A DNA stretch of 64,000 nt from Aedoeadaptatus nemausensis. GTDB lineage: Bacteria > Bacillota > Clostridia > Tissierellales > Peptoniphilaceae. The stretch covers positions 62,001 through 126,000 of the forward strand of contig NZ_CAIJCS010000016.1 in assembly GCF_903819165.1 (NCBI RefSeq). The letters are read 5' to 3'. The notes under the pieces were generated by a model. The model worked only from the letters and a program-made list of their open reading frames with translations, was not told the DNA's origin and searched no databases. Below, one piece after another: positions 1-64,000 of this stretch (position 1 is its first letter; the number at the start of each line of letters is the position of its first letter). A program made the position numbers and the translations under genes.

Positions 1-1145
1 GCATCAAGCGTTTAAGCGGCCTGCAAGTTGAAAAACTCAACGAAGAACACGAAGAACTTCTCCTCCTCATCGAGGAATTGGAAGCTATTTTGGCGGATCC
101 CGAGGTGCTGGACAACACGATTAAAGGGGAACTTTTAGAGATCAAGGAAAAATACGGCGATCTTCGCCGCACGGTCATTACAAAATCCGACGGCGATGTA
201 GACGATATCGACCTTATCGAAGATGAGGAAATCGTCGTGACGCTGACGAACTCCGGCTATATTAAACGTATGCCCGAGGGAACTTACAAACCTCAACATC
301 GCGGCGGCCAAGGAATCAGCGCCCTCAATAAAAAATCCGACGATTTCGTTACGAGCCTCTTTATTACCACTACCTTGGATACGATTTTATTCTTTACCGA
401 TAAGGGAAGAGTGTATAAAAAACTCGCCTACGAAATTCCTGCGGCGAGTCGCAATGCCAAGGGAATGGCTATTGTCAATCTCTTGCCTTTAGAAGAAGAT
501 GAAAAGATTCAAGCTATTATTCCCATTTCGGAAGTACAGGAAAATGATCACTTGGTACTTCTTACAAAAGAAGGCTATATTAAGCGTACCAAGATGGAAG
601 AATACGAAAATATCCGCAAAAACGGCTTAATCGCCATGAATTTAAGAGAGGGTGACGAAGTGATCGGCGGTCGTCAAACCAAGGGCGACGAAGAATTGAT
701 CATCGTCACGAAAAAAGGTATGTCCCTTCGCTTAAAAGAAGAAGATATTCGAGCCCAAGGCCGCACCGCTATGGGCGTCATCGGTATTCGTCTCGACGAC
801 GATGACGAAGTGGTAAGCTTTGTCGGCGTAAAGGACGGCAGTACTCTGGCGGTTATGAGTGAAAACGGATACGGTAAGCGTACGAATATGAGTGAATACA
901 GCGCCCAAAACCGCGGAGGCAAGGGACTCATCACCTATCGAATTAAAGAAAAAACGGGCGATGTCGTGGCGGCCAAGGCTTTAAACGATAACGATCAAAT
1001 TATGATGATCACAGAAGACGGCTCGATTATTCGCCTATTGGCGGAATCTATCTCCTCCTTAGGACGGGCGACGAGCGGCGTGAAGCTAATGAATATTAAA
1101 GACAGCACCATTGTCGCCGTGGCGGAATATGTAGGCGAAGAATAA
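1..1145 (+). CDS. gyrA: DNA gyrase subunit A, C-terminal part (5' end outside window)
   Basis: The reading frame is open from base 3, so the window begins inside the gene and about 380 C-terminal residues are present. GyrA is the DNA-cleaving subunit of gyrase and introduces negative supercoils. The visible part begins in the coiled segment after the cleavage core and continues into the six-bladed C-terminal pinwheel. A GyrA-box-like motif, QHRGGQG, lies at bases 294-314, and a second blade carries QNRGGKG near base 906. These separate gyrase from ParC. There is no acidic C-terminal tail. The next gene follows 59 bp downstream on the same strand. Confidence 0.96.
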   Translation, partial: IKRLSGLQVEKLNEEHEELLLLIEELEAILADPEVLDNTIKGELLEIKEKYGDLRRTVITKSDGDVDDIDLIEDEEIVVTLTNSGYIKRMPEGTYKPQHRGGQGISALNKKSDDFVTSLFITTTLDTILFFTDKGRVYKKLAYEIPAASRNAKGMAIVNLLPLEEDEKIQAIIPISEVQENDHLVLLTKEGYIKRTKMEEYENIRKNGLIAMNLREGDEVIGGRQTKGDEELIIVTKKGMSLRLKEEDIRAQGRTAMGVIGIRLDDDDEVVSFVGVKDGSTLAVMSENGYGKRTNMSEYSAQNRGGKGLITYRIKEKTGDVVAAKALNDNDQIMMITEDGSIIRLLAESISSLGRATSGVKLMNIKDSTIVAVAEYVGEE

Positions 1146-1204
1146 AAAAGTATAGATAGTATTTCACAATGACCCTATACTATACTTAGAAAGAGGAGGC
1201 GCTT

Positions 1205-1519
1205 ATGTTTGAACTGGATGTAAAAAATAGTGGCGACGAGCTGCTTCTTACTTTAAGCGGCGAAATGGATATGTACTATACGCCGAAGTTTAAAGAAGAG
1301 GCGCTTCAGGCCTATAATGAAAACCCGAGAGATATTGTCATCGACGCTAAAAAGCTTGATTATCTGGATTCTACCGGCTTAGGCGGTTTTATTCACTTGA
1401 TGAACGCCGTGAAACAAAACGGCCACACCATTACCTTGGTGGACTTACAGCCCAATGTAAAAAAATTGTTTACTATCACGAAGCTGGATAAATTATTCCA
1501 ATTAAAAGGAGAGGCATAA
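1205..1519 (+). CDS. STAS-domain anti-anti-sigma factor (RsbV/SpoIIAA-like)
   Basis: A single 104-aa STAS domain, the usual length for anti-sigma antagonists. The phosphorylation loop DSTGLG is intact at residues 55-60, with Ser56 or Thr57 as the expected phospho-acceptor. Unphosphorylated antagonists of this family bind the anti-sigma kinase and free the sigma factor. The ribosome site AGAGGAGG sits just upstream of ATG 1205. The stop overlaps the next start as TAATG, so translation is probably coupled. The order antagonist, anti-sigma, sigma matches the rsbVW-sigB and spoIIA operons. Whether it serves stress or a sporulation-derived role cannot be read from the sequence. Confidence 0.9.
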   Translation: MFELDVKNSGDELLLTLSGEMDMYYTPKFKEEALQAYNENPRDIVIDAKKLDYLDSTGLGGFIHLMNAVKQNGHTITLVDLQPNVKKLFTITKLDKLFQLKGEA

Positions 1520-1875
1520 TGGATAACAAAGTCTATATGACGATTCCTGCGAAACCTCGCTTTTTATCTCTTGCTCGTTTAGCAGCTTCGGGCATTTGCG
1601 TCGGTGTGGACATCGATATGGATACTCTCTCCGATATTCGTCTGCTCCTGACGGAAAGTTGCAATCTTTCCTTTGAAATCGGCGAAAGAGAGGCTATCGA
1701 TATCGTCTTAATGCCGGAAGACGATGGGATTCGTTTCAGCGTTTCGGGGGTTCGTAAAGAGCGCGTCGATTCCGATGAATCCCTTCAAATTACGGAGATG
1801 ATTATCGAATCCTTAGCCGACGAGCTCACATACGACGAGGATAAGATCATCGTTTACAAAAATTTCGGAGTTTAA
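1519..1875 (+). CDS. Short anti-sigma factor-like protein (degenerate RsbW/SpoIIAB)
   Basis: A 118-aa protein between the STAS antagonist and the sigma factor, overlapping the former by TAATG and separated from the latter by 1 bp. Position identifies it as the anti-sigma partner. A possible N-box (TESCNLSF, about residues 35-42) keeps the Glu and Asn of GHKL ATPases. The DxGxG-type glycine boxes and ATP lid of RsbW/SpoIIAB are not recognisable, and the protein is shorter than the usual 140-160 residues. It may bind the sigma factor without being an efficient kinase. Assignment relies on context as much as on sequence. Confidence 0.7.
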   Translation: MDNKVYMTIPAKPRFLSLARLAASGICVGVDIDMDTLSDIRLLLTESCNLSFEIGEREAIDIVLMPEDDGIRFSVSGVRKERVDSDESLQITEMIIESLADELTYDEDKIIVYKNFGV

Positions 1876-1876
1876 T

Positions 1877-2665
1877 ATGGACAGACAAGCCTATGACAGC
1901 ATGGACAAACCCCTTTCCAAGGAAGAGCGAAAGGCATTATTTGCGGAATATGCTGAAACCGGCGAAAAAGAAATTCGAGATATTTTAATTGAGGAACATC
2001 TATATATCGCCGAAATTCTGGCAAAAAAATACACGGGAAAGGGCATCGATTACGACGATATTTTCCAAGTTGCTTCCATGGGACTTATTTTTGCCGTGGA
2101 ACGCTTCGATCCCTCGAAAGGCTTCGAATTTTCATCCTTTGCGACGCCGACTATTATCGGGGAAATAAAAAAACATTTCCGCGATAAAGGTTGGACCATT
2201 CGCGTACCCCGTCGCATTCAGGAACTTTCGAAAAAGATCAACGATGCCAAACTTTCCTTGGCGCAGAAAAATCAGCGGACGCCCACCATTCAAGAAATTG
2301 CCAAGGCGTTGGATATTACCACGGCCGAAGTATTGGAAGTAATGGAAGCCTCTAAAGTGTATTCGCCGGAAAGTCTGGATATGTCCTTCGATTCCGGAGG
2401 AGAGGATAGGGAACTTACCCGTGGAGATCGCATCGGCGTCGAAGAAGAATACTTCAATAAAGTGGAATTAAACGATTTTATTCAGCGGGCCATGGAAAAC
2501 TTCAACGATGTGGAAAAAACCATTCTGATCGACCGCTACCAGTATCGAAAGACACAGGTTTCCATCGCCGAGAAGTTGGGTATTTCCCAAATGACCGTAA
2601 GTCGCATTGAAAAGAAACTTCTGGAAAAAATGCGCAAAGAAATCGAAAAATCCGGAGAAATGTAA
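1877..2665 (+). CDS. RNA polymerase sigma factor, SigB/SigF/SigG subfamily
   Basis: A 262-aa sigma-70 group 3 factor with regions 2, 3 and 4. Region 2 contains the DIFQVASMGLIFAVERFD helix and the FATPTIIGEIKKHFRD segment. The GWTIRVPRR stretch after it is typical of the SigB/SigF/SigG group. Region 4 ends with a helix-turn-helix at about residues 225-250 (SIAEKLGISQMTVSRIEK). It is the last regulatory gene of a three-gene partner-switching operon. It would redirect RNA polymerase once released by the anti-sigma protein. Its targets are unknown, and no sporulation genes are visible nearby. Confidence 0.93.
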   Translation: MDRQAYDSMDKPLSKEERKALFAEYAETGEKEIRDILIEEHLYIAEILAKKYTGKGIDYDDIFQVASMGLIFAVERFDPSKGFEFSSFATPTIIGEIKKHFRDKGWTIRVPRRIQELSKKINDAKLSLAQKNQRTPTIQEIAKALDITTAEVLEVMEASKVYSPESLDMSFDSGGEDRELTRGDRIGVEEEYFNKVELNDFIQRAMENFNDVEKTILIDRYQYRKTQVSIAEKLGISQMTVSRIEKKLLEKMRKEIEKSGEM

Positions 2666-3297
2666 TGAATCGAAAGAAAAACGTCCTGCGTTTACAAAAA
2701 TTACTCTATGTTCTGGAGATCATCATGTCGATTTTAATCTTAATCGGCATTATTATTTCCGTTCCCGATCTCATAAAATATATGATGGCCATTGTAGTAA
2801 GCGGAAGAAGCTATAGCTACGATCTCTTCCAATCTTTTATAAGCCACGTGCTTTTAATGGTCATCGGCCTGGAATTTGTCGCCATGCTTATTTCTCACGA
2901 AGAATATCAGATCATCTACATTATGACCATGGTCGTGGCGCGAAAAATGCTCGTCTACGGAGACGACACCATGTCCCTGTTTATCGGCGTTTCGGCTATC
3001 GCCATTTTATTTATCGTGCGGAAATACTTTACGGTGCATAAAATTTTAGCTAATGCAGGTATCGCCATTTTTGAATCTTCCACGAGTATTTACAGCGTCA
3101 ATGAACATTTGGTTCGGGATATTGAAACCGGTGAAAAGACCATAGGCGATCATGTAACTAAACTCTTTTCAGAGGATCATCAGACACTGAAAGAAGGCGG
3201 CGTCGTAGAAGATTCCTTTTATATATACCAGATCGAAAGTTTAGAGGGAGATACTATCGGTTTAATCGCATTGGAAGAAAAGCATAAAACCTTCTAA
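2665..3297 (+). CDS. PsiE-like four-helix membrane protein with C-terminal soluble domain
   Basis: The 210-aa product has about four hydrophobic segments in residues 10-130, with the ARKMLVYG stretch typical of PsiE-family proteins between helices 3 and 4. A soluble C-terminal domain of about 80 residues follows. Its start codon overlaps the sigma gene stop (TAATG), so it belongs to the sigma operon. PsiE proteins were named for phosphate-starvation induction, but no activity is established. The soluble extension could be a regulatory domain; this is inference. It may be an output or sensor of the partner-switching module because of the coupling. Confidence 0.65.
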   Translation: MNRKKNVLRLQKLLYVLEIIMSILILIGIIISVPDLIKYMMAIVVSGRSYSYDLFQSFISHVLLMVIGLEFVAMLISHEEYQIIYIMTMVVARKMLVYGDDTMSLFIGVSAIAILFIVRKYFTVHKILANAGIAIFESSTSIYSVNEHLVRDIETGEKTIGDHVTKLFSEDHQTLKEGGVVEDSFYIYQIESLEGDTIGLIALEEKHKTF

Positions 3298-3313
3298 TAA
3301 ATGTCAAAATGAA

Positions 3314-3342
3314 TTGAAAACATATGAAAGAATGTGTATACT
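3314..3342 (+). promoter_or_regulatory. Promoter for tRNA-Arg
   Basis: TTGAAA at 3314-3319 and TATACT at 3337-3342 with a 17-bp spacer lie just upstream of the tRNA gene, a close match to the vegetative sigma consensus. Confidence 0.75.
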
Positions 3343-3351
3343 GTTTCGTAG

Positions 3352-3428
3352 GGAGCTATAGCTCAGTAGGATAGAGCAGTGCCCTCCTAAGGCACGTGCC
3401 GGGGGTTCGACTCCTCTCAGCTCCGCCA
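3352..3428 (+). tRNA. tRNA-Arg (anticodon CCT)
   Basis: Cloverleaf by hand: acceptor 3352-3358, D-arm GCTC/GAGC, anticodon stem GTGCC/GGCAC with loop CTCCTAA (anticodon CCT), T-arm with TTCGACT loop, and an encoded 3' CCA at 3426-3428. The seventh acceptor pair reads A-C and the T-stem contains two G-T pairs. It is the only gene between the sigma operon and the MarR gene. Confidence 0.92.
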
Positions 3429-3472
3429 TTACATATACTATATGCTACATATCTTATTCTTAAGGTGTGGGA

Positions 3473-3514
3473 AGGATAGAACAAACCGGCTTAGAGATTG
3501 TTCTATCCTGTTTT
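3473..3514 (+). terminator. Intrinsic terminator after tRNA-Arg
   Basis: A perfect 12-bp stem (AGGATAGAACAA at 3473-3484 with its complement at 3498-3509) is followed by a T-rich tail. Confidence 0.75.
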
Positions 3515-3611
3515 AATTTATCAATAACTGTAAAGAACAATAAAAAGATCACACGCTATAAAAGTATATGTTTGAAGAACAATTGCAATGGAACATTAGA
3601 GTGAGGTGACT

Positions 3612-4094
3612 ATGGAAAATATTAAACAGTCCTTATCCGATGTAATGAACTCGATTTATCTGAAATATAAATTGAATTTCTATCAAAACCTGTACTACGA
3701 TAACGGCAGTAGCGAAGATTCACTTACCGTTATGGAAAAATTTTGTGCCGAAGCTATCTTTGCTTTGCAAGGGCCGACGGTTAATCAGCTGGCACAGTTT
3801 ATTCGCGTAAGTCAGCCCAATGCGGCATACAAAGTAAATAATCTCGTTCAAAAAGGCCATGTAGAGAAAGTGCGGAGCCAAAAAGACCGGCGACAAGTCC
3901 ATTTATTTGTAACGGAAAAATTTAAAGAACAATACCATGTCAACTATCGCTATGTAGATGAAATCATCGATTGTTTACAGGACAGAGTTACCGATGAAGA
4001 ATTGGCAACCTTTAAAAAAATACTGGAAATAATGGATGATGGCGTATTAGAACATGTATCGGAAGCTTTAAAGAAAGAAAACAAACGTTTTTAA
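3612..4094 (+). CDS. MarR-family transcriptional regulator
   Basis: A 160-aa winged-helix regulator. The helix-turn-helix (PTVNQLAQFIRVSQPNAAYKV) lies in the middle of the protein and is followed by a wing with the KDRRQVHL signature of MarR proteins, then a C-terminal dimerisation helix. Start ATG 3612 is chosen because AGGTGA lies at the right distance; a GTG at 3606 is inside that ribosome site. A small gene follows 14 bp downstream. MarR proteins are usually dimeric repressors responding to small ligands. The ligand and targets are unknown here. Confidence 0.88.
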   Translation: MENIKQSLSDVMNSIYLKYKLNFYQNLYYDNGSSEDSLTVMEKFCAEAIFALQGPTVNQLAQFIRVSQPNAAYKVNNLVQKGHVEKVRSQKDRRQVHLFVTEKFKEQYHVNYRYVDEIIDCLQDRVTDEELATFKKILEIMDDGVLEHVSEALKKENKRF

Positions 4095-4108
4095 TCTAAA
4101 GAATAATA

Positions 4109-4360
4109 ATGGATAAACGGCAAATTCGAAAATATAAACGTATGGTAGAAACCATGCGATTGGCTGAAAGTCGCTATACCCGTTCTCTCGTGGAGTCTAT
4201 GTCTTCGTCCTGTGGCGACGATACTATAGCTTCTTTGGAAGGGTCTCAGCGTATGCTCGAAGAGGATATTCGGAAACTGAGAGCTTTACTGGACGGCCCC
4301 TTCGACGTTTCAGAAGACGAAATTATAAAAACAGATGAGCCCATGAGGCCCATGGATTAA
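4109..4360 (+). CDS. Small uncharacterised protein, probably co-transcribed with marR
   Basis: An 83-aa charged, mainly helical protein of no family I recognise, with no signal peptide or membrane segment. It lies 14 bp after the MarR gene and ends directly at an intrinsic terminator, so the two genes form one unit. The N-terminal third is basic and the C-terminal end acidic. No strong ribosome site is visible, which suggests coupling to the upstream gene. Confidence 0.6.
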   Translation: MDKRQIRKYKRMVETMRLAESRYTRSLVESMSSSCGDDTIASLEGSQRMLEEDIRKLRALLDGPFDVSEDEIIKTDEPMRPMD

Positions 4361-4383
4361 AGATCCCTTTCGGGATCTTTTTT
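4359..4383 (+). terminator. Intrinsic terminator of the marR unit
   Basis: A 9-bp stem AAAGATCCC/GGGATCTTT with a 4-nt TTTC loop and a T-run begins at the stop codon of the small gene. Confidence 0.85.
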
Positions 4384-4484
4384 CATGTATAGATATTAAT
4401 ATAATTTTAAATAGAATGATAGAAACTATGGTTTATTTAAAGAATGCTATGATATGATAGAATCAAGATAATAGGGAGGTTTTT

Positions 4485-5402
4485 ATGGATTTTAAAGAAC
4501 GTGTAGCCGGCGAATTTCAAACGACAGACGGCGTAGGCATTTTTCAGGCGAATATTACGGGAAAATGTAATTTAAGATGCGAACACTGTCACATTATGAA
4601 AAACAGCGATTATAAAGAAATGTCGAAAGAGACCATGGATAAATGTATCGAAGCGTTGAAAAAGCACGATTTCCATACGCTCGATATTACCGGCGGCGAG
4701 CCCACCACCCATCCCCATCTGGTGGAATTTATTAAGGCGGCGAGCCCTTATGTAGATAAAATTATTTTACGTACCAATGCCGTGGACCTTTCGGAACACG
4801 AAGAGCTATTGAAATTAATCGAAGACCTCAATATGCAGATCGTCGTGTCTCTACCTTGCTATACGGAAGAAAATGTAGATTCTCAGCGAGGTAAGGGAAC
4901 TTTTAAAAAGATCATCCCCAATCTGAAACTTTTAAACGACATGGGTTATGGAAAAGAAAGAGATCTTTCCCTGGTTTATAATCCTCTGGGAGCATTTTTG
5001 CCCGGTCCTCAAAAAGGATTGGAACAGGATTACAAAGATCACTTAGGGGAGCATGATGTCACCTTCTCCGAACTCTTTACTATTACCAATATGCCCATCG
5101 GTTTTTTCAGAGATAAACTGAAGGAAGAGGGCTTGGAAGATGACTATATGGAGCTTCTCGAAAGTAATTTCAACGAGGATACGGTAGAAAATTTAATGTG
5201 CCGTTTCCAAATTTCCGTCAATCCCGAGGGAAATATTTTCGATTGCGACTTCCACTTGGCCGAAGGCGTGCACCCCAAAACCTATCAAACTATCGACGAA
5301 GTTTTGACGGCAGACGACTTAAACCGCTCCATTACATGGAGAGAGTATTGCTACGGTTGTACCGCCGGGGCAGGCTCCAGCTGCGGAGGCGCATTAGAAT
5401 AG
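4485..5402 (+). CDS. ArsS-type radical SAM / Cys-rich domain protein
   Basis: A 305-aa radical SAM enzyme. The CxxxCxxC cluster is Cys28, Cys32 and Cys35. TLDITGGEP follows in the barrel, then SLPCYTEENVDSQRGKG, LVYNPLGAFLPGPQ and the FTITNMPI block. The C-terminal Cys motif (CYGCTAGAGSSCGG, Cys289, Cys292, Cys300) is complete. These blocks in this order characterise the ArsS family, named for arsenosugar biosynthesis. No ArsM, ArsR or other arsenic gene is nearby, so the substrate here is open. Cysteine, not selenocysteine, occupies the C-terminal motif. It is monocistronic with its own GGGAGG ribosome site and terminator. Confidence 0.85.
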   Translation: MDFKERVAGEFQTTDGVGIFQANITGKCNLRCEHCHIMKNSDYKEMSKETMDKCIEALKKHDFHTLDITGGEPTTHPHLVEFIKAASPYVDKIILRTNAVDLSEHEELLKLIEDLNMQIVVSLPCYTEENVDSQRGKGTFKKIIPNLKLLNDMGYGKERDLSLVYNPLGAFLPGPQKGLEQDYKDHLGEHDVTFSELFTITNMPIGFFRDKLKEEGLEDDYMELLESNFNEDTVENLMCRFQISVNPEGNIFDCDFHLAEGVHPKTYQTIDEVLTADDLNRSITWREYCYGCTAGAGSSCGGALE

Positions 5403-5406
5403 CAAT

Positions 5407-5434
5407 AAAAAATCCCCTTGCCGGGGATTTTTTA
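5407..5434. terminator. Bidirectional terminator between convergent genes
   Basis: An 11-bp stem (AAAAAATCCCC/GGGGATTTTTT) with a 5-nt loop lies between the radical SAM gene and the minus-strand DUF3783 gene, with A and T runs on both sides. Confidence 0.85.
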
Positions 5435-5453
5435 TTTGCTCTGAAATTATTAA

Positions 5454-5984
5454 TTACTCCGCTTCCTTCAGGCGGCGAATGGCTTCTCGCACATCTTCTT
5501 CCGTCAGATCTTCTCCCTTTTCCCGAAGTTTTTTTGACCATTCGATGGCCTCTTCCCGCTCTTTTGTGGGGGAGGTCTTTTGTTTTTCCAAGCTGTTTTT
5601 CACGATAGGGATCATTTGTGCCCACGCCGTTACTACGGCATTTTCATTTTGAATATGGCGCACTAATCGGCCGAAAGTCCAATCCTTCGTGGTTTCGGTC
5701 ATGGCCGCTTTATGAGGAAAGATTTCTCCCTTTTCTCGAAGGTCCAAGAGGAATTTTTGCAATAATTCGGAGGAAAAATCTACAAAGATCAGAAGCTCTT
5801 CCTTTACGATTTCTTCCTCTTTACCCCTTTTATCGTATCCGGGAAGGCCGGCTAAATAGCCCAGAAACTCCCCTAATTCTTCGGGTTGAACTTCTCTCTT
5901 TTCCACCTGGAGACTGTCGGCGGTTTCAAGCAATTTATTTTGACGCTCTGCGTTTTCGATTCCGTAATAGATCAGTGTGCTCAT
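5454..5984 (-). CDS. DUF3783 domain protein
   Basis: The 176-aa protein contains the block ELLIFVDFSSELLQKFL, a KAAMTETTKDWTF stretch and a following helix, which together match the DUF3783 family of Firmicutes (function unknown). The start is placed at ATG 5984 because AAAGGAG precedes it; an upstream in-frame ATG would add a basic 21-residue leader without a good ribosome site. The C-terminus is a charged helix. It is convergent with the radical SAM gene and has no obvious partner. Confidence 0.7.
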   Translation of the reverse strand: MSTLIYYGIENAERQNKLLETADSLQVEKREVQPEELGEFLGYLAGLPGYDKRGKEEEIVKEELLIFVDFSSELLQKFLLDLREKGEIFPHKAAMTETTKDWTFGRLVRHIQNENAVVTAWAQMIPIVKNSLEKQKTSPTKEREEAIEWSKKLREKGEDLTEEDVREAIRRLKEAE

Positions 5985-6245
5985 GGTAACTCCTTTATCC
6001 CTAATTCTGTAAATATGTCGATAGCCCTTCGGCATATGATGTATCACACGTTTAAAATCCCTTTTCTCGTCAGCGGCGAAAATTACGGACGAGGAGAAGA
6101 CGATTAATAAAATTCAATTCATCTAGTAAATACCCGTCTCCGATTTTTTTAATCGAGGGAAACCTTTATGTTCGGGAATGTGCCGTCATTCTCTAAAAAT
6201 GACCGGATATATAAGGAGTGACAAATCGAATATGGAGGTGACTGA

Positions 6246-6320
6246 ATGAAGAAAGATAAAAATCTATCTCAAGTATTATGGATATTTCCTTTCGTCGACT
6301 TTTACTGTCACTGGAAATAA
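6246..6320 (+). CDS. Possible 24-aa peptide
   Basis: ATG 6246 is preceded by GGAGGTGA at ideal spacing and opens a frame of 24 codons ending in TAA. The peptide starts with a basic MKKDK head and has an aromatic, hydrophobic centre. It could be a leader or a small toxin-like or membrane peptide, but it resembles nothing I know. Support is the ribosome site alone. Confidence 0.35.
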   Translation: MKKDKNLSQVLWIFPFVDFYCHWK

Positions 6321-6557
6321 GAGGCATAATTATTATAAATTTCAAAAGAGAAAAAGCACGATTCAGAAAAAATTAACTTTTTGAAAACAAAAAGGTAAAA
6401 AATTATAAAAAACACAGGTTTCTCTTTTAAATAATGTTAAACTTAAACAGTTTAAGTCATAAAACAAGACAAAAAGATATAAATTATGTCGTAAAATTAA
6501 TTATTATCGAAAAATAGTGTTATTTTTTATACGAAATAGAAAGATTGAAAATAAAAT

Positions 6558-6586
6558 TTGCATTTTTACTTTTCTTTGCTTACAAT
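6558..6586 (+). promoter_or_regulatory. Candidate promoter of the iorAB operon
   Basis: TTGCAT at 6558-6563 and TACAAT at 6581-6586 with a 17-bp spacer lie 140 bp upstream of iorA. The transcript would begin close to the inverted repeat at 6592. Confidence 0.45.
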
Positions 6587-6591
6587 AATAT

Positions 6592-6646
6592 ACAAAGTAC
6601 AATACAAAGAATTACAGATTAACGGTAGGTATGGATTGTACTTTGT
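6592..6646 (+). repeat. 12-bp inverted repeat in the ior leader
   Basis: ACAAAGTACAAT (6592-6603) and its exact complement ATTGTACTTTGT (6635-6646) are separated by 31 nt. It could be a 5' hairpin of the mRNA or an operator. No T-run follows, so it is not a terminator. Confidence 0.6.
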
Positions 6647-6723
6647 CTCTTTACGGAGACAGATAGGAGTAGGAAAATTGTTGTTATTCGCAAGAACAAC
6701 AGATAGTGGAAAGAAGGTTTAGT

Positions 6724-8493
6724 ATGAAGTCATTATTGACCGGAAACGAAGCTATTGCTCGTGGTGTCTATGAGGCCGGCGTAAAATTAGCTGCCGCCTA
6801 TCCCGGAACACCGAGTACAGAAATTTTGGAAGAATTGGCACAACATAAAGATGTTATGCACGTGGAATGGTCTCCGAATGAAAAAGTAGGGGTAGAAGTA
6901 GGTCTCGGCTCTTCAATTGCAGGCATTCGTTCTTTCGGCGCCATGAAACACGTAGGTGTCAATGTAGCGGCCGATCCTATTTTTACATCGGCCTACACGG
7001 GCGTAAATGCAGGTTACGTTTTTGTAGGGGCAGACGACCCGAATATGTTCTCTTCTCAAAACGAACAGGACAACCGACACTATGCGGAACACGCTAAATT
7101 ACCTATGATCGAACCCGGCGATTCCCAAGAGTGTTTGGATTTCGTAAAGAAAGCTTATGAAATTTCCGAAGAATTTAAAATTCCCGTCTTTGTCCGTACG
7201 GTTACTCGTGTGGCCCACTCGAAGAGTTTGGTAGAAATCGGCGAACGTGAAGAGGTATCCGTCATCGAGTATAAGAAAGATCCCTCTCGCTTCGTAGCGA
7301 CGCCGGGAAATGCCTATAAGAATCACCCGATTTTGGAACAAAAATTAAAGGATTTGGAAGAGTATTCTTATAGCAGCGATTTAAATAAAGTCGAAATCAA
7401 CGGATCCGAAGTAGGTGTTATTACATCCTCCATAGCTTATTATTATGCAAAGGATGCCTTCTCCGAAGATACGTCGTTTTTGAAACTGGGCATGACTTTC
7501 CCTATCTCCGAAAAATTAGTGAAGGAGTTTGCTGAAAAAGTCGATAAGATCTATATTATCGAAGAATTGGATCCTTATCTCGAAAAACATATTAAGGCCA
7601 TGGGCATCGATTGCATCGGTAAGGAAATTATTCCCCTATGCTATGAATTAAATGCCGAAATTATTAAAGAAGCGGTCTTCGGCGAAAAAGTAGAAAATAA
7701 GAAGTTGGACATTCAACCGGCTTCCAGACCGCCGGCACTTTGTCCCGGTTGCCCCCACAGAGGTTTCTTCTACTCTATCGGAAAGTTGAACAAAAAGAAT
7801 AAAGGCAAGTTTGTCGTTTCCGGGGACATCGGATGCTATACTTTAGGTGCCGCACCGCCACTGGCTATGATGGATTCCTGTATTTGCATGGGCAGCGGTT
7901 TTTCCGTCGGCGCCGGTATGGCACATGCCTTTGAAATCAGCGGACAGGATAAAAAAGTATTTGGCGTATTGGGTGACTCCACCTTCTTCCACAGCGGTAT
8001 GACCGGTGCCGTGGAAATTATGTATAATAACGCCAATATGATTCCCGTCGTATTGGACAACCACATTACAGCTATGACCGGACACCAAGACAATCCCTCT
8101 ACAGGTTATAATTTGGAAGGGGAAGTGGCCGAGGTCGTCTCCATTGAAAATGTATTGAAAGCCATCGGGTTTAAAAATGTTATCCTCGTCGATCCCCAAC
8201 ACTTGCATAAAATGGAAGCGGCTCTCGAAGAAGCTTTGGATGCCGAAGAACGTACGGCCATTATTGCCCGGCGTGCCTGCGTTTTAATCAAGCGTAATCG
8301 AAAAAAATTCGGACGTTGCCAAGTGGATCGAGAAACTTGTATCGGTTGCAAGAGTTGTTTAGGCGTCGGTTGTCCGGCGGTCAGCTTCGTCGACGGCAAG
8401 TCCAGTATCGATGAAACTTTATGTGTCGGTTGTACCGTCTGTGCACAAGTTTGCCCGGTTCAAGCCATTCGTCGTGTAAAGGAGGATAAGTAA
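6724..8493 (+). CDS. iorA: Indolepyruvate ferredoxin oxidoreductase, alpha subunit
   Basis: The 589-aa alpha subunit carries the N-terminal pyrimidine-binding/oxidoreductase domain (LLTGNEAIARGVYEAG), a central domain, and a thiamine diphosphate domain with GDIGCYTLG and GDSTFFHSGM. Two C-terminal 4Fe-4S motifs follow (CIGCKSC and CVGCTVCAQVCP). The enzyme oxidatively decarboxylates aryl-pyruvates from Trp, Phe and Tyr to aryl-acetyl-CoA and reduces ferredoxin. Start ATG 6724 follows AAGAAGG; a GTG at 6706 lacks one. The stop overlaps iorB (ATG within TAATG). A CoA-transferase follows iorB and fits the same pathway. Confidence 0.95.
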   Translation: MKSLLTGNEAIARGVYEAGVKLAAAYPGTPSTEILEELAQHKDVMHVEWSPNEKVGVEVGLGSSIAGIRSFGAMKHVGVNVAADPIFTSAYTGVNAGYVFVGADDPNMFSSQNEQDNRHYAEHAKLPMIEPGDSQECLDFVKKAYEISEEFKIPVFVRTVTRVAHSKSLVEIGEREEVSVIEYKKDPSRFVATPGNAYKNHPILEQKLKDLEEYSYSSDLNKVEINGSEVGVITSSIAYYYAKDAFSEDTSFLKLGMTFPISEKLVKEFAEKVDKIYIIEELDPYLEKHIKAMGIDCIGKEIIPLCYELNAEIIKEAVFGEKVENKKLDIQPASRPPALCPGCPHRGFFYSIGKLNKKNKGKFVVSGDIGCYTLGAAPPLAMMDSCICMGSGFSVGAGMAHAFEISGQDKKVFGVLGDSTFFHSGMTGAVEIMYNNANMIPVVLDNHITAMTGHQDNPSTGYNLEGEVAEVVSIENVLKAIGFKNVILVDPQHLHKMEAALEEALDAEERTAIIARRACVLIKRNRKKFGRCQVDRETCIGCKSCLGVGCPAVSFVDGKSSIDETLCVGCTVCAQVCPVQAIRRVKEDK

Positions 8494-9065
8494 TGAGTAC
8501 AAAAGTCATTTTAGTCGGTGTCGGTGGACAAGGTACTATTACGACAGCCAGAATTTTAATTAACGGCCTTATGGAAAAAGGTTATGATGTTAAAATGAGT
8601 GAAATTCACGGCATGGCACAGCGGGGCGGAAGTGTTTCCACCCACGTTATTTGGGGCGATAAAGTCAACTCCCCGGTGGTAGGTCTGGGAGAAGCCGATA
8701 TTCTCGTAGCGGCTGAAAAAATGGAGGCTGTGCGCTACGCTGAATTTTTAAAACCCGACGGCATCGCCATTGTCAATGATCACCGTACGGAATCGTCCAC
8801 GTCGGCGGCCGGCCTCGAAGAATATCCCGAAGGCACTTTGGAAGCTATGGAGGAAAACTTTACAACCTATTCGGTGAAGGCCGGAGAAATTGCCGAAGAG
8901 CTTGGGAATGCCAAAGTAATGAATGTGGTACTATTCGGTGCCATGGTCAATTATTTGGGACTCGAAGGAATCGACTGGAAAAAAGTCGTAGCAGGTGTCG
9001 TTCCTGAAAAATTGGTCGACCTGAACATTAAAGCTTTTGAAATGGGTCAAGAAGCTGCAAAATAA
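8493..9065 (+). CDS. iorB: Indolepyruvate ferredoxin oxidoreductase, beta subunit
   Basis: A 190-aa gamma-type domain of 2-oxoacid:ferredoxin oxidoreductases, with [15 protein letters not shown] near the N-terminus and the [16 protein letters not shown] block. It pairs with IorA to form the functional enzyme in the cytoplasm. The start overlaps the iorA stop as TAATG, so the two subunits are translationally coupled. Length and motifs are normal for the family. Confidence 0.95.
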
Positions 9066-9079
9066 TAGCGGAGGTAAGC

Positions 9080-10414
9080 GTGAACATCATTAGGGAATAT
9101 CAGTCAAAACTGACCACAGCTGAAAAAGCTGTAAAAGTTGTAAAAAGTGGCGACTGGATCGATTACGGCACGAATAATTCTTTTCCACACTTGCTGGATG
9201 AGGCATTAAGTGAACGAAGAGATGAATTAAAAGGCGTAAAAATTCGCGGAAATTTAATAGGGGGACCTTTAAAGACCGTCGAATCGGATCCGAATCGTGA
9301 ACATTTTATTTATAGTTCATGGCATTACTCAGCTTATGAACGTAAATTATCGGACAAAGGTTTATGTAATTATATTCCGATGATTTTCCGCAATGAATCT
9401 TGGTATATAAAGGAATTTCTCGATATCGACGTTGCCATGTTATCGGTTACACCTATGGATAAGCACGGTTACTTCAATCTTTCATGTGCTACGGGGATGG
9501 CCTACACAATTCTGGAAAAGGCGAAATATGTCATTTTAGAAGTAGTGGATAATCTCCCCTATGTATGCGGAGGACTTGAAAATGTCGTGCATATCTCGGA
9601 AGTGGATGCGGTGATCGAGGCGGGGGAACAACCCTTAATGTCTTTAAAATCACCTTCTCCCACGGAAAGGGATATGAAAATAGCCGAGCACATCCTTCCG
9701 CACATCGTCGATGGCGCGACGATTCAATTGGGTATCGGCGGTATGCCCAATGCCCTCGGAGGGCTCATTGCTAAAAGTGATTTGAAAGATTTGGGCATGC
9801 ACACGGAATTATGTTCCGATGCCTATTTGGATCTTCATCTCGCAGGGAAGTTGACAAACAAAAGAAAAAATACCGAGCGTGGCAAAGGGGTATTAGGAAT
9901 CCTGATCGGAAGCCAAAAGTTATACGATTGGGTCGATCATAACCCGTCCATAGCGGCCTATCCCCTCTGGTATGTCAACGATCCGGATGTTATGAGCCAA
10001 AACGACAATCTCATTTCCATTAACGGCTGTTTAAACGTAGATCTTTATGGGCAAATTTCCTCGGAAAGCTCCGGTACACGCCATATTTCGGGAACGGGAG
10101 GTCAATTGGATTTCGTTACCGGTGCGGCCATGAGTAAGGGCGGAAAATCCTTTATCTGCTTAAACTCCTCTTTCATCGATAAAAAAGGAGTGGAGCACTC
10201 CCAAATTTTGCCCACATTTAACGGCGATATTGTAACGACGCCGAGAAGCCAGGCTTATTATATCGTCACGGAATACGGTGCAGTCAATTTAGCCGGCCGA
10301 TCCACTTGGGAAAGAGCGGAAGCTTTAATCAGCATCGCACATCCTAAGTTCAGAGATGAATTAATAAAAAAAGCGGAGGAACAAAAAATTTGGGTTCCCT
10401 CCAACAAACGTTAA
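9080..10414 (+). CDS. Acetyl-CoA hydrolase/transferase-family CoA-transferase
   Basis: A 444-aa protein of the Cat1/AbfT-type family (4-hydroxybutyrate or butyryl-CoA:acetate CoA-transferases). The N-terminal half has the acetyl-CoA hydrolase fold. The C-terminal half carries [18 protein letters not shown] and [10 protein letters not shown], typical of these transferases. A GTG start (9080) is used with GGAGG 5 bp upstream. It lies 14 bp after iorB and ends at a strong terminator. The likely role is to exchange CoA from the aryl-acetyl-CoA made by IorAB to acetate, releasing the aryl acid. Substrate choice is inferred from the operon. Confidence 0.85.
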
Positions 10415-10440
10415 AAAAAGCGCCTGTGGCGCTTTTTTTA
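10413..10440. terminator. Bidirectional terminator between convergent genes
   Basis: A 12-bp stem AAAAAAAGCGCC/GGCGCTTTTTTT with a 3-nt loop ends the ior operon and also serves the minus-strand HAD gene. Confidence 0.9.
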
Positions 10441-10451
10441 ATGGAAAGATA

Positions 10452-11099
10452 TTATTTTTTACGTCGAGAAACCGGTGTATCGTGCCACTCAAGATGAAGA
10501 TAACCTTCTGCTTTCACGGGATTATTAATAAGGTAGCGATAGCGGGTAAGTTCCATCATAGGGCGATCGGCGGAAAGGGAATCGCTGTAAGAGAGGCTGT
10601 TATCGTAATCGATGGCCATGTTCTTTTCGCTTAAGTGGGCTAAAATATTATTTACCTTTTGCTCGTGGCGGTTGTTTTCTCCCACGAGTTTATAATCTTG
10701 GTCGATGACCGTGCCGATAATATGATCGAAGGGCAAACAGTCTTTAACATAAGTGAGGTAATTCTCTACCGAGGCGGAGACGAGCATAAGATAATAACCC
10801 TCCGCTTTTAAGCGATGAATTTCGTCTACGGCTTCTTGAAAAGCGTGTTGCATTAAATCTTCGTAGACGAATGCTTTAAGCTCATCCTCTGTATAATAAG
10901 AAAGCATCCGCAGAAATTCTTCTTTGACTGTGGTCTTTATTTTCTTGGGATGGCGGGTAAGGGCGCCTTTAAGCAGATTACCGTAAAGTTTTCCCCGAAA
11001 GCCCGGCACTTTTTTACAGGTTTTATCGTATAAAATGAGAATGGAATCTCTCGAGATAACGGTTTTATCGAAATCGAATAGAGCAATTTTTTGTTTCAT
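10452..11099 (-). CDS. HAD-superfamily (IB type) phosphatase
   Basis: A 215-aa HAD hydrolase. Motif I is DFDKT at residues 9-13, where the first Asp is the nucleophile; motif II is LVSAS; the C-terminal part holds SYSDSLSADRPMM, corresponding to motif IV. This arrangement matches the SerB-like HAD-IB subfamily, which also includes phosphoserine and phosphoethanolamine or lipid phosphatases. Start ATG 11099 is preceded by GGAGGAAC. It is monocistronic and convergent with the ior operon. The substrate cannot be assigned. Confidence 0.82.
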   Translation of the reverse strand: MKQKIALFDFDKTVISRDSILILYDKTCKKVPGFRGKLYGNLLKGALTRHPKKIKTTVKEEFLRMLSYYTEDELKAFVYEDLMQHAFQEAVDEIHRLKAEGYYLMLVSASVENYLTYVKDCLPFDHIIGTVIDQDYKLVGENNRHEQKVNNILAHLSEKNMAIDYDNSLSYSDSLSADRPMMELTRYRYLINNPVKAEGYLHLEWHDTPVSRRKK

Positions 11100-11191
11100 A
11101 GTTCCTCCTTCCCTTATTGTAATCTATTGGGAGGAAAAAAGGTGGATTTACGTATACTCACAATATTTGTTATAGTTGATAAGGTGATGAA

Positions 11192-12226
11192 ATGGCTGCA
11201 ATTTTACATATGGATATGGATGCGTTTTTCGCATCGGTTGAAATATTATTAAATCCCGCCTTAAAAGGAAAGCCCGTGGCCGTAGGAGGGCGCAATCCTT
11301 CGGGGATTGTGACGACGGCGAGCTATGAGGCTAGAAAATACGGCATTCATTCCGCCATGCCCATGTTTATGGCCAAAAGCCTTTGCCCTCATCTTATCGT
11401 CGTGCCCACGCGAAAGGGCGTCTATAGCGAAAAGAGCCGGGAGGTCTTTGACATTATTCGTTCCTACGGCTATCCCGTGGAGCAGGTATCCATCGACGAG
11501 GCCTATGTAGATCTTTCCTCCGCCGAACATCCGGTGGCCGTGGCGAAGGATATGCAGAGGCGCATTATCCGCACCATGAGACTTTCTGTCAGTTGCGGCT
11601 TATCTTACAATAAATTTTTGGCGAAAATAGCGTCGGACATGGAGAAGCCGAAGGGCTTTACCATTATTCGAAAAGAAGAGGCACAGGAGATTTTAAAATC
11701 CCTACCCATTTCAAAAATTCATGGCATCGGCGAAAAGACGGAGAAGCGACTGGCTCGATTAGGCCTTCATACGGGCGAGGATCTTCTTTTGCTGGAACGC
11801 TCCTTTTTAGAGGATGAATTCGGAAAACTGGGTATCGAACTTTACGAGCGCATACGAGGTGTGGATCGGCGAAAAGTGGAGACGGAGAGAAAGCGGAAGT
11901 CCATCGGCGGCGAGGAAACCTTTAAGGAGACGCGGAATCGAAAATTTTTCGAGGAGCTCCTTTGGGAAGAAGCGCAAAAAACCGCTATGGAAATGGAGAA
12001 AAAAGGCATTACGGGCTATACCGTAACCGTAAAAATGAAGACATTCGACTTCCACACCCATACGCGATCGCGAACCTTCGATGCTCCTGTGGAAGACGGG
12101 GAGTCGCTTTACGAGGCGAGCCTCGAACTTTTCAATGAATTGTACGGTGGACAAAAATTACGCTTACTGGGACTCAGTGTGTCTTCTTTAATCGATACCG
12201 ATGCAAAACAACTACGTTTTTTATAG
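11192..12226 (+). CDS. dinB: DNA polymerase IV (Y-family)
   Basis: The 344-aa protein has the Y-family palm motifs ILHMDMDAFFASVE at the N-terminus and VSIDEAYVDLS near residue 100, followed by the helix-hairpin-helix (ISKIHGIGEKTEKRLARLG) and the little-finger domain. It performs low-fidelity translesion synthesis. The length is typical, but there is no obvious C-terminal beta-clamp peptide, as the protein ends KQLRFL. A thioesterase gene follows 8 bp downstream. No LexA-type site was identified. Confidence 0.94.
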   Translation: MAAILHMDMDAFFASVEILLNPALKGKPVAVGGRNPSGIVTTASYEARKYGIHSAMPMFMAKSLCPHLIVVPTRKGVYSEKSREVFDIIRSYGYPVEQVSIDEAYVDLSSAEHPVAVAKDMQRRIIRTMRLSVSCGLSYNKFLAKIASDMEKPKGFTIIRKEEAQEILKSLPISKIHGIGEKTEKRLARLGLHTGEDLLLLERSFLEDEFGKLGIELYERIRGVDRRKVETERKRKSIGGEETFKETRNRKFFEELLWEEAQKTAMEMEKKGITGYTVTVKMKTFDFHTHTRSRTFDAPVEDGESLYEASLELFNELYGGQKLRLLGLSVSSLIDTDAKQLRFL

Positions 12227-12234
12227 GAGATAGT

Positions 12235-12627
12235 ATGGTTAATAAAAAGAATCAGCCGGAAGAAATTTTTGCCGGATTCATTACTCAATTTGATATTGAA
12301 ATTTTGGAACACACAGATCGAGAACTTCGAGCTTATTGGCATGTCCATGAGGCGGATTTAAATCCTGCCCATATTGCTCACGGTGGGGCATGTTTTTCAG
12401 TTGCCGATGTTTTGTGCGCCGTCTTAGGATATAAGGATCGACATGTGCTCACGAAAAGTTCTCACTTTTACTACTACCATTCCATAGAAAAAGGAAAAGT
12501 TGAAATAATCTGTCGTTTGAGCAGAAAGGGAAGCTTCACTTCCCTTATGGAAGTAGAGCTTATTCAAGGCGGAAAAGTTTGTATGAAGGGCTTTTTCGAT
12601 ATGGCGAAAATGAAAGGGACATTATAA
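12235..12627 (+). CDS. Hotdog-fold thioesterase (PaaI-like)
   Basis: The 130-aa single hotdog domain carries the family core AHGGACFSVADVLCAVLG near residue 45, in which Gly-Gly and the Asp after the helix bind acyl-CoA. It should hydrolyse an acyl-CoA thioester in the cytoplasm. The ribosome site AGGAGA precedes ATG 12235. The stop overlaps the start of a second hotdog gene (TAATG), and the two are probably an old tandem duplication. The acyl substrate is unknown. Confidence 0.85.
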   Translation: MVNKKNQPEEIFAGFITQFDIEILEHTDRELRAYWHVHEADLNPAHIAHGGACFSVADVLCAVLGYKDRHVLTKSSHFYYYHSIEKGKVEIICRLSRKGSFTSLMEVELIQGGKVCMKGFFDMAKMKGTL

Positions 12628-13025
12628 TGGCGACTTATCGACGAATCGACGACGGCTTGGACCTCCGTTTAATCGAAGATTCAAAGCTGGAAATATTGGA
12701 ACAGGACGAGGAAAGTTTAAAGGCCCGCTGGCACGTATGGGACGGGGCCCTTAATTCTATCGGCACCTGCCAGGGAATGATCCACTTCGGCATGGCCGAT
12801 GTGATCGCCGCTATTTTATGCGATCGTGAGGGAATCGTCGTTACAAAAGACGCCAGCTGTTTCTATCACAGACCCCTTTATAAAGGGGATGTGAAGGTAG
12901 AAGCCTTTATCGGTAAAAACGGAAAATCCAATATAATCACCGAGATTTTATTTTACCAGGAAGGCGTACTTTCCTTTCAATCGATCTTTACCATGCACGC
13001 CACTAGAAAAACCTATAGCAAATAG
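12627..13025 (+). CDS. Second hotdog-fold thioesterase-like protein
   Basis: The 132-aa product parallels its upstream neighbour (AYWHVHEADLNP compares with ARWHVWDGALNS), but the AHGG core is replaced by TCQGMIHFGMADV. It may have lost or shifted activity. Start ATG 12627 overlaps the preceding stop, so the two proteins are probably made together and could form a hetero-oligomer; this is inference. An EamA transporter gene follows 15 bp downstream. Confidence 0.75.
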   Translation: MATYRRIDDGLDLRLIEDSKLEILEQDEESLKARWHVWDGALNSIGTCQGMIHFGMADVIAAILCDREGIVVTKDASCFYHRPLYKGDVKVEAFIGKNGKSNIITEILFYQEGVLSFQSIFTMHATRKTYSK

Positions 13026-13040
13026 AAAAGGAAGAATAGA

Positions 13041-13937
13041 ATGAATCGTACACGTGCGAATCTGTTAATGTTGCTCGTCTCTATAATTTGGGGACTTGCA
13101 TTTGTGGCTCAGGTAACGGGAATAGACCACATTCATCCCTTTGCCTTAAATATGCACAGAAATTTTATCGCCGGGCTTTTCCTTCTGGCGATCTTGTTGT
13201 TTTTCCCGAAACTTCGAAATGTCGGGACAGATCTTAAGGGCACCATTGTCGGCGGTATATGCTGCGGCATCGCCTTAAGCGTGGCCATGGCCCTGCAACA
13301 ATACGGCCTTCAATTTACAACAGCGGGGAAGGGCAGCTTTATTACGGCTCTCTATATTATCCTCGTGCCCATCGGCGGCATAGTCCTCGGCCATAAAGTA
13401 TCGAAAAAGACGTGGATTTCCGTTCTCGTCGCCTGTTTTGGGCTCTACTTTATAAGCGTTAAAAAGGACACGGGTTTTTCCGTAGAACTGGGCGACATTT
13501 TGGTCTTTCTTTCGGCTTTAGCATTTGCCGTGCATATTTTAGTGGTGGATCACTTCAGTAAAAATGTAGACGGCGTGGCCATGAGCTGCATTCAGTTTTT
13601 TGTGGCGGGCATTATGTCTTTTCTCTTTATTTTACCTACCGGCGCTTCTCTTCTCGGCGATTTCACCCGAGCCCTTCCCGCCATTTTATACCTGGGATTT
13701 TTATCCAGTGGCATCGGCTTTACCATTCAGATAGTGGCCCAGCGCTACAGCGAGCCTACCACCGTAAGCCTCTTAATGAGCTTGGAATCGGTCTTCGGCC
13801 TTTTAGGCGGCATCGTGGTCTTGGGAGAGCTTGTAACGGCGAGAGAGTGGCTGGGATGCGCCCTTATGTTTGCGGCTATTTTACTTGCACAGCTTCCCAT
13901 TCCTAAAATTAAAAGAAGAGAAAAAATAAAAAGTTAA
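13041..13937 (+). CDS. EamA/DMT-family transporter
   Basis: The 298-aa protein has about ten hydrophobic helices in two EamA repeats, with the N-terminal LLMLLVSIIWGLAFVAQ and a second-repeat GFTIQIVAQRYSEPT block. Family members export or import amino acids, nucleotides or other small metabolites. It ends with a short basic tail. The 15-bp gap to the hotdog pair suggests co-transcription. A second EamA gene at 38107-39021 belongs to the same family but is clearly different in sequence. Confidence 0.88.
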   Translation: MNRTRANLLMLLVSIIWGLAFVAQVTGIDHIHPFALNMHRNFIAGLFLLAILLFFPKLRNVGTDLKGTIVGGICCGIALSVAMALQQYGLQFTTAGKGSFITALYIILVPIGGIVLGHKVSKKTWISVLVACFGLYFISVKKDTGFSVELGDILVFLSALAFAVHILVVDHFSKNVDGVAMSCIQFFVAGIMSFLFILPTGASLLGDFTRALPAILYLGFLSSGIGFTIQIVAQRYSEPTTVSLLMSLESVFGLLGGIVVLGELVTAREWLGCALMFAAILLAQLPIPKIKRREKIKS

Positions 13938-14019
13938 CAATTCTTTGAGAGATCGTGATATTCTACTGTAAAAGGGTATACATTCCCATAATCTATTGAT
14001 GACAAAGGGGGTCTCTTCA

Positions 14020-15021
14020 ATGAAATGTCGGTATTGCGGTTACGAAAATAATTCGAGAGAAAAATTTTGTGCATCCTGCGGCACGCCCATGGTCTATCAT
14101 CTGGGTGAAAAAGAGCAGATTCACGATGGGGAAGAGCCGGAAGTCGTGGTCATGAAAGAAGATGTACATAGAGATGAAGTCGAGGTAGGAAATCTCGTCC
14201 ATGACGATAGGGGCGATGTTTCAGGTGAAGGACAAGAGGTGATTTTAACAGAAGAACCTGTTTCGGAACCTGTGGAAGCCGACACTGTGGACCTTGCCGA
14301 CAGCGATGCCGGAGAAGTTTTAGACGGTGGAAAAGAGGAAAAAATAAAGGAAGAACCCGACGAAGAGGAAGTTTCAAAAGAAGAAATAATTTCAGAGCCT
14401 GTAGAAGAAGTAGCCGTCGTGGATCTCGCCGACAGTGATGCCGGCGATGTTTTGGACGGAGAGACTGATCAAATCCCGGAAGTGGATGAAAAAAAGAAAA
14501 TAGAGCCTCGGGACGTAGAAAAATTAAATCCTAAAAAGGAAAAGCAGAAAAAGAAAAACCTGAAGCCCGAGGATCTCGCACCTTCTCCGGAAGACGATCC
14601 GAGAAAAAAACAGGCCAAGAAGCGTAAGCGCCGCAAGGCAAAGAAAGAAGAGGATCGGGCCGCGGGCCGCGTTCCGGAGAAAAAACCGAAGAAGGTTGAA
14701 AAAGATGAGCTCATCCATCCGACAGATAGTGTAGAAAAAGATCTTCAAAAAGCGTCGGCGGAAAATAAGCTAAAAGTCGAAGAGAACAAGCCTGTTAAAG
14801 AATCGGAGACTAAGTCTGAAAAAATCGAAACCGAATCGAAACCTTCGACCGGATCTGAAGTAAAACCGAAGCCGAAAAAGAAAGAAGACGCCAAACCGCA
14901 GAAGGTACAGCAGACTTCTAAAAAGGTGTCGACGCCCAAAAAACAAAAGTCGAACAAAATCCTCTGGCTTATTTTAGCCCTCATCATTTTAATCTATGTG
15001 ATTTACAAGGCCGCGTCCTAA
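14020..15021 (+). CDS. Zinc-ribbon, acidic/basic low-complexity, tail-anchored protein
   Basis: The 333-aa protein begins with a double CxxC zinc ribbon (Cys3, Cys6, Cys17, Cys20). A long disordered stretch follows, first acidic (about residues 35-160), then Lys-rich. It ends with one hydrophobic helix (ILWLILALIILIYVIY) at the extreme C-terminus, so it is probably tail-anchored with the ribbon in the cytoplasm. The segment VDLADSDAG-VLDG occurs twice. Start ATG 14020 follows AAAGGGGG. The stop overlaps the AlkD gene start (TAATG). Function is unknown. Confidence 0.72.
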   Translation: MKCRYCGYENNSREKFCASCGTPMVYHLGEKEQIHDGEEPEVVVMKEDVHRDEVEVGNLVHDDRGDVSGEGQEVILTEEPVSEPVEADTVDLADSDAGEVLDGGKEEKIKEEPDEEEVSKEEIISEPVEEVAVVDLADSDAGDVLDGETDQIPEVDEKKKIEPRDVEKLNPKKEKQKKKNLKPEDLAPSPEDDPRKKQAKKRKRRKAKKEEDRAAGRVPEKKPKKVEKDELIHPTDSVEKDLQKASAENKLKVEENKPVKESETKSEKIETESKPSTGSEVKPKPKKKEDAKPQKVQQTSKKVSTPKKQKSNKILWLILALIILIYVIYKAAS

Positions 15022-15668
15022 TGGAAACTATACGGGAAAAATTAATAGAGGCGAGCACGGAACGCCATAGGGATTTTATGAGAAAACTCCTGCCTACAGT
15101 AGAGCTGGAGCGTATACTGGGGGTAAAGGTGCCCGTCCTTCGTAAAATAGCCAAGGAGCTTCCGAAAGATTATTTAGATCAACTGCCTCATCAGTACTTT
15201 GAAGAGGATATGCTCCACGATTTCGTGATCAATCGCCTGGATCGAGAAGAAGCCTTGGAGGCCGTTCAAAACTTTTTACCCTATTTAGATAATTGGGCGG
15301 TAGTGGACAGTTTGGATCCCAAATCTTTTTACGGCGATCCGTCTTTAATGGAGTGGTATTTAGACTTAAGCGAAGATCCGAGACCCTATGCGGCTCGGCT
15401 AGGCATCGTCCTCGCCCTTCGCCATATCCGGGAAGATACTTCAGGCGCCATAAATCGCTTGAAAAATATCAGGAGCGATCACTATTATGTACAAATGGCC
15501 CTCGGCTGGTTTTTCGCGGAAACCGTGCTCTACGCCCCGGGAGAAGTCCTTTCCCTATTGAGGGAGGGCGAGTTGGAGGCGGGCGTTCACAAAAAGACCA
15601 TTCGAAAGATCAACGAGAGCCGACGGGTAGCTCAAAGTATTAAAGAACAAGCTTCGGCTTATCGTTAA
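15021..15668 (+). CDS. DNA alkylation repair protein (AlkD-like HEAT-repeat glycosylase)
   Basis: The 215-aa all-helical protein has the AlkD family sequence features, including LGVKVPVLRKIAKEL near residue 35, NWAVVDSLDPKSF, and YYVQMALGWFFAETV in the later repeats. AlkD enzymes remove alkylated purines such as N3- and N7-alkyl bases. It is coupled to the zinc-ribbon gene by TAATG. The cysteine desulfurase gene follows 42 bp downstream. This branch lacks proven activity, so the exact lesion is not certain. Confidence 0.87.
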   Translation: METIREKLIEASTERHRDFMRKLLPTVELERILGVKVPVLRKIAKELPKDYLDQLPHQYFEEDMLHDFVINRLDREEALEAVQNFLPYLDNWAVVDSLDPKSFYGDPSLMEWYLDLSEDPRPYAARLGIVLALRHIREDTSGAINRLKNIRSDHYYVQMALGWFFAETVLYAPGEVLSLLREGELEAGVHKKTIRKINESRRVAQSIKEQASAYR

Positions 15669-15710
15669 AGACGGCTTCCTTCGGGAAGCTGTTTTATTGA
15701 AAGGAGATAT

Positions 15711-16817
15711 ATGATTTACCTCGACCACGCGGCGACCTGTCCCTTGCGTAAAGAAGCATTGGAAGCCATGTTGCCTTATTTCAACGAAACCTACGGCAAT
15801 CCCTCCAGCCAACACGGAGCGGGACGGGCGGCGAAAAATGCATTGGAAACCGCAAGGCTCGAGGTGGCCACTCTTTTCGGCGTTACAATGAAAGAAGTGT
15901 ACTTCACCTCTTCCGGAACGGAAGCGGACAATATGGCCATTTTAAGTAGCTATAAGAATCGCAAGATCTCCCCGGGCCATATGGTTACCACCGCCATAGA
16001 ACACGAGGCGGTCCTCGAAATGGCAAAATATCTGGAGAGCCTGGGCGTGGAAGTGACTTATCTGAAGCCCGATAAAAACGGTGTGGTCTCGGAAAAACAA
16101 GTTTTAGACGCCATAAGAGAGGATACCTTCCTCGTGAGCATCATGGCGGTAAACAATGAGGTGGGCTCCATTCAGCCCATAGAAGCCGTTCGAGAGGGCT
16201 TAAAAGGTCGGGTGCCTCTTCATGTAGACGGGGTTCAGGCGGCGGGCCATTTGCCCGTAAAAGATTACTCCGGAGATTTTATCGCCATAAGCGGCCATAA
16301 ATTTTACGGTCCCAAGGGCGTGGGAATTTTAATTGCGAAAAAAGAACTCCATCCCTTTACCCTCGGCGGCGGCCAGGAGCGAGGCATGCGAAGCGGCACA
16401 GAAAATATTCCCTCCATCATCGGCATGGTAGAAGCTTTAAAACTGGCGGAAAAAGAACGGGAAACCACATCAAAACATATCGCCGCGTTGTCCGAAGCTT
16501 GCAGAAAAGGGTTGGACGCCATGGAGGGCGTTCACCTTACGGTGGAAGGAGCGGATCCGAGAATTGTTCACGCCATGGTCGATGGAATGGAGCGGGATGT
16601 GTTATTATTTCAATTAGACAGAAAAAACATCGCCGCAAGCGGAGGGAGCGCCTGTCAGGCCGGCGCCTCCACGGCGAGCCATGTACTTTCAGCCATGGGA
16701 ATCGACGAAAAGGGAAGAGCGCCCCTTCGAATTTCCTTCGGACCGGAAAATACCATGGAGGATGTGGAAATATTCCTCGAAGCATTAAGAGATATTTTAG
16801 AAAGGAAGAGACAGTGA
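15711..16817 (+). CDS. Cysteine desulfurase (NifS/IscS family, YrvO-like)
   Basis: The 368-aa PLP enzyme shows the N-terminal IYLDHAATCPL, the HVDGVQAAGH cofactor block, SGHKFYGPKG with the PLP lysine, and the catalytic-loop Cys in GGSACQAGA. It mobilises sulfur from cysteine as a persulfide. The gene overlaps mnmA by 4 bp (GTGA), like the dedicated YrvO-MnmA pair of Bacillus. Its main role is therefore probably tRNA 2-thiouridine formation. AGGAG precedes ATG 15711. Confidence 0.92.
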   Translation: MIYLDHAATCPLRKEALEAMLPYFNETYGNPSSQHGAGRAAKNALETARLEVATLFGVTMKEVYFTSSGTEADNMAILSSYKNRKISPGHMVTTAIEHEAVLEMAKYLESLGVEVTYLKPDKNGVVSEKQVLDAIREDTFLVSIMAVNNEVGSIQPIEAVREGLKGRVPLHVDGVQAAGHLPVKDYSGDFIAISGHKFYGPKGVGILIAKKELHPFTLGGGQERGMRSGTENIPSIIGMVEALKLAEKERETTSKHIAALSEACRKGLDAMEGVHLTVEGADPRIVHAMVDGMERDVLLFQLDRKNIAASGGSACQAGASTASHVLSAMGIDEKGRAPLRISFGPENTMEDVEIFLEALRDILERKRQ

Positions 16818-17887
16818 GTCGCGTATTGGTAGCCATGAGCGGCGGGGTGGACAGTTCCGTCGCCGCCTATTTATTAAAAAAGCAGGGACACGAATGTATC
16901 GGCGTCACCATGAAACTATACGAAAACGAAACGGTGCAAAATACGGGGCATACCTGCTGTTCCTTAGACGATATCGACGACGCCCGCATGGTGGCGGCGA
17001 AACTGGATATGGACTATTTCGTCTATGATTTTTCCGAGCGTTTTCAGGAAGAGGTTATCGAAAAATTTATCGATTACTACGAAAAGGGTTGGACCCCCAA
17101 TCCCTGCATCGACTGTAATCGCTTTTTAAAATTCAACGATCTCTACAAACGAGCGAAAGATTTGGACTGCGATTATATTGCTACGGGCCACTATGCCCGC
17201 ATCGAATACGATGAAGGGGAAGATCGCTATACCCTTTTAAAGGGTCCGGACGGAAAAAAAGATCAATCTTACGTGCTCTACAGTTTGACACAGGATCAAC
17301 TGGCCCACACCCTCTTTCCCCTGGGAGACTTGGAGAAAGAAGAGGTGCGCCGCATCGCCGAAGAAGCGGGCCTCATTAACGCCAAGAAGCACGATTCCCA
17401 AGATATTTGCTTCGTGCCCGACGGAGACTACAAGGGATTTTTGGAGCGTTTCCAAGATAAGACCTATCCTGAAGGCGATATCGTCGACGGATCGGGGAAA
17501 GTCCTCGGCCGTCACGACGGCGCCGTAGGCTATACCATCGGCCAGAGAAAGGGACTCGGCGTGGCGGCGGGCCACCCGGTCTATGTTCTCGAAAAAGATA
17601 TGGAAAAAAATCAGGTTATCGTCGGAGCGAAAGAAGGACTGGAGAAAAACAGTTTGGAAGCCATAGACTTTAACTGGGTCAGCGTGGCGCGAAGAGAAGA
17701 GACGGAAGTTACGGCGAGAACCCGCTATCACGGAAAAGAAACCCCCGCCACCCTTACGGATCACGGCGACGGCAAGGTCACCGTCGATTTTCACGTGCCC
17801 CACGGCGCCATTTCCGCCGGACAGGCTGTCGTCTGTTACGACGGTGATAAAGTCATCGGCGGCGGCACTATTACCTCGTCTCGTTAA
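16814..17887 (+). CDS. mnmA: tRNA-uridine 2-sulfurtransferase
   Basis: The 357-aa protein carries the PP-loop VAMSGGVDSSVAA at the N-terminus, the catalytic Cys in NPCIDCN and the second Cys in SQDICFV, then the DGKKDQSYVLYSL block and C-terminal beta domain. MnmA thiolates U34 of tRNA-Lys, -Glu and -Gln. The start is GTG 16814, overlapping the desulfurase stop by 4 bp. A MaoC gene follows 10 bp downstream with its own AAAGGAGG. Confidence 0.95.
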   Translation: MSRVLVAMSGGVDSSVAAYLLKKQGHECIGVTMKLYENETVQNTGHTCCSLDDIDDARMVAAKLDMDYFVYDFSERFQEEVIEKFIDYYEKGWTPNPCIDCNRFLKFNDLYKRAKDLDCDYIATGHYARIEYDEGEDRYTLLKGPDGKKDQSYVLYSLTQDQLAHTLFPLGDLEKEEVRRIAEEAGLINAKKHDSQDICFVPDGDYKGFLERFQDKTYPEGDIVDGSGKVLGRHDGAVGYTIGQRKGLGVAAGHPVYVLEKDMEKNQVIVGAKEGLEKNSLEAIDFNWVSVARREETEVTARTRYHGKETPATLTDHGDGKVTVDFHVPHGAISAGQAVVCYDGDKVIGGGTITSSR

Positions 17888-17897
17888 AGGAGGAAGC

Positions 17898-18362
17898 ATG
17901 TATTTAGATGATTATGTAGAGGGCCTTACCTTTCAATTGAGCCCCATTTCATTCACGGAGCAGGAGATCATTACCTTCGCAAAAGTACACGACCCTCGAC
18001 CCATCCACGTAGATCCGGAGATGGCGGCGGACAGTCGTTTCGGCGGCATTATCGCATCGGGCTTCCATACCTTTTACGCCTGCTGGGGCAAATGGGTGCA
18101 TACCAAGCTCGACGAAGGAGGCGTAGTGGCCGGCATCGGCATGGATCATCTCCGTTGGGTAAAGCCCGTCTATCCCCACGTCATGCTCTACACGACCCTG
18201 GTCGTAGATAAAATTGAGATTAAAAGCGGGGGAGATTACGGCGTAGTTCACCTGGATGTCTTTATTCGCGACGAAAGCGGCGATCTTTTAATGGAACACG
18301 ACGCCATCGTCTTAGTAGCTAAAGAAGGCGTGGAAGCAAAAAGAAAAAATAAACAATATTAA
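17898..18362 (+). CDS. MaoC-like hotdog dehydratase
   Basis: A 154-aa MaoC/R-hydratase domain protein. The hydratase motif appears as FAKVHDPRPIHVDPEMAADS followed by IIASGFHT, with the conserved Asp and His. Such enzymes hydrate or dehydrate (R)-3-hydroxyacyl-CoA or related CoA esters. Start ATG 17898 follows AAAGGAGG. It sits at the end of the mnmA unit without an obvious pathway link. A second MaoC gene occurs at 58339. Confidence 0.85.
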   Translation: MYLDDYVEGLTFQLSPISFTEQEIITFAKVHDPRPIHVDPEMAADSRFGGIIASGFHTFYACWGKWVHTKLDEGGVVAGIGMDHLRWVKPVYPHVMLYTTLVVDKIEIKSGGDYGVVHLDVFIRDESGDLLMEHDAIVLVAKEGVEAKRKNKQY

Positions 18363-18555
18363 ATTCAATATATAAAAACCATATGGTTGCTAAACAAATA
18401 ACTTTCTATCTTTTTTTGGCATTTTGTATTTAAAATGTAAATTTTGTGAAATAAAGGCTTAATTTTCGTTGATTCCGTTGTATTTTCTAAATTTATAGAG
18501 TTCTTCTTCAGTATTCTGTATAATTAATCATGTATTATTTAGAAGGAGAGAATCA

Positions 18556-19884
18556 ACGAAAAATAAAAAGATCAAAGAGATGATCGTAGTAGGTTTTGCG
18601 TTGTTCGCTATTTTCTTCGGCGCAGGTAACCTTATTTTCCCGCCATATCTTGGATTCCACGCAGGAACTCAATGGAAAGCCGTAACGGCAGGTTTCCTTC
18701 TCACGGACCCTGTTATTCCAATTATTACTTTACTTGTCACCATCTTTGCAGGAGGTAAGGCCGTCCACTTGGGCCGCCGCGTAAACTATCCCTTCGCACT
18801 TATTTTAGCGGCTACGGCCATGATCAGTGTCGGCCCCGTATTCGCTATTCCGAGAACCGCAGCTACTACTTACGAAGTAGCGTTCTTACCTTTCTTCCCG
18901 AACCTTCCCATTTGGATCGTATCGGCGGTATTCTTCTCTATTTCCCTCGCCCTCTGTATTAAAGAAACGGGGGTAGTGGATATTATCGGCCAATACATTA
19001 CGCCTGTCTTACTGCTATTCTTAGGCATCATCATCATTAAGGCAGCAGTAGCTCCCGTAGGTGTGCCTCTCGACGTAGCTCCCGGCGGACATTTTACACT
19101 GGGCGTCAAGGAAGGCTATCAAACCATGGATGCCATGGTATCCCTTCTCTGTACCGCCATCGTCACCGGCGACTTACTCCGTAAAGGTTACGGAGACGCA
19201 CCGGAAAAAGTAAAGAAACAGATGATTATCGCCGTTTCGGTGATCGCCCTCGTGCTCATTATTTTTATCTACGGCGGCCTCGCCTATGTCGGAGCACAAG
19301 CCGGTCCTCACTTCCCGGAAGATGCTACCCGCGTCGAGATCTTAGTCGGCGTCGTAGGTCTCTTGCTCGGCAAATGGGGTAAAGTAGCCCTTGGTATTGC
19401 GGTTAGTCTCGCCTGCCTAACCACATCCGTAGGTTTAACCTCCGCAGCAGGTAACTTCTTCAACTCCGTTTCCAATGGCAAGTGGAAATATGAAATCATC
19501 GTCTGCGTGAGTATCGCCGTAAGTTTTACACTGTCCCTCGTCGGCGTCGAAGGCATTATCAGCTTGGCAGGCCCCGTACTGGACATCGCTTATCCGGCCC
19601 TTATCGCCATGTCCCTCATTATGATGTTCGATCGTAAACTTAAATACGACGGCACCATTATCGGTATGGCGGTGGGTACCCTCGTAGCGGCGACGATCTC
19701 TACCATTTACACCAATACCGGTTCCTTCGAAGGAATTGCGAACCTGATCGATAAAATGCCCTTAGCCGAGTTCGGCTTCAGCTGGCTCGTACCCGGTATC
19801 GTCTGTGCGATTATCGGTACTGTGTTCGGTAAAATGGGCTACGGAAAAGTTCGCGACGATCACGATATTCAACCTGCACTTTAA
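18556..19884 (+). CDS. brnQ: Branched-chain amino acid:cation symporter (BrnQ), first copy
   Basis: The product is a 12-helix LIVCS permease importing Leu, Ile and Val, with FFGAGNLIFPPYLG near the N-terminus. The start is the notable point. AGAAGGAG at 18541-18548 has no ATG, GTG or TTG at the right distance. ACG at 18556 sits 7 nt after it and yields 442 residues that align from the first codons with the second BrnQ (441 aa, a Lys/Asn-rich head in both). The first canonical start, ATG 18580, lacks a ribosome site and would remove eight residues. ACG initiation, or a base change from ATG, is inferred. Confidence 0.9.
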   Translation, partial: TKNKKIKEMIVVGFALFAIFFGAGNLIFPPYLGFHAGTQWKAVTAGFLLTDPVIPIITLLVTIFAGGKAVHLGRRVNYPFALILAATAMISVGPVFAIPRTAATTYEVAFLPFFPNLPIWIVSAVFFSISLALCIKETGVVDIIGQYITPVLLLFLGIIIIKAAVAPVGVPLDVAPGGHFTLGVKEGYQTMDAMVSLLCTAIVTGDLLRKGYGDAPEKVKKQMIIAVSVIALVLIIFIYGGLAYVGAQAGPHFPEDATRVEILVGVVGLLLGKWGKVALGIAVSLACLTTSVGLTSAAGNFFNSVSNGKWKYEIIVCVSIAVSFTLSLVGVEGIISLAGPVLDIAYPALIAMSLIMMFDRKLKYDGTIIGMAVGTLVAATISTIYTNTGSFEGIANLIDKMPLAEFGFSWLVPGIVCAIIGTVFGKMGYGKVRDDHDIQPAL

Positions 19885-19892
19885 TAAAACTA

Positions 19893-19918
19893 AGCATTTC
19901 TTCGGAAATGCTTTTTTT
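19893..19918 (+). terminator. Intrinsic terminator after first brnQ
   Basis: AGCATTTC/GAAATGCT stem with a TTCG loop followed by a run of seven T. Confidence 0.88.
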
Positions 19919-20189
19919 ATTGCTCATCTTTTATTTTGAACTTTTCGGATTAGAAAATGTTATAAAGAAGGGCATATATTTTAAAATTTCGATTTTCATC
20001 GTTATTTTTCGAACTTAAAATGTAAATTATGCAGTTTTCGAAATATTAAAACCAAATTAATTTTGTATACACAATAAAATATAGATTCTTTTCTCATGTT
20101 GAAATATTTGGTTCAATTATGGGAACATTTTGTGTATAATGTTGTGCAAGGGCAATATATACATTAAAATTTTCAAAGGAGTTGATTTT
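19919..20189 (+). promoter_or_regulatory. Leader and promoter region of the second brnQ
   Basis: This AT-rich region has no gene. A TATAAT box at about 20136-20141, with a weak TTCAAT 17 bp upstream, could be the promoter. The 17-mer beginning TTAAAATGTAAATT at 20015-20031 recurs with one difference at 18430-18446 upstream of the first brnQ, so it is a candidate shared operator. Confidence 0.45.
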
Positions 20190-21515
20190 ATGAATAAGAA
20201 AACACAAGATATTTTCGTCAGTGGTCTTGCGCTATTTGCAATTTTCTTCGGCGCAGGCAACTTAATCTTCCCGCCCTATCTTGGCGTCGGAGCCGGAGAC
20301 GGTTGGTTTGCCGTTATGCTGGGCTTTTTGCTCGCCGATCCTGTCATCCCCATTGTCACGGTCTTTATTACGGCATTTGCAGGTGGTCGCGCCGTCGACT
20401 TAGGTAAACGGGTGAGCCCCGGTTTTTCGAAGCTCTTATCCCTCATTGCCATTATCTGTATCGGACCGGCCTTCGCTATCCCCAGAACTGCCGCTACGAC
20501 CCACGAAGTCGGCGTTCAACCTTTCTTGCCCAACGCTCCCATATTCGTAACATCGTTAATCTTCTTTGCTATAGCATTTGCCCTCTCTTATAAAGAAAGC
20601 GGCGTCGTCGATATTATCGGGAAATACATAACCCCGGCATTGTTAATCTTCTTAGCACTTATTATTGTGAAGGCAATTATTGCACCTGTGGGCGAAATCG
20701 TACCCGTTCCCCACGAAGGCGGCTTCTTCGTAAAAGGTTTTTATGAAGGGTATCAAACGCTGGATGCTTTGGCTGCTCCTCTATTTACGGGAATTGTGGT
20801 GGCGGACCTGGTTCGCAAGGGCTACGGCGATGTCAGCGATAAAGAACGGAAATCCTTTATTATTAAAGTGGGCATCGTCTGCTTCGTTGCTCTCGCTATC
20901 GTCTACGGCGGCCTCACCTATTTAGGTGCACAAGGTAGTACGCTTTATACACAAGATAACTCCCGTGTAGAAATCCTCGTCGGTCTCGTCGGCATGCTGT
21001 TCGGTAATTTCGGTAAGTTTGCCCTTGCCGTCGCCGTTACCTTGGCATGTATGACAACAGCCGTCGGCTTGATTTCCGCAGCCGGCAACTTCTTCGGCGA
21101 TATTTCCGGCGGTAAAATCAAATACGAACACACCGTCATCGTCGTAACCTTGATCAGCTTTGCACTTTCCCTATTCGGCGTCGACGCCATTATCGCATTG
21201 GCAGGCCCGGTATTAACCATCGTCTACCCGGTTATTATCGCCCTTGTATTCTACATGATGTTTGAAAAACACATTCAATACGACATGGCCTTTATTCTCA
21301 TGGTAGCCGGCGTATTAGTCGTCGCCATTATCGAAACTATCGGCGGCATGGTGGGATTGGACAGTATGGTTGAAACCATCCAAAACTTACCCTTAGGTCA
21401 ATTCGGCTTTACCTGGTTCGTCCCCTCCCTTATCTGCTTTGCAGTGGGCTGGGTCCTCGGCAAAATGGGAATCGGAAAAACTCGGAATCAACACCAAGAA
21501 ACCGGCATTTTCTAG
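20190..21515 (+). CDS. brnQ: Branched-chain amino acid:cation symporter (BrnQ), second copy
   Basis: A 441-aa LIVCS-family permease with about twelve transmembrane helices. It is clearly paralogous to the gene 0.3 kb upstream, sharing LALFAIFFGAGNLIFPPYLG-type N-termini and the PAFAIPRTAATTHEV block. Start ATG 20190 is fixed by AAAGGAG 8 nt upstream. The two copies have separate promoters and terminators, so they can be regulated independently. Import of branched-chain amino acids would feed fermentation or protein synthesis. Confidence 0.94.
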   Translation: MNKKTQDIFVSGLALFAIFFGAGNLIFPPYLGVGAGDGWFAVMLGFLLADPVIPIVTVFITAFAGGRAVDLGKRVSPGFSKLLSLIAIICIGPAFAIPRTAATTHEVGVQPFLPNAPIFVTSLIFFAIAFALSYKESGVVDIIGKYITPALLIFLALIIVKAIIAPVGEIVPVPHEGGFFVKGFYEGYQTLDALAAPLFTGIVVADLVRKGYGDVSDKERKSFIIKVGIVCFVALAIVYGGLTYLGAQGSTLYTQDNSRVEILVGLVGMLFGNFGKFALAVAVTLACMTTAVGLISAAGNFFGDISGGKIKYEHTVIVVTLISFALSLFGVDAIIALAGPVLTIVYPVIIALVFYMMFEKHIQYDMAFILMVAGVLVVAIIETIGGMVGLDSMVETIQNLPLGQFGFTWFVPSLICFAVGWVLGKMGIGKTRNQHQETGIF

Positions 21516-21528
21516 TAAAAACTACTTT

Positions 21529-21552
21529 AACCCGCTTCGGCGGGTTTTTTAT
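21529..21552 (+). terminator. Intrinsic terminator after second brnQ
   Basis: AACCCGC/GCGGGTT stem with a TTCG loop and T-run. Confidence 0.88.
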
Positions 21553-21731
21553 TGGAGAGAAAGATGGAAAAGAGATATGGTAAAATGATAGAGACATAAA
21601 TTTTAGGAAGTTCTTAAGATTTTACTTGCCATGGACCGCAGAATTTCCATGATGGAAAGAGAAATATAGACTATAATATAAAAACAATGACGCTATTCTA
21701 ATAATGTAATAAAGCACATAAGGAGGAGATG

Positions 21732-23156
21732 ATGAAAAAGAGCTGCGAACCTAGAAAGGCGACCCTTGCGGAATCGCTGATCGTCTTTCTGGGTCTTGTA
21801 CTTATAATGTGTGTGAGCATTTTGATCTTTAAGATCGATCCGCACATTCCCATGTTTATCGGCGTAATTTTTGCGGCTTTAATGGCCATGTTTATCGGCT
21901 ACAGTTGGGACGATATTGAAAAGGCCATGGTAAAGGGAATTTCACAGGCTCTGCCGTCGGTGATGATCCTCATTACTATCGGGATTTTAGTGGGCATTTG
22001 GATCGCCACAGGGGTGGTGCCTTCCATGATCTACTACGGACTGAATATTTTGAAGCCCTCTATTTTTCTCGTAGCCTCCTGCCTTATTTGCTCCATTACG
22101 TCCCTGGCGACGGGTAGCAGCTGGGGAACGGCGGCTACTATGGGCATCGCCCTTATGGGAATTGCCCAAGGCTTGAACATTCCCGCCCCCGTAACTGCAG
22201 GGGCCATACTATCCGGCGCCTATTTCGGCGACAAGATGAGTCCTCTCTCCGATACGACGAACCTGGCGCCTGCCATGGCGGGAACCGATGTCTTTACGCA
22301 CGTAAAGGCTATGGTGAAGCCTACTTTGATTACTTACATCATCACCTTAATTATTTTCGCCTTCTTGACCCGTCATTACAGTTCGCAAATCGGCATGGCC
22401 GACGTGTCGGGCATTGAAGAGTTGCAATCGGGCTTGAAAGAAGCCTTCGTGATCAGCCCTATACTGCTCCTTCCGCCTATTGTGGTTATCGTCACCATCG
22501 CCTTTAAAATGCCGGCCCTCCCCGGGATCGTACTGGGCATCGCCGTGGCCACACTGATAGGGCCCATTGTTCAACCTACTGTAGGCTTTAAGGAGATCTT
22601 AGGCAGCGGCATGGACGGCTACGTATCCGCCACGGGTATGGAGGGTTTGGATAAACTCTTAACCGCCGGCGGACTCATGAACATGATGCAATCCGTCTCC
22701 CTTACTCTTATCGCCATGATGTTCGGCGGTATCGCCGAGCGCACGGGCCAGATGGAAGTCATCGTCCATTCGGTGGTAAAGGGTATTCGCTCCGTTACGG
22801 GCCTCGTTGCGGCCACGCTGGCGACCTGCTTACTCTCCAATATGACCATGCCGGAGCAATATATATCCCTCGTGGTGCCGGGCCGCATGTTTGCGCCGGA
22901 ATATAAGAGGCGAGGGCTCCACCCGAAGATGCTCTCTTCCACTCTCGAATCTTCGGGGACGGTGACCAGTGCCCTGGTGCCCTGGAATACCTGCGGCGTG
23001 TACATGAAGAGCGTTTTACACGTATCTCCCATGGCCTATGCCCCCTTCGCCATCTTTAATTATTTAATGCCCCTCGTGGTCATTATTATGACGGCTACGG
23101 GACAAAATATTTTCTATGCGAAAGACGACCCCTCCACCATTATCGAGGTGGAATAA
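21732..23156 (+). CDS. NhaC-family Na+/H+ antiporter
   Basis: The 474-aa membrane protein has about twelve helices and the family blocks SLATGSSWGTAATMGIAL and FGDKMSPLSDTTNLAP near the middle, plus a conserved C-terminal NTCGVYM segment. NhaC-type proteins exchange Na+ for protons, and some members exchange malate/lactate or amino acids. Two adjacent ATGs (21729, 21732) follow AGGAGG; the second has the better spacing. The stop is immediately followed by the start of the lysozyme-like gene. Confidence 0.9.
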   Translation: MKKSCEPRKATLAESLIVFLGLVLIMCVSILIFKIDPHIPMFIGVIFAALMAMFIGYSWDDIEKAMVKGISQALPSVMILITIGILVGIWIATGVVPSMIYYGLNILKPSIFLVASCLICSITSLATGSSWGTAATMGIALMGIAQGLNIPAPVTAGAILSGAYFGDKMSPLSDTTNLAPAMAGTDVFTHVKAMVKPTLITYIITLIIFAFLTRHYSSQIGMADVSGIEELQSGLKEAFVISPILLLPPIVVIVTIAFKMPALPGIVLGIAVATLIGPIVQPTVGFKEILGSGMDGYVSATGMEGLDKLLTAGGLMNMMQSVSLTLIAMMFGGIAERTGQMEVIVHSVVKGIRSVTGLVAATLATCLLSNMTMPEQYISLVVPGRMFAPEYKRRGLHPKMLSSTLESSGTVTSALVPWNTCGVYMKSVLHVSPMAYAPFAIFNYLMPLVVIIMTATGQNIFYAKDDPSTIIEVE

Positions 23157-23729
23157 ATGAACGGGAAGAGGAGAAAAAACACTCCTTCCAAGCGAAAGGG
23201 CTCCTTGATCTTTCTGGCTCTTTTCGTCGTCGCCGTGTTCTGGCTCTTTCGGCCCCGTTACAATCCTGATCCCGAAATGATCCACTCTCGGGAAGATTTC
23301 TTCGAAACCTACGGGCCCCTGGCTCAGGAGGTGGGGAAGCGCTACAATTTAATTCCATCGGTGATCCTGGCTCAGGCGGCGGTGGAATCGAACTTCGGCG
23401 AGAGTCAACTTTCGAAAGAATACAATAATTATTTCGGCATTAAGGGAAAGGGAGAAAATGCCGTCTTCCTCCCCACGACGGAATTTATCGCCGATCGGGA
23501 AGAAAATATAAGCGACGGCTTCAGAACTTACGATTCGCCGAGAGAGAGTTTTTACGATTACGGAAAGCTTATCGGAAAGGCTCCTCGCTACGAAAACGTG
23601 CGGGAGGCGAAGACGCGAGAAGCCTATGCCGAGGCCCTTCACCCGGCGGGTTACAGTACCAATCCTCGCTACGGGGAAATACTTCTTAAAACCATCGAGC
23701 GCTACCACTTGGAGCGCTTCGACGAATAA
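23157..23729 (+). CDS. Membrane-anchored glucosaminidase (LytG/FlgJ-type)
   Basis: A 190-aa protein with a basic N-terminus and one hydrophobic anchor (SLIFLALFVVAVFWLF) at residues 15-30. The glucosaminidase domain follows, showing LIPSVILAQAAVESNFGESQLS with the catalytic Glu, then YFGIKGKG and FRTYDSPRESFYDY. It should cleave the glycan backbone of peptidoglycan outside the membrane. ATG 23157 abuts the NhaC stop. A terminator begins at its own stop codon. Confidence 0.88.
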   Translation: MNGKRRKNTPSKRKGSLIFLALFVVAVFWLFRPRYNPDPEMIHSREDFFETYGPLAQEVGKRYNLIPSVILAQAAVESNFGESQLSKEYNNYFGIKGKGENAVFLPTTEFIADREENISDGFRTYDSPRESFYDYGKLIGKAPRYENVREAKTREAYAEALHPAGYSTNPRYGEILLKTIERYHLERFDE

Positions 23730-23757
23730 AAAGGTGGCTCGAGCCGCCTTTTTTTAA
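23728..23757 (+). terminator. Intrinsic terminator of the nhaC unit
   Basis: AAGGTGGCTC/GAGCCGCCTT stem (one T-G pair) with a T-run, beginning at the stop codon. Confidence 0.85.
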
Positions 23758-23825
23758 TTGAAAAATAGCTCGCCATGGCGTAACATAGGAGAGGACACTA
23801 TATGTAGATGTAAAAACAAAATTAA

Positions 23826-23853
23826 CCACAAGATGTTGATATCCTGTGGATAA
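23826..23853 (+). promoter_or_regulatory. Inverted repeat plus DnaA box upstream of nrdJ
   Basis: CCACAAGAT (23826-23834) and ATCCTGTGG (23841-23849) form an 8-of-9 inverted repeat with a 6-bp spacer. The overlapping TGTGGATAA (23845-23853) is a perfect DnaA box on the minus strand. NrdR or DnaA control of the reductase is possible; this is inference. The site lies 30-57 bp upstream of the start codon. Confidence 0.5.
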
Positions 23854-23882
23854 GTTATAGGAAAATGGAGTAAGGAGACAGT

Positions 23883-26003
23883 ATGGAAGTTAAAAAGAGA
23901 AACGGAGGCGTCGTACCCTACGACGGCGAGAAAATCATTATAGCCGTGGAAAAGGCTATGGCGGAGACGGCAAAAGGCGTAGATCACGAAATTTCAAAAG
24001 CGGTCGTAGAGGATGTGGAATCTTCTTTAAGGGGAGAGGTCATCGATATCGAGGCCATTCAAGACGCCGTAGAAATGTCCCTTATGAAGCGGGACCCGGA
24101 GACGGCGAAGAAGTACATTCTCTACCGTGAAGAGCGCACCCGCTTAAGAGAACACGGTTGGGACATGACCGATCTTCAACGGGATATTTACGAAAAGAAA
24201 TACCGCTTCCGTTCGGAAAACTTCGAGGGCTTTTTAGAGCGTGTAAGCGGCGGGCAGTCGGCCATTAAAAAGGCCATTGCGGACAAAGGCTTTATGCCGG
24301 CGGGTCGTATTTTAGCGGGAAGAGGTCTTCAACATCACGGCAAGAAGATCACCCTTTCCAATTGCTATGTCATGCCACAAGTAGAAGATAATATCGAATC
24401 CATTTACGATACGGCGAAGTGGATGGCGAGAACCTACAGTTACGGCGGCGGCGTAGGCCTGACCCTCAATAAACTTCGCCCGAAAGGCGCCAAGGTCAAC
24501 AACGCCGCCTCCACTACGACGGGAGCCGTAAGCTTTATGGACCTTTACTCCCTGACTACGGGTTTAATCGGCATGCGTGGCCGCCGCGGCGCCCTCATGC
24601 TCAATATGGACGCCTCCCACCCGGACATTATGGACTTTATCGACGTTAAAAACGATTTGGATAAAGTTACCAGCGCCAATATTTCCGTCAACTGCAGCGA
24701 CGAATTTTTTCAAGCCTACGAAAAAGGCGAAGACTTTACGCTGGCATTCGATGTAGAGGCTACCGGCGAAGAAATCAGAAAAAAAGTCAGCGCACGGGAC
24801 ATGATGAACCGCCTGGCTTACAACAACTGGAACATGGCGGAACCCGGCGTGCTCTTTAAAGACCGCATCAATTCCTGGCATATTATGAGCGAAGACGAAA
24901 CCTTCGAATACGCCGGCGTCAATCCCTGTGCGGAAGAGCCCCTTCCCGCCTTCGGTTCCTGTAATCTTTCCAGTATCAATCTGGGGAAATTTGTAAAAAA
25001 TCCCTTTACAGACGACGCAAGCTTCGATTACGAAGGATTCAAAACCCTGGTAAAAGAAGGGGTCATCTATTTAAACGATGTATTGGATGAGAACATGACC
25101 CTTCACCCCTTAAAACAGCAGCAGGAGCTCTCCAGAGAACTGCGTCAAATCGGATTGGGGATCATGGGCCTCGCCGATATGTTTATTAAAATGGGCATCG
25201 CTTACGGAAGCGACGAATCCATCGAATTGATTCACGAAATCGGCCATGTGCTCGTCAACGAAGCGCTCCGCACCTCCGCTCTCTTAGCGGAAAAAGACGG
25301 ACCCTTCCCCCGTTATCGCGAGGAAAAAGTATTGGCCTCCCCCTTTATTAAAGAAAACGCCGATGCCGACGTATTGGAGCTGATCAAAAAGCACGGCCTC
25401 AGAAACTCTCAGGTCCTTACTATCGCGCCTACAGGTTCCATCTCCACCCTTATCGGCTGCAGCAACGGCGTGGAACCCATCTTCCAAATCAGCTATATTC
25501 GTAAATCCGAATCCCTTCACGACGAAGATACCTATTACACGGTTTACACCGATATTATTCGCGATTTAATGGAAGCCCGCAATATTACGAGAGAAGAAGA
25601 CTTACCGGATTTCGTCATTACCACCTCGAACTTGGATTACAAGGCGCGAATTCGCGTACAGTCCGCATGGCAAAACTATATCGACGCCTCCATCTCCTCT
25701 ACGGTGAACGTTCCTAACGAATTTACCGTGGAAGAAGTGGAAGACCTTTACGTCTACGCGTGGAAAATGGGCCTTAAGGGAATTACCATTTACCGCGACG
25801 GTTGCGCCAGAAGCGGCATCTTGACCACATCGAAAAGCGACAAGGGAAGTCGCATAAAAGAATTACAAGACGAACTGAATCGGGAAATCGCCAAACAAAT
25901 GACCGACGATCCCGACACCTGCCCCATGTGCGGCGGCAAAATGAACCATTCCGGCGGCTGCGCCGAATGTCAGGACTGTGGCTACAGCCCCTGTGCGATT
26001 TAA
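23883..26003 (+). CDS. nrdJ: Class II (adenosylcobalamin-dependent) ribonucleotide reductase
   Basis: The 706-aa enzyme makes deoxyribonucleotides from ribonucleotides using a B12-generated thiyl radical, so it needs neither oxygen nor a separate radical subunit. An ATP-cone (KKRNGGVVPYDGEKI) opens the protein. The barrel contains NPCAEEPLPAFGSCNLSSINLG with the active-site Cys, Asn and Glu. APTGSISTLIGCSNGVEP follows. The C-terminus has a CPMCGGKM and CQDCGYSPC redox/zinc tail. Length fits the short class II form. No cobalamin riboswitch was recognised upstream; a palindrome and a DnaA box are present. Confidence 0.93.
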   Translation: MEVKKRNGGVVPYDGEKIIIAVEKAMAETAKGVDHEISKAVVEDVESSLRGEVIDIEAIQDAVEMSLMKRDPETAKKYILYREERTRLREHGWDMTDLQRDIYEKKYRFRSENFEGFLERVSGGQSAIKKAIADKGFMPAGRILAGRGLQHHGKKITLSNCYVMPQVEDNIESIYDTAKWMARTYSYGGGVGLTLNKLRPKGAKVNNAASTTTGAVSFMDLYSLTTGLIGMRGRRGALMLNMDASHPDIMDFIDVKNDLDKVTSANISVNCSDEFFQAYEKGEDFTLAFDVEATGEEIRKKVSARDMMNRLAYNNWNMAEPGVLFKDRINSWHIMSEDETFEYAGVNPCAEEPLPAFGSCNLSSINLGKFVKNPFTDDASFDYEGFKTLVKEGVIYLNDVLDENMTLHPLKQQQELSRELRQIGLGIMGLADMFIKMGIAYGSDESIELIHEIGHVLVNEALRTSALLAEKDGPFPRYREEKVLASPFIKENADADVLELIKKHGLRNSQVLTIAPTGSISTLIGCSNGVEPIFQISYIRKSESLHDEDTYYTVYTDIIRDLMEARNITREEDLPDFVITTSNLDYKARIRVQSAWQNYIDASISSTVNVPNEFTVEEVEDLYVYAWKMGLKGITIYRDGCARSGILTTSKSDKGSRIKELQDELNREIAKQMTDDPDTCPMCGGKMNHSGGCAECQDCGYSPCAI

Positions 26004-26024
26004 AACTTTATAAGAAATAAAACG

Positions 26025-26055
26025 AAAGCGAAGGCGAGACCTTCGCTTTTTTATT
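26025..26055 (+). terminator. Intrinsic terminator after nrdJ
   Basis: AAAGCGAAGG/CCTTCGCTTT stem with a 5-nt loop and T-run. Confidence 0.88.
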
Positions 26056-26122
26056 GTCTATTTGTAATTTAATTGTAATCGACATGTAGCATAAGCGATA
26101 TATTATGTCTCGATTCATTTGT

Positions 26123-26226
26123 TATAATACTTTTCGTGCTCTGAAAGAGTTACAAAAAAGTAACGAAATACATGGGCTGCAAAAGTCAGCACAAAAATAT
26201 AAATTAATTAGAAAGTAGGCAATTTT
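26123..26226 (+). promoter_or_regulatory. Promoter and possibly folded leader of the M23 peptidase gene
   Basis: TATAAT at 26123-26128 is followed by GTGCT (26136-26140) complementary to AGCAC (26188-26192). Inside lie a GTTAC/GTAAC hairpin (26149-26164) and a GCTG/CAGC hairpin that shares bases with the outer stem. The layout resembles a small three-way junction, but it matches no riboswitch class I can name. Confidence 0.35.
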
Positions 26227-27381
26227 TTGAAGACCGTTAGAAACTCATTATTAACTTTAACATTAGCTACAACCCTCGCATTTGGCGGCGTACATACTAT
26301 AGTAAATGCCGAAGGCGTAAACGACGGAGCCCAAGCTCCCGCAAAAGTAGAAGCTCAAAATCCCGAGAAAAAGGCGGAACGAGTAGAGCTTTATTTAGGC
26401 GACGAGGCCCTTTGCCAATTAGAAAATGCCGCGAGTTACGACGCTTTAATCCAAAAGTTACAAAACCATTTCAAAACACAAAATTCCAAAATCGAGTCTA
26501 TGACCATCGAACCTTCCCTTTCCGTAAAGGGAACGGACAAAACCGAGGAAGGCTTCTTAACCGTAGACGACGCCTTCAAGCTCCTCACCGAAGGAGGCAA
26601 GCGGGAAGTGGTCTATGTGGCGGAAAAAACGGAATCCTTAGAATCCATCGCCAAGCGCTTCGGCATGACCCTTGAAGAAATTAAATCCCTAAACCCGAAT
26701 TGGGAAGATCCGGTGACCAAGGGCAGCAAACTGAAGGTTTTACAAAAAGCACCCTTAATCGAAGTCAGCTTGGATGAAGTCATCGTCAATGTGGAAGAAG
26801 TACCTTTCCAAACCGTAACAAAAGACGACGACAATATGATCAAGACCCAGCGGAAAGTAGAACGTGCCGGCGTACCGGGACAAAAACAAACCAGTGTGCG
26901 TATTCAAAGTAAAAACGGCCAAACCCTCTCCTCCATTGTAGAGGGTAGCCGCATGAGCCGCGAAGCCGTAGACGAAATCGTCTGTGTGGGCACGAAGGAC
27001 AGCCTTGCAACGGGTAAATTCATCAACCCGACAGTGGGTCGTTTTACCTCTCCCTTCGGTCCTCGCTGGGGCCGCTTCCACTACGGAATCGACGTAGCCA
27101 ATAGCGTGGGTACCGATATTAAGGCGGCAGACGGCGGCGTCGTTACCCGTGCGGGAAGAGCGGGAAGCTACGGCAATCTCATCATCATCGATCACCAAAA
27201 CGGCACGAGCACCCGCTACGCTCACTTGAGCCGCATCGATGTGAAGGTAGGTCAAACCGTAGAGCAAGGCCAATCCATCGCTAAGATGGGCAATACCGGC
27301 CGCAGTACCGGACCTCACCTGCACTTTGAAGTGCGCGTCGGCGGTAAAGCTGTAAATCCGCTAAACTATGTGAAGTACTAA
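26227..27381 (+). CDS. Secreted M23 endopeptidase with LysM and G5 domains
   Basis: The 384-aa precursor has a signal peptide (basic KTVRN, hydrophobic core, cleavage near VNA-EG at residue 28-29). A LysM-like repeat follows at about residues 130-175 and a G5 domain at 175-255. The C-terminal M23 domain shows FTSPFGPRWGRFHYGIDVA and GPHLHFEVR with zinc-binding His and Asp. It should cut peptidoglycan cross-links while bound to glycan strands. The start is TTG 26227, chosen because the signal peptide begins there; the ribosome site is weak. It is monocistronic. Confidence 0.9.
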   Translation: MKTVRNSLLTLTLATTLAFGGVHTIVNAEGVNDGAQAPAKVEAQNPEKKAERVELYLGDEALCQLENAASYDALIQKLQNHFKTQNSKIESMTIEPSLSVKGTDKTEEGFLTVDDAFKLLTEGGKREVVYVAEKTESLESIAKRFGMTLEEIKSLNPNWEDPVTKGSKLKVLQKAPLIEVSLDEVIVNVEEVPFQTVTKDDDNMIKTQRKVERAGVPGQKQTSVRIQSKNGQTLSSIVEGSRMSREAVDEIVCVGTKDSLATGKFINPTVGRFTSPFGPRWGRFHYGIDVANSVGTDIKAADGGVVTRAGRAGSYGNLIIIDHQNGTSTRYAHLSRIDVKVGQTVEQGQSIAKMGNTGRSTGPHLHFEVRVGGKAVNPLNYVKY

Positions 27382-27401
27382 AACAAGAAGGAAAATCATC
27401 T

Positions 27402-27429
27402 TTGAAAAATGATGAAAATCCTGTATAAT
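27402..27429 (+). promoter_or_regulatory. Promoter for tRNA-Ser
   Basis: TTGAAA (27402-27407) and TATAAT (27424-27429) with a 16-bp spacer lie 25 bp before the tRNA. Confidence 0.75.
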
Positions 27430-27453
27430 AGACATGTTAACTTAATATGTCTT

Positions 27454-27542
27454 GGAGCGGTATCGAAGTGGTCATAACGGGGCTGACTCGAAATCAGTTT
27501 GCCTTCACGGGCACGTGGGTTCGAATCCCACCCGCTCCGCCA
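27454..27542 (+). tRNA. tRNA-Ser (anticodon CGA)
   Basis: The 89-nt gene has acceptor GGAGCGG pairing with CCGCTCC, anticodon loop CTCGAAA (anticodon CGA), a long class II variable arm (GCCTTCACGGGC), the T-loop TTCGAAT and an encoded CCA. A strong terminator follows. Confidence 0.95.
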
Positions 27543-27546
27543 AATG

Positions 27547-27575
27547 AAGCGATCTCTTAGGAGATCGCTTTTTTA
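27547..27575 (+). terminator. Intrinsic terminator after tRNA-Ser
   Basis: AAGCGATCTC/GAGATCGCTT stem with a 4-nt loop and T-run. Confidence 0.9.
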
Positions 27576-27618
27576 ATGAAAACAAAAAAGCGAGCACATA
27601 GGCTCGCCAATTACTTAT

Positions 27619-28815
27619 TTACCGCTTCCTAATCTTTTTCCAAAGGGCGGAAACTCCTCTTTCCGCCATATGGCCGAAGTAGTTGAGGCCCGGGGCCATA
27701 TCGTCCCATGCCCAGGTGGAGTTGGTCTTTCTGAATTTATAGTCGCTTATGATTTTTACGAAATTCATCTGATCGTTTTTTACATAGTGATAGATCGCCG
27801 AAAGATCTCTTTCTTTGTTTTTCCAGTGGCAGTGGGTGTCGTGATCGAGGAAAGTTTCCGGTATGTCCTCGCCGAGAGCGTCCAGATAATATATATAGGG
27901 CGTTTCGAAGCCTAAGTGGCAGTGCATTTCCGTGGACTCCGAGAATATCGGCTCCGCGCTCAGCAAATATACTTTTCTCGAAAATTCGTCCCGCTTCCAT
28001 TTGGTCTCGAGGAGGCCGCGAAAGCCCGATTCCTTAAACAGGGGATCTGCCAAATCTACGAGCTCGGGAATCCATTTTTGCTTGGAGTAACTGATTTTCC
28101 CGAAGGGATGGGGGTATTTGCGAATGGTTTCGGAGGTGAGACAACCTTTTAGCCCGGAGTTTTTTCCGTAATAAAAGGTGGCGGAATATTCGTGGCCCTC
28201 CGGCCCTCGGACGAGGGTTTCGATAAAGCAGCGGGAAGTGTAACCGTGGTGTTCCATGGCGTGGAGTTTGTCTAAGAGATCGGACTCGTTTTTTATGAGG
28301 AGGAAATTCTCTCCGAACTTTTCTCTGAAGTCTTCGGTATCTTCGCATTTTAATAGGCAGGGGTAGCCGAGAAGAAGGGGCACTTGCCGGAGGAGATCGT
28401 CGCCATTTAAATCGATCCGCTCGGGAATGAGAGTAGGGGCCGTATCTTCGAGAGCTCTTAGGTTTTTCCCGAAGAAAAGTGTGCTCGCTCCATTTTCTGC
28501 CATGGGAAAGAGGTAGTAATTTTTAAGCTCGTTCAAATGGCGGTCTAAAAACCGTCTCCACTCTTCCGTAGCGGCGAAGAGCACGGGCTTTTCTCCGAAG
28601 TTCTTCCCGTAATCCGACAAAATCTTCAAAAGGTGCTCTTCTTCGTTTACCGAGGGCACGATCATGGCCTCCCGGCAGTATTTGCTGATGCCGTAGGGCG
28701 AGGGTGCACTGTCTATGGTGGTGATGTCTATTTTTCGCCTGCCCAAATTGCGTATAATGGCGAGACTTGACGGGCTGTCCGTTCCCAAAACGACGGCGGG
28801 ATGTTTGAATTCCAT
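27619..28815 (-). CDS. ATP-grasp carboxylate-amine ligase
   Basis: The 398-aa protein opens with a Rossmann-like pre-ATP-grasp part (PAVVLGTDSPSSLAIIRNLG). The ATP-grasp core follows with GYPCLLKCEDTEDF and later SRCFIETLVRGPEGHEYS and LLETKWKRD, the expected nucleotide- and Mg-binding regions. Such enzymes join a carboxylate to an amine with ATP. It is monocistronic. Distant relatives include D-aspartate ligase for peptidoglycan cross-bridges, which would suit a cell-wall role, but no substrate can be assigned from the sequence. Confidence 0.78.
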   Translation of the reverse strand: MEFKHPAVVLGTDSPSSLAIIRNLGRRKIDITTIDSAPSPYGISKYCREAMIVPSVNEEEHLLKILSDYGKNFGEKPVLFAATEEWRRFLDRHLNELKNYYLFPMAENGASTLFFGKNLRALEDTAPTLIPERIDLNGDDLLRQVPLLLGYPCLLKCEDTEDFREKFGENFLLIKNESDLLDKLHAMEHHGYTSRCFIETLVRGPEGHEYSATFYYGKNSGLKGCLTSETIRKYPHPFGKISYSKQKWIPELVDLADPLFKESGFRGLLETKWKRDEFSRKVYLLSAEPIFSESTEMHCHLGFETPYIYYLDALGEDIPETFLDHDTHCHWKNKERDLSAIYHYVKNDQMNFVKIISDYKFRKTNSTWAWDDMAPGLNYFGHMAERGVSALWKKIRKR

Positions 28816-28973
28816 TTTTTCCTCCTCGGTTTCCTCTCTTACTATTTATTATAATATAGTTTTTGCGTTTTCAAAAAAGAAAAGCGATAGCTAAAATATG
28901 AATTTTCTGTTTGCCGCGACGATTTTCGGATATAAATAGAGAGTAACATGATAAACGATCAGGAGGTATTATA

Positions 28974-29483
28974 ATGTCCAGAGAAAATATTACATTTGGT
29001 GGCGACGCTATTAACATTTTAGGTAAAGAAATTAAAGTCGGCGACAAGGCACCCGATTTTAAAGCGGTAAACAACGACTTAAGTCCCTTCGAATCCAAGG
29101 ATTTAAACGGTAAAGTTCGCATTTACTCCGTGGTTCCTTCCATCGACACCGGCGTATGTGCTCTTCAAACTGAAAACTTCAACGAAATGGCTACCGATCT
29201 CGGCGAAAATGTTCACGTGATCACCATTTCCAACGACCTTCCCTTTGCACAAGCTCGTTTCGGCGCTGCAGAAGGTATCGACCGTGCCAAACTCGTCAGT
29301 GACTACCAAGAATGTGACTTCGGCGAAAAATACGGCTTCTTAATCGAAGGTCTCCGTCTTTTAACTCGCGGCATCGTCATTGTCGGCGAAGACGACGAAG
29401 TTAAATACGTAGAATACGTTCAAGAAGTAACCAATCACCCGGATTACGACAAGGCGCTCGCAGCAGTTAAAGAACTTCTTTAA
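28974..29483 (+). CDS. tpx: Thiol peroxidase, atypical (resolving Cys absent)
   Basis: A 169-aa Tpx-family peroxiredoxin that reduces peroxides. The peroxidatic Cys62 is in PSIDTGVCALQT. In Escherichia coli Tpx the resolving Cys is in RFCGAEG; here the segment reads RFGAAEG, so that Cys is missing. The only other cysteine is Cys114 in YQECDFGEKYG, 18 residues after the lost position. The protein may be a 1-Cys enzyme or use Cys114. The ribosome site AGGAGG precedes ATG 28974. rlmH follows after 3 bp. Confidence 0.9.
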   Translation: MSRENITFGGDAINILGKEIKVGDKAPDFKAVNNDLSPFESKDLNGKVRIYSVVPSIDTGVCALQTENFNEMATDLGENVHVITISNDLPFAQARFGAAEGIDRAKLVSDYQECDFGEKYGFLIEGLRLLTRGIVIVGEDDEVKYVEYVQEVTNHPDYDKALAAVKELL

Positions 29484-29486
29484 TTC

Positions 29487-29969
29487 ATGCTTCAAATTCG
29501 CGTGATTGCTCTCGGCAAGTTGAAGAGCCGGGAGCTCACGGCGCTGACCGACGAATATTTAAAGCGCATTAGGCCCTATATTCCCATTGAAATTGTGGAG
29601 CTCAAAGACGAGCGGGCGCCGGAATCTCTTTCTGAAAAGGAAAAGGAGCAGGTGCTCGAAAAAGAGGCCGATCGCATTTTAGGAAAAATTCAGCCCGGGG
29701 ATCTTTGCATTCCTCTGGTCATCGAAGGAAAAACCATGGACTCGGTGAAATTTTCCGAGACATTATATGATATGATGGAGAGGGCCCAAGGCAGGGTGGT
29801 ATTTATCATCGGTTCCAGTATGGGAATGAGCGAAAGGGTAAAAGCCCGTGGCGACATGAGGCTTTCCTTTTCTCCCATGACCATGCCACATACGCTGATG
29901 CGTCCTGTCCTGCTTGAGCAGATTTATAGGGCAAGCCGCATTCATAGCGGCCATACGTATCATAAATAG
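29487..29969 (+). CDS. rlmH: 23S rRNA (pseudouridine1915-N3)-methyltransferase
   Basis: The 160-aa SPOUT methyltransferase has LVIEGKTMDSVKFS, FIIGSSMGMSERVKARG and the C-terminal MPHTLMRPVLLEQIYRA stretch ending HSGHTYHK, the family's trefoil-knot SAM site. It methylates pseudouridine 1915 in helix 69 of 23S rRNA. It begins 3 bp after tpx and is followed 9 bp later by a small acidic protein, indicating one operon. The usual linkage to yycJ is broken here; a yycJ-like gene is at 36556. Confidence 0.95.
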   Translation: MLQIRVIALGKLKSRELTALTDEYLKRIRPYIPIEIVELKDERAPESLSEKEKEQVLEKEADRILGKIQPGDLCIPLVIEGKTMDSVKFSETLYDMMERAQGRVVFIIGSSMGMSERVKARGDMRLSFSPMTMPHTLMRPVLLEQIYRASRIHSGHTYHK

Positions 29970-29978
29970 GAGGTTATT

Positions 29979-30173
29979 ATGAAAGAAAAAGAAAATTTAA
30001 AAGAAGAAAAAGCGGAATCCAGAAGAGAACAAGAAAACCAACACGAAGAATCTTCTCCCGCTTCCGATATCTACGGTAATATCGAAGGTAAGGATCCGGA
30101 AACCGGCGTTGAAATTCCCACGGACGAAGCCGTTGAAGAATCCATGGAATGGATGAACGAAAACGCAAAATAA
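29979..30173 (+). CDS. Small highly charged protein
   Basis: A 64-aa Glu/Lys/Arg-rich protein with no cysteine and no hydrophobic segment, probably largely disordered. AGGAGG sits just before ATG 29979 and the gene is 9 bp after rlmH and right before a terminator, so expression is likely. I do not recognise the family. Confidence 0.6.
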   Translation: MKEKENLKEEKAESRREQENQHEESSPASDIYGNIEGKDPETGVEIPTDEAVEESMEWMNENAK

Positions 30174-30184
30174 TCGGACAGGTT

Positions 30185-30217
30185 AAAAGGTACCGTTTAA
30201 GCGGTACCTTTTCTTTT
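30185..30217 (+). terminator. Intrinsic terminator of the tpx-rlmH unit
   Basis: AAAAGGTACCG/CGGTACCTTTT stem (11 bp) with a 6-nt loop and T-rich tail. Confidence 0.88.
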
Positions 30218-30238
30218 TGATAAAATTAAGGGGTGACT

Positions 30239-30781
30239 ATGGGCGCAAGGAGACGTCACTATTATTACTATACAAATAAAGAGCCGAATGCCGACGGCAT
30301 GTTTCCCCTTTCCGAGGAGAAGCTCGCTCATTTGGCGCCGGGAGACGGGTTGTGGCTCGTAGGAAAGGAAGCTATATTTTATAGCGTCGAGGAGATTTTA
30401 GACGGTTCCGTACGCCTCGAGCGCAAAGATGCGGAGGGGGTAGAGGATTTCGGCAATATGGAATTCGGTGCTCTATCGGAAACCGACGGCTATCAACTTC
30501 CCGCCACTCGCCAGGTCAGCGCTCTTATTCCCACGGGAAAACCTCTCGCCATGGAAGTGGAACACAAGGGCGACGGCAGCGGCCCGGGAGAAATGGTGAT
30601 CGAACTCTATTCAAAAGACGGGGACGGCTATATTAAACGCTCCACCGACGACGATCTCGATGCTCTGATGGCCGAGGCCTTCGAGACGCTTTTGCGTTTA
30701 CAATTAAAGACATTGGAATCCACCGCCGAAATCGGCGAACTTTGGATCAAATACTTAAAATATAAGCAAGGGGGACGATAA
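30239..30781 (+). CDS. Uncharacterised cytoplasmic protein
   Basis: The 180-aa acidic protein starts with an Arg/His/Tyr-rich head (MGARRRHYYYYTNKEP). It has no signal peptide, membrane helix or motif I recognise. ATG 30239 follows AAGGGGTG at good spacing; a GTG at 30233 is inside that site. The nitroreductase gene begins 1 bp after its stop, so the two are co-translated. Probably a clade-restricted protein. Confidence 0.65.
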   Translation: MGARRRHYYYYTNKEPNADGMFPLSEEKLAHLAPGDGLWLVGKEAIFYSVEEILDGSVRLERKDAEGVEDFGNMEFGALSETDGYQLPATRQVSALIPTGKPLAMEVEHKGDGSGPGEMVIELYSKDGDGYIKRSTDDDLDALMAEAFETLLRLQLKTLESTAEIGELWIKYLKYKQGGR

Positions 30782-30782
30782 G

Positions 30783-31559
30783 ATGGATAAATCCATGTTT
30801 GAAACGGCGCTGAGTCACCGCACCATTCGCGAATTTACCGAGGAAAAAGTCGATGAGGAACTGGTCGAGACATTGAAAAAGGTCGCCAATCGCACGGCTA
30901 CTTCCACGGGTATGCAGTCTTATTCCATTATTCGCATCGAAGATGAAAAGACCAGGAAAGCCATCGCCGAGATCGGCGGTCAGGAATACATTGCCCGGGC
31001 GCCCGAACTTTGGATTTTCATCGTGGATGTGTACCGCAACAGCCGCATTGCCAGAGAACAGGGCGTGGAGCTTGCCGCCGAGCGGGACGCCGATCGCTTT
31101 TTCCAAGGCTTTACCGACGCCGCCCTGGCTGCTCAAAATGTGACCAATGCCATTGAAGCGGCAGGCCTCGGCGCCGTCTATTTAGGGAGCATTTTAAATG
31201 ATGCGGAGGCCTTGATCGATCTTTTGGATCTTCCCGAGCTTACTTTCCCCGTGGTGGGTTTGGGCTTCGGTAAACCCAATCAATCCCCTCAGCTTAAGCC
31301 GAGAATGGATATGGAGCTTAAATTCTTCACCGATCGTTACCGGGAATTCGACAATTATATGGACATTATTGCCGACTACGATGAAGAAATGCAGACCTAT
31401 TACGATTTAAGAGAAGCCAATCGCCGAGTGGATTCTTTTTCCAAACAGGTGGTAACCCGTCTTGAAAATGCCACGGTCAATCGGGCGAATCTCGCGAAAA
31501 TTGCCGAAAAACAAGGCTTTAATTTACTGGGTGAGGAGAAAGACCATGCTGAATCTTAA
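30783..31559 (+). CDS. Nitroreductase-family NAD(P)H oxidoreductase (NfrA-like)
   Basis: A 258-aa FMN protein of the nitroreductase superfamily, NfsA/NfrA branch. SHRTIREFTEEKVDEELVE at residues 10-30 holds the FMN-binding Arg pair, and LPVVGLGFGKPN-like sequence (TFPVVGLGFGKPN) lies near residue 160. Members reduce flavins, nitroaromatics, disulfides or quinones with NADPH. It sits in a three-gene unit with two uncharacterised proteins; the following gene overlaps its end by 14 bp. Confidence 0.9.
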   Translation: MDKSMFETALSHRTIREFTEEKVDEELVETLKKVANRTATSTGMQSYSIIRIEDEKTRKAIAEIGGQEYIARAPELWIFIVDVYRNSRIAREQGVELAAERDADRFFQGFTDAALAAQNVTNAIEAAGLGAVYLGSILNDAEALIDLLDLPELTFPVVGLGFGKPNQSPQLKPRMDMELKFFTDRYREFDNYMDIIADYDEEMQTYYDLREANRRVDSFSKQVVTRLENATVNRANLAKIAEKQGFNLLGEEKDHAES

Positions 31560-31962
31560 AGAGGAAGGGAAAGAAGTTTCCATCGAGCTCTTGGAATACG
31601 AGTATCCCCCGGGATGGGGCGCCGGCATGCCCTATAATACGGACTATATTATCTGTAAGATCCTGGGGAAGGACGGCGACGACGATTTCGAGCTGGAAGA
31701 CAGTTTTTTCCGCTTTTCCGAAATCGAGTCTATTTATGAGAATTGCGTAGAAGTATTGGACGGCGACAGTTACGGTTTCGAGGCCGTCATAGAGAATCCG
31801 AACCTCGGTTTTTACGTGGAAATCGAAGACGATCTCTTGGCGGTTCATTTTCAAATGGCAGGGGACGATCTCTTCACCATTTCTGAGAAGATGAACCCGG
31901 TAGAGTTTCGGGAGATGGTGGATTCCATAGACGAAAGCCTCCGTTCCATCGCCGGTATTTGA
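31546..31962 (+). CDS. Uncharacterised 138-aa acidic protein
   Basis: ATG 31546 lies within the last codons of the nitroreductase gene and is preceded by GAGGAGA, so translation is probably coupled. The acidic product alternates beta-like strands (YIICKILG, GFYVEIEDDLLAVHFQM) and ends with a helix. The pattern is vaguely like WapI-type proteins, but I cannot assign it with confidence. Confidence 0.62.
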   Translation: MLNLKEEGKEVSIELLEYEYPPGWGAGMPYNTDYIICKILGKDGDDDFELEDSFFRFSEIESIYENCVEVLDGDSYGFEAVIENPNLGFYVEIEDDLLAVHFQMAGDDLFTISEKMNPVEFREMVDSIDESLRSIAGI

Positions 31963-31987
31963 CATGAGAAAGAAATAGATTAGAGTA

Positions 31988-32016
31988 TTGACCGATTCAA
32001 TAATTCATGTGATAAT
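31988..32016 (+). promoter_or_regulatory. Strong extended -10 promoter for a structured RNA
   Basis: TTGACC (31988-31993), a 17-bp spacer, and GATAAT (32011-32016) preceded by TGT, an extended -10. The start of transcription would be about 32022-32025, directly at the base of the first RNA stem. Confidence 0.8.
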
Positions 32017-32021
32017 GGATA

Positions 32022-32176
32022 CAATCGACGGAGCGCTATGCTCGCTTACTCCTAGCTATAAGTTTTTACTTAGAGTTATTTCTTACTTACTGTTGCTTAC
32101 CAAATATCGGAAGAGCATACCGTCGAGACGACATAAAGTCGCAAAGAAAGGTGACCCGGAGGTCATCTTTTTTTGT
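32022..32176 (+). ncRNA. Structured leader RNA or small RNA upstream of an MFS gene
   Basis: About 155 nt run from a strong promoter to an intrinsic terminator. TCGACGG (32025-32031) pairs with CCGTCGA (32120-32126). After a 5-nt bulge, TATGCTC (32037-32043) pairs with GAGCATA (32113-32119), giving 14 bp in one bulged helix. An apical hairpin is formed by TAGCT-A-TAAGT with ACTTA-G-AGTTA (32053-32078, TTTT loop). CTTAC occurs four times in the otherwise unpaired parts (32045, 32082, 32086, 32096). A CGAC/GTCG stem precedes the terminator. The MFS ribosome site lies after the terminator, so it may be a riboswitch-like attenuator; a free small RNA is also possible. I cannot match it to a known class. 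Confidence 0.65.
32148..32175 (+). terminator. Terminator between structured RNA and MFS gene
   Basis: AAGGTGACC/GGTCATCTT stem with a CGGA loop and seven T. It lies between the folded leader and the ribosome site AAAGGAG of the MFS gene. Confidence 0.88.
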
Positions 32177-32197
32177 GGGCACTAAAAAGGAGTTTTT

Positions 32198-33352
32198 ATG
32201 AAACGCAGAGATTACATTACCGCCTTGGCCCTCTATATTACCTATTTCGTTCACGGCATCGGCGTATCCATCCTTTCCCAGTACAAGGAATCCCTGGCAG
32301 GGGCCTGGCAGGCGCCGGGCATCGCCACGGTACTCCAGGTTATTGCCGCTCTGGGCCTCGGGCGCCTCGTGGCCCTTCCCATATCGGGCTATGTATCCGA
32401 CCGATTCGGGCGAAAGGCATCCGGGCTTATCGGCATTCTCTTTTACGCGGTTTACTTTTTCGGTATTGCCGTGACATCCTCGTCTAAAATGGCCTACGGT
32501 CTCGCCATTTTCGGCGGCATCGCCAACTCCTTTTTAGATACCTGCGTCACGCCGACGATCCTCGAGATGTTCGGGGAAAAAGGCGGCACCGCCAATATGT
32601 TTACGAAATTTTCCATGTCCATCGGTCAGTTTCTCCTGCCCTTTATGATCGGAGCGGCCACGACCATGGCTCTTTCCTATCGCGCCCTCTTTTACTTAAT
32701 GGGCGGGCTTATCGCCCTCGACGGCATTCTCATCGCTTTCCTTCCCTTCCCGAAGACGAAAAAGGAAGGGGACCATGTGGCCGCGCCCTTTGCCCTGAAA
32801 AAAGAAGCTCTTCCCGCCATCCTTATGGGCTTTACCGCCACCGCCACCTTTATTTTGTGGCTCAACTGCAATCAGGAGTTGGGCGCCCTTTACGGCATGG
32901 CGGATCCGTCGAAGATCCAATCCTTTTACGCACTGGGTACCATCGTGGCGATTTTAGCTACGGCCTTCATTGTGCTGAAAAAATGGAGCACGGAAGATGT
33001 TTTAATCGCCTATCCCGGGATTTCCCTTCTGGCCCTCATAGGGGTTTACTTTATAAAGACCCCCTTGGCCGCCGTGGTGGCGGGCTTTCTCATCGGATAC
33101 GGCGGCGCCGGCGGCGTTTTGCAGTTAGTGGTGGCCGAAGCCAACAGCTATTATCCGGATCATAAGGGAAAAATTACATCGGTGGTTATGATCGCGTCAT
33201 CCATCGCCAATTACGTGGTCCTCGCCCTTGCGGGAAAACTCACCGCCCTCTCCGGCGTCGATGCCCCGCGCTATGTATTGGTTTTAAATATGGTTATTAC
33301 GCTGGCGAGCGTCATCCTCGCCCTTCAACTGAAGCGCCAAAAAAGAGCATAA
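32198..33352 (+). CDS. MFS transporter
   Basis: A 384-aa major facilitator protein with about twelve helices. The signature loop between helices 2 and 3 is SGYVSDRFGRKASG, and a matching loop is weak in the second half. The helix-8/9 region has LKKWSTEDVLIAYPG. The substrate cannot be told. AAAGGAG precedes ATG 32198. It is the only gene downstream of the structured leader and terminator at 32022-32175, so its expression is probably controlled by read-through. A bidirectional terminator separates it from the convergent Fur-family gene. Confidence 0.88.
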   Translation: MKRRDYITALALYITYFVHGIGVSILSQYKESLAGAWQAPGIATVLQVIAALGLGRLVALPISGYVSDRFGRKASGLIGILFYAVYFFGIAVTSSSKMAYGLAIFGGIANSFLDTCVTPTILEMFGEKGGTANMFTKFSMSIGQFLLPFMIGAATTMALSYRALFYLMGGLIALDGILIAFLPFPKTKKEGDHVAAPFALKKEALPAILMGFTATATFILWLNCNQELGALYGMADPSKIQSFYALGTIVAILATAFIVLKKWSTEDVLIAYPGISLLALIGVYFIKTPLAAVVAGFLIGYGGAGGVLQLVVAEANSYYPDHKGKITSVVMIASSIANYVVLALAGKLTALSGVDAPRYVLVLNMVITLASVILALQLKRQKRA

Positions 33353-33354
33353 AA

Positions 33355-33375
33355 AAATCTGCCGCAGCAGATTTC
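33355..33375. terminator. Bidirectional terminator, MFS and Fur-family genes
   Basis: AAATCTGC/GCAGATTT stem with a 4-nt loop, A-run on the left and a T-rich right side, placed between two convergent genes. Confidence 0.8.
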
Positions 33376-33377
33376 CT

Positions 33378-33785
33378 TTACTTCTTATTCAAGCAATCGG
33401 GGCAAATCCCTTCCAGCTGAAAACTGTGGCCTGTAATGGCGTAGCCCGTGGATTTGGCGATGTGATCGTCTAAATCCTTCAGAGGACAGTTGTGAATGGG
33501 CGTAAATTTGCCGCATTTCGAGCAGACGATGTAGTGATTGTGTTCTTCATTATGGTATTCATAATAAGTAACGTCCTCTTGTTGAACCGAGGCCTCCAAA
33601 AGGCCGATTTCCGTCAATTGATTTAAAATACGATAGACCGTGGAAAGAGAAGCGGTGGTCTCGTCTTTTATAGCATTGTAAACATCCAGGGCGCACATGG
33701 GAACATGGGCGCCTTTTAAAATGTCGATGACAGCCAACCGCCCCTTGGTAGCTTTCAATCCATATTGTCGTAAAATAGTTTCCAT
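33378..33785 (-). CDS. Fur-family metalloregulator, probably Zur
   Basis: A 135-aa Fur-superfamily repressor. The winged helix covers residues 1-80 (LKATKGRLAVIDIL and STVYRILNQLTEIGLLE). The C-terminal part has the metal sites HNEEHNHYIVCSKCGKF and ICPDC, giving two CxxC pairs for structural zinc. It is transcribed divergently from a zinc ABC transporter operon, and inverted AATCGTT elements lie in the shared region, so a zinc-sensing role is the best inference. PerR or Fur function is not excluded. Confidence 0.85.
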   Translation of the reverse strand: METILRQYGLKATKGRLAVIDILKGAHVPMCALDVYNAIKDETTASLSTVYRILNQLTEIGLLEASVQQEDVTYYEYHNEEHNHYIVCSKCGKFTPIHNCPLKDLDDHIAKSTGYAITGHSFQLEGICPDCLNKK

Positions 33786-33867
33786 ACCGATCCTCCCTTT
33801 ATTCCATCATAAGGCAAGAGAGGAAAAAATGATAGTTTTTCAAAAAAACGGGTAAAAAAACCTTTAA

Positions 33868-33920
33868 ATAAGAATCGTTTCTGTTATACTTAGAAAGTAA
33901 ATAATAACGATTTCTATTTA
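33868..33920. promoter_or_regulatory. Candidate Zur/Fur operator and znu promoter
   Basis: AATCGTT (33873-33879) and its complement AACGATT (33906-33912) are embedded in similar AT-rich flanks in opposite orientation. A TATACT -10 (33885-33890) lies between them. A bound repressor would cover the znu promoter. Confidence 0.55.
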
Positions 33921-33931
33921 GGAGGCATATA

Positions 33932-34996
33932 ATGAAATTGAAAAAAATCGCCGTGGCGGCTTGCGCCCTGGCACTTTTAACGGCATGCGGTAAAAATCAA
34001 AATGCCAATGTAGAAAATACTGCTGCTAATCAAGCGGCGGTGGAAGACAAGGTAGAAAACAAGAGAGAAGACGGCCTGAACATCGTCACCTCCACCTACA
34101 TCACCCGGGATTTGGCACAAGAAATCGCAGGCGATTCCGGAACGGTTACCTGCTTGATTCCCAAGGGCCAAGGGGTTCACGGTTTCGAACCTTCTCCCAA
34201 GGATATGAATATGTTAAAAGAGGCGGATCTCTTTATTTATAACGGCGCCGGCTTGGAATCCTGGGTCGACACGGTGAAAGACACTATGGGAGAAGACGGA
34301 GCAGCTGTGGAAGCATCGGAAGGTATCGAACTCTTAGCCGGCGGCCATCACCACCACCACGACGGGGAAGAGGCTCACGACCACGATCATGACGCGGATG
34401 AGCACGATCACGATCATGACCACGATGCCGCCGAACACGATCACGATCACGACCACGATGCAGCGGAACACGACCACGATCACGACCACGGCGGGAAAGA
34501 TCCCCACGTCTGGATGTCGGTTCAAAACGCAAAGCAAATGGCACAAAATATCGCCGATGCTATGATCAAACAAGATCCGGGTAACAAGGCAAATTACGAG
34601 GCCAATCTCGCCGAGCTCAACAAAAAATTAGATTCCCTCGACAGTTCCTTTAAAGAAACCTTGGCAAAAGCTAATACTAAGGACATTGTCGTAAGCCACG
34701 AAGCCTACGGCTACCTTGCCAAGGAATACGGTCTGCATCAAATTCCCATCGAAGGCATTAATTCCGAAAGCGAACCGGATCCCAAGGCCATGAAGGAAAT
34801 TATCGAGCTTATGAAGGAAAAAAACATTAAAACGGTCTTTACGGAACCGAATGAAGATGATAAAATCGCACAAACCATCGCATCGGAAACCGGGGCGGAA
34901 GTTAAAGAATTGGATCCCCTGGAATACGAAAGCGATCAAAACTATATTGAACGCATGGAAAACAATCTGAAAGTATTGGAGTCGGCATTAGAATGA
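33932..34996 (+). CDS. znuA: Zinc ABC transporter substrate-binding lipoprotein
   Basis: The 354-aa lipoprotein has a basic start, hydrophobic core and lipobox LLTACG with Cys at residue 20. The cluster A-I fold includes IVTSTYITRDLAQEI, the metal ligand His in GVHGFEPSP, and later VSHEAYGYLAKEYGL and VFTEPNEDD. Between residues 137 and 190 a His/Asp-rich loop contains dozens of metal-binding residues arranged in 11-residue repeats (AAEHDHDHDHD). It captures Zn2+ outside the membrane for ZnuB/ZnuC. AGGAGG precedes ATG 33932, and the stop overlaps the ATPase start. Confidence 0.95.
   Translation: MKLKKIAVAACALALLTACGKNQNANVENTAANQAAVEDKVENKREDGLNIVTSTYITRDLAQEIAGDSGTVTCLIPKGQGVHGFEPSPKDMNMLKEADLFIYNGAGLESWVDTVKDTMGEDGAAVEASEGIELLAGGHHHHHDGEEAHDHDHDADEHDHDHDHDAAEHDHDHDHDAAEHDHDHDHGGKDPHVWMSVQNAKQMAQNIADAMIKQDPGNKANYEANLAELNKKLDSLDSSFKETLAKANTKDIVVSHEAYGYLAKEYGLHQIPIEGINSESEPDPKAMKEIIELMKEKNIKTVFTEPNEDDKIAQTIASETGAEVKELDPLEYESDQNYIERMENNLKVLESALE
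34376..34493 (+). repeat. Tandem coding repeat for the His/Asp loop of ZnuA
   Basis: About three imperfect 33-bp units built of GAT/GAC and CAC/CAT codons encode the histidine-rich loop. Unit number could vary by slippage between strains. Confidence 0.75.
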
Positions 34997-35670
34997 CAAA
35001 TCTCTATCGTGTAGACGATGTGGCTTTTTCCTATGGAAAAAACCAAGTATTAAAAGGCGTGAATCTCTCTGTCAATCAGGGAGATTTTCTCGCATTTATA
35101 GGAGCCAACGGCTCGGGCAAATCCACCTTGGTTAAATTGCTCTTGGGCATTGAAAAGCCGGGTAGCGGCACTATTTACTATAAAGGAGAAGAGGTAAGCG
35201 GGCGCACGGATTTTTCCGGCGTAAGCTACGTTCCCCAGCTTATGACGTCCAGCTACGATTTTCCCATTACGATTTTCGAGCTGGTAGGTCTGGGACTTTA
35301 CGGCGAAAAACTGAGTAAAGTAGAGAAACGAGATCGCATCGACGACGCCCTTTCCCTCGTAGGGCTGCGCAATTTGGACGATCGCCTTTACGGTGCCCTT
35401 TCAGGGGGTCAGAGACAGAGGGTGCTTCTCGCAAAAGCCCTTATTTCTCGTCCCGACGTCTTGATTTTAGACGAACCTACGACGGGCATCGATTTTAAAT
35501 CCCGCAATGCTCTTTACGGACTTTTAAACCATCTACACGATAACCATGGGATCACCATTTTAATGATCACCCACGAAATGCATCTGATCGAAAATCTGGT
35601 AGACGAGGTCTACACGCTGGAAGACGGCGTCTTGGAAAGGGGGATGGGTTATGGAAATCTTTCAGTATGA
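34993..35670 (+). CDS. znuC: Zinc ABC transporter ATPase
   Basis: A 225-aa ABC ATPase with Walker A GANGSGKST (residues 37-45), signature LSGGQRQRV, Walker B VLILDEP and the switch His in MITHEMHLI. It energises zinc uptake with the membrane subunit that follows. Start ATG 34993 overlaps the znuA stop by 4 bp; its end overlaps the permease gene by 20 bp. The length is normal for the family. Confidence 0.94.
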   Translation: MTNLYRVDDVAFSYGKNQVLKGVNLSVNQGDFLAFIGANGSGKSTLVKLLLGIEKPGSGTIYYKGEEVSGRTDFSGVSYVPQLMTSSYDFPITIFELVGLGLYGEKLSKVEKRDRIDDALSLVGLRNLDDRLYGALSGGQRQRVLLAKALISRPDVLILDEPTTGIDFKSRNALYGLLNHLHDNHGITILMITHEMHLIENLVDEVYTLEDGVLERGMGYGNLSV

Positions 35671-36454
35671 TTATATGCTCCGGGCCATGGCCATCGGTCT
35701 GATGCTCGGCATCGTCATTCCCTCCATGGGCGTGATCATCGTCAACAGACGTCTCGCCATGATCGGCGACGCTCTTTCCCACGTGTCCCTGGCCGGGGTT
35801 ATGTTCGGGCTTTTAATCGGCATCAATCCCATTTTAGGCGCCATTATTACCTGCGCCGTCGCCGCTTTTTCAATGGAATGGATTCGCCGCTACTTTCCCT
35901 CTTACGGAGAAATCGCCACGGCGGTGATCATGTCCACGGGGGTGGGCCTGGCCTCGATCTTATCGGGCTTTGTAAAGGGGGGCGCCAATTTCGAATCCTT
36001 CCTCTTCGGCACTATCGTCGCCATTACGGATTTCGAATTTTACACCATTCTCGCCGTGTCCCTCTTCGTCGTGGTCTTTCTCTATAAAAACTACGACGCC
36101 CTCCTCTACCTTTCGTTCGACACTATATCCGCCCGCCTTTCGGGCATCAAGGCCGATAAACTTTCCGGTCTCTTCGTCATTTTGACGGGGCTTACGGTGG
36201 CCATCAGCGCCCGCACCGTGGGGGTACTCATTATCTCTTCCTTGTTGGTGCTTCCCGTATCCTGTGCACTTCAGCTGAAACTGAGTTATAAAAAGACCCA
36301 TATCGCCTCCATCCTCTTCGGCGTCGCTTTTACGGAACTGGGCCTCGCCATATCCTATTACGGAGGACTGAAACCGGGAGGCAGTATCGTGCTCCTCGGC
36401 GTGATCACCTTGGTTGCCATTATGATCGGGCGGCAGGTTTTGAAGAAGAATTAA
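35651..36454 (+). CDS. znuB: Zinc ABC transporter permease
   Basis: The 267-aa ABC-3 family membrane protein has about eight helices, with IVIPSMGVIIVNRRLAMIGDALSHVSLAG near the N-terminus, the family's most conserved block. It forms the zinc channel with the ATPase. ATG 35651 lies inside the ATPase gene and is preceded by a GGGATGG-like purine run. A terminator follows the stop. Confidence 0.94.
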   Translation: MEIFQYDYMLRAMAIGLMLGIVIPSMGVIIVNRRLAMIGDALSHVSLAGVMFGLLIGINPILGAIITCAVAAFSMEWIRRYFPSYGEIATAVIMSTGVGLASILSGFVKGGANFESFLFGTIVAITDFEFYTILAVSLFVVVFLYKNYDALLYLSFDTISARLSGIKADKLSGLFVILTGLTVAISARTVGVLIISSLLVLPVSCALQLKLSYKKTHIASILFGVAFTELGLAISYYGGLKPGGSIVLLGVITLVAIMIGRQVLKKN

Positions 36455-36478
36455 AGAGCCTTGTATAGGCTCTTTTTT
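36453..36478 (+). terminator. Intrinsic terminator of the znu operon
   Basis: AAAGAGCC/GGCTCTTT stem with a 7-nt loop and T-run right after the stop codon. Confidence 0.88.
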
Positions 36479-36555
36479 AATGGGCGGAGGGAGAGTCTTA
36501 AGAAGAGCCAAGAGGTCTACTTTTTTGTTATAATAGCCGTGGAGGAAGAGTAAGT

Positions 36556-37344
36556 ATGAAATTTTCTGCAATTGCCAGCGGCAGTTCCGGTAACTGCCAA
36601 TATATCGAAACCAATGAAAAACGCATTTTAATCGATGCCGGCCTGAGCGGCAAGGCCATCGAGCGAAATTTAAAAATAATCGGCGTGGATCCCTCGACTC
36701 TCGACGGAATCTTCGTCACCCACGAACACAACGACCACGTCAAGGGTGTGGGGATTTTAGCGAGACGCTACGGCCTGGAGGTCTTCGCCAACGAAAACAC
36801 CTGGATGGCCATGGAGCGCACGGTAAAGCGTATCGACGACCACAAGCGCCACGTCTTCAATTCGGCGGAGCCCTTCCGCTTCGGCGACCTTACTGTCTAC
36901 CCTATGCCCCTCTTTCACGATGCCGCCGAAGGCTGCGGCTATGTATTCTCCTCGGGAGGAAAAAAGATCTCCATCTTAACGGATACGGGTTGGGTGAATA
37001 CGAATATGTTGGAACATATGGCCGGGAGCGATATTTATTACCTGGAGAGCAATCACGATCTGGAAATGCTTCAAAACGGACCCTATCCCCGTATATTGAA
37101 AGATCGCATCGCCTCTACCCGCGGTCACTTATCCAACGAACACTGCGCCGAGCTTCTCACGAGTCTTCTCGAAAAGAAGCAGGAGCACGTGGTGCTCGCC
37201 CATCTTTCCATGGAAAATAATATTCCCCTCTTGGCCGCCCGCACCACCCGGGACACTCTGGCGGATCACAGTATTCACGAAGGAGTGGATTTTATGCTGG
37301 AAGTGGCGAAGCCCGACGACCCCACAAAACTCATCGAACTGTAA
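36556..37344 (+). CDS. MBL-fold hydrolase, YycJ/WalJ-like
   Basis: A 262-aa metallo-beta-lactamase-fold protein. FVTHEHNDHVKGVG gives the HxHxDH metal motif at about residues 57-62, preceded by SGSSGNCQYIET and followed by LTDTGWVN and YLESNHD. YycJ proteins are exonuclease-like enzymes linked to cell division and the WalRK system in Bacillus. Here walRK is not adjacent. GGAGGAAGAG precedes ATG 36556. surE follows 11 bp downstream. Confidence 0.9.
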   Translation: MKFSAIASGSSGNCQYIETNEKRILIDAGLSGKAIERNLKIIGVDPSTLDGIFVTHEHNDHVKGVGILARRYGLEVFANENTWMAMERTVKRIDDHKRHVFNSAEPFRFGDLTVYPMPLFHDAAEGCGYVFSSGGKKISILTDTGWVNTNMLEHMAGSDIYYLESNHDLEMLQNGPYPRILKDRIASTRGHLSNEHCAELLTSLLEKKQEHVVLAHLSMENNIPLLAARTTRDTLADHSIHEGVDFMLEVAKPDDPTKLIEL

Positions 37345-37355
37345 AGGAGACTTAC

Positions 37356-38114
37356 ATGAGAATTTTACTGACCAACGACGACGGTTATTTTGCTCCGGGC
37401 ATTCGGGCTCTGGCGAAGGAACTGGCAAAAGAGCACGAGGTGATACTCGTGGCGCCGGAAAAAGAACACTCCGGCCAAAGCCACGCCATTACCATCCACC
37501 ATTCCCTGGTGGTGAAAAAAGTCGAGATCGACGGCCTTTCCATCGACGCCTACAGTGTAAGCGGTACGCCGGCGGACTGTGTACGGGCGGGAATCGATAA
37601 AATCGTGCCCTGGCGACCCGATGTGATTTTCTCCGGCTGCAATTTAGGCTATAACGCCGGCATGGATATTATCTATTCCGGCACCGTAAGCGCCGCCTTG
37701 GAAGGGGTTCTTCTCGGCATTCCCTCCGTGGCCGTCAGCGCCCAATGGGTGGACGGGGACGCCATGTTTGAAACCGCCGCCACCATCGCCTGCGGCGTCT
37801 TTGAAAAGGTAAAGGATTCCTTTTTAAACAATCCCGAGCCTACGGTTTTAAATATTAATGTGCCTTATTTGCCCGTAGACGAGGTAAAGGGCGTGCGGGT
37901 TGCCGACATCGGCGAAAACGCCTACGATTATTATTTTGAAGAGGAAGTGGACGGGGAGCGCATGCTCTCTCTTAAGGGCCGAAGTAAAATGGAGTTTAAA
38001 GAGGGTACGGACCGCTATTTCCTGGAACAGGGTTACGCTACCTTGACGCCCGTCATCTACGGATCTGCCGATCCCGAGGTTATGGAACGGCTTACAAGTT
38101 GGTTAGATGATTAA
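37356..38114 (+). CDS. surE: 5'/3'-nucleotidase SurE
   Basis: The 252-aa protein opens with ILLTNDDGYFAPGI, the metal-binding Asp-Asp motif, followed by APEKEHSGQSHAIT and SGTPADCVRAGI and the GCNLGYNAGMDIIYSGTVSAA block. SurE removes phosphate from nucleoside monophosphates and short polyphosphates. It is within a run of co-directional genes: 11 bp after the MBL gene, and its end overlaps an EamA gene by 8 bp. Confidence 0.95.
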   Translation: MRILLTNDDGYFAPGIRALAKELAKEHEVILVAPEKEHSGQSHAITIHHSLVVKKVEIDGLSIDAYSVSGTPADCVRAGIDKIVPWRPDVIFSGCNLGYNAGMDIIYSGTVSAALEGVLLGIPSVAVSAQWVDGDAMFETAATIACGVFEKVKDSFLNNPEPTVLNINVPYLPVDEVKGVRVADIGENAYDYYFEEEVDGERMLSLKGRSKMEFKEGTDRYFLEQGYATLTPVIYGSADPEVMERLTSWLDD

Positions 38115-39021
38115 GGGGCTTTCCGGAGAAGCTAAGGCCGAGCTTCTCCTCTTCGTCCTCGCCATGATTTGGGGCGGCAGTTTTGTGGCCGCCAAATTTT
38201 CCATGACGAGCTTCGACCCTTACTATGTCTGTCTCCTTCGCTACGGTCTCGGCTTTCTCGTGCTTTGGTTTCTCTTTCCGAAAGAACGGAAAAAGTTGGA
38301 TAAGCCCACCCTGATCGGAGGCCTGGAAGTGGGAATACTCTTAGGCGTGGGAACGGCCTTTCAAATGGTAGGTCTCAAGTATACGACGCCGGCAAATCAA
38401 ACCTTTATTATCGTGAGTTATGTCATTACAGTGCCCTTGTTAAATTATATTATTACGAAAGTAAGGCCCGGAGGTCATATTTTAGTGGCGGCGGTCTTTA
38501 CGGTAATCGGCGTGGGTTTTTTAACCTTGGGGCCCGGTACGGGCTTTAATATCGGCGACGGTATGACCTTTATTATGGCCCTTTTATTTGCCTTTCAGAT
38601 TCTATGTATCGATCACTGGATGCCCAAAGTGACGAGCTCCATTATGTTTACGGCGGCGCAGTTTTTTGCGGCGACGGTGATTTCGATTATTCTGTTTTTT
38701 ATCAACGGTAGGACCATGTACACCGGAGAGATTACGGCGGGGGCCATTACGGGCATTATTTACATCGTGATCTTAAACACGGTAGTGGCCTATGTGATTC
38801 AGAACTACGCCCAGCGGGACGCCTCACCGGATAAAAGCGCCCTGATCATCAGTTCGGAATCCCTCTTCGGCACCTTCGCCGCCTACTTTTTCGCCGGGGA
38901 ATCTTTCCCGCCGAAGAAGATCGTCGGCTGCGTCCTGATTTTAATCGGGCAGTTTATCGCCCAGGTGCTCCCGGCCCTTAAAAAAATGAGACGCAAAAGG
39001 AGGGCAATTGATAAAGTATGA
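38107..39021 (+). CDS. EamA/DMT-family transporter
   Basis: The 304-aa membrane protein has two EamA repeats and about ten helices; the N-terminal LLLFVLAMIWGGSFVAAKF and the second-repeat NTVVAYVIQNYAQRDASP blocks are typical. A basic KKMRRKRR tail faces the cytoplasm. ATG 38107 overlaps the surE stop by 8 bp, so translation is coupled. The substrate is unknown. Confidence 0.88.
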   Translation: MIKGLSGEAKAELLLFVLAMIWGGSFVAAKFSMTSFDPYYVCLLRYGLGFLVLWFLFPKERKKLDKPTLIGGLEVGILLGVGTAFQMVGLKYTTPANQTFIIVSYVITVPLLNYIITKVRPGGHILVAAVFTVIGVGFLTLGPGTGFNIGDGMTFIMALLFAFQILCIDHWMPKVTSSIMFTAAQFFAATVISIILFFINGRTMYTGEITAGAITGIIYIVILNTVVAYVIQNYAQRDASPDKSALIISSESLFGTFAAYFFAGESFPPKKIVGCVLILIGQFIAQVLPALKKMRRKRRAIDKV

Positions 39022-39077
39022 GGGGAAAAGGGTATAAACTGTAAGAAGAGTTGAGAACCTAGTAAAGGAGATTACTT

Positions 39078-39848
39078 ATGAGACAAAGCACATCAGATAT
39101 TTTTAAAAAGATGTTTCCGAGCCTCTTGGTCTATTTAATTATTTTGGCGGCCTATTCGCTGATTACGAAATTAATGGGCCTCGGAACGGATGCCCTGTTT
39201 ACCACACCGGAACCCGGGCAAATGGCACCGCCAAGCTTTAATCCCGGCGGCGAGAGTTTTTTAGCTATTATTTTACAGTTGATTTATTTCATCGTCATGG
39301 GTCTGATCGGCTTCGGCATCATCCTTTCCATTTACAGAATCGCCCGCTACGGAACCGACATCAGTTTCGCCGATCATTTCTTTTTCTTTAATCGCCACGG
39401 GGGCAAGGCGTTCCTTACTTATGTTGTGGAAAGTCTTCTGACCCTCGTAGGTATCGTGCTCCTCATCGTTCCGGGGATCGTCTTCTCCCTGGCCATGCTG
39501 CCTCTAGGTGCGGTCATGGGCATTAATTATTTAAAAGGCGAATACGGCATTATGCAGTCCATTCGGGATTCCTGGTATCTGACAAAAGGTTTTAAGGGCA
39601 TGATCTTCGGCAGAGTCGTTCTCGCCGGCGTGATCGTCCTCGTTATCTCCATCGCATCGTCTTTCGCCGTTATGGCGGCAGGTGCAGCAGGGCCCATGGC
39701 CTCTATCCAACAAGTCGTCCTGACGATTGTTTCGGGTCTTATTATGTATGTGGCTGTCATCGATATTATCCGCGAACTTGTGGAACGAGGTGCTTTCGAG
39801 CGCATCGATAAAAGGGAAGAATCCTTAGAAGAGGGCGAGATAGTATGA
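39078..39848 (+). CDS. DUF975-like integral membrane protein
   Basis: A 256-aa protein with about six hydrophobic segments and the pattern LIVPGIVFSLAMLPLGAVMG followed by IRDSWYLTKGFKGMIFGR, which resembles DUF975 or glycerophosphodiesterase membrane-domain proteins. The C-terminus is a charged cytoplasmic tail (ERIDKREESLEEGE). Its stop overlaps the next start (ATGA), indicating an operon with the NIF3-like domain protein. Function is unknown. Confidence 0.7.
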   Translation: MRQSTSDIFKKMFPSLLVYLIILAAYSLITKLMGLGTDALFTTPEPGQMAPPSFNPGGESFLAIILQLIYFIVMGLIGFGIILSIYRIARYGTDISFADHFFFFNRHGGKAFLTYVVESLLTLVGIVLLIVPGIVFSLAMLPLGAVMGINYLKGEYGIMQSIRDSWYLTKGFKGMIFGRVVLAGVIVLVISIASSFAVMAAGAAGPMASIQQVVLTIVSGLIMYVAVIDIIRELVERGAFERIDKREESLEEGEIV

Positions 39849-40156
39849 GCTATTTAAAAGTTGAAATTTTTGTTCCCAAGAAATATGTAATAGAGCTGGC
39901 CAACGATTTAAACGAAGCCGATTTATTGACAGAAGGCTGTTACGACTACGCCTTTTCCACGACGGAAGTAGAGGGCCACTGGCGTCCATTAGAAGGAGCC
40001 AATCCCTTCGACGGCACGGTGGGACAGGTTCAAGCCAAGCCGGAAGTTAAAATGGAATTTCGAATCAGTGAAGAGGATAGGGAAGAGGTCCAAAGGATTA
40101 TCGACCGGGTTCACCCCTACGAGGTGCCCGTGGTGAATTATATTCCCCTGGCCTAA
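39845..40156 (+). CDS. NIF3/YqfO C-terminal-like (CutA/PII-fold) small protein
   Basis: A 103-aa single domain with KVEIFVPKKYVIELANDLNEA at the start and HPYEVPVVNYIPL at the end. It resembles the domain inserted in NIF3/YqfO proteins and stand-alone PII/CutA-like proteins. The core contains Gly-rich and aromatic positions (EGCYDYAF, EGHWRPLEGANP) that can contact metal in relatives. It is translationally coupled to the membrane protein upstream by a 4-bp overlap. Confidence 0.75.
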   Translation: MSYLKVEIFVPKKYVIELANDLNEADLLTEGCYDYAFSTTEVEGHWRPLEGANPFDGTVGQVQAKPEVKMEFRISEEDREEVQRIIDRVHPYEVPVVNYIPLA

Positions 40157-40205
40157 TGTGATCATTTTTCGAAAAGCTCTAAGAATCGTTTAACAAGAAA
40201 GAGAG

Positions 40206-40229
40206 AAGTGCCGAAGGGCGCTTTTTTCT
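40206..40229 (+). terminator. Intrinsic terminator after the NIF3-like gene
   Basis: AAGTGCC/GGCGCTT stem with a GAAG loop and six T. Confidence 0.8.
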
Positions 40230-40281
40230 TGCTTCTTTCCGCTATACTATTACCGAATAGGACGGAAAGAAGGGGATGGAT

Positions 40282-40347
40282 ATGCACGTAGAATATATAA
40301 TGCTGGCGCTGATCATTATCGTCATGTGGTTGCCCCAAGGGAGGTAA
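40282..40347 (+). CDS. Possible 21-aa hydrophobic peptide upstream of nfo
   Basis: ATG 40282 follows AGAAGGGG at good spacing and opens a 21-codon frame for a peptide that is one hydrophobic helix (IMLALIIIVMWL). Its stop codon sits at the end of the nfo ribosome site GGGAGG and 1 bp before the nfo start. An ATG at 40276 is in frame but too close to the ribosome site. It may be a small membrane protein or a leader coupling nfo translation. Confidence 0.45.
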   Translation: MHVEYIMLALIIIVMWLPQGR

Positions 40348-40348
40348 A

Positions 40349-41176
40349 ATGCGTAAAATCGGATATCATACATCGGTAACGAAGGGTTGGGTTCGGGCCA
40401 TGGAAGAGGTGAAAAACATCGGCGGAGGTTCTTTTCAGTTCTTTACCAGAAACCCGAGAGGTTCGAGAGCAAAAGCCGTAGACCACGAGGATCTGGCGGA
40501 GTTTCAAAAACTTAGGGGCGATTTCGGCCCGGTGATCGCCCACGGCGCCTACACCATGAACCTGGCCTCGTCGAAGGAAGAGGTGCGGGAGAGAAGCGTC
40601 GACCTTATAGGGGACGACATGGAGCGATTGGCCGCCTTTCCCGAGGACACGGTGTATGTGTTTCACCCGGGAAGCCACACGGGAGACGGTGTGGAAAAGG
40701 GAATCGAGCGAATTATTCGCGGGCTAGATGCCGTAAAAGAAAAATTTCCCCACGGGAAGATCTGCCTGGAGACCATGAGCGGCAAGGGAAGTGAAGTAGG
40801 GAGCAGGCTCGAGGAACTACAGGCGATTATAGAAGGTGTGGGCGACGATAATCTGGGCATTTTGCTGGACACCTGCCATATGTTCAGCGCCGGCTACGAT
40901 CTTTCAAATCCCGAGGAGGTTTTAAACCGAATCGAGGATACCGTCGGCCTTTACAAAGTACACGGCCTGCACTTAAACGACTCCATGATGCCTTTCGGCG
41001 CAAAAAAAGATCGCCACGCTCCCATAGGAGATGGCGAAATAGGCTTGGATGTGATCGTGAATTTTATCGGGCAAGATGTATTTAAAGATCTTCCCATGGC
41101 ACTGGAGACGCCCGGAGGAGTGGAAAATTATGAAAGGGAAATCGCCGCTCTTCAATCTGCCCTGTCGTCCAGGTGA
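40349..41176 (+). CDS. nfo: Endonuclease IV
   Basis: A 275-aa TIM-barrel AP endonuclease. Family features include GYHTSVTKG at the start, FQFFTRNPRG, HGAYTMNLAS, FHPGSH, LETMSGKGSEVG, LLDTCHMFSAGYD and HLNDSM, which carry the zinc-binding His, Glu and Asp residues. It incises DNA at abasic sites. GGGAGG precedes ATG 40349. Its last 25 bp overlap the convergent glpK gene. Confidence 0.94.
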   Translation: MRKIGYHTSVTKGWVRAMEEVKNIGGGSFQFFTRNPRGSRAKAVDHEDLAEFQKLRGDFGPVIAHGAYTMNLASSKEEVRERSVDLIGDDMERLAAFPEDTVYVFHPGSHTGDGVEKGIERIIRGLDAVKEKFPHGKICLETMSGKGSEVGSRLEELQAIIEGVGDDNLGILLDTCHMFSAGYDLSNPEEVLNRIEDTVGLYKVHGLHLNDSMMPFGAKKDRHAPIGDGEIGLDVIVNFIGQDVFKDLPMALETPGGVENYEREIAALQSALSSR

Positions 41177-42645
41177 ACGTCCATGGTCATTTCCACGGCG
41201 CGAACCCAGCGTTTCCGCTCTTTTGAATAATCGGCGCCCTTGGGCTCGATAATACGCGCTTTCGAGGCGCGTTTTTTTATGTCCGAAAGATCTTTATAGA
41301 GTCCGGAGCCGATCCCCGCCATAAAGGCGGCGCCGAGGGCCGTGGTCTCCACAAGTTCCGGGCGGTGGACTTTACGCCCGATTAAATCGGCGAGACGTTC
41401 CATTAAATAATCGTTTTGGCTGACGCCGCCGTCGACGAGAATGCGGTCGTGGCCGTCGTCTAAATCTTTTTCCATGGCGTCGATAACATCGGCGGTCATA
41501 AAGGCGATGGCATCCAGCGCAGCCTTAACAAGATGGGCTCTTCCCGTGCTGCGGCTGATGCCGAAGATAGTGCCCCTTGCGTCGGCGTCCCAATAGGGCG
41601 TGCCCAGGCCTGTAAAGGCGGGAACGAAGACCAGGGGATTATCCCCGTCCACACTGCGTGCCAAAGCTTCCGTTTCATCCGCCGATTCGATGACCTTTAA
41701 ATCATTTTTCAGCCATTCCATGACGCTTCCACAGGCGAAGATACTCCCCTCCATGGCGTAGACCGGTCCGTCGCCTATATCCCATGCGTAAGATGAAAGC
41801 AGGCCGTAATCGCTGAGCACCGGTTTATTGCCCGTGTTCATTAATATAAAGGCGCCGGTGCCGAAAGTGCTCTTCACTTCGCCCACTTCGAAACACTGTT
41901 CGCCGAAAAGGGCGGCCTGCTGATCGCCGATCATGCCCGTAACGGGAATGGACGTGCCGAAGTGAGAGGCCAAAGTGGTGCCGAAGGGGTAAGCCGTAGG
42001 CTTTACCTCGGGGAGGCAAGCTCTCGGAATGTTGAAGATTTCAAGGAGCTCATCGTCCCAATCCAGAGTGTGAATATTAAAGAGCATGGTGCGGGAGGCG
42101 TTGGACATATCCGTAGCGTGGACTCCGCCGGTCAAGTGGAAGAGCAGGAAGGAATCCACTGTGCCGAAGAGGATCTCTCCCTTCTCCGCCCGCTCCCTGG
42201 CGCCGGGGACGGAATCTAAAATATAGCCGATCTTCGTAGCGGAGAAATAGGCGTCTACCTCGAGGCCCGTCTTTTCCCGCACGATGTCGCCGTAGCCCTG
42301 TTCCTTAACGGCCTCGGCTCTGTCCGCGGTGCGGCGACATTGCCAGACGATGGCGGGGGCGATGGCCCGGCCCGTTTTTTTATCCCAAAGGATGGTAGTT
42401 TCCCTTTGATTGGTAATGCCCATGCAGACTACATCTCGTTTATCGATGTCCGCCTTGGCGAGGGCTTCGGCCACGACGCCGATGGTGGTGGATAAAATTT
42501 CCGAAGGGTCCTGCTCCACCCAGCCCGGCTTCGGGAAATATTGTTTAAATGCTTTTTGTGCCACGGTAACCACATGGCCGTCTTCGTCGAATAAAATGGC
42601 GCGGTTCGACGTGGTTCCCGCATCGATTGCTAATATGTATTTCAT
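41152..42645 (-). CDS. glpK: Glycerol kinase
   Basis: The 497-aa FGGY kinase starts ILAIDAGTTSNRAILFD and has the DQQAALFGEQCF region and FGTGAFILMNTG, YWDADARGTIFG and ILVDGGVSQNDYL blocks. It phosphorylates glycerol to glycerol-3-phosphate. The gene stands alone on the minus strand without glpF, glpD or a regulator. Its 3' end overlaps nfo by 25 bp. AGGTGA precedes the start at 42645. Confidence 0.96.
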   Translation of the reverse strand: MKYILAIDAGTTSNRAILFDEDGHVVTVAQKAFKQYFPKPGWVEQDPSEILSTTIGVVAEALAKADIDKRDVVCMGITNQRETTILWDKKTGRAIAPAIVWQCRRTADRAEAVKEQGYGDIVREKTGLEVDAYFSATKIGYILDSVPGARERAEKGEILFGTVDSFLLFHLTGGVHATDMSNASRTMLFNIHTLDWDDELLEIFNIPRACLPEVKPTAYPFGTTLASHFGTSIPVTGMIGDQQAALFGEQCFEVGEVKSTFGTGAFILMNTGNKPVLSDYGLLSSYAWDIGDGPVYAMEGSIFACGSVMEWLKNDLKVIESADETEALARSVDGDNPLVFVPAFTGLGTPYWDADARGTIFGISRSTGRAHLVKAALDAIAFMTADVIDAMEKDLDDGHDRILVDGGVSQNDYLMERLADLIGRKVHRPELVETTALGAAFMAGIGSGLYKDLSDIKKRASKARIIEPKGADYSKERKRWVRAVEMTMDVHLDDRAD

Positions 42646-42722
42646 GATTCACCTCGTATCTATTCTAACAGTTTTCCCATAAACGTGTTAATATGGTAGA
42701 AAGAATGCATTAGGAGGTCATC

Positions 42723-43598
42723 ATGAAATATAAAGGTAGAAAGGGTAGCAGCAATATAAACGACTTGCGCGGACGCAGCGGCGGCAGAGGAGGCATCCCT
42801 ATTCCCGTGGGCCGCGGCGGTATCGGATGCGGAGGGCTTGTTCTCCTTATTCTGATCGCTTTGCTGAGAGGGGGCCTTGGAATCGGCGGGCCCGCCACGA
42901 GCCAAACGACGCCTACGGAGACCCGGACGGAACAAAGCCAAACCGCTTCCGGAGAAAAAGACGAACTCTTTGAATTTTCTTCCGTGGTCCTCGCCGATAC
43001 GGAAAGAGTGTGGACCGATGTCTTCGAGAAAAACGGACGGACCTATCATCCCCCGCAAATGAATGTGTTTACCGGCTCCGTTCAAAGCGGTTGCGGATAC
43101 GCTTCGGCGCAAACCGGGCCCTTCTACTGCCCGGCGGATCAATCCATTTATCTGGATCTTTCCTTCTACGACGATCTGCACCGCAGATTCGGCGCCAAAG
43201 GGGACTATGCCTTTAACTACGTTATCGCCCACGAGGTAGGGCACCACGTGCAGCGGGAACTAGGTGTCATGGGTCAGGTGCAGCAATTGCAACAAAAGGT
43301 TTCTAAAAAAGACGCCAATCGCTTAAGCGTGGCTTTGGAACTTCAGGCCGATTATCTCGCCGGCGTCGTGGCGAAGTATCAGGAGCAGTACGGCTATTTA
43401 GATGAAGGGGATATTCAAGAGGCCATGACGGCCACCCAGGCTATCGGCGACGATACCCTTCAAAAGCGAGGCCAAGGCTATGTAGTGCCCGACTCTTTTA
43501 CCCACGGCACTTCCGAACAGCGGACCGAATGGTTTATGCGCGGCTACCGCGCCGGAGATCTTTCCGACTGGGATACCTTTAAAGAACTGGGGATTTAA
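42723..43598 (+). CDS. YpfJ-type membrane zinc metalloprotease
   Basis: The 291-aa protein begins with a Gly/Arg-rich stretch (residues 1-35), then one membrane segment (GLVLLILIALLRGGLGIG). The catalytic domain holds VIAHEVGHHVQ, a HExxH zinc motif with the general-base Glu, and LELQADYLAG supplying the third ligand. This fits the YpfJ/neutral zinc metallopeptidase family, whose substrate is unknown. It is divergent from glpK and has AGGAGG before ATG 42723. Confidence 0.88.
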   Translation: MKYKGRKGSSNINDLRGRSGGRGGIPIPVGRGGIGCGGLVLLILIALLRGGLGIGGPATSQTTPTETRTEQSQTASGEKDELFEFSSVVLADTERVWTDVFEKNGRTYHPPQMNVFTGSVQSGCGYASAQTGPFYCPADQSIYLDLSFYDDLHRRFGAKGDYAFNYVIAHEVGHHVQRELGVMGQVQQLQQKVSKKDANRLSVALELQADYLAGVVAKYQEQYGYLDEGDIQEAMTATQAIGDDTLQKRGQGYVVPDSFTHGTSEQRTEWFMRGYRAGDLSDWDTFKELGI

Positions 43599-43849
43599 CA
43601 GACGAAACAGAAAAATTATCTAAAAAGACAAAGTGAAACAAATTGATTTACACACACGATGAAAAATAGTGCGGTTTCCGCGGAAGAAAATAAACTTCTT
43701 CTATAGTTTAAGGCGGAAAAGTTCTAAAACTGTCTTTTTTCTGAATTAGTGAAAGTTTTCACCTTTTTTGCCGAGGGATGTGTTACGATAGCCTCGGAGA
43801 AACAATTAAGCATGGGACGATCGAGCAGACGACGATTCCAAAGCATTCA
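43599..43849. other. Intergenic region, possible promoter and small hairpin
   Basis: No gene was found. CCGAGG (43771-43776) and CCTCGG (43792-43797) form a 6-bp inverted repeat, with TACGAT between them resembling a -10 box. The segment up to the terminator at 43850 could carry a short transcript, but there is no other support. Confidence 0.3.
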
Positions 43850-43880
43850 AAAAGGCGCTTCCTTCGGGAGGCGCCTTTTC
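43850..43880. terminator. Terminator for the minus-strand chromate-transporter operon
   Basis: A 13-bp stem AAAAGGCGCTTCC/GGAGGCGCCTTTT (one T-G pair) with a TTCG loop. It lies just past the stop of the minus-strand operon, with runs of T on both strands. Confidence 0.82.
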
Positions 43881-43885
43881 TGTGT

Positions 43886-44443
43886 CTAGACGATGAGGGG
43901 AAGACATAATTTAAGCCCGATTCCCATAACTGCACCGATGACGATGATGCGAATGAGATCGACTTTTTTGTGATAGAGATAGCCGCCGACGATAAAGGTA
44001 ATGAGGGCGACAATTTCGAAAGCTCCGTCGGTGGGCCATAGAGAGTTTCGGAACATATCGTAGGATGCGATAAAGATCAGGCCGATAATTCCCGCCTTGA
44101 TTCCCCGTAGGAGCATGTCCATAAGGCGAAACTTTTTGTTTTTCGTAAAGAGGAAATAGGCCAGGGTGATCATGATCACGGTCTGGGGCGCCGTCACCCC
44201 GAGGGTGGCGACGATGGAACCGGGAACCCCCGCCACTTGAGCGCCGACGAAGGTGGCGCAGTTAATGGCGATGGGACCGGGGGTCATTTGGCTGATGGTG
44301 ATCAGATCGGTGAACTGGGTCATGGTGAGCCAGCCTTCCGTTTCCACGATGTATTGCTGGATCAGGGGAATGGTGGCGTAACCGCCGCCGAAGGAAAAAA
44401 GGCCGATCTTGAAAAATTCGAAGAATAGTTTAATTAAGAGCAC
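43886..44443 (-). CDS. Chromate transporter, half-size subunit
   Basis: The 185-aa protein is a single CHR domain with about six hydrophobic segments. The conserved N-terminal FFKIGLFSFGGGYATIPLI and the LITISQMTPGPIAINCATFVG block are present. Full-length ChrA has two such domains; here two half-size genes occur in the same operon (the other at 45468), probably forming a heterodimer. The start is GTG 44443, with AGGTGA upstream and 8 bp after the previous stop. It may transport chromate or another oxyanion. Confidence 0.85.
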   Translation of the reverse strand: MLLIKLFFEFFKIGLFSFGGGYATIPLIQQYIVETEGWLTMTQFTDLITISQMTPGPIAINCATFVGAQVAGVPGSIVATLGVTAPQTVIMITLAYFLFTKNKKFRLMDMLLRGIKAGIIGLIFIASYDMFRNSLWPTDGAFEIVALITFIVGGYLYHKKVDLIRIIVIGAVMGIGLKLCLPLIV

Positions 44444-44451
44444 GTCATCAC

Positions 44452-45471
44452 CTAAATTCCCAATGTCATATCGCCGTCGTGAATCCAATTTTTAGATTTC
44501 ATAAAGCGATAAATCAAGTAGGATAGGGCGCCGGGAAGTACGACGTGGAGCACCAGAATAACGATCATTAGTTTACCGAAGGGCATGGTGCCCGCCATGG
44601 CTTGTATGGTGCCGATTTGGCCCACGAGGCCGCTGGTGCCCATACCGCTTCCGAGGGGCGTGTTTTCCAAGCGGAATATCATGGTGGAAAGAGGCGAGAG
44701 AATGGCACCCGCCAAGGTGGGGGGAATCCAGATGCGGGGATTTTTTACGATATTGGGCATTTGAAGCATACTGGTACCCAAACCTTGGGCGAAAAACCCG
44801 TCGAAGCCATTGTCCTTAAAGGAAATGACGGCGAAGCCGATCATTTGCGCCGAGCAACCCATGGTGGCGGCGCCGCCGGCCAGGCCCGAAAGGGAAAGCA
44901 TCATACAGATGGCGGCACTGGAGATGGGGAGGGTCAAAGCGATGCCCACGATGGTGGAAACGAGGATCCCCATGACAAGAGGCTGTTGTTCCGTAGCCAC
45001 CATAACCATACGGCCCACACTTTCCATAAACCATTGGATGGAGGGGCCTACGAGCTTGGCCACGATCATCCCCGTAAGGACCGTAACCGCCGGGGTAATT
45101 AAAATATCCACGCGGGTCTCTTTGCTGATGAGCTTCCCGCATTCCGCCGCGACGATGGCGGCGATGTAAACCGCCACGGGGCCGCCGATATCGTAACTGC
45201 CGGCGCCGACGACGGCGGAGGCGAAGAGGACGAGAGGCGGAGCGTCCAGTGCGTAGGCGATGGAAATGGCGATGGCAGGTCCCGTAGCCTGTTGGGCCAT
45301 GGGCCAGATAAATTCCGTTAAAAAGGGAATGTTCAGCTGAGTGCCGATGGTGTTTAAAATCGTGCCGATTAAAAGGGTGGCGAAGAGACCGTAGGCCATG
45401 GCGCCGAGGGCGTCGATGCCGTAGGTCTTAAAGCCCGGATTGACTTGTTTTTTTCGTAGGAATTCTTTCAC
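44452..45471 (-). CDS. PfoR-like membrane protein (PTS IIC-related)
   Basis: A 339-aa integral membrane protein with about nine to ten helices, resembling the PfoR/PTS EIIC-like family: the N-terminal TYGIDALGAMAYGLFATLL, then VVGAGSYDIGGPVAVYIAA and LTLPISSAAICMML. PfoR was described as a regulator of perfringolysin, but a transport role is likelier. Its gene sits between two half-size chromate transporter genes, overlapping the upstream one by 4 bp. No EIIA or EIIB genes are nearby. Confidence 0.8.
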   Translation of the reverse strand: MKEFLRKKQVNPGFKTYGIDALGAMAYGLFATLLIGTILNTIGTQLNIPFLTEFIWPMAQQATGPAIAISIAYALDAPPLVLFASAVVGAGSYDIGGPVAVYIAAIVAAECGKLISKETRVDILITPAVTVLTGMIVAKLVGPSIQWFMESVGRMVMVATEQQPLVMGILVSTIVGIALTLPISSAAICMMLSLSGLAGGAATMGCSAQMIGFAVISFKDNGFDGFFAQGLGTSMLQMPNIVKNPRIWIPPTLAGAILSPLSTMIFRLENTPLGSGMGTSGLVGQIGTIQAMAGTMPFGKLMIVILVLHVVLPGALSYLIYRFMKSKNWIHDGDMTLGI

Positions 45472-46040
45472 GAGCGTTGACCTTCTTTCTTGCGATCTTC
45501 AAGTTTGGTGACGATAATGCCGGAAAAACCCAGCAATAAAATAATAAAAGCGGTGTTGATATCGGTGAGCATGCCGAGAGCGGTGGCGACGACGATCATT
45601 AAGATCGAAAAATTCCTGTCCTCGTGCATGGCCCGCTTGCCCATGCGCCAGGTGGTTAAAAAGAGCACCGCCGAAATAATGCCGCTGATGCCAACGAGGG
45701 CGGCGTTGACATAAAAGTTTTCGCGGAATTCCTTGTACGCCAGATTAATCGAAAGAATAATCACGAGACAGGGCAGGACGCTGGCGAAGAGGCAAGTGGC
45801 CGCTCCGAGAGGTCCCCTTAGGCGATAGCCCGTTAAAAGAGAGCAGGAAATGGCCATAGCCCCCGGTCCCGATTGGGCGAGGGCTACGATGTCGAGCATT
45901 TCCTCTTCGTCGATCAGTTTCTGGTGCTCTACAAATTCATCGCGAATAATGGGCACGATGGTGTAGCCGCCGCCGAATGTAAAGGTGTTAATTTTTAAAA
46001 AAGTTAAGAATAATTTCCATAGTGAAATAGGCTTCTCCAT
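45468..46040 (-). CDS. Chromate transporter, half-size subunit
   Basis: The 190-aa CHR-domain protein has the N-terminal FLKINTFTFGGGYTIVPII and VALAQSGPGAMAISCSLLTGY motif and about six hydrophobic segments. It is the first gene of the operon; its end overlaps the PfoR-like gene by 4 bp. Start ATG 46040 is chosen because GAGGAGG lies upstream. With the other half-size gene it would form the complete transporter. Confidence 0.85.
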   Translation of the reverse strand: MEKPISLWKLFLTFLKINTFTFGGGYTIVPIIRDEFVEHQKLIDEEEMLDIVALAQSGPGAMAISCSLLTGYRLRGPLGAATCLFASVLPCLVIILSINLAYKEFRENFYVNAALVGISGIISAVLFLTTWRMGKRAMHEDRNFSILMIVVATALGMLTDINTAFIILLLGFSGIIVTKLEDRKKEGQRS

Positions 46041-46103
46041 GCACAACCTCCTCGGAGATAGTATACTGTAATTAGAAAACTGCTTCAAGAAAGGGTGAAC
46101 GGT

Positions 46104-46862
46104 ATGAACATCGGCATTATCGGTCTCGGCAATATGGGCCGGGCATTTTACGATTTATTTTTAAAGGCGGGACATACGCTTTACGTGGCCTGTCCCCACG
46201 AAAAAGACATCGACACATTTCAAACTCGGGACAATCGGGAGATCGTCGATCGCTCGGATATTATCTTTTTAGGGGTCAAGCCCTATATGGTGAAAACCGT
46301 CATGAAAGAAATCGAAGATAAAATCGAAGGACAGACCATCGTCTCCATGGCGGCGGGCGTGGATATCGAAGCCCTTCGCGCCATGGCGCCCACGGAAAAA
46401 ATTATTCGCGTGCTCCCGAACACGCCCATTACCGTGGGAAAAGGGGTCATCGCTTACACGCCGGGCTACGATATGGCGGACGACGAAAAGGAAAGTTTTG
46501 AAGAACTCCTGGCCCCGGCAGGCCTTATTATGGAAATGGACGAGGCCAATTTAGACATCGTCACGGCTCTTGCAGGCGCTGCTCCCGCCTTCGTCGCCAT
46601 GATCGTGGAGGCTTTCTCCGACGGCGCCCTTCAATGCGGCATGAAGCGGGCGGACACTTATAAAATCGCCGCGGCCGCCATCGTCGGAAGTTGCGAACAG
46701 CTCCTTCAGGAAGGGCTCCATCCCGGTCAGTTGAAAGATAAAGTCTGCTCTCCCGGCGGCGCCACTATCGAAGGGGTTCTCGCCATGGAACGTGCCGGCG
46801 TGCGGGGCGCTCTTTCCGATGCCATGATCGAAACGGTAAAAAAGGGAAAATCTTTGGCATAA
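46104..46862 (+). CDS. proC: Pyrroline-5-carboxylate reductase
   Basis: The 252-aa enzyme has the N-terminal Rossmann motif GIIGLGNMG, then IRVLPNTPITVGKG, and the C-terminal LCSPGGATIEGV-like segment (VCSPGGATIEGVLAM). It makes proline from pyrroline-5-carboxylate with NAD(P)H. ATG 46104 is preceded by AAAGGGTG; a GTG at 46095 falls inside that site. It is divergent from the chromate-transporter operon and 132 bp from the MATE gene. Confidence 0.94.
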   Translation: MNIGIIGLGNMGRAFYDLFLKAGHTLYVACPHEKDIDTFQTRDNREIVDRSDIIFLGVKPYMVKTVMKEIEDKIEGQTIVSMAAGVDIEALRAMAPTEKIIRVLPNTPITVGKGVIAYTPGYDMADDEKESFEELLAPAGLIMEMDEANLDIVTALAGAAPAFVAMIVEAFSDGALQCGMKRADTYKIAAAAIVGSCEQLLQEGLHPGQLKDKVCSPGGATIEGVLAMERAGVRGALSDAMIETVKKGKSLA

Positions 46863-46994
46863 TGGCAAAAAAGCCTGAAATATGCGGGAATTAGTGTTAC
46901 AATAGCCCTTTAAGATGAACGAGAAAATGTGAACGGCACCGCAAACCGGCGGTGTCGTCCTTTGAATGTAAAAAAGAAACGAGAAGGAGGGTGT

Positions 46995-48347
46995 ATGAAA
47001 CGTGAAAATGTAGACTTGACACAAGGTGTTATCTGGAAGAGTTTGTTGACTTTTACGCTGCCCCTGCTCTTTTCAGCTCTTTTGCAACAACTCTATAACA
47101 CCGCCGACCTTTTAATCGTCGGGCGTTTCGCCGGGAAAGAGGACATGGCCGCCATCGGCGCCTCCGGGGCGATTACCCTTCTGGTCGTGGCGCTTTTTAT
47201 GGGGCTTTCCACCGGGGCATCGGTCCTCGTCGCCCAATACTACGGCGCGAAAAACCGCAAGGAACTTTCGAAGGTGGTGCACACCAACTTCGCCATCGCC
47301 ATTTACGGCGGCGCCGTGCTTTCGGTCATCACGATTATTATGTCCCCGCTGTTTTTAAAGTGGATCGCCACGCCGCCGGAGGTCATGGGGCCGGCCACGA
47401 GCTATTTGCGCATCGTCTTTGTGGGCATGGTGCCCATTATGCTCTACAATATGGGATCGGCGGTTTTAAGAAGCGTCGGCGACAGTGTGCGGCCCTTTAA
47501 CTTTTTGGCCGTATCCGCTATTTTAAACATTATCTTAGACCTTATTTTAGTCGGCATCTTCCGCATGGGGGCCATCGGCGCCGGAATCGCCACGGCCGTC
47601 GCCCAGTCCGTATCGGGGATTCTCGTAGCTTACAGTTTAATGCGAACTACGGATATTTACCGATTGAACCTGAAAAAGATTCGCTTCCACAAAGACAGTA
47701 TGCGGGATATTTTTTCCATCGGCTTGCCCGCCGGCATCTCCGGAGCCATGATCGCCCTTTCCAATGTCATTATTCAGGGGCAAATCAATGTGTTCGGCGC
47801 CCAGGCCATCGCCGGCGCCGCGGCGGCCAATAGAATCGACGGCTTCGTCTTTACATCCCTGGAGGCCTTCGCCCTGGCGATTACAACTTTTGTAGGTCAA
47901 AATATCGGCGCGCGTAAGTCCAAGCGCCTGTCCGTAGGGATCAAGACATCCCTCCTAATGACCATGGGTTTTGTCGCCGTCGTATCCGCCATCCTCGTCT
48001 TTTTCAGAGACGCCTTTATGGGTATTTTCAGCACGGATCAGGGCGTCATCTTCTACGGTGCACAAATGATCTTGATCTTGGCGCCTTTCTATTTGATCTT
48101 CTCCATTACGGAAGTTCTCTCCGGCGCCATTCGGGGGAGCGGCACCTCCATTCCCGTCATGGTCATTACCTTGATCGGCATGTTTATCATCCGCATCGGC
48201 TGGATCGTCATCGCCATGCCCATGTTTAATTCCATCGACATCATTTACTGGAGCTATCCCATCAGCTGGATCGCCACCTTTATTATGACGGTAGTCTATT
48301 TCTTCTTCGGCAAATGGCGAGCCGATCTTCCGGAAGACGGAGAATAA
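46995..48347 (+). CDS. MATE-family efflux transporter
   Basis: A 450-aa protein with twelve predicted helices in two symmetric halves. LLFSALLQQLYNTADLLIVGRF, GASVLVAQYYGA and, in the second half, GLPAGISGAMIALSN and TFVGQNIGARKSKR are typical MATE sequences. It would export toxic cations or metabolites using Na+ or H+. ATG 46995 follows GAAGGAGGG. A strong terminator follows the stop. Confidence 0.94.
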   Translation: MKRENVDLTQGVIWKSLLTFTLPLLFSALLQQLYNTADLLIVGRFAGKEDMAAIGASGAITLLVVALFMGLSTGASVLVAQYYGAKNRKELSKVVHTNFAIAIYGGAVLSVITIIMSPLFLKWIATPPEVMGPATSYLRIVFVGMVPIMLYNMGSAVLRSVGDSVRPFNFLAVSAILNIILDLILVGIFRMGAIGAGIATAVAQSVSGILVAYSLMRTTDIYRLNLKKIRFHKDSMRDIFSIGLPAGISGAMIALSNVIIQGQINVFGAQAIAGAAAANRIDGFVFTSLEAFALAITTFVGQNIGARKSKRLSVGIKTSLLMTMGFVAVVSAILVFFRDAFMGIFSTDQGVIFYGAQMILILAPFYLIFSITEVLSGAIRGSGTSIPVMVITLIGMFIIRIGWIVIAMPMFNSIDIIYWSYPISWIATFIMTVVYFFFGKWRADLPEDGE

Positions 48348-48360
48348 AAAGTTGTAAACA

Positions 48361-48396
48361 AAAATCGAGTGAGTTTTTTCTCACTCGATTTTTTAC
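48361..48396 (+). terminator. Intrinsic terminator after the MATE gene
   Basis: A perfect stem AAAATCGAGTGAG/CTCACTCGATTTT with a 6-nt loop and T-run. Confidence 0.92.
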
Positions 48397-48474
48397 TTTT
48401 TCTACATAATATCTTCACAGAGAAGGAAACAAGCTGTGTTAAAATATCAAAAAAAAAGAAAGGGGAATGGGCCT

Positions 48475-49179
48475 ATGACTTTGAAAGAAGAATATGTTTC
48501 CTTCCTGGGGCCGGGCCACTTCGTGTACTTAACCGGTTTTCTTCTCGTATTCTATTTTTTAATGCGCAAGCGGGAGACTGTCCGCGCCCATGCCGATCGG
48601 GCGGATAAAATTCTCGCCGGAATCATTATTTTTCAGCAAATCCTTATGTATGGAACCTACATCTTCCATTACGATTTTATACTTTCGGAATCTCTGCCTT
48701 TTCACGTCTGTCGCGTGGCGAGCCTCGTAATCTTGGCCTATCTTTTTACGAAAAAGCGCGTACTCTACATTATCGGAACGGCTTTCGGCTTTTTCGCCCT
48801 CTTAAGCTTCGCCTATCCCCTCCAGGTCGTGCCTATTAATCACCCCATCGGCCTTAGCTTTTTTATCAGCCATACGGTGAATCTGCTCTTCGGCCTTTAC
48901 GGCCACATTACTCGAGGTTATAGGATAAGCAATCGAGATATGCCTAAGGCCCTTCGGGCGTTTTTCGCCTACTTCGTCTTCGTCTATCTCTTTAATCCTC
49001 TCGTAGACGGAAATTATTTCTATTTTAAAGAAAAGCCCTTGGTGGGGGATATGCCCGATCTTATGTACGTGCCCCTTTGCCTCGCCGTATCCTTTCTCCT
49101 CATTATTTTAGGGATGAAGTTTTATATCTTAATGGATCGACACGTGCTTAAAGATGACGAAAAAATTCGCTTATCTTAG
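48475..49179 (+). CDS. YwaF-like TIGR02206 family membrane protein
   Basis: The 234-aa protein has about seven helices. The segment LSESLPFHVCRVASLVILAY, with LPFHVC in a helix, and INHPIGLSFFISH match the YwaF/TIGR02206 family, whose function is unknown. ATG 48475 follows AAAGGGG. Its 3' end overlaps the convergent Crp/Fnr gene by 32 bp. Confidence 0.8.
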   Translation: MTLKEEYVSFLGPGHFVYLTGFLLVFYFLMRKRETVRAHADRADKILAGIIIFQQILMYGTYIFHYDFILSESLPFHVCRVASLVILAYLFTKKRVLYIIGTAFGFFALLSFAYPLQVVPINHPIGLSFFISHTVNLLFGLYGHITRGYRISNRDMPKALRAFFAYFVFVYLFNPLVDGNYFYFKEKPLVGDMPDLMYVPLCLAVSFLLIILGMKFYILMDRHVLKDDEKIRLS

Positions 49180-49765
49180 TGTCATGCTCTTTATAGATAA
49201 GGACCTTTCCTCCCGTTCTCGTTAAAAACCCCTCTTCTTCCAGTTCCTTTAAATAGCGGTAGAGGCTTCTCGGGGGGATCCCTAAGAGATCGGAAAGATC
49301 TTCCCGCGTTAAAGGCAAAGTGTAGGGGAAGGGTCCCTGTGCCATGCGGTAGAGCGTGTGGAGGATCCGCTCCTTGCCGGAAAGATGTTTTTCCCTGGCG
49401 CTTCGCCCCATCTCCTCTACATAGAGCGTGGAAATATAGCGGAGCAGAAATTCCAGAACCTCCCGATCCTTAAAGAGAGGATCTTCCGGAGAAAGGGCAT
49501 AGCAGCTACCCTCCGTAAGGGTCTTCACGCCGCAGAGGAGGGGAGTGTCGGCGAAAGCTTCCACGAGGCCGAAACATTGGGGCGCCGCCATAAAACTCTG
49601 CAAAATACGTTCACCATTCGTATCGTATCGGGAGACCTCCACGGTGCCCGATTCCAAAAACAGAATAGCGTACTCTTCGCTGTCCGGAAAGAGGAGCATC
49701 TCCCCCTTTTTAAAGCGCCTGCGCCCCGTAAGTTTTCTTTTTGAAAAAAGCGTATAAAAATCCAT
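49148..49765 (-). CDS. Crp/Fnr-family transcriptional regulator
   Basis: The 205-aa protein has an N-terminal cyclic-nucleotide-type beta barrel (FKKGEMLLFPDSEEYAILFLESG) and a C-terminal winged helix with TREDLSDLLGIPPRSLYRYLKEL. The barrel contains three cysteines but no N-terminal Fnr-like cluster, so its signal is uncertain. The start is ATG 49765 after a GGGGG ribosome site. It is divergent from yjjI-yjjW, with a 20-bp palindrome between them, and is the probable regulator of that pair. Confidence 0.88.
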   Translation of the reverse strand: MDFYTLFSKRKLTGRRRFKKGEMLLFPDSEEYAILFLESGTVEVSRYDTNGERILQSFMAAPQCFGLVEAFADTPLLCGVKTLTEGSCYALSPEDPLFKDREVLEFLLRYISTLYVEEMGRSAREKHLSGKERILHTLYRMAQGPFPYTLPLTREDLSDLLGIPPRSLYRYLKELEEEGFLTRTGGKVLIYKEHDTKISEFFRHL

Positions 49766-49776
49766 AAAGCCCCCTG

Positions 49777-49798
49777 AAAGATGCCAAATGGCATCTTT
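49777..49798. promoter_or_regulatory. Palindrome in the divergent crp-yjjI region
   Basis: AAAGATGCC and GGCATCTTT are exact complements separated by AAAT. The element lies 12 bp upstream of the Crp/Fnr start and 56 bp before yjjI. It resembles a Crp/Fnr operator by symmetry, although the half-site is not the classic one. It could also terminate plus-strand read-through. Confidence 0.5.
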
Positions 49799-49853
49799 TT
49801 TTATTTTCATTCAGTATATACTATCCTTAGAAAAAGGGAAAGGGAGGCCAAAA

Positions 49854-51389
49854 ATGGAACGTTTTTTTACGATTGAAAGTGTTAGAGATGCAGTGAGAGA
49901 GATTCAACAAGACACTGCACAAACTTACGGACAACAAACGTCTCGTCTCGCAAAAATTGCGGAAAATGTAATGGATTACCCGGTGAAAGAAGAGGACGCT
50001 TTTTACGAACTCTACGACAAGGGTGAAATCTGCGATTTAGACGAAGGCCACGCGCCCTATGCGCCTCGCTATATTCTCCCCGATTACGAAAAATACCTAA
50101 AAGAAGGCAGCGAATTTTTACGCATGGACGCTCCGGAGACGCTTTTGGAAGCGACCACGGCGCTCCTTATTATGTACCATCACGTGCCCAGCGTAACCCG
50201 CTTTCCGGTGTACATCGGCGCTCTCGACGATCTCCTCGAGCCCTTTGTACAAAAAACCGATCGCAAAGAAGCTGAAGCGATTTTAAGAAACTTCCTCATT
50301 CAGCTGGACCGCACGGTGGACGACTCCTTCTGTCACGCCAATATCGGCCCCTACGAAACGGAAACGGGCAATATTATTTTAGATCTCGTCGAGGAACTTC
50401 AAATCGTAACGCCCAATATGACCCTCCTTTATGACGAAGACAAGACGCCGGATAGCTTTGCGGAAAAAGCACTGAAGGCGAGCCTTACCTGCGCCAATCC
50501 GGCCTTCGCCAATCACAAATACTATAGCAGCGATTTCGGCGATGTAGATTACGGCATCGCTTCCTGCTACAACGCCCTTCCGAAACACGGCGGCGCCTTT
50601 ACCTTGAGTCGTCTCCGTCTCAATAAAATTGCGGAAGGCGCCGAAAGCGTGGACGCATTCTTCGAAAACAATCTGCCCCGCGCCATCGACACCATGCTCC
50701 ACTTTATGGAGTCTAAAATTCAATACCTTGTCGAGGAAACCTCTTTCTTTAAATCCAACTTCCTCGTAAAAGAAGATTTCGTGGACATCGACAACTTTGT
50801 CGGTCTCTTCGGCATGGTCGGCCTTGCGGAATGTACCCAAGAGCTCCTTAAAAAAGAAGGCGTCGAGGCGAAATACGGCGTCGACGAAGCGGCGGATGAT
50901 ATGGGTATTCGCGTCATGGACTTTATCGAAGAGCGGGTGAAAAACTTTAAATCCGCCTACAGCCCGGTGTGGAACCATCGCTTCATGCTCCACGCGCAAG
51001 TAGGCGCGGCAAACGACCTGGGTACCACGGCGGCACACCGTATCCCCATCGGTCAGGAGCCTGATCTTTATAACCACCTGCGTCAAGCGGCGAAGTTCCA
51101 AAAATACTTCCCCTCCGGCGTCGGCGATCACTTCCCCTTCGACGAAACGGCGAAGCGCAACCCGAAGGCCGTGCTCGACGTCTTTAAAGGCGGCTTTAAA
51201 CTGGGCAACCGCTACCTGTCCGCCTACAACGACGACGGCGATCTCATTCGCGTCACCGGCTACCTCGTTAAAAAATCCGACGTGGAAGCCTTTAAAGCGG
51301 GCAAACAAGTAACTTACGATACGGCGCAATATGCGGCCGACCCCTTGACGAAATACGGCATTCTGGACCGAAAAGTCGAAGGCGTCTAA
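49854..51389 (+). CDS. yjjI: YjjI-family glycyl-radical enzyme
   Basis: The 511-aa protein has the YjjI length and overall sequence. The glycyl-radical loop is IRVTGY with Gly469, and a candidate thiyl Cys238 lies in ASCYNALPKHGG. Such enzymes run anaerobic radical reactions; the substrate of YjjI is unknown. The GGGAGG ribosome site precedes ATG 49854. The stop overlaps the yjjW start (TAATG). The gene is divergent from a Crp/Fnr-type regulator. Confidence 0.88.
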   Translation: MERFFTIESVRDAVREIQQDTAQTYGQQTSRLAKIAENVMDYPVKEEDAFYELYDKGEICDLDEGHAPYAPRYILPDYEKYLKEGSEFLRMDAPETLLEATTALLIMYHHVPSVTRFPVYIGALDDLLEPFVQKTDRKEAEAILRNFLIQLDRTVDDSFCHANIGPYETETGNIILDLVEELQIVTPNMTLLYDEDKTPDSFAEKALKASLTCANPAFANHKYYSSDFGDVDYGIASCYNALPKHGGAFTLSRLRLNKIAEGAESVDAFFENNLPRAIDTMLHFMESKIQYLVEETSFFKSNFLVKEDFVDIDNFVGLFGMVGLAECTQELLKKEGVEAKYGVDEAADDMGIRVMDFIEERVKNFKSAYSPVWNHRFMLHAQVGAANDLGTTAAHRIPIGQEPDLYNHLRQAAKFQKYFPSGVGDHFPFDETAKRNPKAVLDVFKGGFKLGNRYLSAYNDDGDLIRVTGYLVKKSDVEAFKAGKQVTYDTAQYAADPLTKYGILDRKVEGV

Positions 51390-52225
51390 TGTTATATGTG
51401 AACAAACTGATTCCCATGAGCGTCGTCGACGGTCCCGGGAATCGTTTTGCTATCTTCCTCCAGGCGTGCAATTTTAATTGCATGTACTGCCACAATCCCG
51501 AAACCATCCACCGCTGCATCCATTGTGGCGATTGCGTAAAAACCTGCCCGGTATCCGCCCTTTCCCTTGAAGAGGGAAAAGTAGTGTGGGATCCCGTTAA
51601 ATGTGTGGACTGCGACAAGTGCATCGCCACCTGCACCCACGGCGCCTCGCCGAAAGTGCGGGCCATGGAGGCGGAGGAGATTTTAAAAGAAATCGACGAG
51701 GCTCTCCCCTTTATCGAAGGCATCAGCGTAAGCGGCGGCGAATCCACTCTGCAGGCGGAAGGGCTCATTCCTCTCTTTAAAGGAGCGAAAGAGCGAGGCC
51801 TTACGGCCCTTATCGACTCCAACGGCGGCATGGATTTTGCAAAAGGCACCCTTAATGAACTGCTTAACATATCTGACGGCGTTATGTTGGATATTAAGGC
51901 GTGGGACGAGGAAGATCACCGAAAACTGACGGGGCGAGACAACGGAATCGTAAAAGAAAACCTCGCCTATTTGGCGGAGGCGAAAAAACTGGAAGAAGTG
52001 CGCCTCGTGCTTTTAGATCACTTGGATAACGAGCGAACCCTGCGGGGAGTGGCGAATGTACTGGGAGAACATATCGGCGAAGTGGCCATCAAGCTCATCA
52101 GTTACCGCCCCTTCGGCGTGCGAAAAGATTACGTCGATGTATTAAACGCGCCGACGACAGAAAGAAAAGCTGAGCTGCTCGCTTTAGCGAAAGAGCTCGG
52201 ATTCAGAGAAGTTATCGATATTTAA
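51389..52225 (+). CDS. yjjW: YjjW-family glycyl-radical enzyme activase
   Basis: A 278-aa radical SAM enzyme. The SAM cluster is Cys27, Cys31 and Cys34 (CNFNCMYC). Two additional 4Fe-4S motifs follow at about residues 43-85 (CIHCGDCVKTCP and CVDCDKCIATC). ISVSGGESTLQ is the SAM-binding GGE motif. It installs the glycyl radical on YjjI, its upstream, translationally coupled neighbour. A terminator follows the stop. Confidence 0.93.
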   Translation: MLYVNKLIPMSVVDGPGNRFAIFLQACNFNCMYCHNPETIHRCIHCGDCVKTCPVSALSLEEGKVVWDPVKCVDCDKCIATCTHGASPKVRAMEAEEILKEIDEALPFIEGISVSGGESTLQAEGLIPLFKGAKERGLTALIDSNGGMDFAKGTLNELLNISDGVMLDIKAWDEEDHRKLTGRDNGIVKENLAYLAEAKKLEEVRLVLLDHLDNERTLRGVANVLGEHIGEVAIKLISYRPFGVRKDYVDVLNAPTTERKAELLALAKELGFREVIDI

Positions 52226-52250
52226 ACCTGCCGAAGAGCGGGTTTTTTAT
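52225..52250 (+). terminator. Intrinsic terminator of yjjI-yjjW
   Basis: AACCTGC/GCGGGTT stem (one T-G pair) with a 6-nt loop and T-run. Confidence 0.8.
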
Positions 52251-52324
52251 TTTCAGAAAAAATTATATTTTTTTTTAAAAAGGGGGTATACTCGTAGTAG
52301 ATACTTAGTGAAAAGGAGGATATT

Positions 52325-53455
52325 ATGAAAAAATTACTTACTCTCGCCCTGGCTCTCGTCATGTTGCCGAGCCTCGCCTTTGCGGAAACGCGACCGATCT
52401 CCCTGTTTGTGAACGGCATCGACGGAGAAGAATTTAAAGAACAACCTGTCATTCGCGACGATCGCCTGTTCCTGCCCCTTCGAAGTGTACTCAACAACAT
52501 GGTCTTTAAAATCTACTGGGACGGCAAAACCAAAACTGTGAGCATCGACGACGGCACGGTGGAAATGACCGTAGGCAAGAAGGAATATTATGCACGCGGA
52601 CAAAATAAAACTATGGACGTGGCGCCCTTTATTCTAAAAGATCGCACCTATGTCCCCATTCGTTTTCTCGCCGACGGCATGAAGATCCCCGTAGCCTGGG
52701 ATGCGAAACACAGAGCGGCGACTGTGGGGGAATATAAGAGCGCGGCCGCCTTTACCCCGGAAAAGACCGTAACCTACGGCAATGTGACGTTCTCCTTGCC
52801 GAAAGATTGGGAAAAGCAGCTGATCATTACCTACGATCACAATATGATTACCTTCTACGACAAAAAGAATTACGATGCGGAAAAAGACATGGGGCGCATC
52901 GGCGAAGTTCAAAATATAAGAGATCCCTACAAGATATTCGTGCCGAAGCTACTACTGTACAAGGGCAATTGCTTCTACACCTTCCTCACCTACTCGAGCG
53001 ATGTGCAGGTGGTAGACATTGGGAATAAAGAACTTTCGGAAAGCTACACCCGGTCCAAGGAATTGGTGCGTGAAATTTTAAAGACCGCGGAAGTAAAAGA
53101 CGATTTCAATGAAGCTGATCGCACAAAAGTTGGCGATATCAGCTTCGTGCTCCCTAAATCCTATCGACAAGGTGTCGGTGCGGAAGTGATTGACGGTAAG
53201 GTGACTTTCTACGATAAGGCCAATCACGATCTGAACAAAGACGCCGGCATCATCGGGAGTTTCCAAACAGTAAAGGCGAAAGATTTGGACGGAATAAAAG
53301 AAAATTTCCACATTATTCGATGCAAAGAAAATGCCTGCCTCGTCTTCGTCTATGCTGAAGACGGGAAACTTGCCAAAGAAAAAGATCCCGCACTACAAAA
53401 AGCTTACGGGACATCCAAAGAAAGAGTGAGCAATATCTTACTTACCGTAGAATAA
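52325..53455 (+). CDS. Secreted stalk-domain protein (copper amine oxidase N-domain-like)
   Basis: The 376-aa precursor has a signal peptide with cleavage near AFA-ET at residue 21. A stalk/copper amine oxidase N-terminal-like domain follows at about residues 35-140 (LFLPLRSVLNNMVFKIYWDGKTKTV and YVPIRFLADGMKIPVAWD). The rest holds two related segments (VTFSLPKDWEKQ and ISFVLPKSYRQG, each followed by a KITFYDK-like strand), probably an internal duplication. No oxidase catalytic domain is present. AAAGGAGG precedes ATG 52325. Likely a cell-surface protein of unknown role. Confidence 0.82.
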   Translation: MKKLLTLALALVMLPSLAFAETRPISLFVNGIDGEEFKEQPVIRDDRLFLPLRSVLNNMVFKIYWDGKTKTVSIDDGTVEMTVGKKEYYARGQNKTMDVAPFILKDRTYVPIRFLADGMKIPVAWDAKHRAATVGEYKSAAAFTPEKTVTYGNVTFSLPKDWEKQLIITYDHNMITFYDKKNYDAEKDMGRIGEVQNIRDPYKIFVPKLLLYKGNCFYTFLTYSSDVQVVDIGNKELSESYTRSKELVREILKTAEVKDDFNEADRTKVGDISFVLPKSYRQGVGAEVIDGKVTFYDKANHDLNKDAGIIGSFQTVKAKDLDGIKENFHIIRCKENACLVFVYAEDGKLAKEKDPALQKAYGTSKERVSNILLTVE

Positions 53456-53471
53456 AGAATATAGCAAACAA

Positions 53472-53497
53472 AAAGGGCCCGCTCCGGGCTCTTTTTT
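53472..53497. terminator. Bidirectional terminator, stalk-domain and LysR genes
   Basis: AAAGGGCCCG/CGGGCTCTTT stem (one G-T pair) with a 3-nt loop, between two convergent genes. Confidence 0.85.
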
Positions 53498-54410
53498 ACT
53501 CTTCCATAGATCGAATGGTGTCGATGATGAATTTACGTATTTCTTTAATAATAGCAGGATTTTCCACGGCAATGTTTTCGCAACATACCACGGTCCACTC
53601 GATGGATTCCCGCACGGGTACCATGATTAAATTTTCAACCATTTCCTTCGTAAAATAATTGCGAATGCGTTCGGGCATAAGGCTGATGTAATCGGTGCCG
53701 ATTAAGGTGGTGACCTGAAAGTCCCATACGGATCCTGTGAGGACTACGTGGGCCTCGAGCTCTCTGGAATGCAGGGCGTTTTGGATTAAGTAATAGGTGG
53801 AGAATTTGTCGCTGGGGATGGAAAGGGGGTAGTGGGCGATGTCTTCCCAGTCGATGAACTCTCTGTTTGCAAGGGGATGGTTCTTAGAGAGAATGGCGGC
53901 AAATTTGGAATGATCCACGGGAATTTTAGAAATTCCCACATTATTATAATCTGTGGGCTCCGTCATCAGGCCCAAATCGATTTTTTGATTTAGCAGACCC
54001 TCTTTTAAGCCTTCCTGATTCGTTTCTGAAAAAACAAATTCCACTTGAGGGTACTGTTCCTGAAGGGAAAATAAAATAGAGGAAAGATAGCTGCGCAATA
54101 AAAAGGGAGGCGCCGCAATATTAACGGTCCGTGTAAAATGATTTCCTATGCGATGGAGTTGCCCCATCATTTTTTCGTGACGACGCAAAAGTAGCTTGCC
54201 TTCTTCATATAAATAACGGCCGCCCGGGGTAAGCTCCGTATAACGTCCCTTGTTTTTTATAAAGAGTGCCACTCCTTCTTCTTTTTCCATAGAGCGAATG
54301 GCGTTACTCAGGGCCGGTTGGGAAATAAACAGCTCCTGCGCCGCCTTGGTAATATTAAAATTGTTTTCGACGACGGCGATAAAATAAGCGAGTTTCTGTA
54401 GATCGATCAT
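53496..54410 (-). CDS. LysR-family transcriptional regulator
   Basis: The 304-aa protein has the N-terminal helix-turn-helix (LQKLAYFIAVVENNFNITKAAQELFISQPALSNAIR) and a periplasmic-binding-fold effector domain (PFLLRSYLSSILFSLQEQYPQVEFVFSE). It is divergent from the gntP operon. A LysR-type box (ATAAC-N5-GTTAT, 54437-54451) lies 27 bp upstream of its start. It probably controls that operon and itself in response to an organic acid or CoA-linked metabolite. Confidence 0.92.
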   Translation of the reverse strand: MIDLQKLAYFIAVVENNFNITKAAQELFISQPALSNAIRSMEKEEGVALFIKNKGRYTELTPGGRYLYEEGKLLLRRHEKMMGQLHRIGNHFTRTVNIAAPPFLLRSYLSSILFSLQEQYPQVEFVFSETNQEGLKEGLLNQKIDLGLMTEPTDYNNVGISKIPVDHSKFAAILSKNHPLANREFIDWEDIAHYPLSIPSDKFSTYYLIQNALHSRELEAHVVLTGSVWDFQVTTLIGTDYISLMPERIRNYFTKEMVENLIMVPVRESIEWTVVCCENIAVENPAIIKEIRKFIIDTIRSMEE

Positions 54411-54436
54411 AAGTCCTCCTTAACCACCATTATACG

Positions 54437-54451
54437 ATAACTTTAGGTTAT
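54437..54451. promoter_or_regulatory. LysR-type operator
   Basis: ATAAC (54437-54441), 5 bp, GTTAT (54447-54451): a perfect T-N11-A interrupted palindrome upstream of the lysR gene in the divergent region. Confidence 0.65.
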
Positions 54452-54671
54452 GAAAATGATTACATTTATGTCTTTTTAATAACGAACATAGCTTGATAAG
54501 ATATTTTCAGAACGAAGTATAAAATATTTAAAAACAAAAAACAAGAGAAGTAAAAAATGCTATAAAAAACAAATGGCTAACTTTTTTTACATCGATTGTT
54601 ATAAAAAAGTCGTTTTTAAAGCTTCGTCGTCAGAATCTATGCTTTCGTTTTATATATGAAAGGAGTGCAAA

Positions 54672-55988
54672 ATGGGAGTTATTGGTTTACTACTCGCATT
54701 GGCTGTGCTTATCGTTTTAGTCTTTAAAGGCTTTCACGCATTGCCGGTGTCTTTATTTGCAGCATTAATTATTTTTATTACCAACCGTTTCGACATTTGG
54801 CCCGGTTTTATGGAAGGCTATGCCCCTGCTATGACCGGATTTATCGCAAGTTATCTCATTATGTTTTTACTGGGCTCATTAGTAGGGGAGCTTTTATCGA
54901 AATCCGGCGCGGCCAGCGCCATAGCTAAAAAGCTTACGGATACTTTCGGCGCGAAACACGCTTTTTTAATCGTCGTCTTATCGTCGGTTATCTTATCGTA
55001 CGGCGGTGTTTCCGTATTCGTCATAGTCTTTTCGATTTATCCCATTGCGCTCATTCTTTTTCAGGAGGCGGATATACCGAAGCGCGTTATCCCCGGAGCA
55101 ATTTTACTGGGTGCAGGTTCCTTTACGATGACGGCTCTTCCCGGCTCTCCGGCCCTTACGAATATTATCCCTACGAAATATCTGGGTACGACGACCACAG
55201 CCGCTCCTCTCGTAGGTATCGGCGCATCTATCGTGATGTTTACAGTAGGCGTTATTATTTTTAACGCTTACATTAAAAAGTTAAAGGCCAACGGCGAAAA
55301 GTTTGAACTGGGAGAAAAAGACAAGCAAATAGGTATTTCCGCTGAACAAATGGAAAATCTGCCTCCTTTCGGCTTATCCATTATCCCCATTATTGTCATT
55401 GTCGGTACGATTTTAGGTGTACGCTTTGCAGGCATCGACATCGACCCTATTTATTCTGTCGTTATCGCTCTCTTAGCGGGCGCCGTCGTCACCTATCTTC
55501 TTTTCTATAAACGTCTCGAAGATCCCAAGACATCGATCCGTATGGCCAGTGAAGGCTCCATCAACGCTCTTATGAATACATCGTCCGTCGTCGGCTTCGG
55601 AGGAGCCATTCGTCTCGTACCCGCGTTCCAAGCTTTCGTAAACTTCGCCACGGGACTCGCGTTTAATCCTCTCATTTCGGCGGCCCTTGCGGTCAATATT
55701 ATTGCGGGGATTACGGGATCGTCTTCTGCGGGGATTACGATTTTCATGGACTCCATGAGCCAAAACTTCTTAAGTATGGGCATCGAACCTCAACTGTTAC
55801 ACCGCGTCTGCGCTATTGCGGCCGGCGTTTTAGACTCTCTGCCCCACGCAGGCCCCAATGTAACTTTCTTAATGGTAGCGGGACTTTCGTTTAAGGAAGG
55901 ATACCCGGGCATCTTTATTGCCACCTGTATCGTACCGCTCTGCGGTTTGATCACGGCCCTCTGTCTGGGTCTTATGGGTATTCTTTAA
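54672..55988 (+). CDS. GntP-family organic acid permease
   Basis: The 438-aa protein has about twelve to fourteen helices. GLLLALAVLIVLVFKGFHALPVS starts the family, LSSVILSYGGVSVFVIVFSIYPIA and VLDSLPHAGPNVTFLMV are conserved in it. GntP members import gluconate, 3-hydroxybutyrate and other organic acids. Because the next genes are a CoA-transferase, a crotonase and a MaoC hydratase, a short hydroxy or keto acid is the likely substrate. AAAGGAG precedes ATG 54672. Confidence 0.88.
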   Translation: MGVIGLLLALAVLIVLVFKGFHALPVSLFAALIIFITNRFDIWPGFMEGYAPAMTGFIASYLIMFLLGSLVGELLSKSGAASAIAKKLTDTFGAKHAFLIVVLSSVILSYGGVSVFVIVFSIYPIALILFQEADIPKRVIPGAILLGAGSFTMTALPGSPALTNIIPTKYLGTTTTAAPLVGIGASIVMFTVGVIIFNAYIKKLKANGEKFELGEKDKQIGISAEQMENLPPFGLSIIPIIVIVGTILGVRFAGIDIDPIYSVVIALLAGAVVTYLLFYKRLEDPKTSIRMASEGSINALMNTSSVVGFGGAIRLVPAFQAFVNFATGLAFNPLISAALAVNIIAGITGSSSAGITIFMDSMSQNFLSMGIEPQLLHRVCAIAAGVLDSLPHAGPNVTFLMVAGLSFKEGYPGIFIATCIVPLCGLITALCLGLMGIL

Positions 55989-56015
55989 ATCTTAAGTAAA
56001 TAGAAAGGATGTACA

Positions 56016-57575
56016 ATGAAACGTATTAATGCAAAGCAGGCGGCTGAACTGATACGTGATGGGGACGGTCTGATCGTATCGGGATTTCTTCTCCAAACCA
56101 CGCCTTCCGAGATTTTAACCGCTATAGGCGAACGCTTTTTAGAAGAGGGAAGCCCGAAAAACCTGACGGTTCTTCAAGCGGCGGGTATTGGGAACAATAG
56201 CGACGAGGGGATTTACGAAATTTCCCATCCCGGCATGATTAAGCGCTATATCACCGGCCACTTTGCCAATAATCAGCGGCTGATCGATCAAGCGAATGCC
56301 AACGAAGTCGAAGCGTATAACTTCCCCCAAGGGGTCGTCTCTAAAATGTATCGCAACATCGCCTCCGGCTTTAACGGCGACATCACAAAAGTGGGTCTGA
56401 AAACTTTCTGCGATCCTCGTCTGGAAGGCGGGAAGATCAATTCCGCAGCGAAGGAGGATTTAGTCGAACTTCTGGAAGTAGGCGGCGAAGAATTCCTTTA
56501 TTACAAAGCACCGAAAATCGATGTAGCCGTTATTCGCGGCACCACCGCCGATGAGCAGGGCAATATCACCTTCGAAGAAGAGTCCTCAGTCGTCGATGCG
56601 CGGGAAATCGCCATTGCGGCAAAGGCGAGCGGCGGAAAGGTTATCGTTCAGGTAAAATATTTGGCCGATTCCAAATCCGTTAATCGCAACGACGTCATCA
56701 TTCCGGGCATCTTTGTCGATTACGTCGTATTGAGCGAGCAACCGGAAACGAAACATCGTCAAACGCCGGCAAACTTTTACGATCCGGCCATCGCCGGGCA
56801 AAGCCGTGTCATTATGGAACAGAGCGCGAGCTATCCTCTAAATGAACGTAAGGTTATCGCTCGACGCGCCGCCATGGAGCTCCGTCCGGGAGATGTAGTT
56901 AACCTGGGCATCGGTATTCCCGAGGTAGTAGGAACCGTCGCCAATGAAGAAGGCTTCGGCGACGAGATTATCCTTACTCTGGAAGACGGCATGATCGGCG
57001 GCATTCCTTTAGGAGGCGCCAACTTCGGTTCGGCGGTTAACGCCATGGTAGGCCTTCCCATGAATCAGCAATTCGACTTCTATAATGGCGGCGGACTGGA
57101 TTGTGCCTTCTTGGGCTTTGCCGAAGTCAACAGTAAGGGAGATATTAATGTCAGCAAATTCGGCGATCGTATAGCCGGTTGCGGTGGTTTTATCGATATC
57201 TCCCAATCTACTGAAAATATTTATTTCTGCGGTACTCTTACGGCCGGCGGTTTGAAAGAACGGATAGAAGACGGAAAGCTTATTATCGAGCAGGAAGGTA
57301 AGCGTAAGAAATTCTTAAAGTCTCTGGACCAAATCACTTACAGTGCCGATTACGGCTTGGAAAACGGACAAAACGTGACTTTCATTACCGATCGCTGCGT
57401 TATGAAGCCCTCGGAAAAAGGTCTCGTCATTACGGAAGTGGCGCCGGGCGTGGATATTCAAAAGGATATTATCGATCAAATGGAATTTGATCCCGTCGTG
57501 GCGGACGATGTTAAGACCATGGACCTTTCAATTTTTGAAGATAATCTAATGAATCTTAAGGAGCGATTTGCATGA
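56016..57575 (+). CDS. Pct-like acyl-CoA:acetate CoA-transferase, copy 1
   Basis: The 519-aa fused alpha-beta CoA-transferase has the catalytic Glu323 in TLEDGMIGGIPLGG, near the position of the active-site Glu of propionate CoA-transferase. GLGIPEVVG-like (LGIGIPEVVG) and FTDRC blocks are also present (TFITDRCVMKPSEKG). It transfers CoA from acetyl- or propionyl-CoA to an imported acid. Its stop overlaps the crotonase start by 4 bp, so the pathway genes are coupled. A second copy is at 58930. Confidence 0.9.
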   Translation: MKRINAKQAAELIRDGDGLIVSGFLLQTTPSEILTAIGERFLEEGSPKNLTVLQAAGIGNNSDEGIYEISHPGMIKRYITGHFANNQRLIDQANANEVEAYNFPQGVVSKMYRNIASGFNGDITKVGLKTFCDPRLEGGKINSAAKEDLVELLEVGGEEFLYYKAPKIDVAVIRGTTADEQGNITFEEESSVVDAREIAIAAKASGGKVIVQVKYLADSKSVNRNDVIIPGIFVDYVVLSEQPETKHRQTPANFYDPAIAGQSRVIMEQSASYPLNERKVIARRAAMELRPGDVVNLGIGIPEVVGTVANEEGFGDEIILTLEDGMIGGIPLGGANFGSAVNAMVGLPMNQQFDFYNGGGLDCAFLGFAEVNSKGDINVSKFGDRIAGCGGFIDISQSTENIYFCGTLTAGGLKERIEDGKLIIEQEGKRKKFLKSLDQITYSADYGLENGQNVTFITDRCVMKPSEKGLVITEVAPGVDIQKDIIDQMEFDPVVADDVKTMDLSIFEDNLMNLKERFA

Positions 57576-58330
57576 TCGATTTAAAAATAGAAGAGCGCAT
57601 CGCCACCGTAATCTTTAATCGACCGGAAGCGATGAACGCCCTTAACAGTGAGATGTTGGAGGCTCTCGAAGAGGTCGTCGACCGCATCGAGAGAGAAGAT
57701 GTCCGCGCCATTATCTTTACGGGAGCGGAGAAGGCTTTTATCGCCGGCGCCGATACGAAAGAGATGGAGAACTTACGAGGTATGGAAGTGGCGAAGTTTT
57801 CGAAAAAAGGACAAGATCTCTTCCGCCGCATCGAAACCATGAGCATCCCCACCATCGCCGCTATTAACGGTTACGCCTTCGGTGGAGGCGTAGAATTTGC
57901 CCTGGCATGCGATCTCCGTATCGCATCGGAAAAAGCGAAGATGGCTTTTCCCGAAGTAAGCCTCGGCATTACACCGGGATTTTCCGGAACTCAACGCTTG
58001 CCCCGCGTCATCGGGCGAATGAACGCCATGTACATGCTTTTAACCGGCGACACTATCGACGCTCATAGGGCGAAAGAATTCGGCCTCGTTCTCGAAGTGG
58101 CAGCGCCGGAGGATTTAATGGACAGAGCCATGGCGCTTGCAAAATCCATTGTGAAAAACTCAAAGACCGCGGTGGCCATGGCCAAAGAAATGGTGGATCG
58201 AGGGTTGGATATGACATTGGACGGCGGAATCGCCCTCGAAAATGCCATGAACGCCACGATCTTCGGCACGCCGGATCAAATAGAGGGAATGGCGGCTTTC
58301 CGCGAAAAACGCCCCGCCCGGTTTGAATAG
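57572..58330 (+). CDS. Enoyl-CoA hydratase (crotonase)
   Basis: The 252-aa crotonase-fold protein has FNRPEAMNALNSEM, FIAGADTKEM forming the oxyanion hole, and INGYAFGGGVEFALACD with FPEVSLGITPGFSGTQRLPR supplying the catalytic Glu positions. It hydrates enoyl-CoA to (S)-3-hydroxyacyl-CoA or the reverse. It overlaps the CoA-transferase by 4 bp and is followed 8 bp later by a MaoC hydratase. Together they could convert (R)- to (S)-3-hydroxyacyl-CoA. Confidence 0.92.
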   Translation: MIDLKIEERIATVIFNRPEAMNALNSEMLEALEEVVDRIEREDVRAIIFTGAEKAFIAGADTKEMENLRGMEVAKFSKKGQDLFRRIETMSIPTIAAINGYAFGGGVEFALACDLRIASEKAKMAFPEVSLGITPGFSGTQRLPRVIGRMNAMYMLLTGDTIDAHRAKEFGLVLEVAAPEDLMDRAMALAKSIVKNSKTAVAMAKEMVDRGLDMTLDGGIALENAMNATIFGTPDQIEGMAAFREKRPARFE

Positions 58331-58338
58331 GAGGAGCT

Positions 58339-58794
58339 ATGAGTTACGAACCTAAAGGATTGTATTTAGAAGAATTTGAAATCGGGAAGGTTTATGTTTC
58401 ACAAGGAAGAACTATTACAGAGGCCGATGTAGTAAACTTCGCCGGCCTTTCGGGAGACTTCAATGTATTGCACACTAATGACGAGTTTGCCAAAACCGGA
58501 CCCTTTAAAGAACGGGTCGCCCACGGCATGCTCGGCGCATCGATTATGACAGGGCTATCTAATATGCTCGGCATATTCGACGGCACTACCATCGCCTTTT
58601 TAGAGCTCACCATTCGTTATAAGAGCCCCCTTCGTATCGGCGACACGGTCCACTTGGAAGTGGAGCCGGTCGAGGTGAAGCATTCGTCCAAACCGGGAAG
58701 AGGTATCGTGAACTTCGAAGCGCGCCTCGTCAATCAGGACGGCGTCTTGATTACGGAATCGCCTTGGACGATTATGATGAAGGCAAAAGAATAG
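58339..58794 (+). CDS. MaoC-like (R)-specific enoyl-CoA hydratase
   Basis: The 151-aa hotdog protein has ITEADVVNFAGLSGDFNVLHTND followed by RVAHGMLGASIM, matching the R-hydratase motif with the catalytic Asp and His. PhaJ-type relatives dehydrate (R)-3-hydroxyacyl-CoA. AGGAGG precedes ATG 58339. It closes the first part of the CoA pathway operon and is followed by a terminator. Confidence 0.88.
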   Translation: MSYEPKGLYLEEFEIGKVYVSQGRTITEADVVNFAGLSGDFNVLHTNDEFAKTGPFKERVAHGMLGASIMTGLSNMLGIFDGTTIAFLELTIRYKSPLRIGDTVHLEVEPVEVKHSSKPGRGIVNFEARLVNQDGVLITESPWTIMMKAKE

Positions 58795-58813
58795 CATATA
58801 GTTGGTCACAGCA

Positions 58814-58841
58814 GATGTCGGCATTGCCGGCATCTTTTTTT
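58814..58841 (+). terminator. Intrinsic terminator after maoC
   Basis: GATGTCGGC/GCCGGCATC stem with a 3-nt loop and seven T. Confidence 0.88.
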
Positions 58842-58857
58842 GTTCGAGATTTGCGAA

Positions 58858-58885
58858 TTGACATTTTTCTCTCTTCCGTTACACT
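58858..58885 (+). promoter_or_regulatory. Promoter of the second Pct-like gene
   Basis: A perfect TTGACA (58858-58863) and TACACT (58880-58885) with a 16-bp spacer lie between the maoC terminator and the gene, so the second copy has its own transcription start. Confidence 0.7.
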
Positions 58886-58929
58886 TAAAATGACTGAATA
58901 CTTAAGATTAATAAGACCGGAGGTTTTTT

Positions 58930-60480
58930 ATGAACAGAATCACGGCGGCGGAAGCTGCCAAGCTTATTGAAGATGGCGACACCCTTGCCGTGAGCGGTTT
59001 TTTACTCGCCACGACTCCCAGCGCGATTTTGCGCGCTATCGGCGAGCGGTTTCTGGAAGAGGGCGCGCCGCGGAATATGACCCTTCTTCAGGCGGCAGGT
59101 ACGGGAAATAACGGCGACGAGGGGATTATGGAAATTTCCCACCCGGGCATGGTGAAGCGCTACATGACCGGCCACTTTGCGCGAAATCGCAGGCTGGAAG
59201 CTCAGGCCTTGGATCACGCCATCGAGGCCTATAATTTCCCCCAAGGGGTCTTGTCGAAAATGTACAGGGCTCTCTCCGCAGGTCAAAAGGGCGTACTTAC
59301 AAAAATTGGCCTCCACACTTTCTGCGATCCGCGCCGGGGCGGCGGAAAGCTTACGGATATCACCACGGAAGATTTGGTGGAGCTGACGGAAGTGGCGGGG
59401 GAGGAGTATTTATTTTACAAGGCACCATCCCTCGACGTGGCCATTATTCGGGGCACTACCGCCGATGAAAAGGGTAATATTACCATGGAGGAAGAATCCA
59501 ATATTATCGACGCGCGGGAGATCGCCATGGCGACGAAGGCCTGCGGCGGCAAGGTAATCGTCCAGGTAAAATACCTCGCCGACTCCAAATCTTTAGATCG
59601 AAATGACGTGGTGATTCCCGGAGTTTTGGTGGATCACGTGGTTTTATGCGAGGATCCGGAGAAGACCCATCGCCAAACGGTGGCGAATTTTTACGACCCG
59701 GCCATTGCCGGCCACGTGAAGGTTTCCGCCAAGCCGGAAAGTCACTTTCCCTTAAATGAGCGAAAGATCATCGCCCGTCGAGCGGCCATGGAAATCCGCC
59801 CGGGAGATGTGGTGAATTTAGGTTATGGCATGCCCGAGGTAGTGGGCATCGTCGCCAATGAAGAGGGCATGGGCGAGGAGATTACTTTGACCCTGGAGTG
59901 CGGCATTTTAGGCGGCATTCCCTTAGGGGGACCGAATTTCGGATCGGCTCTTAACGCCGACGCTAATTTTCCCATGAGCCAAATGTTTGATTTTTACAAT
60001 GGCGGCGGATTGGACAGCGCCTTTTTAGGTTTCGCCGAAGTAAACCCCATGGGCGACATTAATGTGAGCCATTTCGGCGGGCGCTTTGCCGGCTGCGGAG
60101 GCTTTATCGACATTTCTCAGCCTACGAGGCGAGTGTTTTTCGTAGGCACTCTAACCTCCGGCGGTCTAGTGGAATCAGTAAGAGACGGAAAGCTCGTTAT
60201 CGAGCGGGAAGGGTCGCGTAAAAAGTTTATGAAGTCTATCGAACAGACCACTTTTAACGCAGCTTACGGACTGGAAAAAGGACAGGACATTACCTTTATC
60301 ACCGATCGCTGCGTCATGAAGCCCACGGAAAAGGGACTGATGATTACAGAAATTGCCCCGGGAATCGACATCCAAAGAGATATTTTGGATCAAATGGATT
60401 TTGCGCCCATTGTGAGCGAGGAGCTCATCGAAATGGATCCCCGTATTTTCAGAGAAGAGACAATGAACTTAAGAGCATAA
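58930..60480 (+). CDS. Pct-like acyl-CoA:acetate CoA-transferase, copy 2
   Basis: A 516-aa fused CoA-transferase, closely similar throughout to the copy at 56016. The catalytic Glu323 is in TLECGILGGIPLGG; the residue after it is Cys instead of Asp. It has its own promoter and terminator, so the two copies may serve different acids or conditions. The start ATG 58930 follows a GGAGG site. Both are probably cytoplasmic. Confidence 0.9.
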   Translation: MNRITAAEAAKLIEDGDTLAVSGFLLATTPSAILRAIGERFLEEGAPRNMTLLQAAGTGNNGDEGIMEISHPGMVKRYMTGHFARNRRLEAQALDHAIEAYNFPQGVLSKMYRALSAGQKGVLTKIGLHTFCDPRRGGGKLTDITTEDLVELTEVAGEEYLFYKAPSLDVAIIRGTTADEKGNITMEEESNIIDAREIAMATKACGGKVIVQVKYLADSKSLDRNDVVIPGVLVDHVVLCEDPEKTHRQTVANFYDPAIAGHVKVSAKPESHFPLNERKIIARRAAMEIRPGDVVNLGYGMPEVVGIVANEEGMGEEITLTLECGILGGIPLGGPNFGSALNADANFPMSQMFDFYNGGGLDSAFLGFAEVNPMGDINVSHFGGRFAGCGGFIDISQPTRRVFFVGTLTSGGLVESVRDGKLVIEREGSRKKFMKSIEQTTFNAAYGLEKGQDITFITDRCVMKPTEKGLMITEIAPGIDIQRDILDQMDFAPIVSEELIEMDPRIFREETMNLRA

Positions 60481-60484
60481 AAAG

Positions 60485-60512
60485 AGAGATCCCCGGAGGG
60501 ATCTCTTTTTGA
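60485..60512. terminator. Terminator between second Pct gene and acyl-CoA synthetase
   Basis: AGAGATCCC/GGGATCTCT stem with a 4-nt loop and T-run, between two convergent genes; A and T runs make it bidirectional. Confidence 0.88.
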
Positions 60513-62024
60513 TTAACGCAAATGCTGCTTCATCCAACAGAGCAGGGCTTTGTCGTCGATTTTCCCCGTTCCGTTAGCGGGGAGGGCGTCGTGAATGACG
60601 ATGTATTTCGGCATTTTGTAGCGCACGAGCCTTTCCGCTAAGTGTTTGCGAATAGCCTCTTCAGCTTCTTTCGAATTTCGGTCGTCTCTCAGGGACACAT
60701 TTAGGCAAACTTCCTCGCCCATAATGGGATCTTTTTGCGCCAAGGCCCGTGCCTGATCGATATAGTCCAATTCTTTGACGACATTTTCGATTTCGATGGC
60801 GGAAATATTTTCGCCGCCGCGAATAATAATATCCTTCGTGCGGCCGGAAATGTAGAGATGGCCCTTTTCATCGAGAAGGCCGATGTCGCCGGTGCAAAGC
60901 CAGTCTTTTTCCGTGTAGGTATTTTTGCCGTTAATATAGCCCTTCATCACATTTTTTCCCCGCACGACGATATTGCCCGCCTCACCTACGGGAAGGGGCT
61001 TGCGATCGTTGTCGACAATGGCGATTTCGCAGTCGTCGATCACCGTACCTACGCTTACCGATGCAGTTTCGTCGTCTTCGCTCGGACGGACCACCGTAAT
61101 GGCGGGGGAAGTTTCCGTCTGGCCGTAAGATTGGGTCAGGTGCTTCATACCGAAGCCTTCTTTAATGGCCAGATATTCCCGTGCCGTTAGGGGAGAGCCT
61201 GCCACTATGCCGGAGCGGAGAGAGGACAGATCGTAGTGGCCGAGGTCGTTGTGGCGCATGGCCACGAGAAACAGGGCCGGTACGCCGTTAAAGACTGTAA
61301 TGTGATATTGAGCGATGCTCGCCAGTAAGTGGGAGGATTTTGTGCTGTCCAAAATTGTGAGCTTTGCGCCGGCCATTAAGGCGCAAAGGGTGGTGGCGGA
61401 CAAGCCGAAGCAATGGAAGAGGGGAACGCTCAGTAAGAAATTATCCCCGCCGTTCCAGCCCATGATTTCGGACACTTTGGCGGCATTATGTAAAAGATTA
61501 ATATGAGTGAGTTGCACGCCCTTCGGAACCCCTGTGGTTCCGGAGGTTAAGAGGATGCAGGCCACATCTTCCGGTTGGTTATGAATTTTAAGAGTAAGCA
61601 GATGGGAGTACTGATAGCCCCGATTTGTATAGAGAACCGTATACTCTTTCGATATTTTGTGGATATTTTTTATCTGCTGCGCATAGTCGTGAAATTCGTT
61701 GGTTACTACGTACTTCGCTCCGACGATGTCCATGATCTGAGCGATTTCCGAGGTGGTGTAGGAGGGGTTGACGGGGACGGTGACGGCGCCGAGCATTTGC
61801 AGGCCGAAAAAGGCGAAGAGCCAGTCGGCGGAATTTTTCCCCATAATCAGAACATGATCTCCTCGTTTCACGCCGCTCGTGGCAAAGTAGGCGGCAAAGG
61901 AAAGGGAAATATTATGTAAATCTTCGTAAGTATAGGATTTATTTTTGTGAATAATGGCGACATTTTGCGGATGTTTATTTCTCCACTCAAAAGGCATGCA
62001 GCCGATCGTTTTATAATAGTCCAT
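60513..62024 (-). CDS. Acyl-CoA synthetase (AMP-binding, class I adenylate-forming)
   Basis: The 503-aa enzyme has the AMP-binding motif LLTSGTTGVPKGVQLTH, the A5 region QSYGQTETSPA, the CTGDIGLLDEKGHLYISGRTKDIIIRGGENIS hinge region and the C-terminal catalytic lysine in LPANGTGKID. It activates a carboxylic acid with ATP and CoA. Start ATG 62024 follows GGAGG; a TTG one codon upstream is less likely. It is divergent from the GntR gene with a GntR-type operator in front. Confidence 0.92.
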   Translation of the reverse strand: MDYYKTIGCMPFEWRNKHPQNVAIIHKNKSYTYEDLHNISLSFAAYFATSGVKRGDHVLIMGKNSADWLFAFFGLQMLGAVTVPVNPSYTTSEIAQIMDIVGAKYVVTNEFHDYAQQIKNIHKISKEYTVLYTNRGYQYSHLLTLKIHNQPEDVACILLTSGTTGVPKGVQLTHINLLHNAAKVSEIMGWNGGDNFLLSVPLFHCFGLSATTLCALMAGAKLTILDSTKSSHLLASIAQYHITVFNGVPALFLVAMRHNDLGHYDLSSLRSGIVAGSPLTAREYLAIKEGFGMKHLTQSYGQTETSPAITVVRPSEDDETASVSVGTVIDDCEIAIVDNDRKPLPVGEAGNIVVRGKNVMKGYINGKNTYTEKDWLCTGDIGLLDEKGHLYISGRTKDIIIRGGENISAIEIENVVKELDYIDQARALAQKDPIMGEEVCLNVSLRDDRNSKEAEEAIRKHLAERLVRYKMPKYIVIHDALPANGTGKIDDKALLCWMKQHLR

Positions 62025-62086
62025 CAAAACCTCCGGAAAAACGGGACGCAGAAATTATTTTACTAAGCGCCACGTGGCTATGAATA

Positions 62087-62098
62087 CTAGTATACAAG
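62087..62098. promoter_or_regulatory. Candidate GntR operator 1
   Basis: CTAGTATACAAG, with a GTATAC core resembling operators of FCD-type GntR regulators. It lies 63 bp upstream of the acyl-CoA synthetase start. Confidence 0.5.
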
Positions 62099-62379
62099 AA
62101 TTACTTTACTACAAAATAAAAAATTATCAAGTAAAAATGTAAAAAAACAAACGATTTATTTTTGAGAAAAAGGATTTGCAGATACAAAACAATAAAAAAA
62201 CAAGGAAAACTATTTCACGTACTACTAATGGAAGGGCAAGAATATACAAAAAGTTAAGGAAGGGTTATAAATGTGTAAATAACAGGACTCCAAAGATATT
62301 AACAAAGTATATTTTGGGAAAAACTTCGTTTGTTAATTTTTATAAAATGTTCTTGCAATTGTTTTTCCAAAATAGTAGA

Positions 62380-62391
62380 CTAGTACACAAG
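62380..62391. promoter_or_regulatory. Candidate GntR operator 2
   Basis: CTAGTACACAAG, one mismatch from operator 1 and in the same orientation; it abuts the ribosome site of the GntR gene, suggesting autoregulation. Confidence 0.5.
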
Positions 62392-62409
62392 AAGGAGACA
62401 AGTGTAGAA

Positions 62410-63069
62410 ATGAAGATGAACTCTTATGCTTTGTACGACGACTTGCTCCGGCGAATTATCGACCTTTCTCTTTATCCCGGAATGCAACTCAGCGAAAACG
62501 CCGTCAGCACCGAGTATAATGTTTCAAGGTCCGTCGTTCGCGGAGCCTTTGCACGACTTGTTGAAAGCAATCTTTTGAAGGTGTATCCACAAAGGGGAAC
62601 CTATGTCAGCCTCGTGAACCTAAACTACATACAAAAGGCGTTATTCATCCGCGCAGCAGTAGAAAAAGAAGTTTTGAGGCGTTTTATGACGGGGCCTCTT
62701 CCGAGAGAGAGCATCATCGAGAAGATGGAGCTGAATCTTCAAGCGCAGCGCGAGTTTGTCGGCGAGAAGAAGTACGTTGAAAACTTCCGTCTCTTGGACG
62801 AACAGTTTCACAACTACATTCTCGCAGGAAATGATTCCGAAGACATTCTTCATTTACTGGACCAGCATCTTCTTCACATTGCGCGCTGGCGTAATATTTA
62901 CGTCGACAGCGGCGTTTACCTGGCGACGCTCGTCGATCAGCACGAGAAAATTTTGGAAGCCGTGAAATCAAACGATCTCGAAGCCGCTCTATCGGCGACG
63001 GACATTCACATCAATACGGTGCACGAAATGGTCGTGGAGGACCCGGAGTTTTCAGATTTTTTCGAGTAG
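62410..63069 (+). CDS. GntR-family regulator, FCD/FadR-type
   Basis: The 219-aa protein has an N-terminal winged helix (LYPGMQLSENAVSTEYNVSRSVVRGAFARL) and a helical FCD ligand domain with FRLLDEQFHNYIL and DQHEKILEAVKSNDLEAAL. The latter motif binds metal and carboxylate effectors in the family. ATG 62410 follows AGAAGGAGA about 10 nt away; the open frame upstream lacks family sequence. It probably responds to a carboxylic acid or CoA ester and controls the flanking CoA genes. Confidence 0.88.
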   Translation: MKMNSYALYDDLLRRIIDLSLYPGMQLSENAVSTEYNVSRSVVRGAFARLVESNLLKVYPQRGTYVSLVNLNYIQKALFIRAAVEKEVLRRFMTGPLPRESIIEKMELNLQAQREFVGEKKYVENFRLLDEQFHNYILAGNDSEDILHLLDQHLLHIARWRNIYVDSGVYLATLVDQHEKILEAVKSNDLEAALSATDIHINTVHEMVVEDPEFSDFFE

Positions 63070-63143
63070 CTGAATTGTTAAGTATTAGTTTTGTCAAACA
63101 CTTCTTCTGCCCAGGCAGAGCGTGACTTGAAAGGATGGATTAG

Positions 63144-64000
63144 ATGACAGAAAGCAAAAAACTTCTAGAAGGTGTGAAAGTTGTCGAATTGGCTACTTTC
63201 ATCGCAGCAGCAACCACCGGTCGCTTTTTAGCTGACCTCGGCGCAGATGTAATTAAGGTTGAACGTTCCGGCGGCGACCCCTTACGCTACACCGCTCCTT
63301 CTGAAGGAAGACCTTTGGATATGCATGAAAACACGACGTGGGAACTTGAAAACGGAAACAAGAGATGTATCTCCATCGACACCCGCGGGGAAGAAGGAAA
63401 AGAAGTCCTCTTTAAGTTACTTGAAGATGCCGATGTGTTAATTACGAACTGGCGTACGAGAGCATTGGAAAAAGCAGGCCTCGACTACGAAACACTTAAG
63501 GAGAAATTCCCGAAACTTGTCTACGGTATGTGTACAGGTTACGGCGAATTCGGCCCCGACAGAAACCTTCCCGGTTTCGACTTTACAGCCTTCTTCGCAC
63601 GTGGCGGTTATCTCGAAACCTTAAGACAACGTGACGGCGTCCCCATGAACGTCGTACCGGGCGTAGGCGACCACAACGTCGGTATGAACCTTGCCGCCGG
63701 TATCTTAGCCGCTCTTTACCACGCAAAAATGACCGGTAAGGGCGAAAAGGTTGAAACGAGCTTATTTGAAACGGCAGTTTTCAACATGGGCATGATGGTT
63801 CAAGCAGCTCAATATACCGATCACGGCGAAAAATACCCGATCAATATTAAAGAATCTCCGAACCCCTTCTTGGCTTGCTGGAGAAGTAAAGATGACCGCT
63901 ACGTACAAACCTGTATGCCGGACTACAACACTTACTTCGAAAAGTTCATGACCGCTCTGGGTCTTACGGAATTCTTAGGCGACGACAAGGATAAATACTT
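63144..64000 (+). CDS. CaiB/BaiF-type (family III) CoA-transferase, HadA-like (3' end outside window)
   Basis: The first 285 residues are present and the frame is open to the window end. LLEGVKVVELATFIAAATTGRFLADLGADVIKVE is the family III start; YGMCTGYGEFGPD and VPGVGDHNVGMNLAAGILAALY follow, with the catalytic Asp expected in GVGDH. The ENGNKRCISID segment resembles 2-hydroxyisocaproate/(R)-2-hydroxyacyl CoA-transferases such as HadA. ATG 63144 has AAAGGATG about 10 bp upstream. The substrate is inferred; a hydratase gene set downstream would support HadA. Confidence 0.85.
   Translation, partial: MTESKKLLEGVKVVELATFIAAATTGRFLADLGADVIKVERSGGDPLRYTAPSEGRPLDMHENTTWELENGNKRCISIDTRGEEGKEVLFKLLEDADVLITNWRTRALEKAGLDYETLKEKFPKLVYGMCTGYGEFGPDRNLPGFDFTAFFARGGYLETLRQRDGVPMNVVPGVGDHNVGMNLAAGILAALYHAKMTGKGEKVETSLFETAVFNMGMMVQAAQYTDHGEKYPINIKESPNPFLACWRSKDDRYVQTCMPDYNTYFEKFMTALGLTEFLGDDKDKY

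Follow-up and report, generated by a model that had tools for sequence, protein, structure and literature searches.

A strongly conserved structured leader RNA upstream of an MFS transporter gene in Aedoeadaptatus

The stretch of 64,000 nucleotides of the Aedoeadaptatus nemausensis genome analyzed here (the window) contains a real, strongly conserved structured RNA that is restricted to its genus and absent from Rfam. A promoter, an RNA of about 151 nt, an intrinsic terminator and the gene for an MFS transporter form one compact unit on the forward strand, at 31988-32197 and onward. The RNA itself (32024-32174) is flanked upstream by a small WapI-like gene (31546-31962) and downstream by the MFS gene (32198-33352), whose start codon is located 23 nt past the end of the RNA at 32174. 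The unit, its conservation, a modest covariation and the linkage to the MFS gene can be read directly from the sequences. With middling confidence, the element is interpreted here as a genus-specific 5' leader of the MFS gene that would function as a transcription attenuator, its loop binding a factor.

A sequence-only reading of the locus had proposed a structured RNA of no catalogued family, with its own promoter and with a terminator just before the transporter gene, and the present analysis supports that description. The reading had suggested an Rfam search as a check on calling the RNA unclassified. In a scan with Rfam 15, no family reached its gathering threshold at this position, and only two tRNAs were recovered in the whole window; the best weak match of the RNA was to STnc250, at 17.7 bits (E 0.31), where the gathering score is 42. 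The titles and abstract openings of the literature on Peptoniphilus riboswitches and Aedoeadaptatus RNA do not mention the leader.

Promoter, fold and terminator

The promoter is of the TTGACC / TG-n-ATAAT type (31988-32016), with TTGACC separated by 17 nt from GATAAT and a TG preceding the -10. Taken by itself, the promoter scan was at the level of chance, with three promoter-like sites in 1 kb compared to a shuffle mean of 1.3. However, the -10 block, TTCATGnnATAAT (32004-32016), is identical in all eight copies of the leader, and the -35 TTGAC is present in seven, the copy of genome G003 being the exception. The extended -10 promoter proposed from the sequence is thus credible because it is conserved among the copies. 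The invariance of the block exceeds what an extended -10 needs, and no second copy of it, with at most one mismatch allowed, was found in the window. From the position of the promoter, transcription would be expected to start at the base of helix P1.

The predicted 158-nt fold has an energy of -49.1 kcal/mol, where shuffles average -35.6 (z = -3.91), and none of 200 shuffles was equally stable. The domain is closed by a bulged helix composed of P1 (7 bp, 32025-32031 with 32120-32126) and P2 (6 bp, 32038-32043 with 32113-32118). The bulged helix had been described from the sequence as having 14 pairs; the helix exists, but its two parts amount to 13 pairs. P1 is indicated by the alignment, by covariation and by the single-sequence folds, being strong in all eight of them with a mean pair probability of 0.91-0.99. 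In the eight-copy alignment 100% of its cells are paired, and one of its pairs has a two-sided change. P2, with two such pairs, is part of the minimum-energy fold of only four of the eight copies, the window copy (probability 0.32) not among them, and its pair probability is 0.05 in G002 and 0.01 in G005. Therefore, P2 rests on the alignment. The inner 10-bp hairpin that had also been noticed, P3, was located at 32053-32078 in seven of the eight copies. Because it never varies among these seven and is absent by deletion in G007, it says little for or against the structure. Past P1, the small hairpin P4 (32127-32142, CGAC AUAAA GUCG) lies in a region that is 54% identical between copies; nonetheless, it forms in all eight isolated folds, and an exchange between A-U and G-C on both sides could be read by eye.

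For the model as a whole, 99.3% of the cells are paired in the eight copies. The helices contain seven cells with pair-keeping changes on both sides, compared to a shuffle mean of 2.5 and with none of 500 shuffles as high, and six slid controls contained no two-sided changes. The three pairs with a two-sided change were equalled by 124 of the 500 shuffles and the six further pair types by 370. Because the shuffles often reach these pair counts and because there are eight sequences, the covariation is supportive but thin. A lack of conservation or covariation in relatives had been set beforehand as grounds for giving up the proposal; the leader is conserved and its helices do covary, if thinly.

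The intrinsic terminator had been placed just before the ribosome binding site of the transporter gene (AAGGAG, 32187-32192), and this is borne out by the fold and by the copies, the sequence and fold giving a hairpin with a U-run at about 32143-32174. A simple terminator scan did not report this hairpin on the forward strand, probably because the U-run pairs into the stem. In all eight copies the U-run is followed after 20-28 nt by the MFS start codon (21 nt in G001, where the start is the ATG at 1692), and none of the eight genomes has space for a promoter between the terminator and the MFS start. The MFS gene would therefore depend on read-through, either from this promoter or from one further upstream.

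Pairing of the 5' arm of the terminator was checked in the eight copies, with nested canonical pairs, after removal of the 3' arm. No antiterminator conserved across the eight was found, and the 5' arm was unpaired in six of them, counting G006 and G004, in which a single edge base was paired. In the window copy (G000, 32115-32158) and in G007, the 5' arm was predicted, once the 3' arm was removed, to pair with the 3' strand of P4. This pairing could be an antiterminator, one not common to the other six copies. The lack of a conserved antiterminator counts against a classical riboswitch.

Conserved loops, neighboring genes and occurrence in relatives

Four CUUAC motifs are found at 32045, 32082, 32086 and 32096. 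The repeats, which had been noted in the sequence-only reading, are not explained by composition, since none of 2000 dinucleotide shuffles reached four, and no other such cluster occurs in the window on either strand. In a less selective control, some pentamer occurred four times in 34 of the 2000 shuffles. The motifs fall into two loop segments. Segment A (CUUACUCCUAG, 32045-32055) does not vary in any of its 10 ungapped columns in the eight-copy alignment, with one gapped column dropped where G001 lacks one U. Segment B (32076-32110), which includes UUUCUUACUUACUGUUGCUUACCAAA at 32079-32104, is invariant in 33 of 34 ungapped columns, likewise with one gapped column dropped. By comparison, identity in the MFS gene is 57.6% at 93 four-fold sites and 53.5% at third codon positions. 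The mean unpaired probability of the 26-nt core of segment B is 0.66-0.76, compared to 0.25-0.34 for the rest of the RNA. Based on these predictions, the most conserved part of the RNA appears to be mostly unpaired, and it is pyrimidine-rich. In G001, the one-base deletion in CUUACUCCUAG accompanies a long open frame running from the RNA into the MFS gene (an ORF of 453 amino acids), which is likely accidental.

The only family above its cut-off for the transporter is PF07690 (MFS_1, 96.1 bits). No NCBIfam model exceeded its cut-off, and no solved structure matched the protein by sequence at E 0.001. Because only a general family was matched and no structure, the substrate offers no clue to a ligand. 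Matches to the protein occur in 15 of 101 genomes, seven of them outside the genus. The closest two relatives from two other genera are those of G013 (60% identity) and G039 (46%), and neither the leader RNA nor CUUAC was found in the 300 nt before these genes. G013 possesses a different terminator-like hairpin just after the preceding gene, about 250-270 nt before the MFS gene. Upstream of the leader, the small gene at 31546-31962 matches the Pfam WapI immunity-like family with 38.1 bits (cut-off 27), and from the lists of open reading frames, compared by eye, a homologous small frame occupies the same place in eight genomes of the genus. Since this gene is conserved as well, the linkage of the RNA to the MFS gene is weaker evidence than it appears. 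Further downstream lie a gene on the opposite strand that we take to encode a Fur-type regulator (33378-33785) and, adjoining it, a gene presumably for a metal-binding ABC substrate-binding protein (33932-34996) with a long stretch rich in His, Asp and Glu.

Exactly one copy of the leader was found in each of the eight Aedoeadaptatus genomes examined, that of the window included (R1, a covariance model of the core; E 5.1e-19 or better), and all eight copies lie directly before the same MFS gene. The nearest relative among these genomes is A. coxii (G001), with 88% identity over the leader and 87% over the MFS protein. A DNA search of 101 genomes, including the source genome, matched nine. Eight belonged to the genus and matched along most of the query; the ninth, G008, matched just 42 bases of the terminator part. 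Among 130 genomes of the family, R1 recovered the eight genus copies and four weak matches in three further genomes (E 0.1); among 249 genomes of the order, nine were matched at E 0.01, the same eight and one of those with a weak match. In both searches stricter filters were used, with which some weak matches are lost. The weak matches in G053, G013 and G045 (two) scored 21.8-29.3 bits (E 0.0017-0.096) and were taken as chance. Each is contained entirely in an open frame of at least 345 codons on one strand, and in none is the loop-B motif intact. Seven loci with MFS relatives (L037-L043) were also searched, L044 being excluded as another piece of the L039 gene, and the matches obtained at L043 (19.3 bits, E 0.0089) and L040 (15.2 bits, E 0.1) were likewise taken as chance.

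An exact 19-mer of loop B had seven matches in public contigs, with one genome per species, and none in viral contigs. The carriers, which appear to be the genomes G001-G007, were A. coli, A. coxii, A. urinae, A. ivorii, A. pacaensis, Peptoniphilus rachelemmaiella and one Bacillota MAG. Several of these anaerobes are known from human samples. Overall, no convincing copy outside the genus was found in the genomes of the family and order, the public and viral contigs or the loci of the MFS relatives.

Complementary sites for the conserved loops

The sequence-only reading had further suggested that the CUUAC repeats pair with mRNA leaders containing GUAAG. The counts did not support this suggestion. 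In the window, GGTAAG occurs 26 times where 23.9 are expected, and GGAGTAAG, one mismatch allowed, 37 times where 39.1 are expected, so that both are at the frequency of chance; counts at the gene starts of two relatives are near expectation save for exact GGAGTAAG in one of the two. The start regions were taken from a simple gene caller and numbered 1471 in G007 and 1076 in G004, the latter from 1.2 of 1.85 Mb. Summed over the loops and compared to a Markov expectation, complementary 6-mers numbered 528 against 461.9 in G007 and 419 against 398.1 in G004; 7-mers 106 against 96.0 and 79 against 84.2; and 8-mers 25 against 19.9 and 19 against 15.7. TAGGAG was in excess in both genomes (122 against 78.2 and 71 against 42.8), probably because a stop codon lies next to a Shine-Dalgarno site. 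Exact GGAGTAAG (5 against 1.8 expected), GTAAGAAA (5 against 1.7) and AAGAAAC were slightly in excess at the starts of G007 and CTAGGAG (6 against 2.4) at those of G004, and none of these four excesses was common to both genomes. The particular target named in that reading, a CoA-transferase gene at 9080, carries GGAGGTAAGC in the window, but the motif is missing at three starts matched by tblastn in two relatives (44-49% identical and possibly paralogues).

Orthologous starts were compared as well. For duplex energies over 555 orthologue pairs, 29 of 40 shuffles were equal to or better than segment B by the mean of the top ten, and 6 of 40 were equal to or better than segment A (3 of 40 for the best pair). 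Segment A shared 36 6-mers between orthologues compared to a shuffle mean of 11.0, with 15 of 200 shuffles reaching 36, and two 7-mers, a number reached by 43 of 200 shuffles; segment B shared seven 7-mers compared to a shuffle mean of 10.9. There may thus be a weak, unproven hint that segment A pairs with Shine-Dalgarno sites, and none for segment B. Pairing of loop A with the ribosome site of the MFS gene itself was also considered. By eye, AGGAG is present in G000, G001, G003 and G007 and is replaced by GAGGTGAT in the other four; because just four copies have AGGAG, such a pairing is not conserved.

Long complementary runs were no more frequent than in shuffles in G007, somewhat more frequent in G004, and yielded no convincing site. 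Runs of at least 14 nt with loop B numbered 43 in G004, compared to 10-38 in eight shuffles. Runs of 16 nt numbered five in G007, including the gene itself (1-11 in eight shuffles), and nine in G004, of which one was the gene itself and four were one repeated sequence (0-8 in eight shuffles). One G-U-rich match of 16 nt was shared by G007 and G004 at the start of a gene beginning MLMPKRVKYR, which we take to be rplP-like, where it spans the ribosome site (L126 7438, reverse strand; L184 15880, forward strand). By eye it may overlap the end of an upstream gene that is conserved, and the complementarity is probably due to chance. In the eight genomes, a loop-B 16-mer with at most two mismatches had four sites besides the gene, compared to 10 for a reversed control pattern. 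A 14/16 match present in both G004 and G005, and found in none of the remaining six genomes, falls at an open frame's end and was discarded.

Overall, the search for trans targets in two relatives gave no consistent signal and no conserved target site, with a few small excesses; it would miss a regulator that has few targets. A global GUAAG regulon is not supported, as starts, duplex energies, shared seeds and window counts give no consistent signal for it.

Possible functions and comparison with known systems

From this arrangement we infer how transcription, termination and regulation would proceed and what kind of factor would be involved. Transcription would start at the base of P1, and the RNA would fold into a domain closed by P1 and P2 that displays the fixed pyrimidine-rich loop, followed by hairpin P4. 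Most transcripts would stop at the terminator, leaving an RNA of about 150 nt, and the MFS gene would be expressed via read-through from the leader promoter or from further upstream. A factor recognizing the loop, which might be a ligand, a protein, an RNA or the elongating polymerase, would set the level of read-through. A broader proposal, and a rather doubtful one at present, is that the leader represents a genus-restricted RNA class in which binding of a ligand, protein or polymerase to a loop of about 35 nt changes adjacent read-through without a classical antiterminator.

An attenuator leader is favored over an RNA acting in trans, and both may apply to one molecule. The latter, a possible though less probable reading, holds that the RNA acts as a small RNA or titrates an RNA-binding protein as a sponge, that the CUUAC-rich loop is its seed or binding site and that the MFS gene lives on read-through. 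A self-contained unit of promoter, RNA and terminator with an exposed, conserved putative seed, as expected of a small RNA, is present by sequence. The near-invariant, mostly unpaired loop fits a small RNA no worse than it fits an aptamer, and the fourfold motif, the lack of a conserved antiterminator and the small excesses of complementary sites (GGAGTAAG, GTAAGAAA, CTAGGAG, segment A 6-mers, long runs in G004) point the same way. There is also a precedent in E. coli, where short RNAs ended in 5' UTRs, ChiZ and IspZ, are reported to act as sponges of small RNAs (PMC7815308). However, the excesses differ between the two genomes and the loop k-mer sums are near expectation, segment B does no better than shuffles in duplexes and shared seeds, the loop-B 16-mer has fewer sites than its control, and the RNA is always linked to the MFS gene.

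The remaining explanations appear much less probable. Some antibiotic-induced efflux genes are controlled by ribosome-mediated attenuation via an upstream ORF, and it is conceivable, if unlikely, that a frame of five codons serves here, with an ATG or GTG in P2 and ending in TAC TCC TAG. By eye, the start shares its frame with the invariant TAC TCC TAG in seven of eight copies and is preceded within a few nucleotides by GGA or GGG. Nevertheless, the one-base deletion in G001 breaks the frame, the copies differ by non-synonymous changes (L/P, A/T), most of the variable positions lie in P2, conservation continues past the stop codon, and no conserved antiterminator was found. A conserved coding frame is therefore not what is seen, and no literature on leader-peptide attenuation of MFS efflux was found. 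A further reading, in which the conserved block acts as a DNA operator downstream of the promoter and the RNA fold is secondary, is highly improbable. Read from the opposite strand, CUUAC does give direct GTAAG repeats, and the promoter holds an invariant TTCATG block, but the two-sided changes in P1 and P2 and the retention of P4 at 54% identity point to selection acting on RNA. Moreover, the block 16-mer (two mismatches, eight genomes) has no further genus-conserved copy, and the promoter block occurs only once in the window. Least probable of all is an ordinary, constitutive partial terminator in a non-functional leader, which has in its favor the lack of an identified factor and nothing else, against a nearly invariant loop, compared to an identity of 57.6% at four-fold sites of the MFS gene.

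What the locus offers is an RNA family, not represented in Rfam 15, whose conservation is strong and whose loop is unusually rigid. If the control of read-through proposed for the attenuator leader is true, it would add a type of leader without a conserved antiterminator and would point to the substrate of an uncharacterized MFS transporter.

As in transcription-attenuating riboswitch leaders, a promoter is followed by a conserved folded domain closed by P1, a terminator and, tens of nucleotides on, a transporter gene, and the domain covaries modestly, with three pairs in eight genomes. In contrast to such leaders, no antiterminator is conserved across the eight copies, and the best-conserved part is long, mostly unpaired and pyrimidine-rich, with no Rfam match at threshold. 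Processive antitermination RNAs include HK022 put, EAR and the LoaP-associated RNA, of which EAR and put act at distant terminators. Like these, the leader would be a cis RNA domain needing no pairing with the terminator; unlike them, it has no Rfam match, in a scan that covers only those that are Rfam families. A boxA-like loop was also considered and rejected, CTTAC being present in none of six rRNA leaders (260 nt each, two relatives). RsaE is a Gram-positive small RNA with C-rich single-stranded seeds, and the conserved, unpaired pyrimidine motifs of the leader, one of them with CUCC, resemble such seeds. The leader differs from this type in having no Rfam match at threshold and in that complementary sites at start codons are not consistently enriched beyond TAGGAG. 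Finally, whereas no partner RNA was found for the leader, it resembles ChiZ and IspZ as a short RNA that would end early in a 5' UTR and possibly has a function of its own (PMC7815308).
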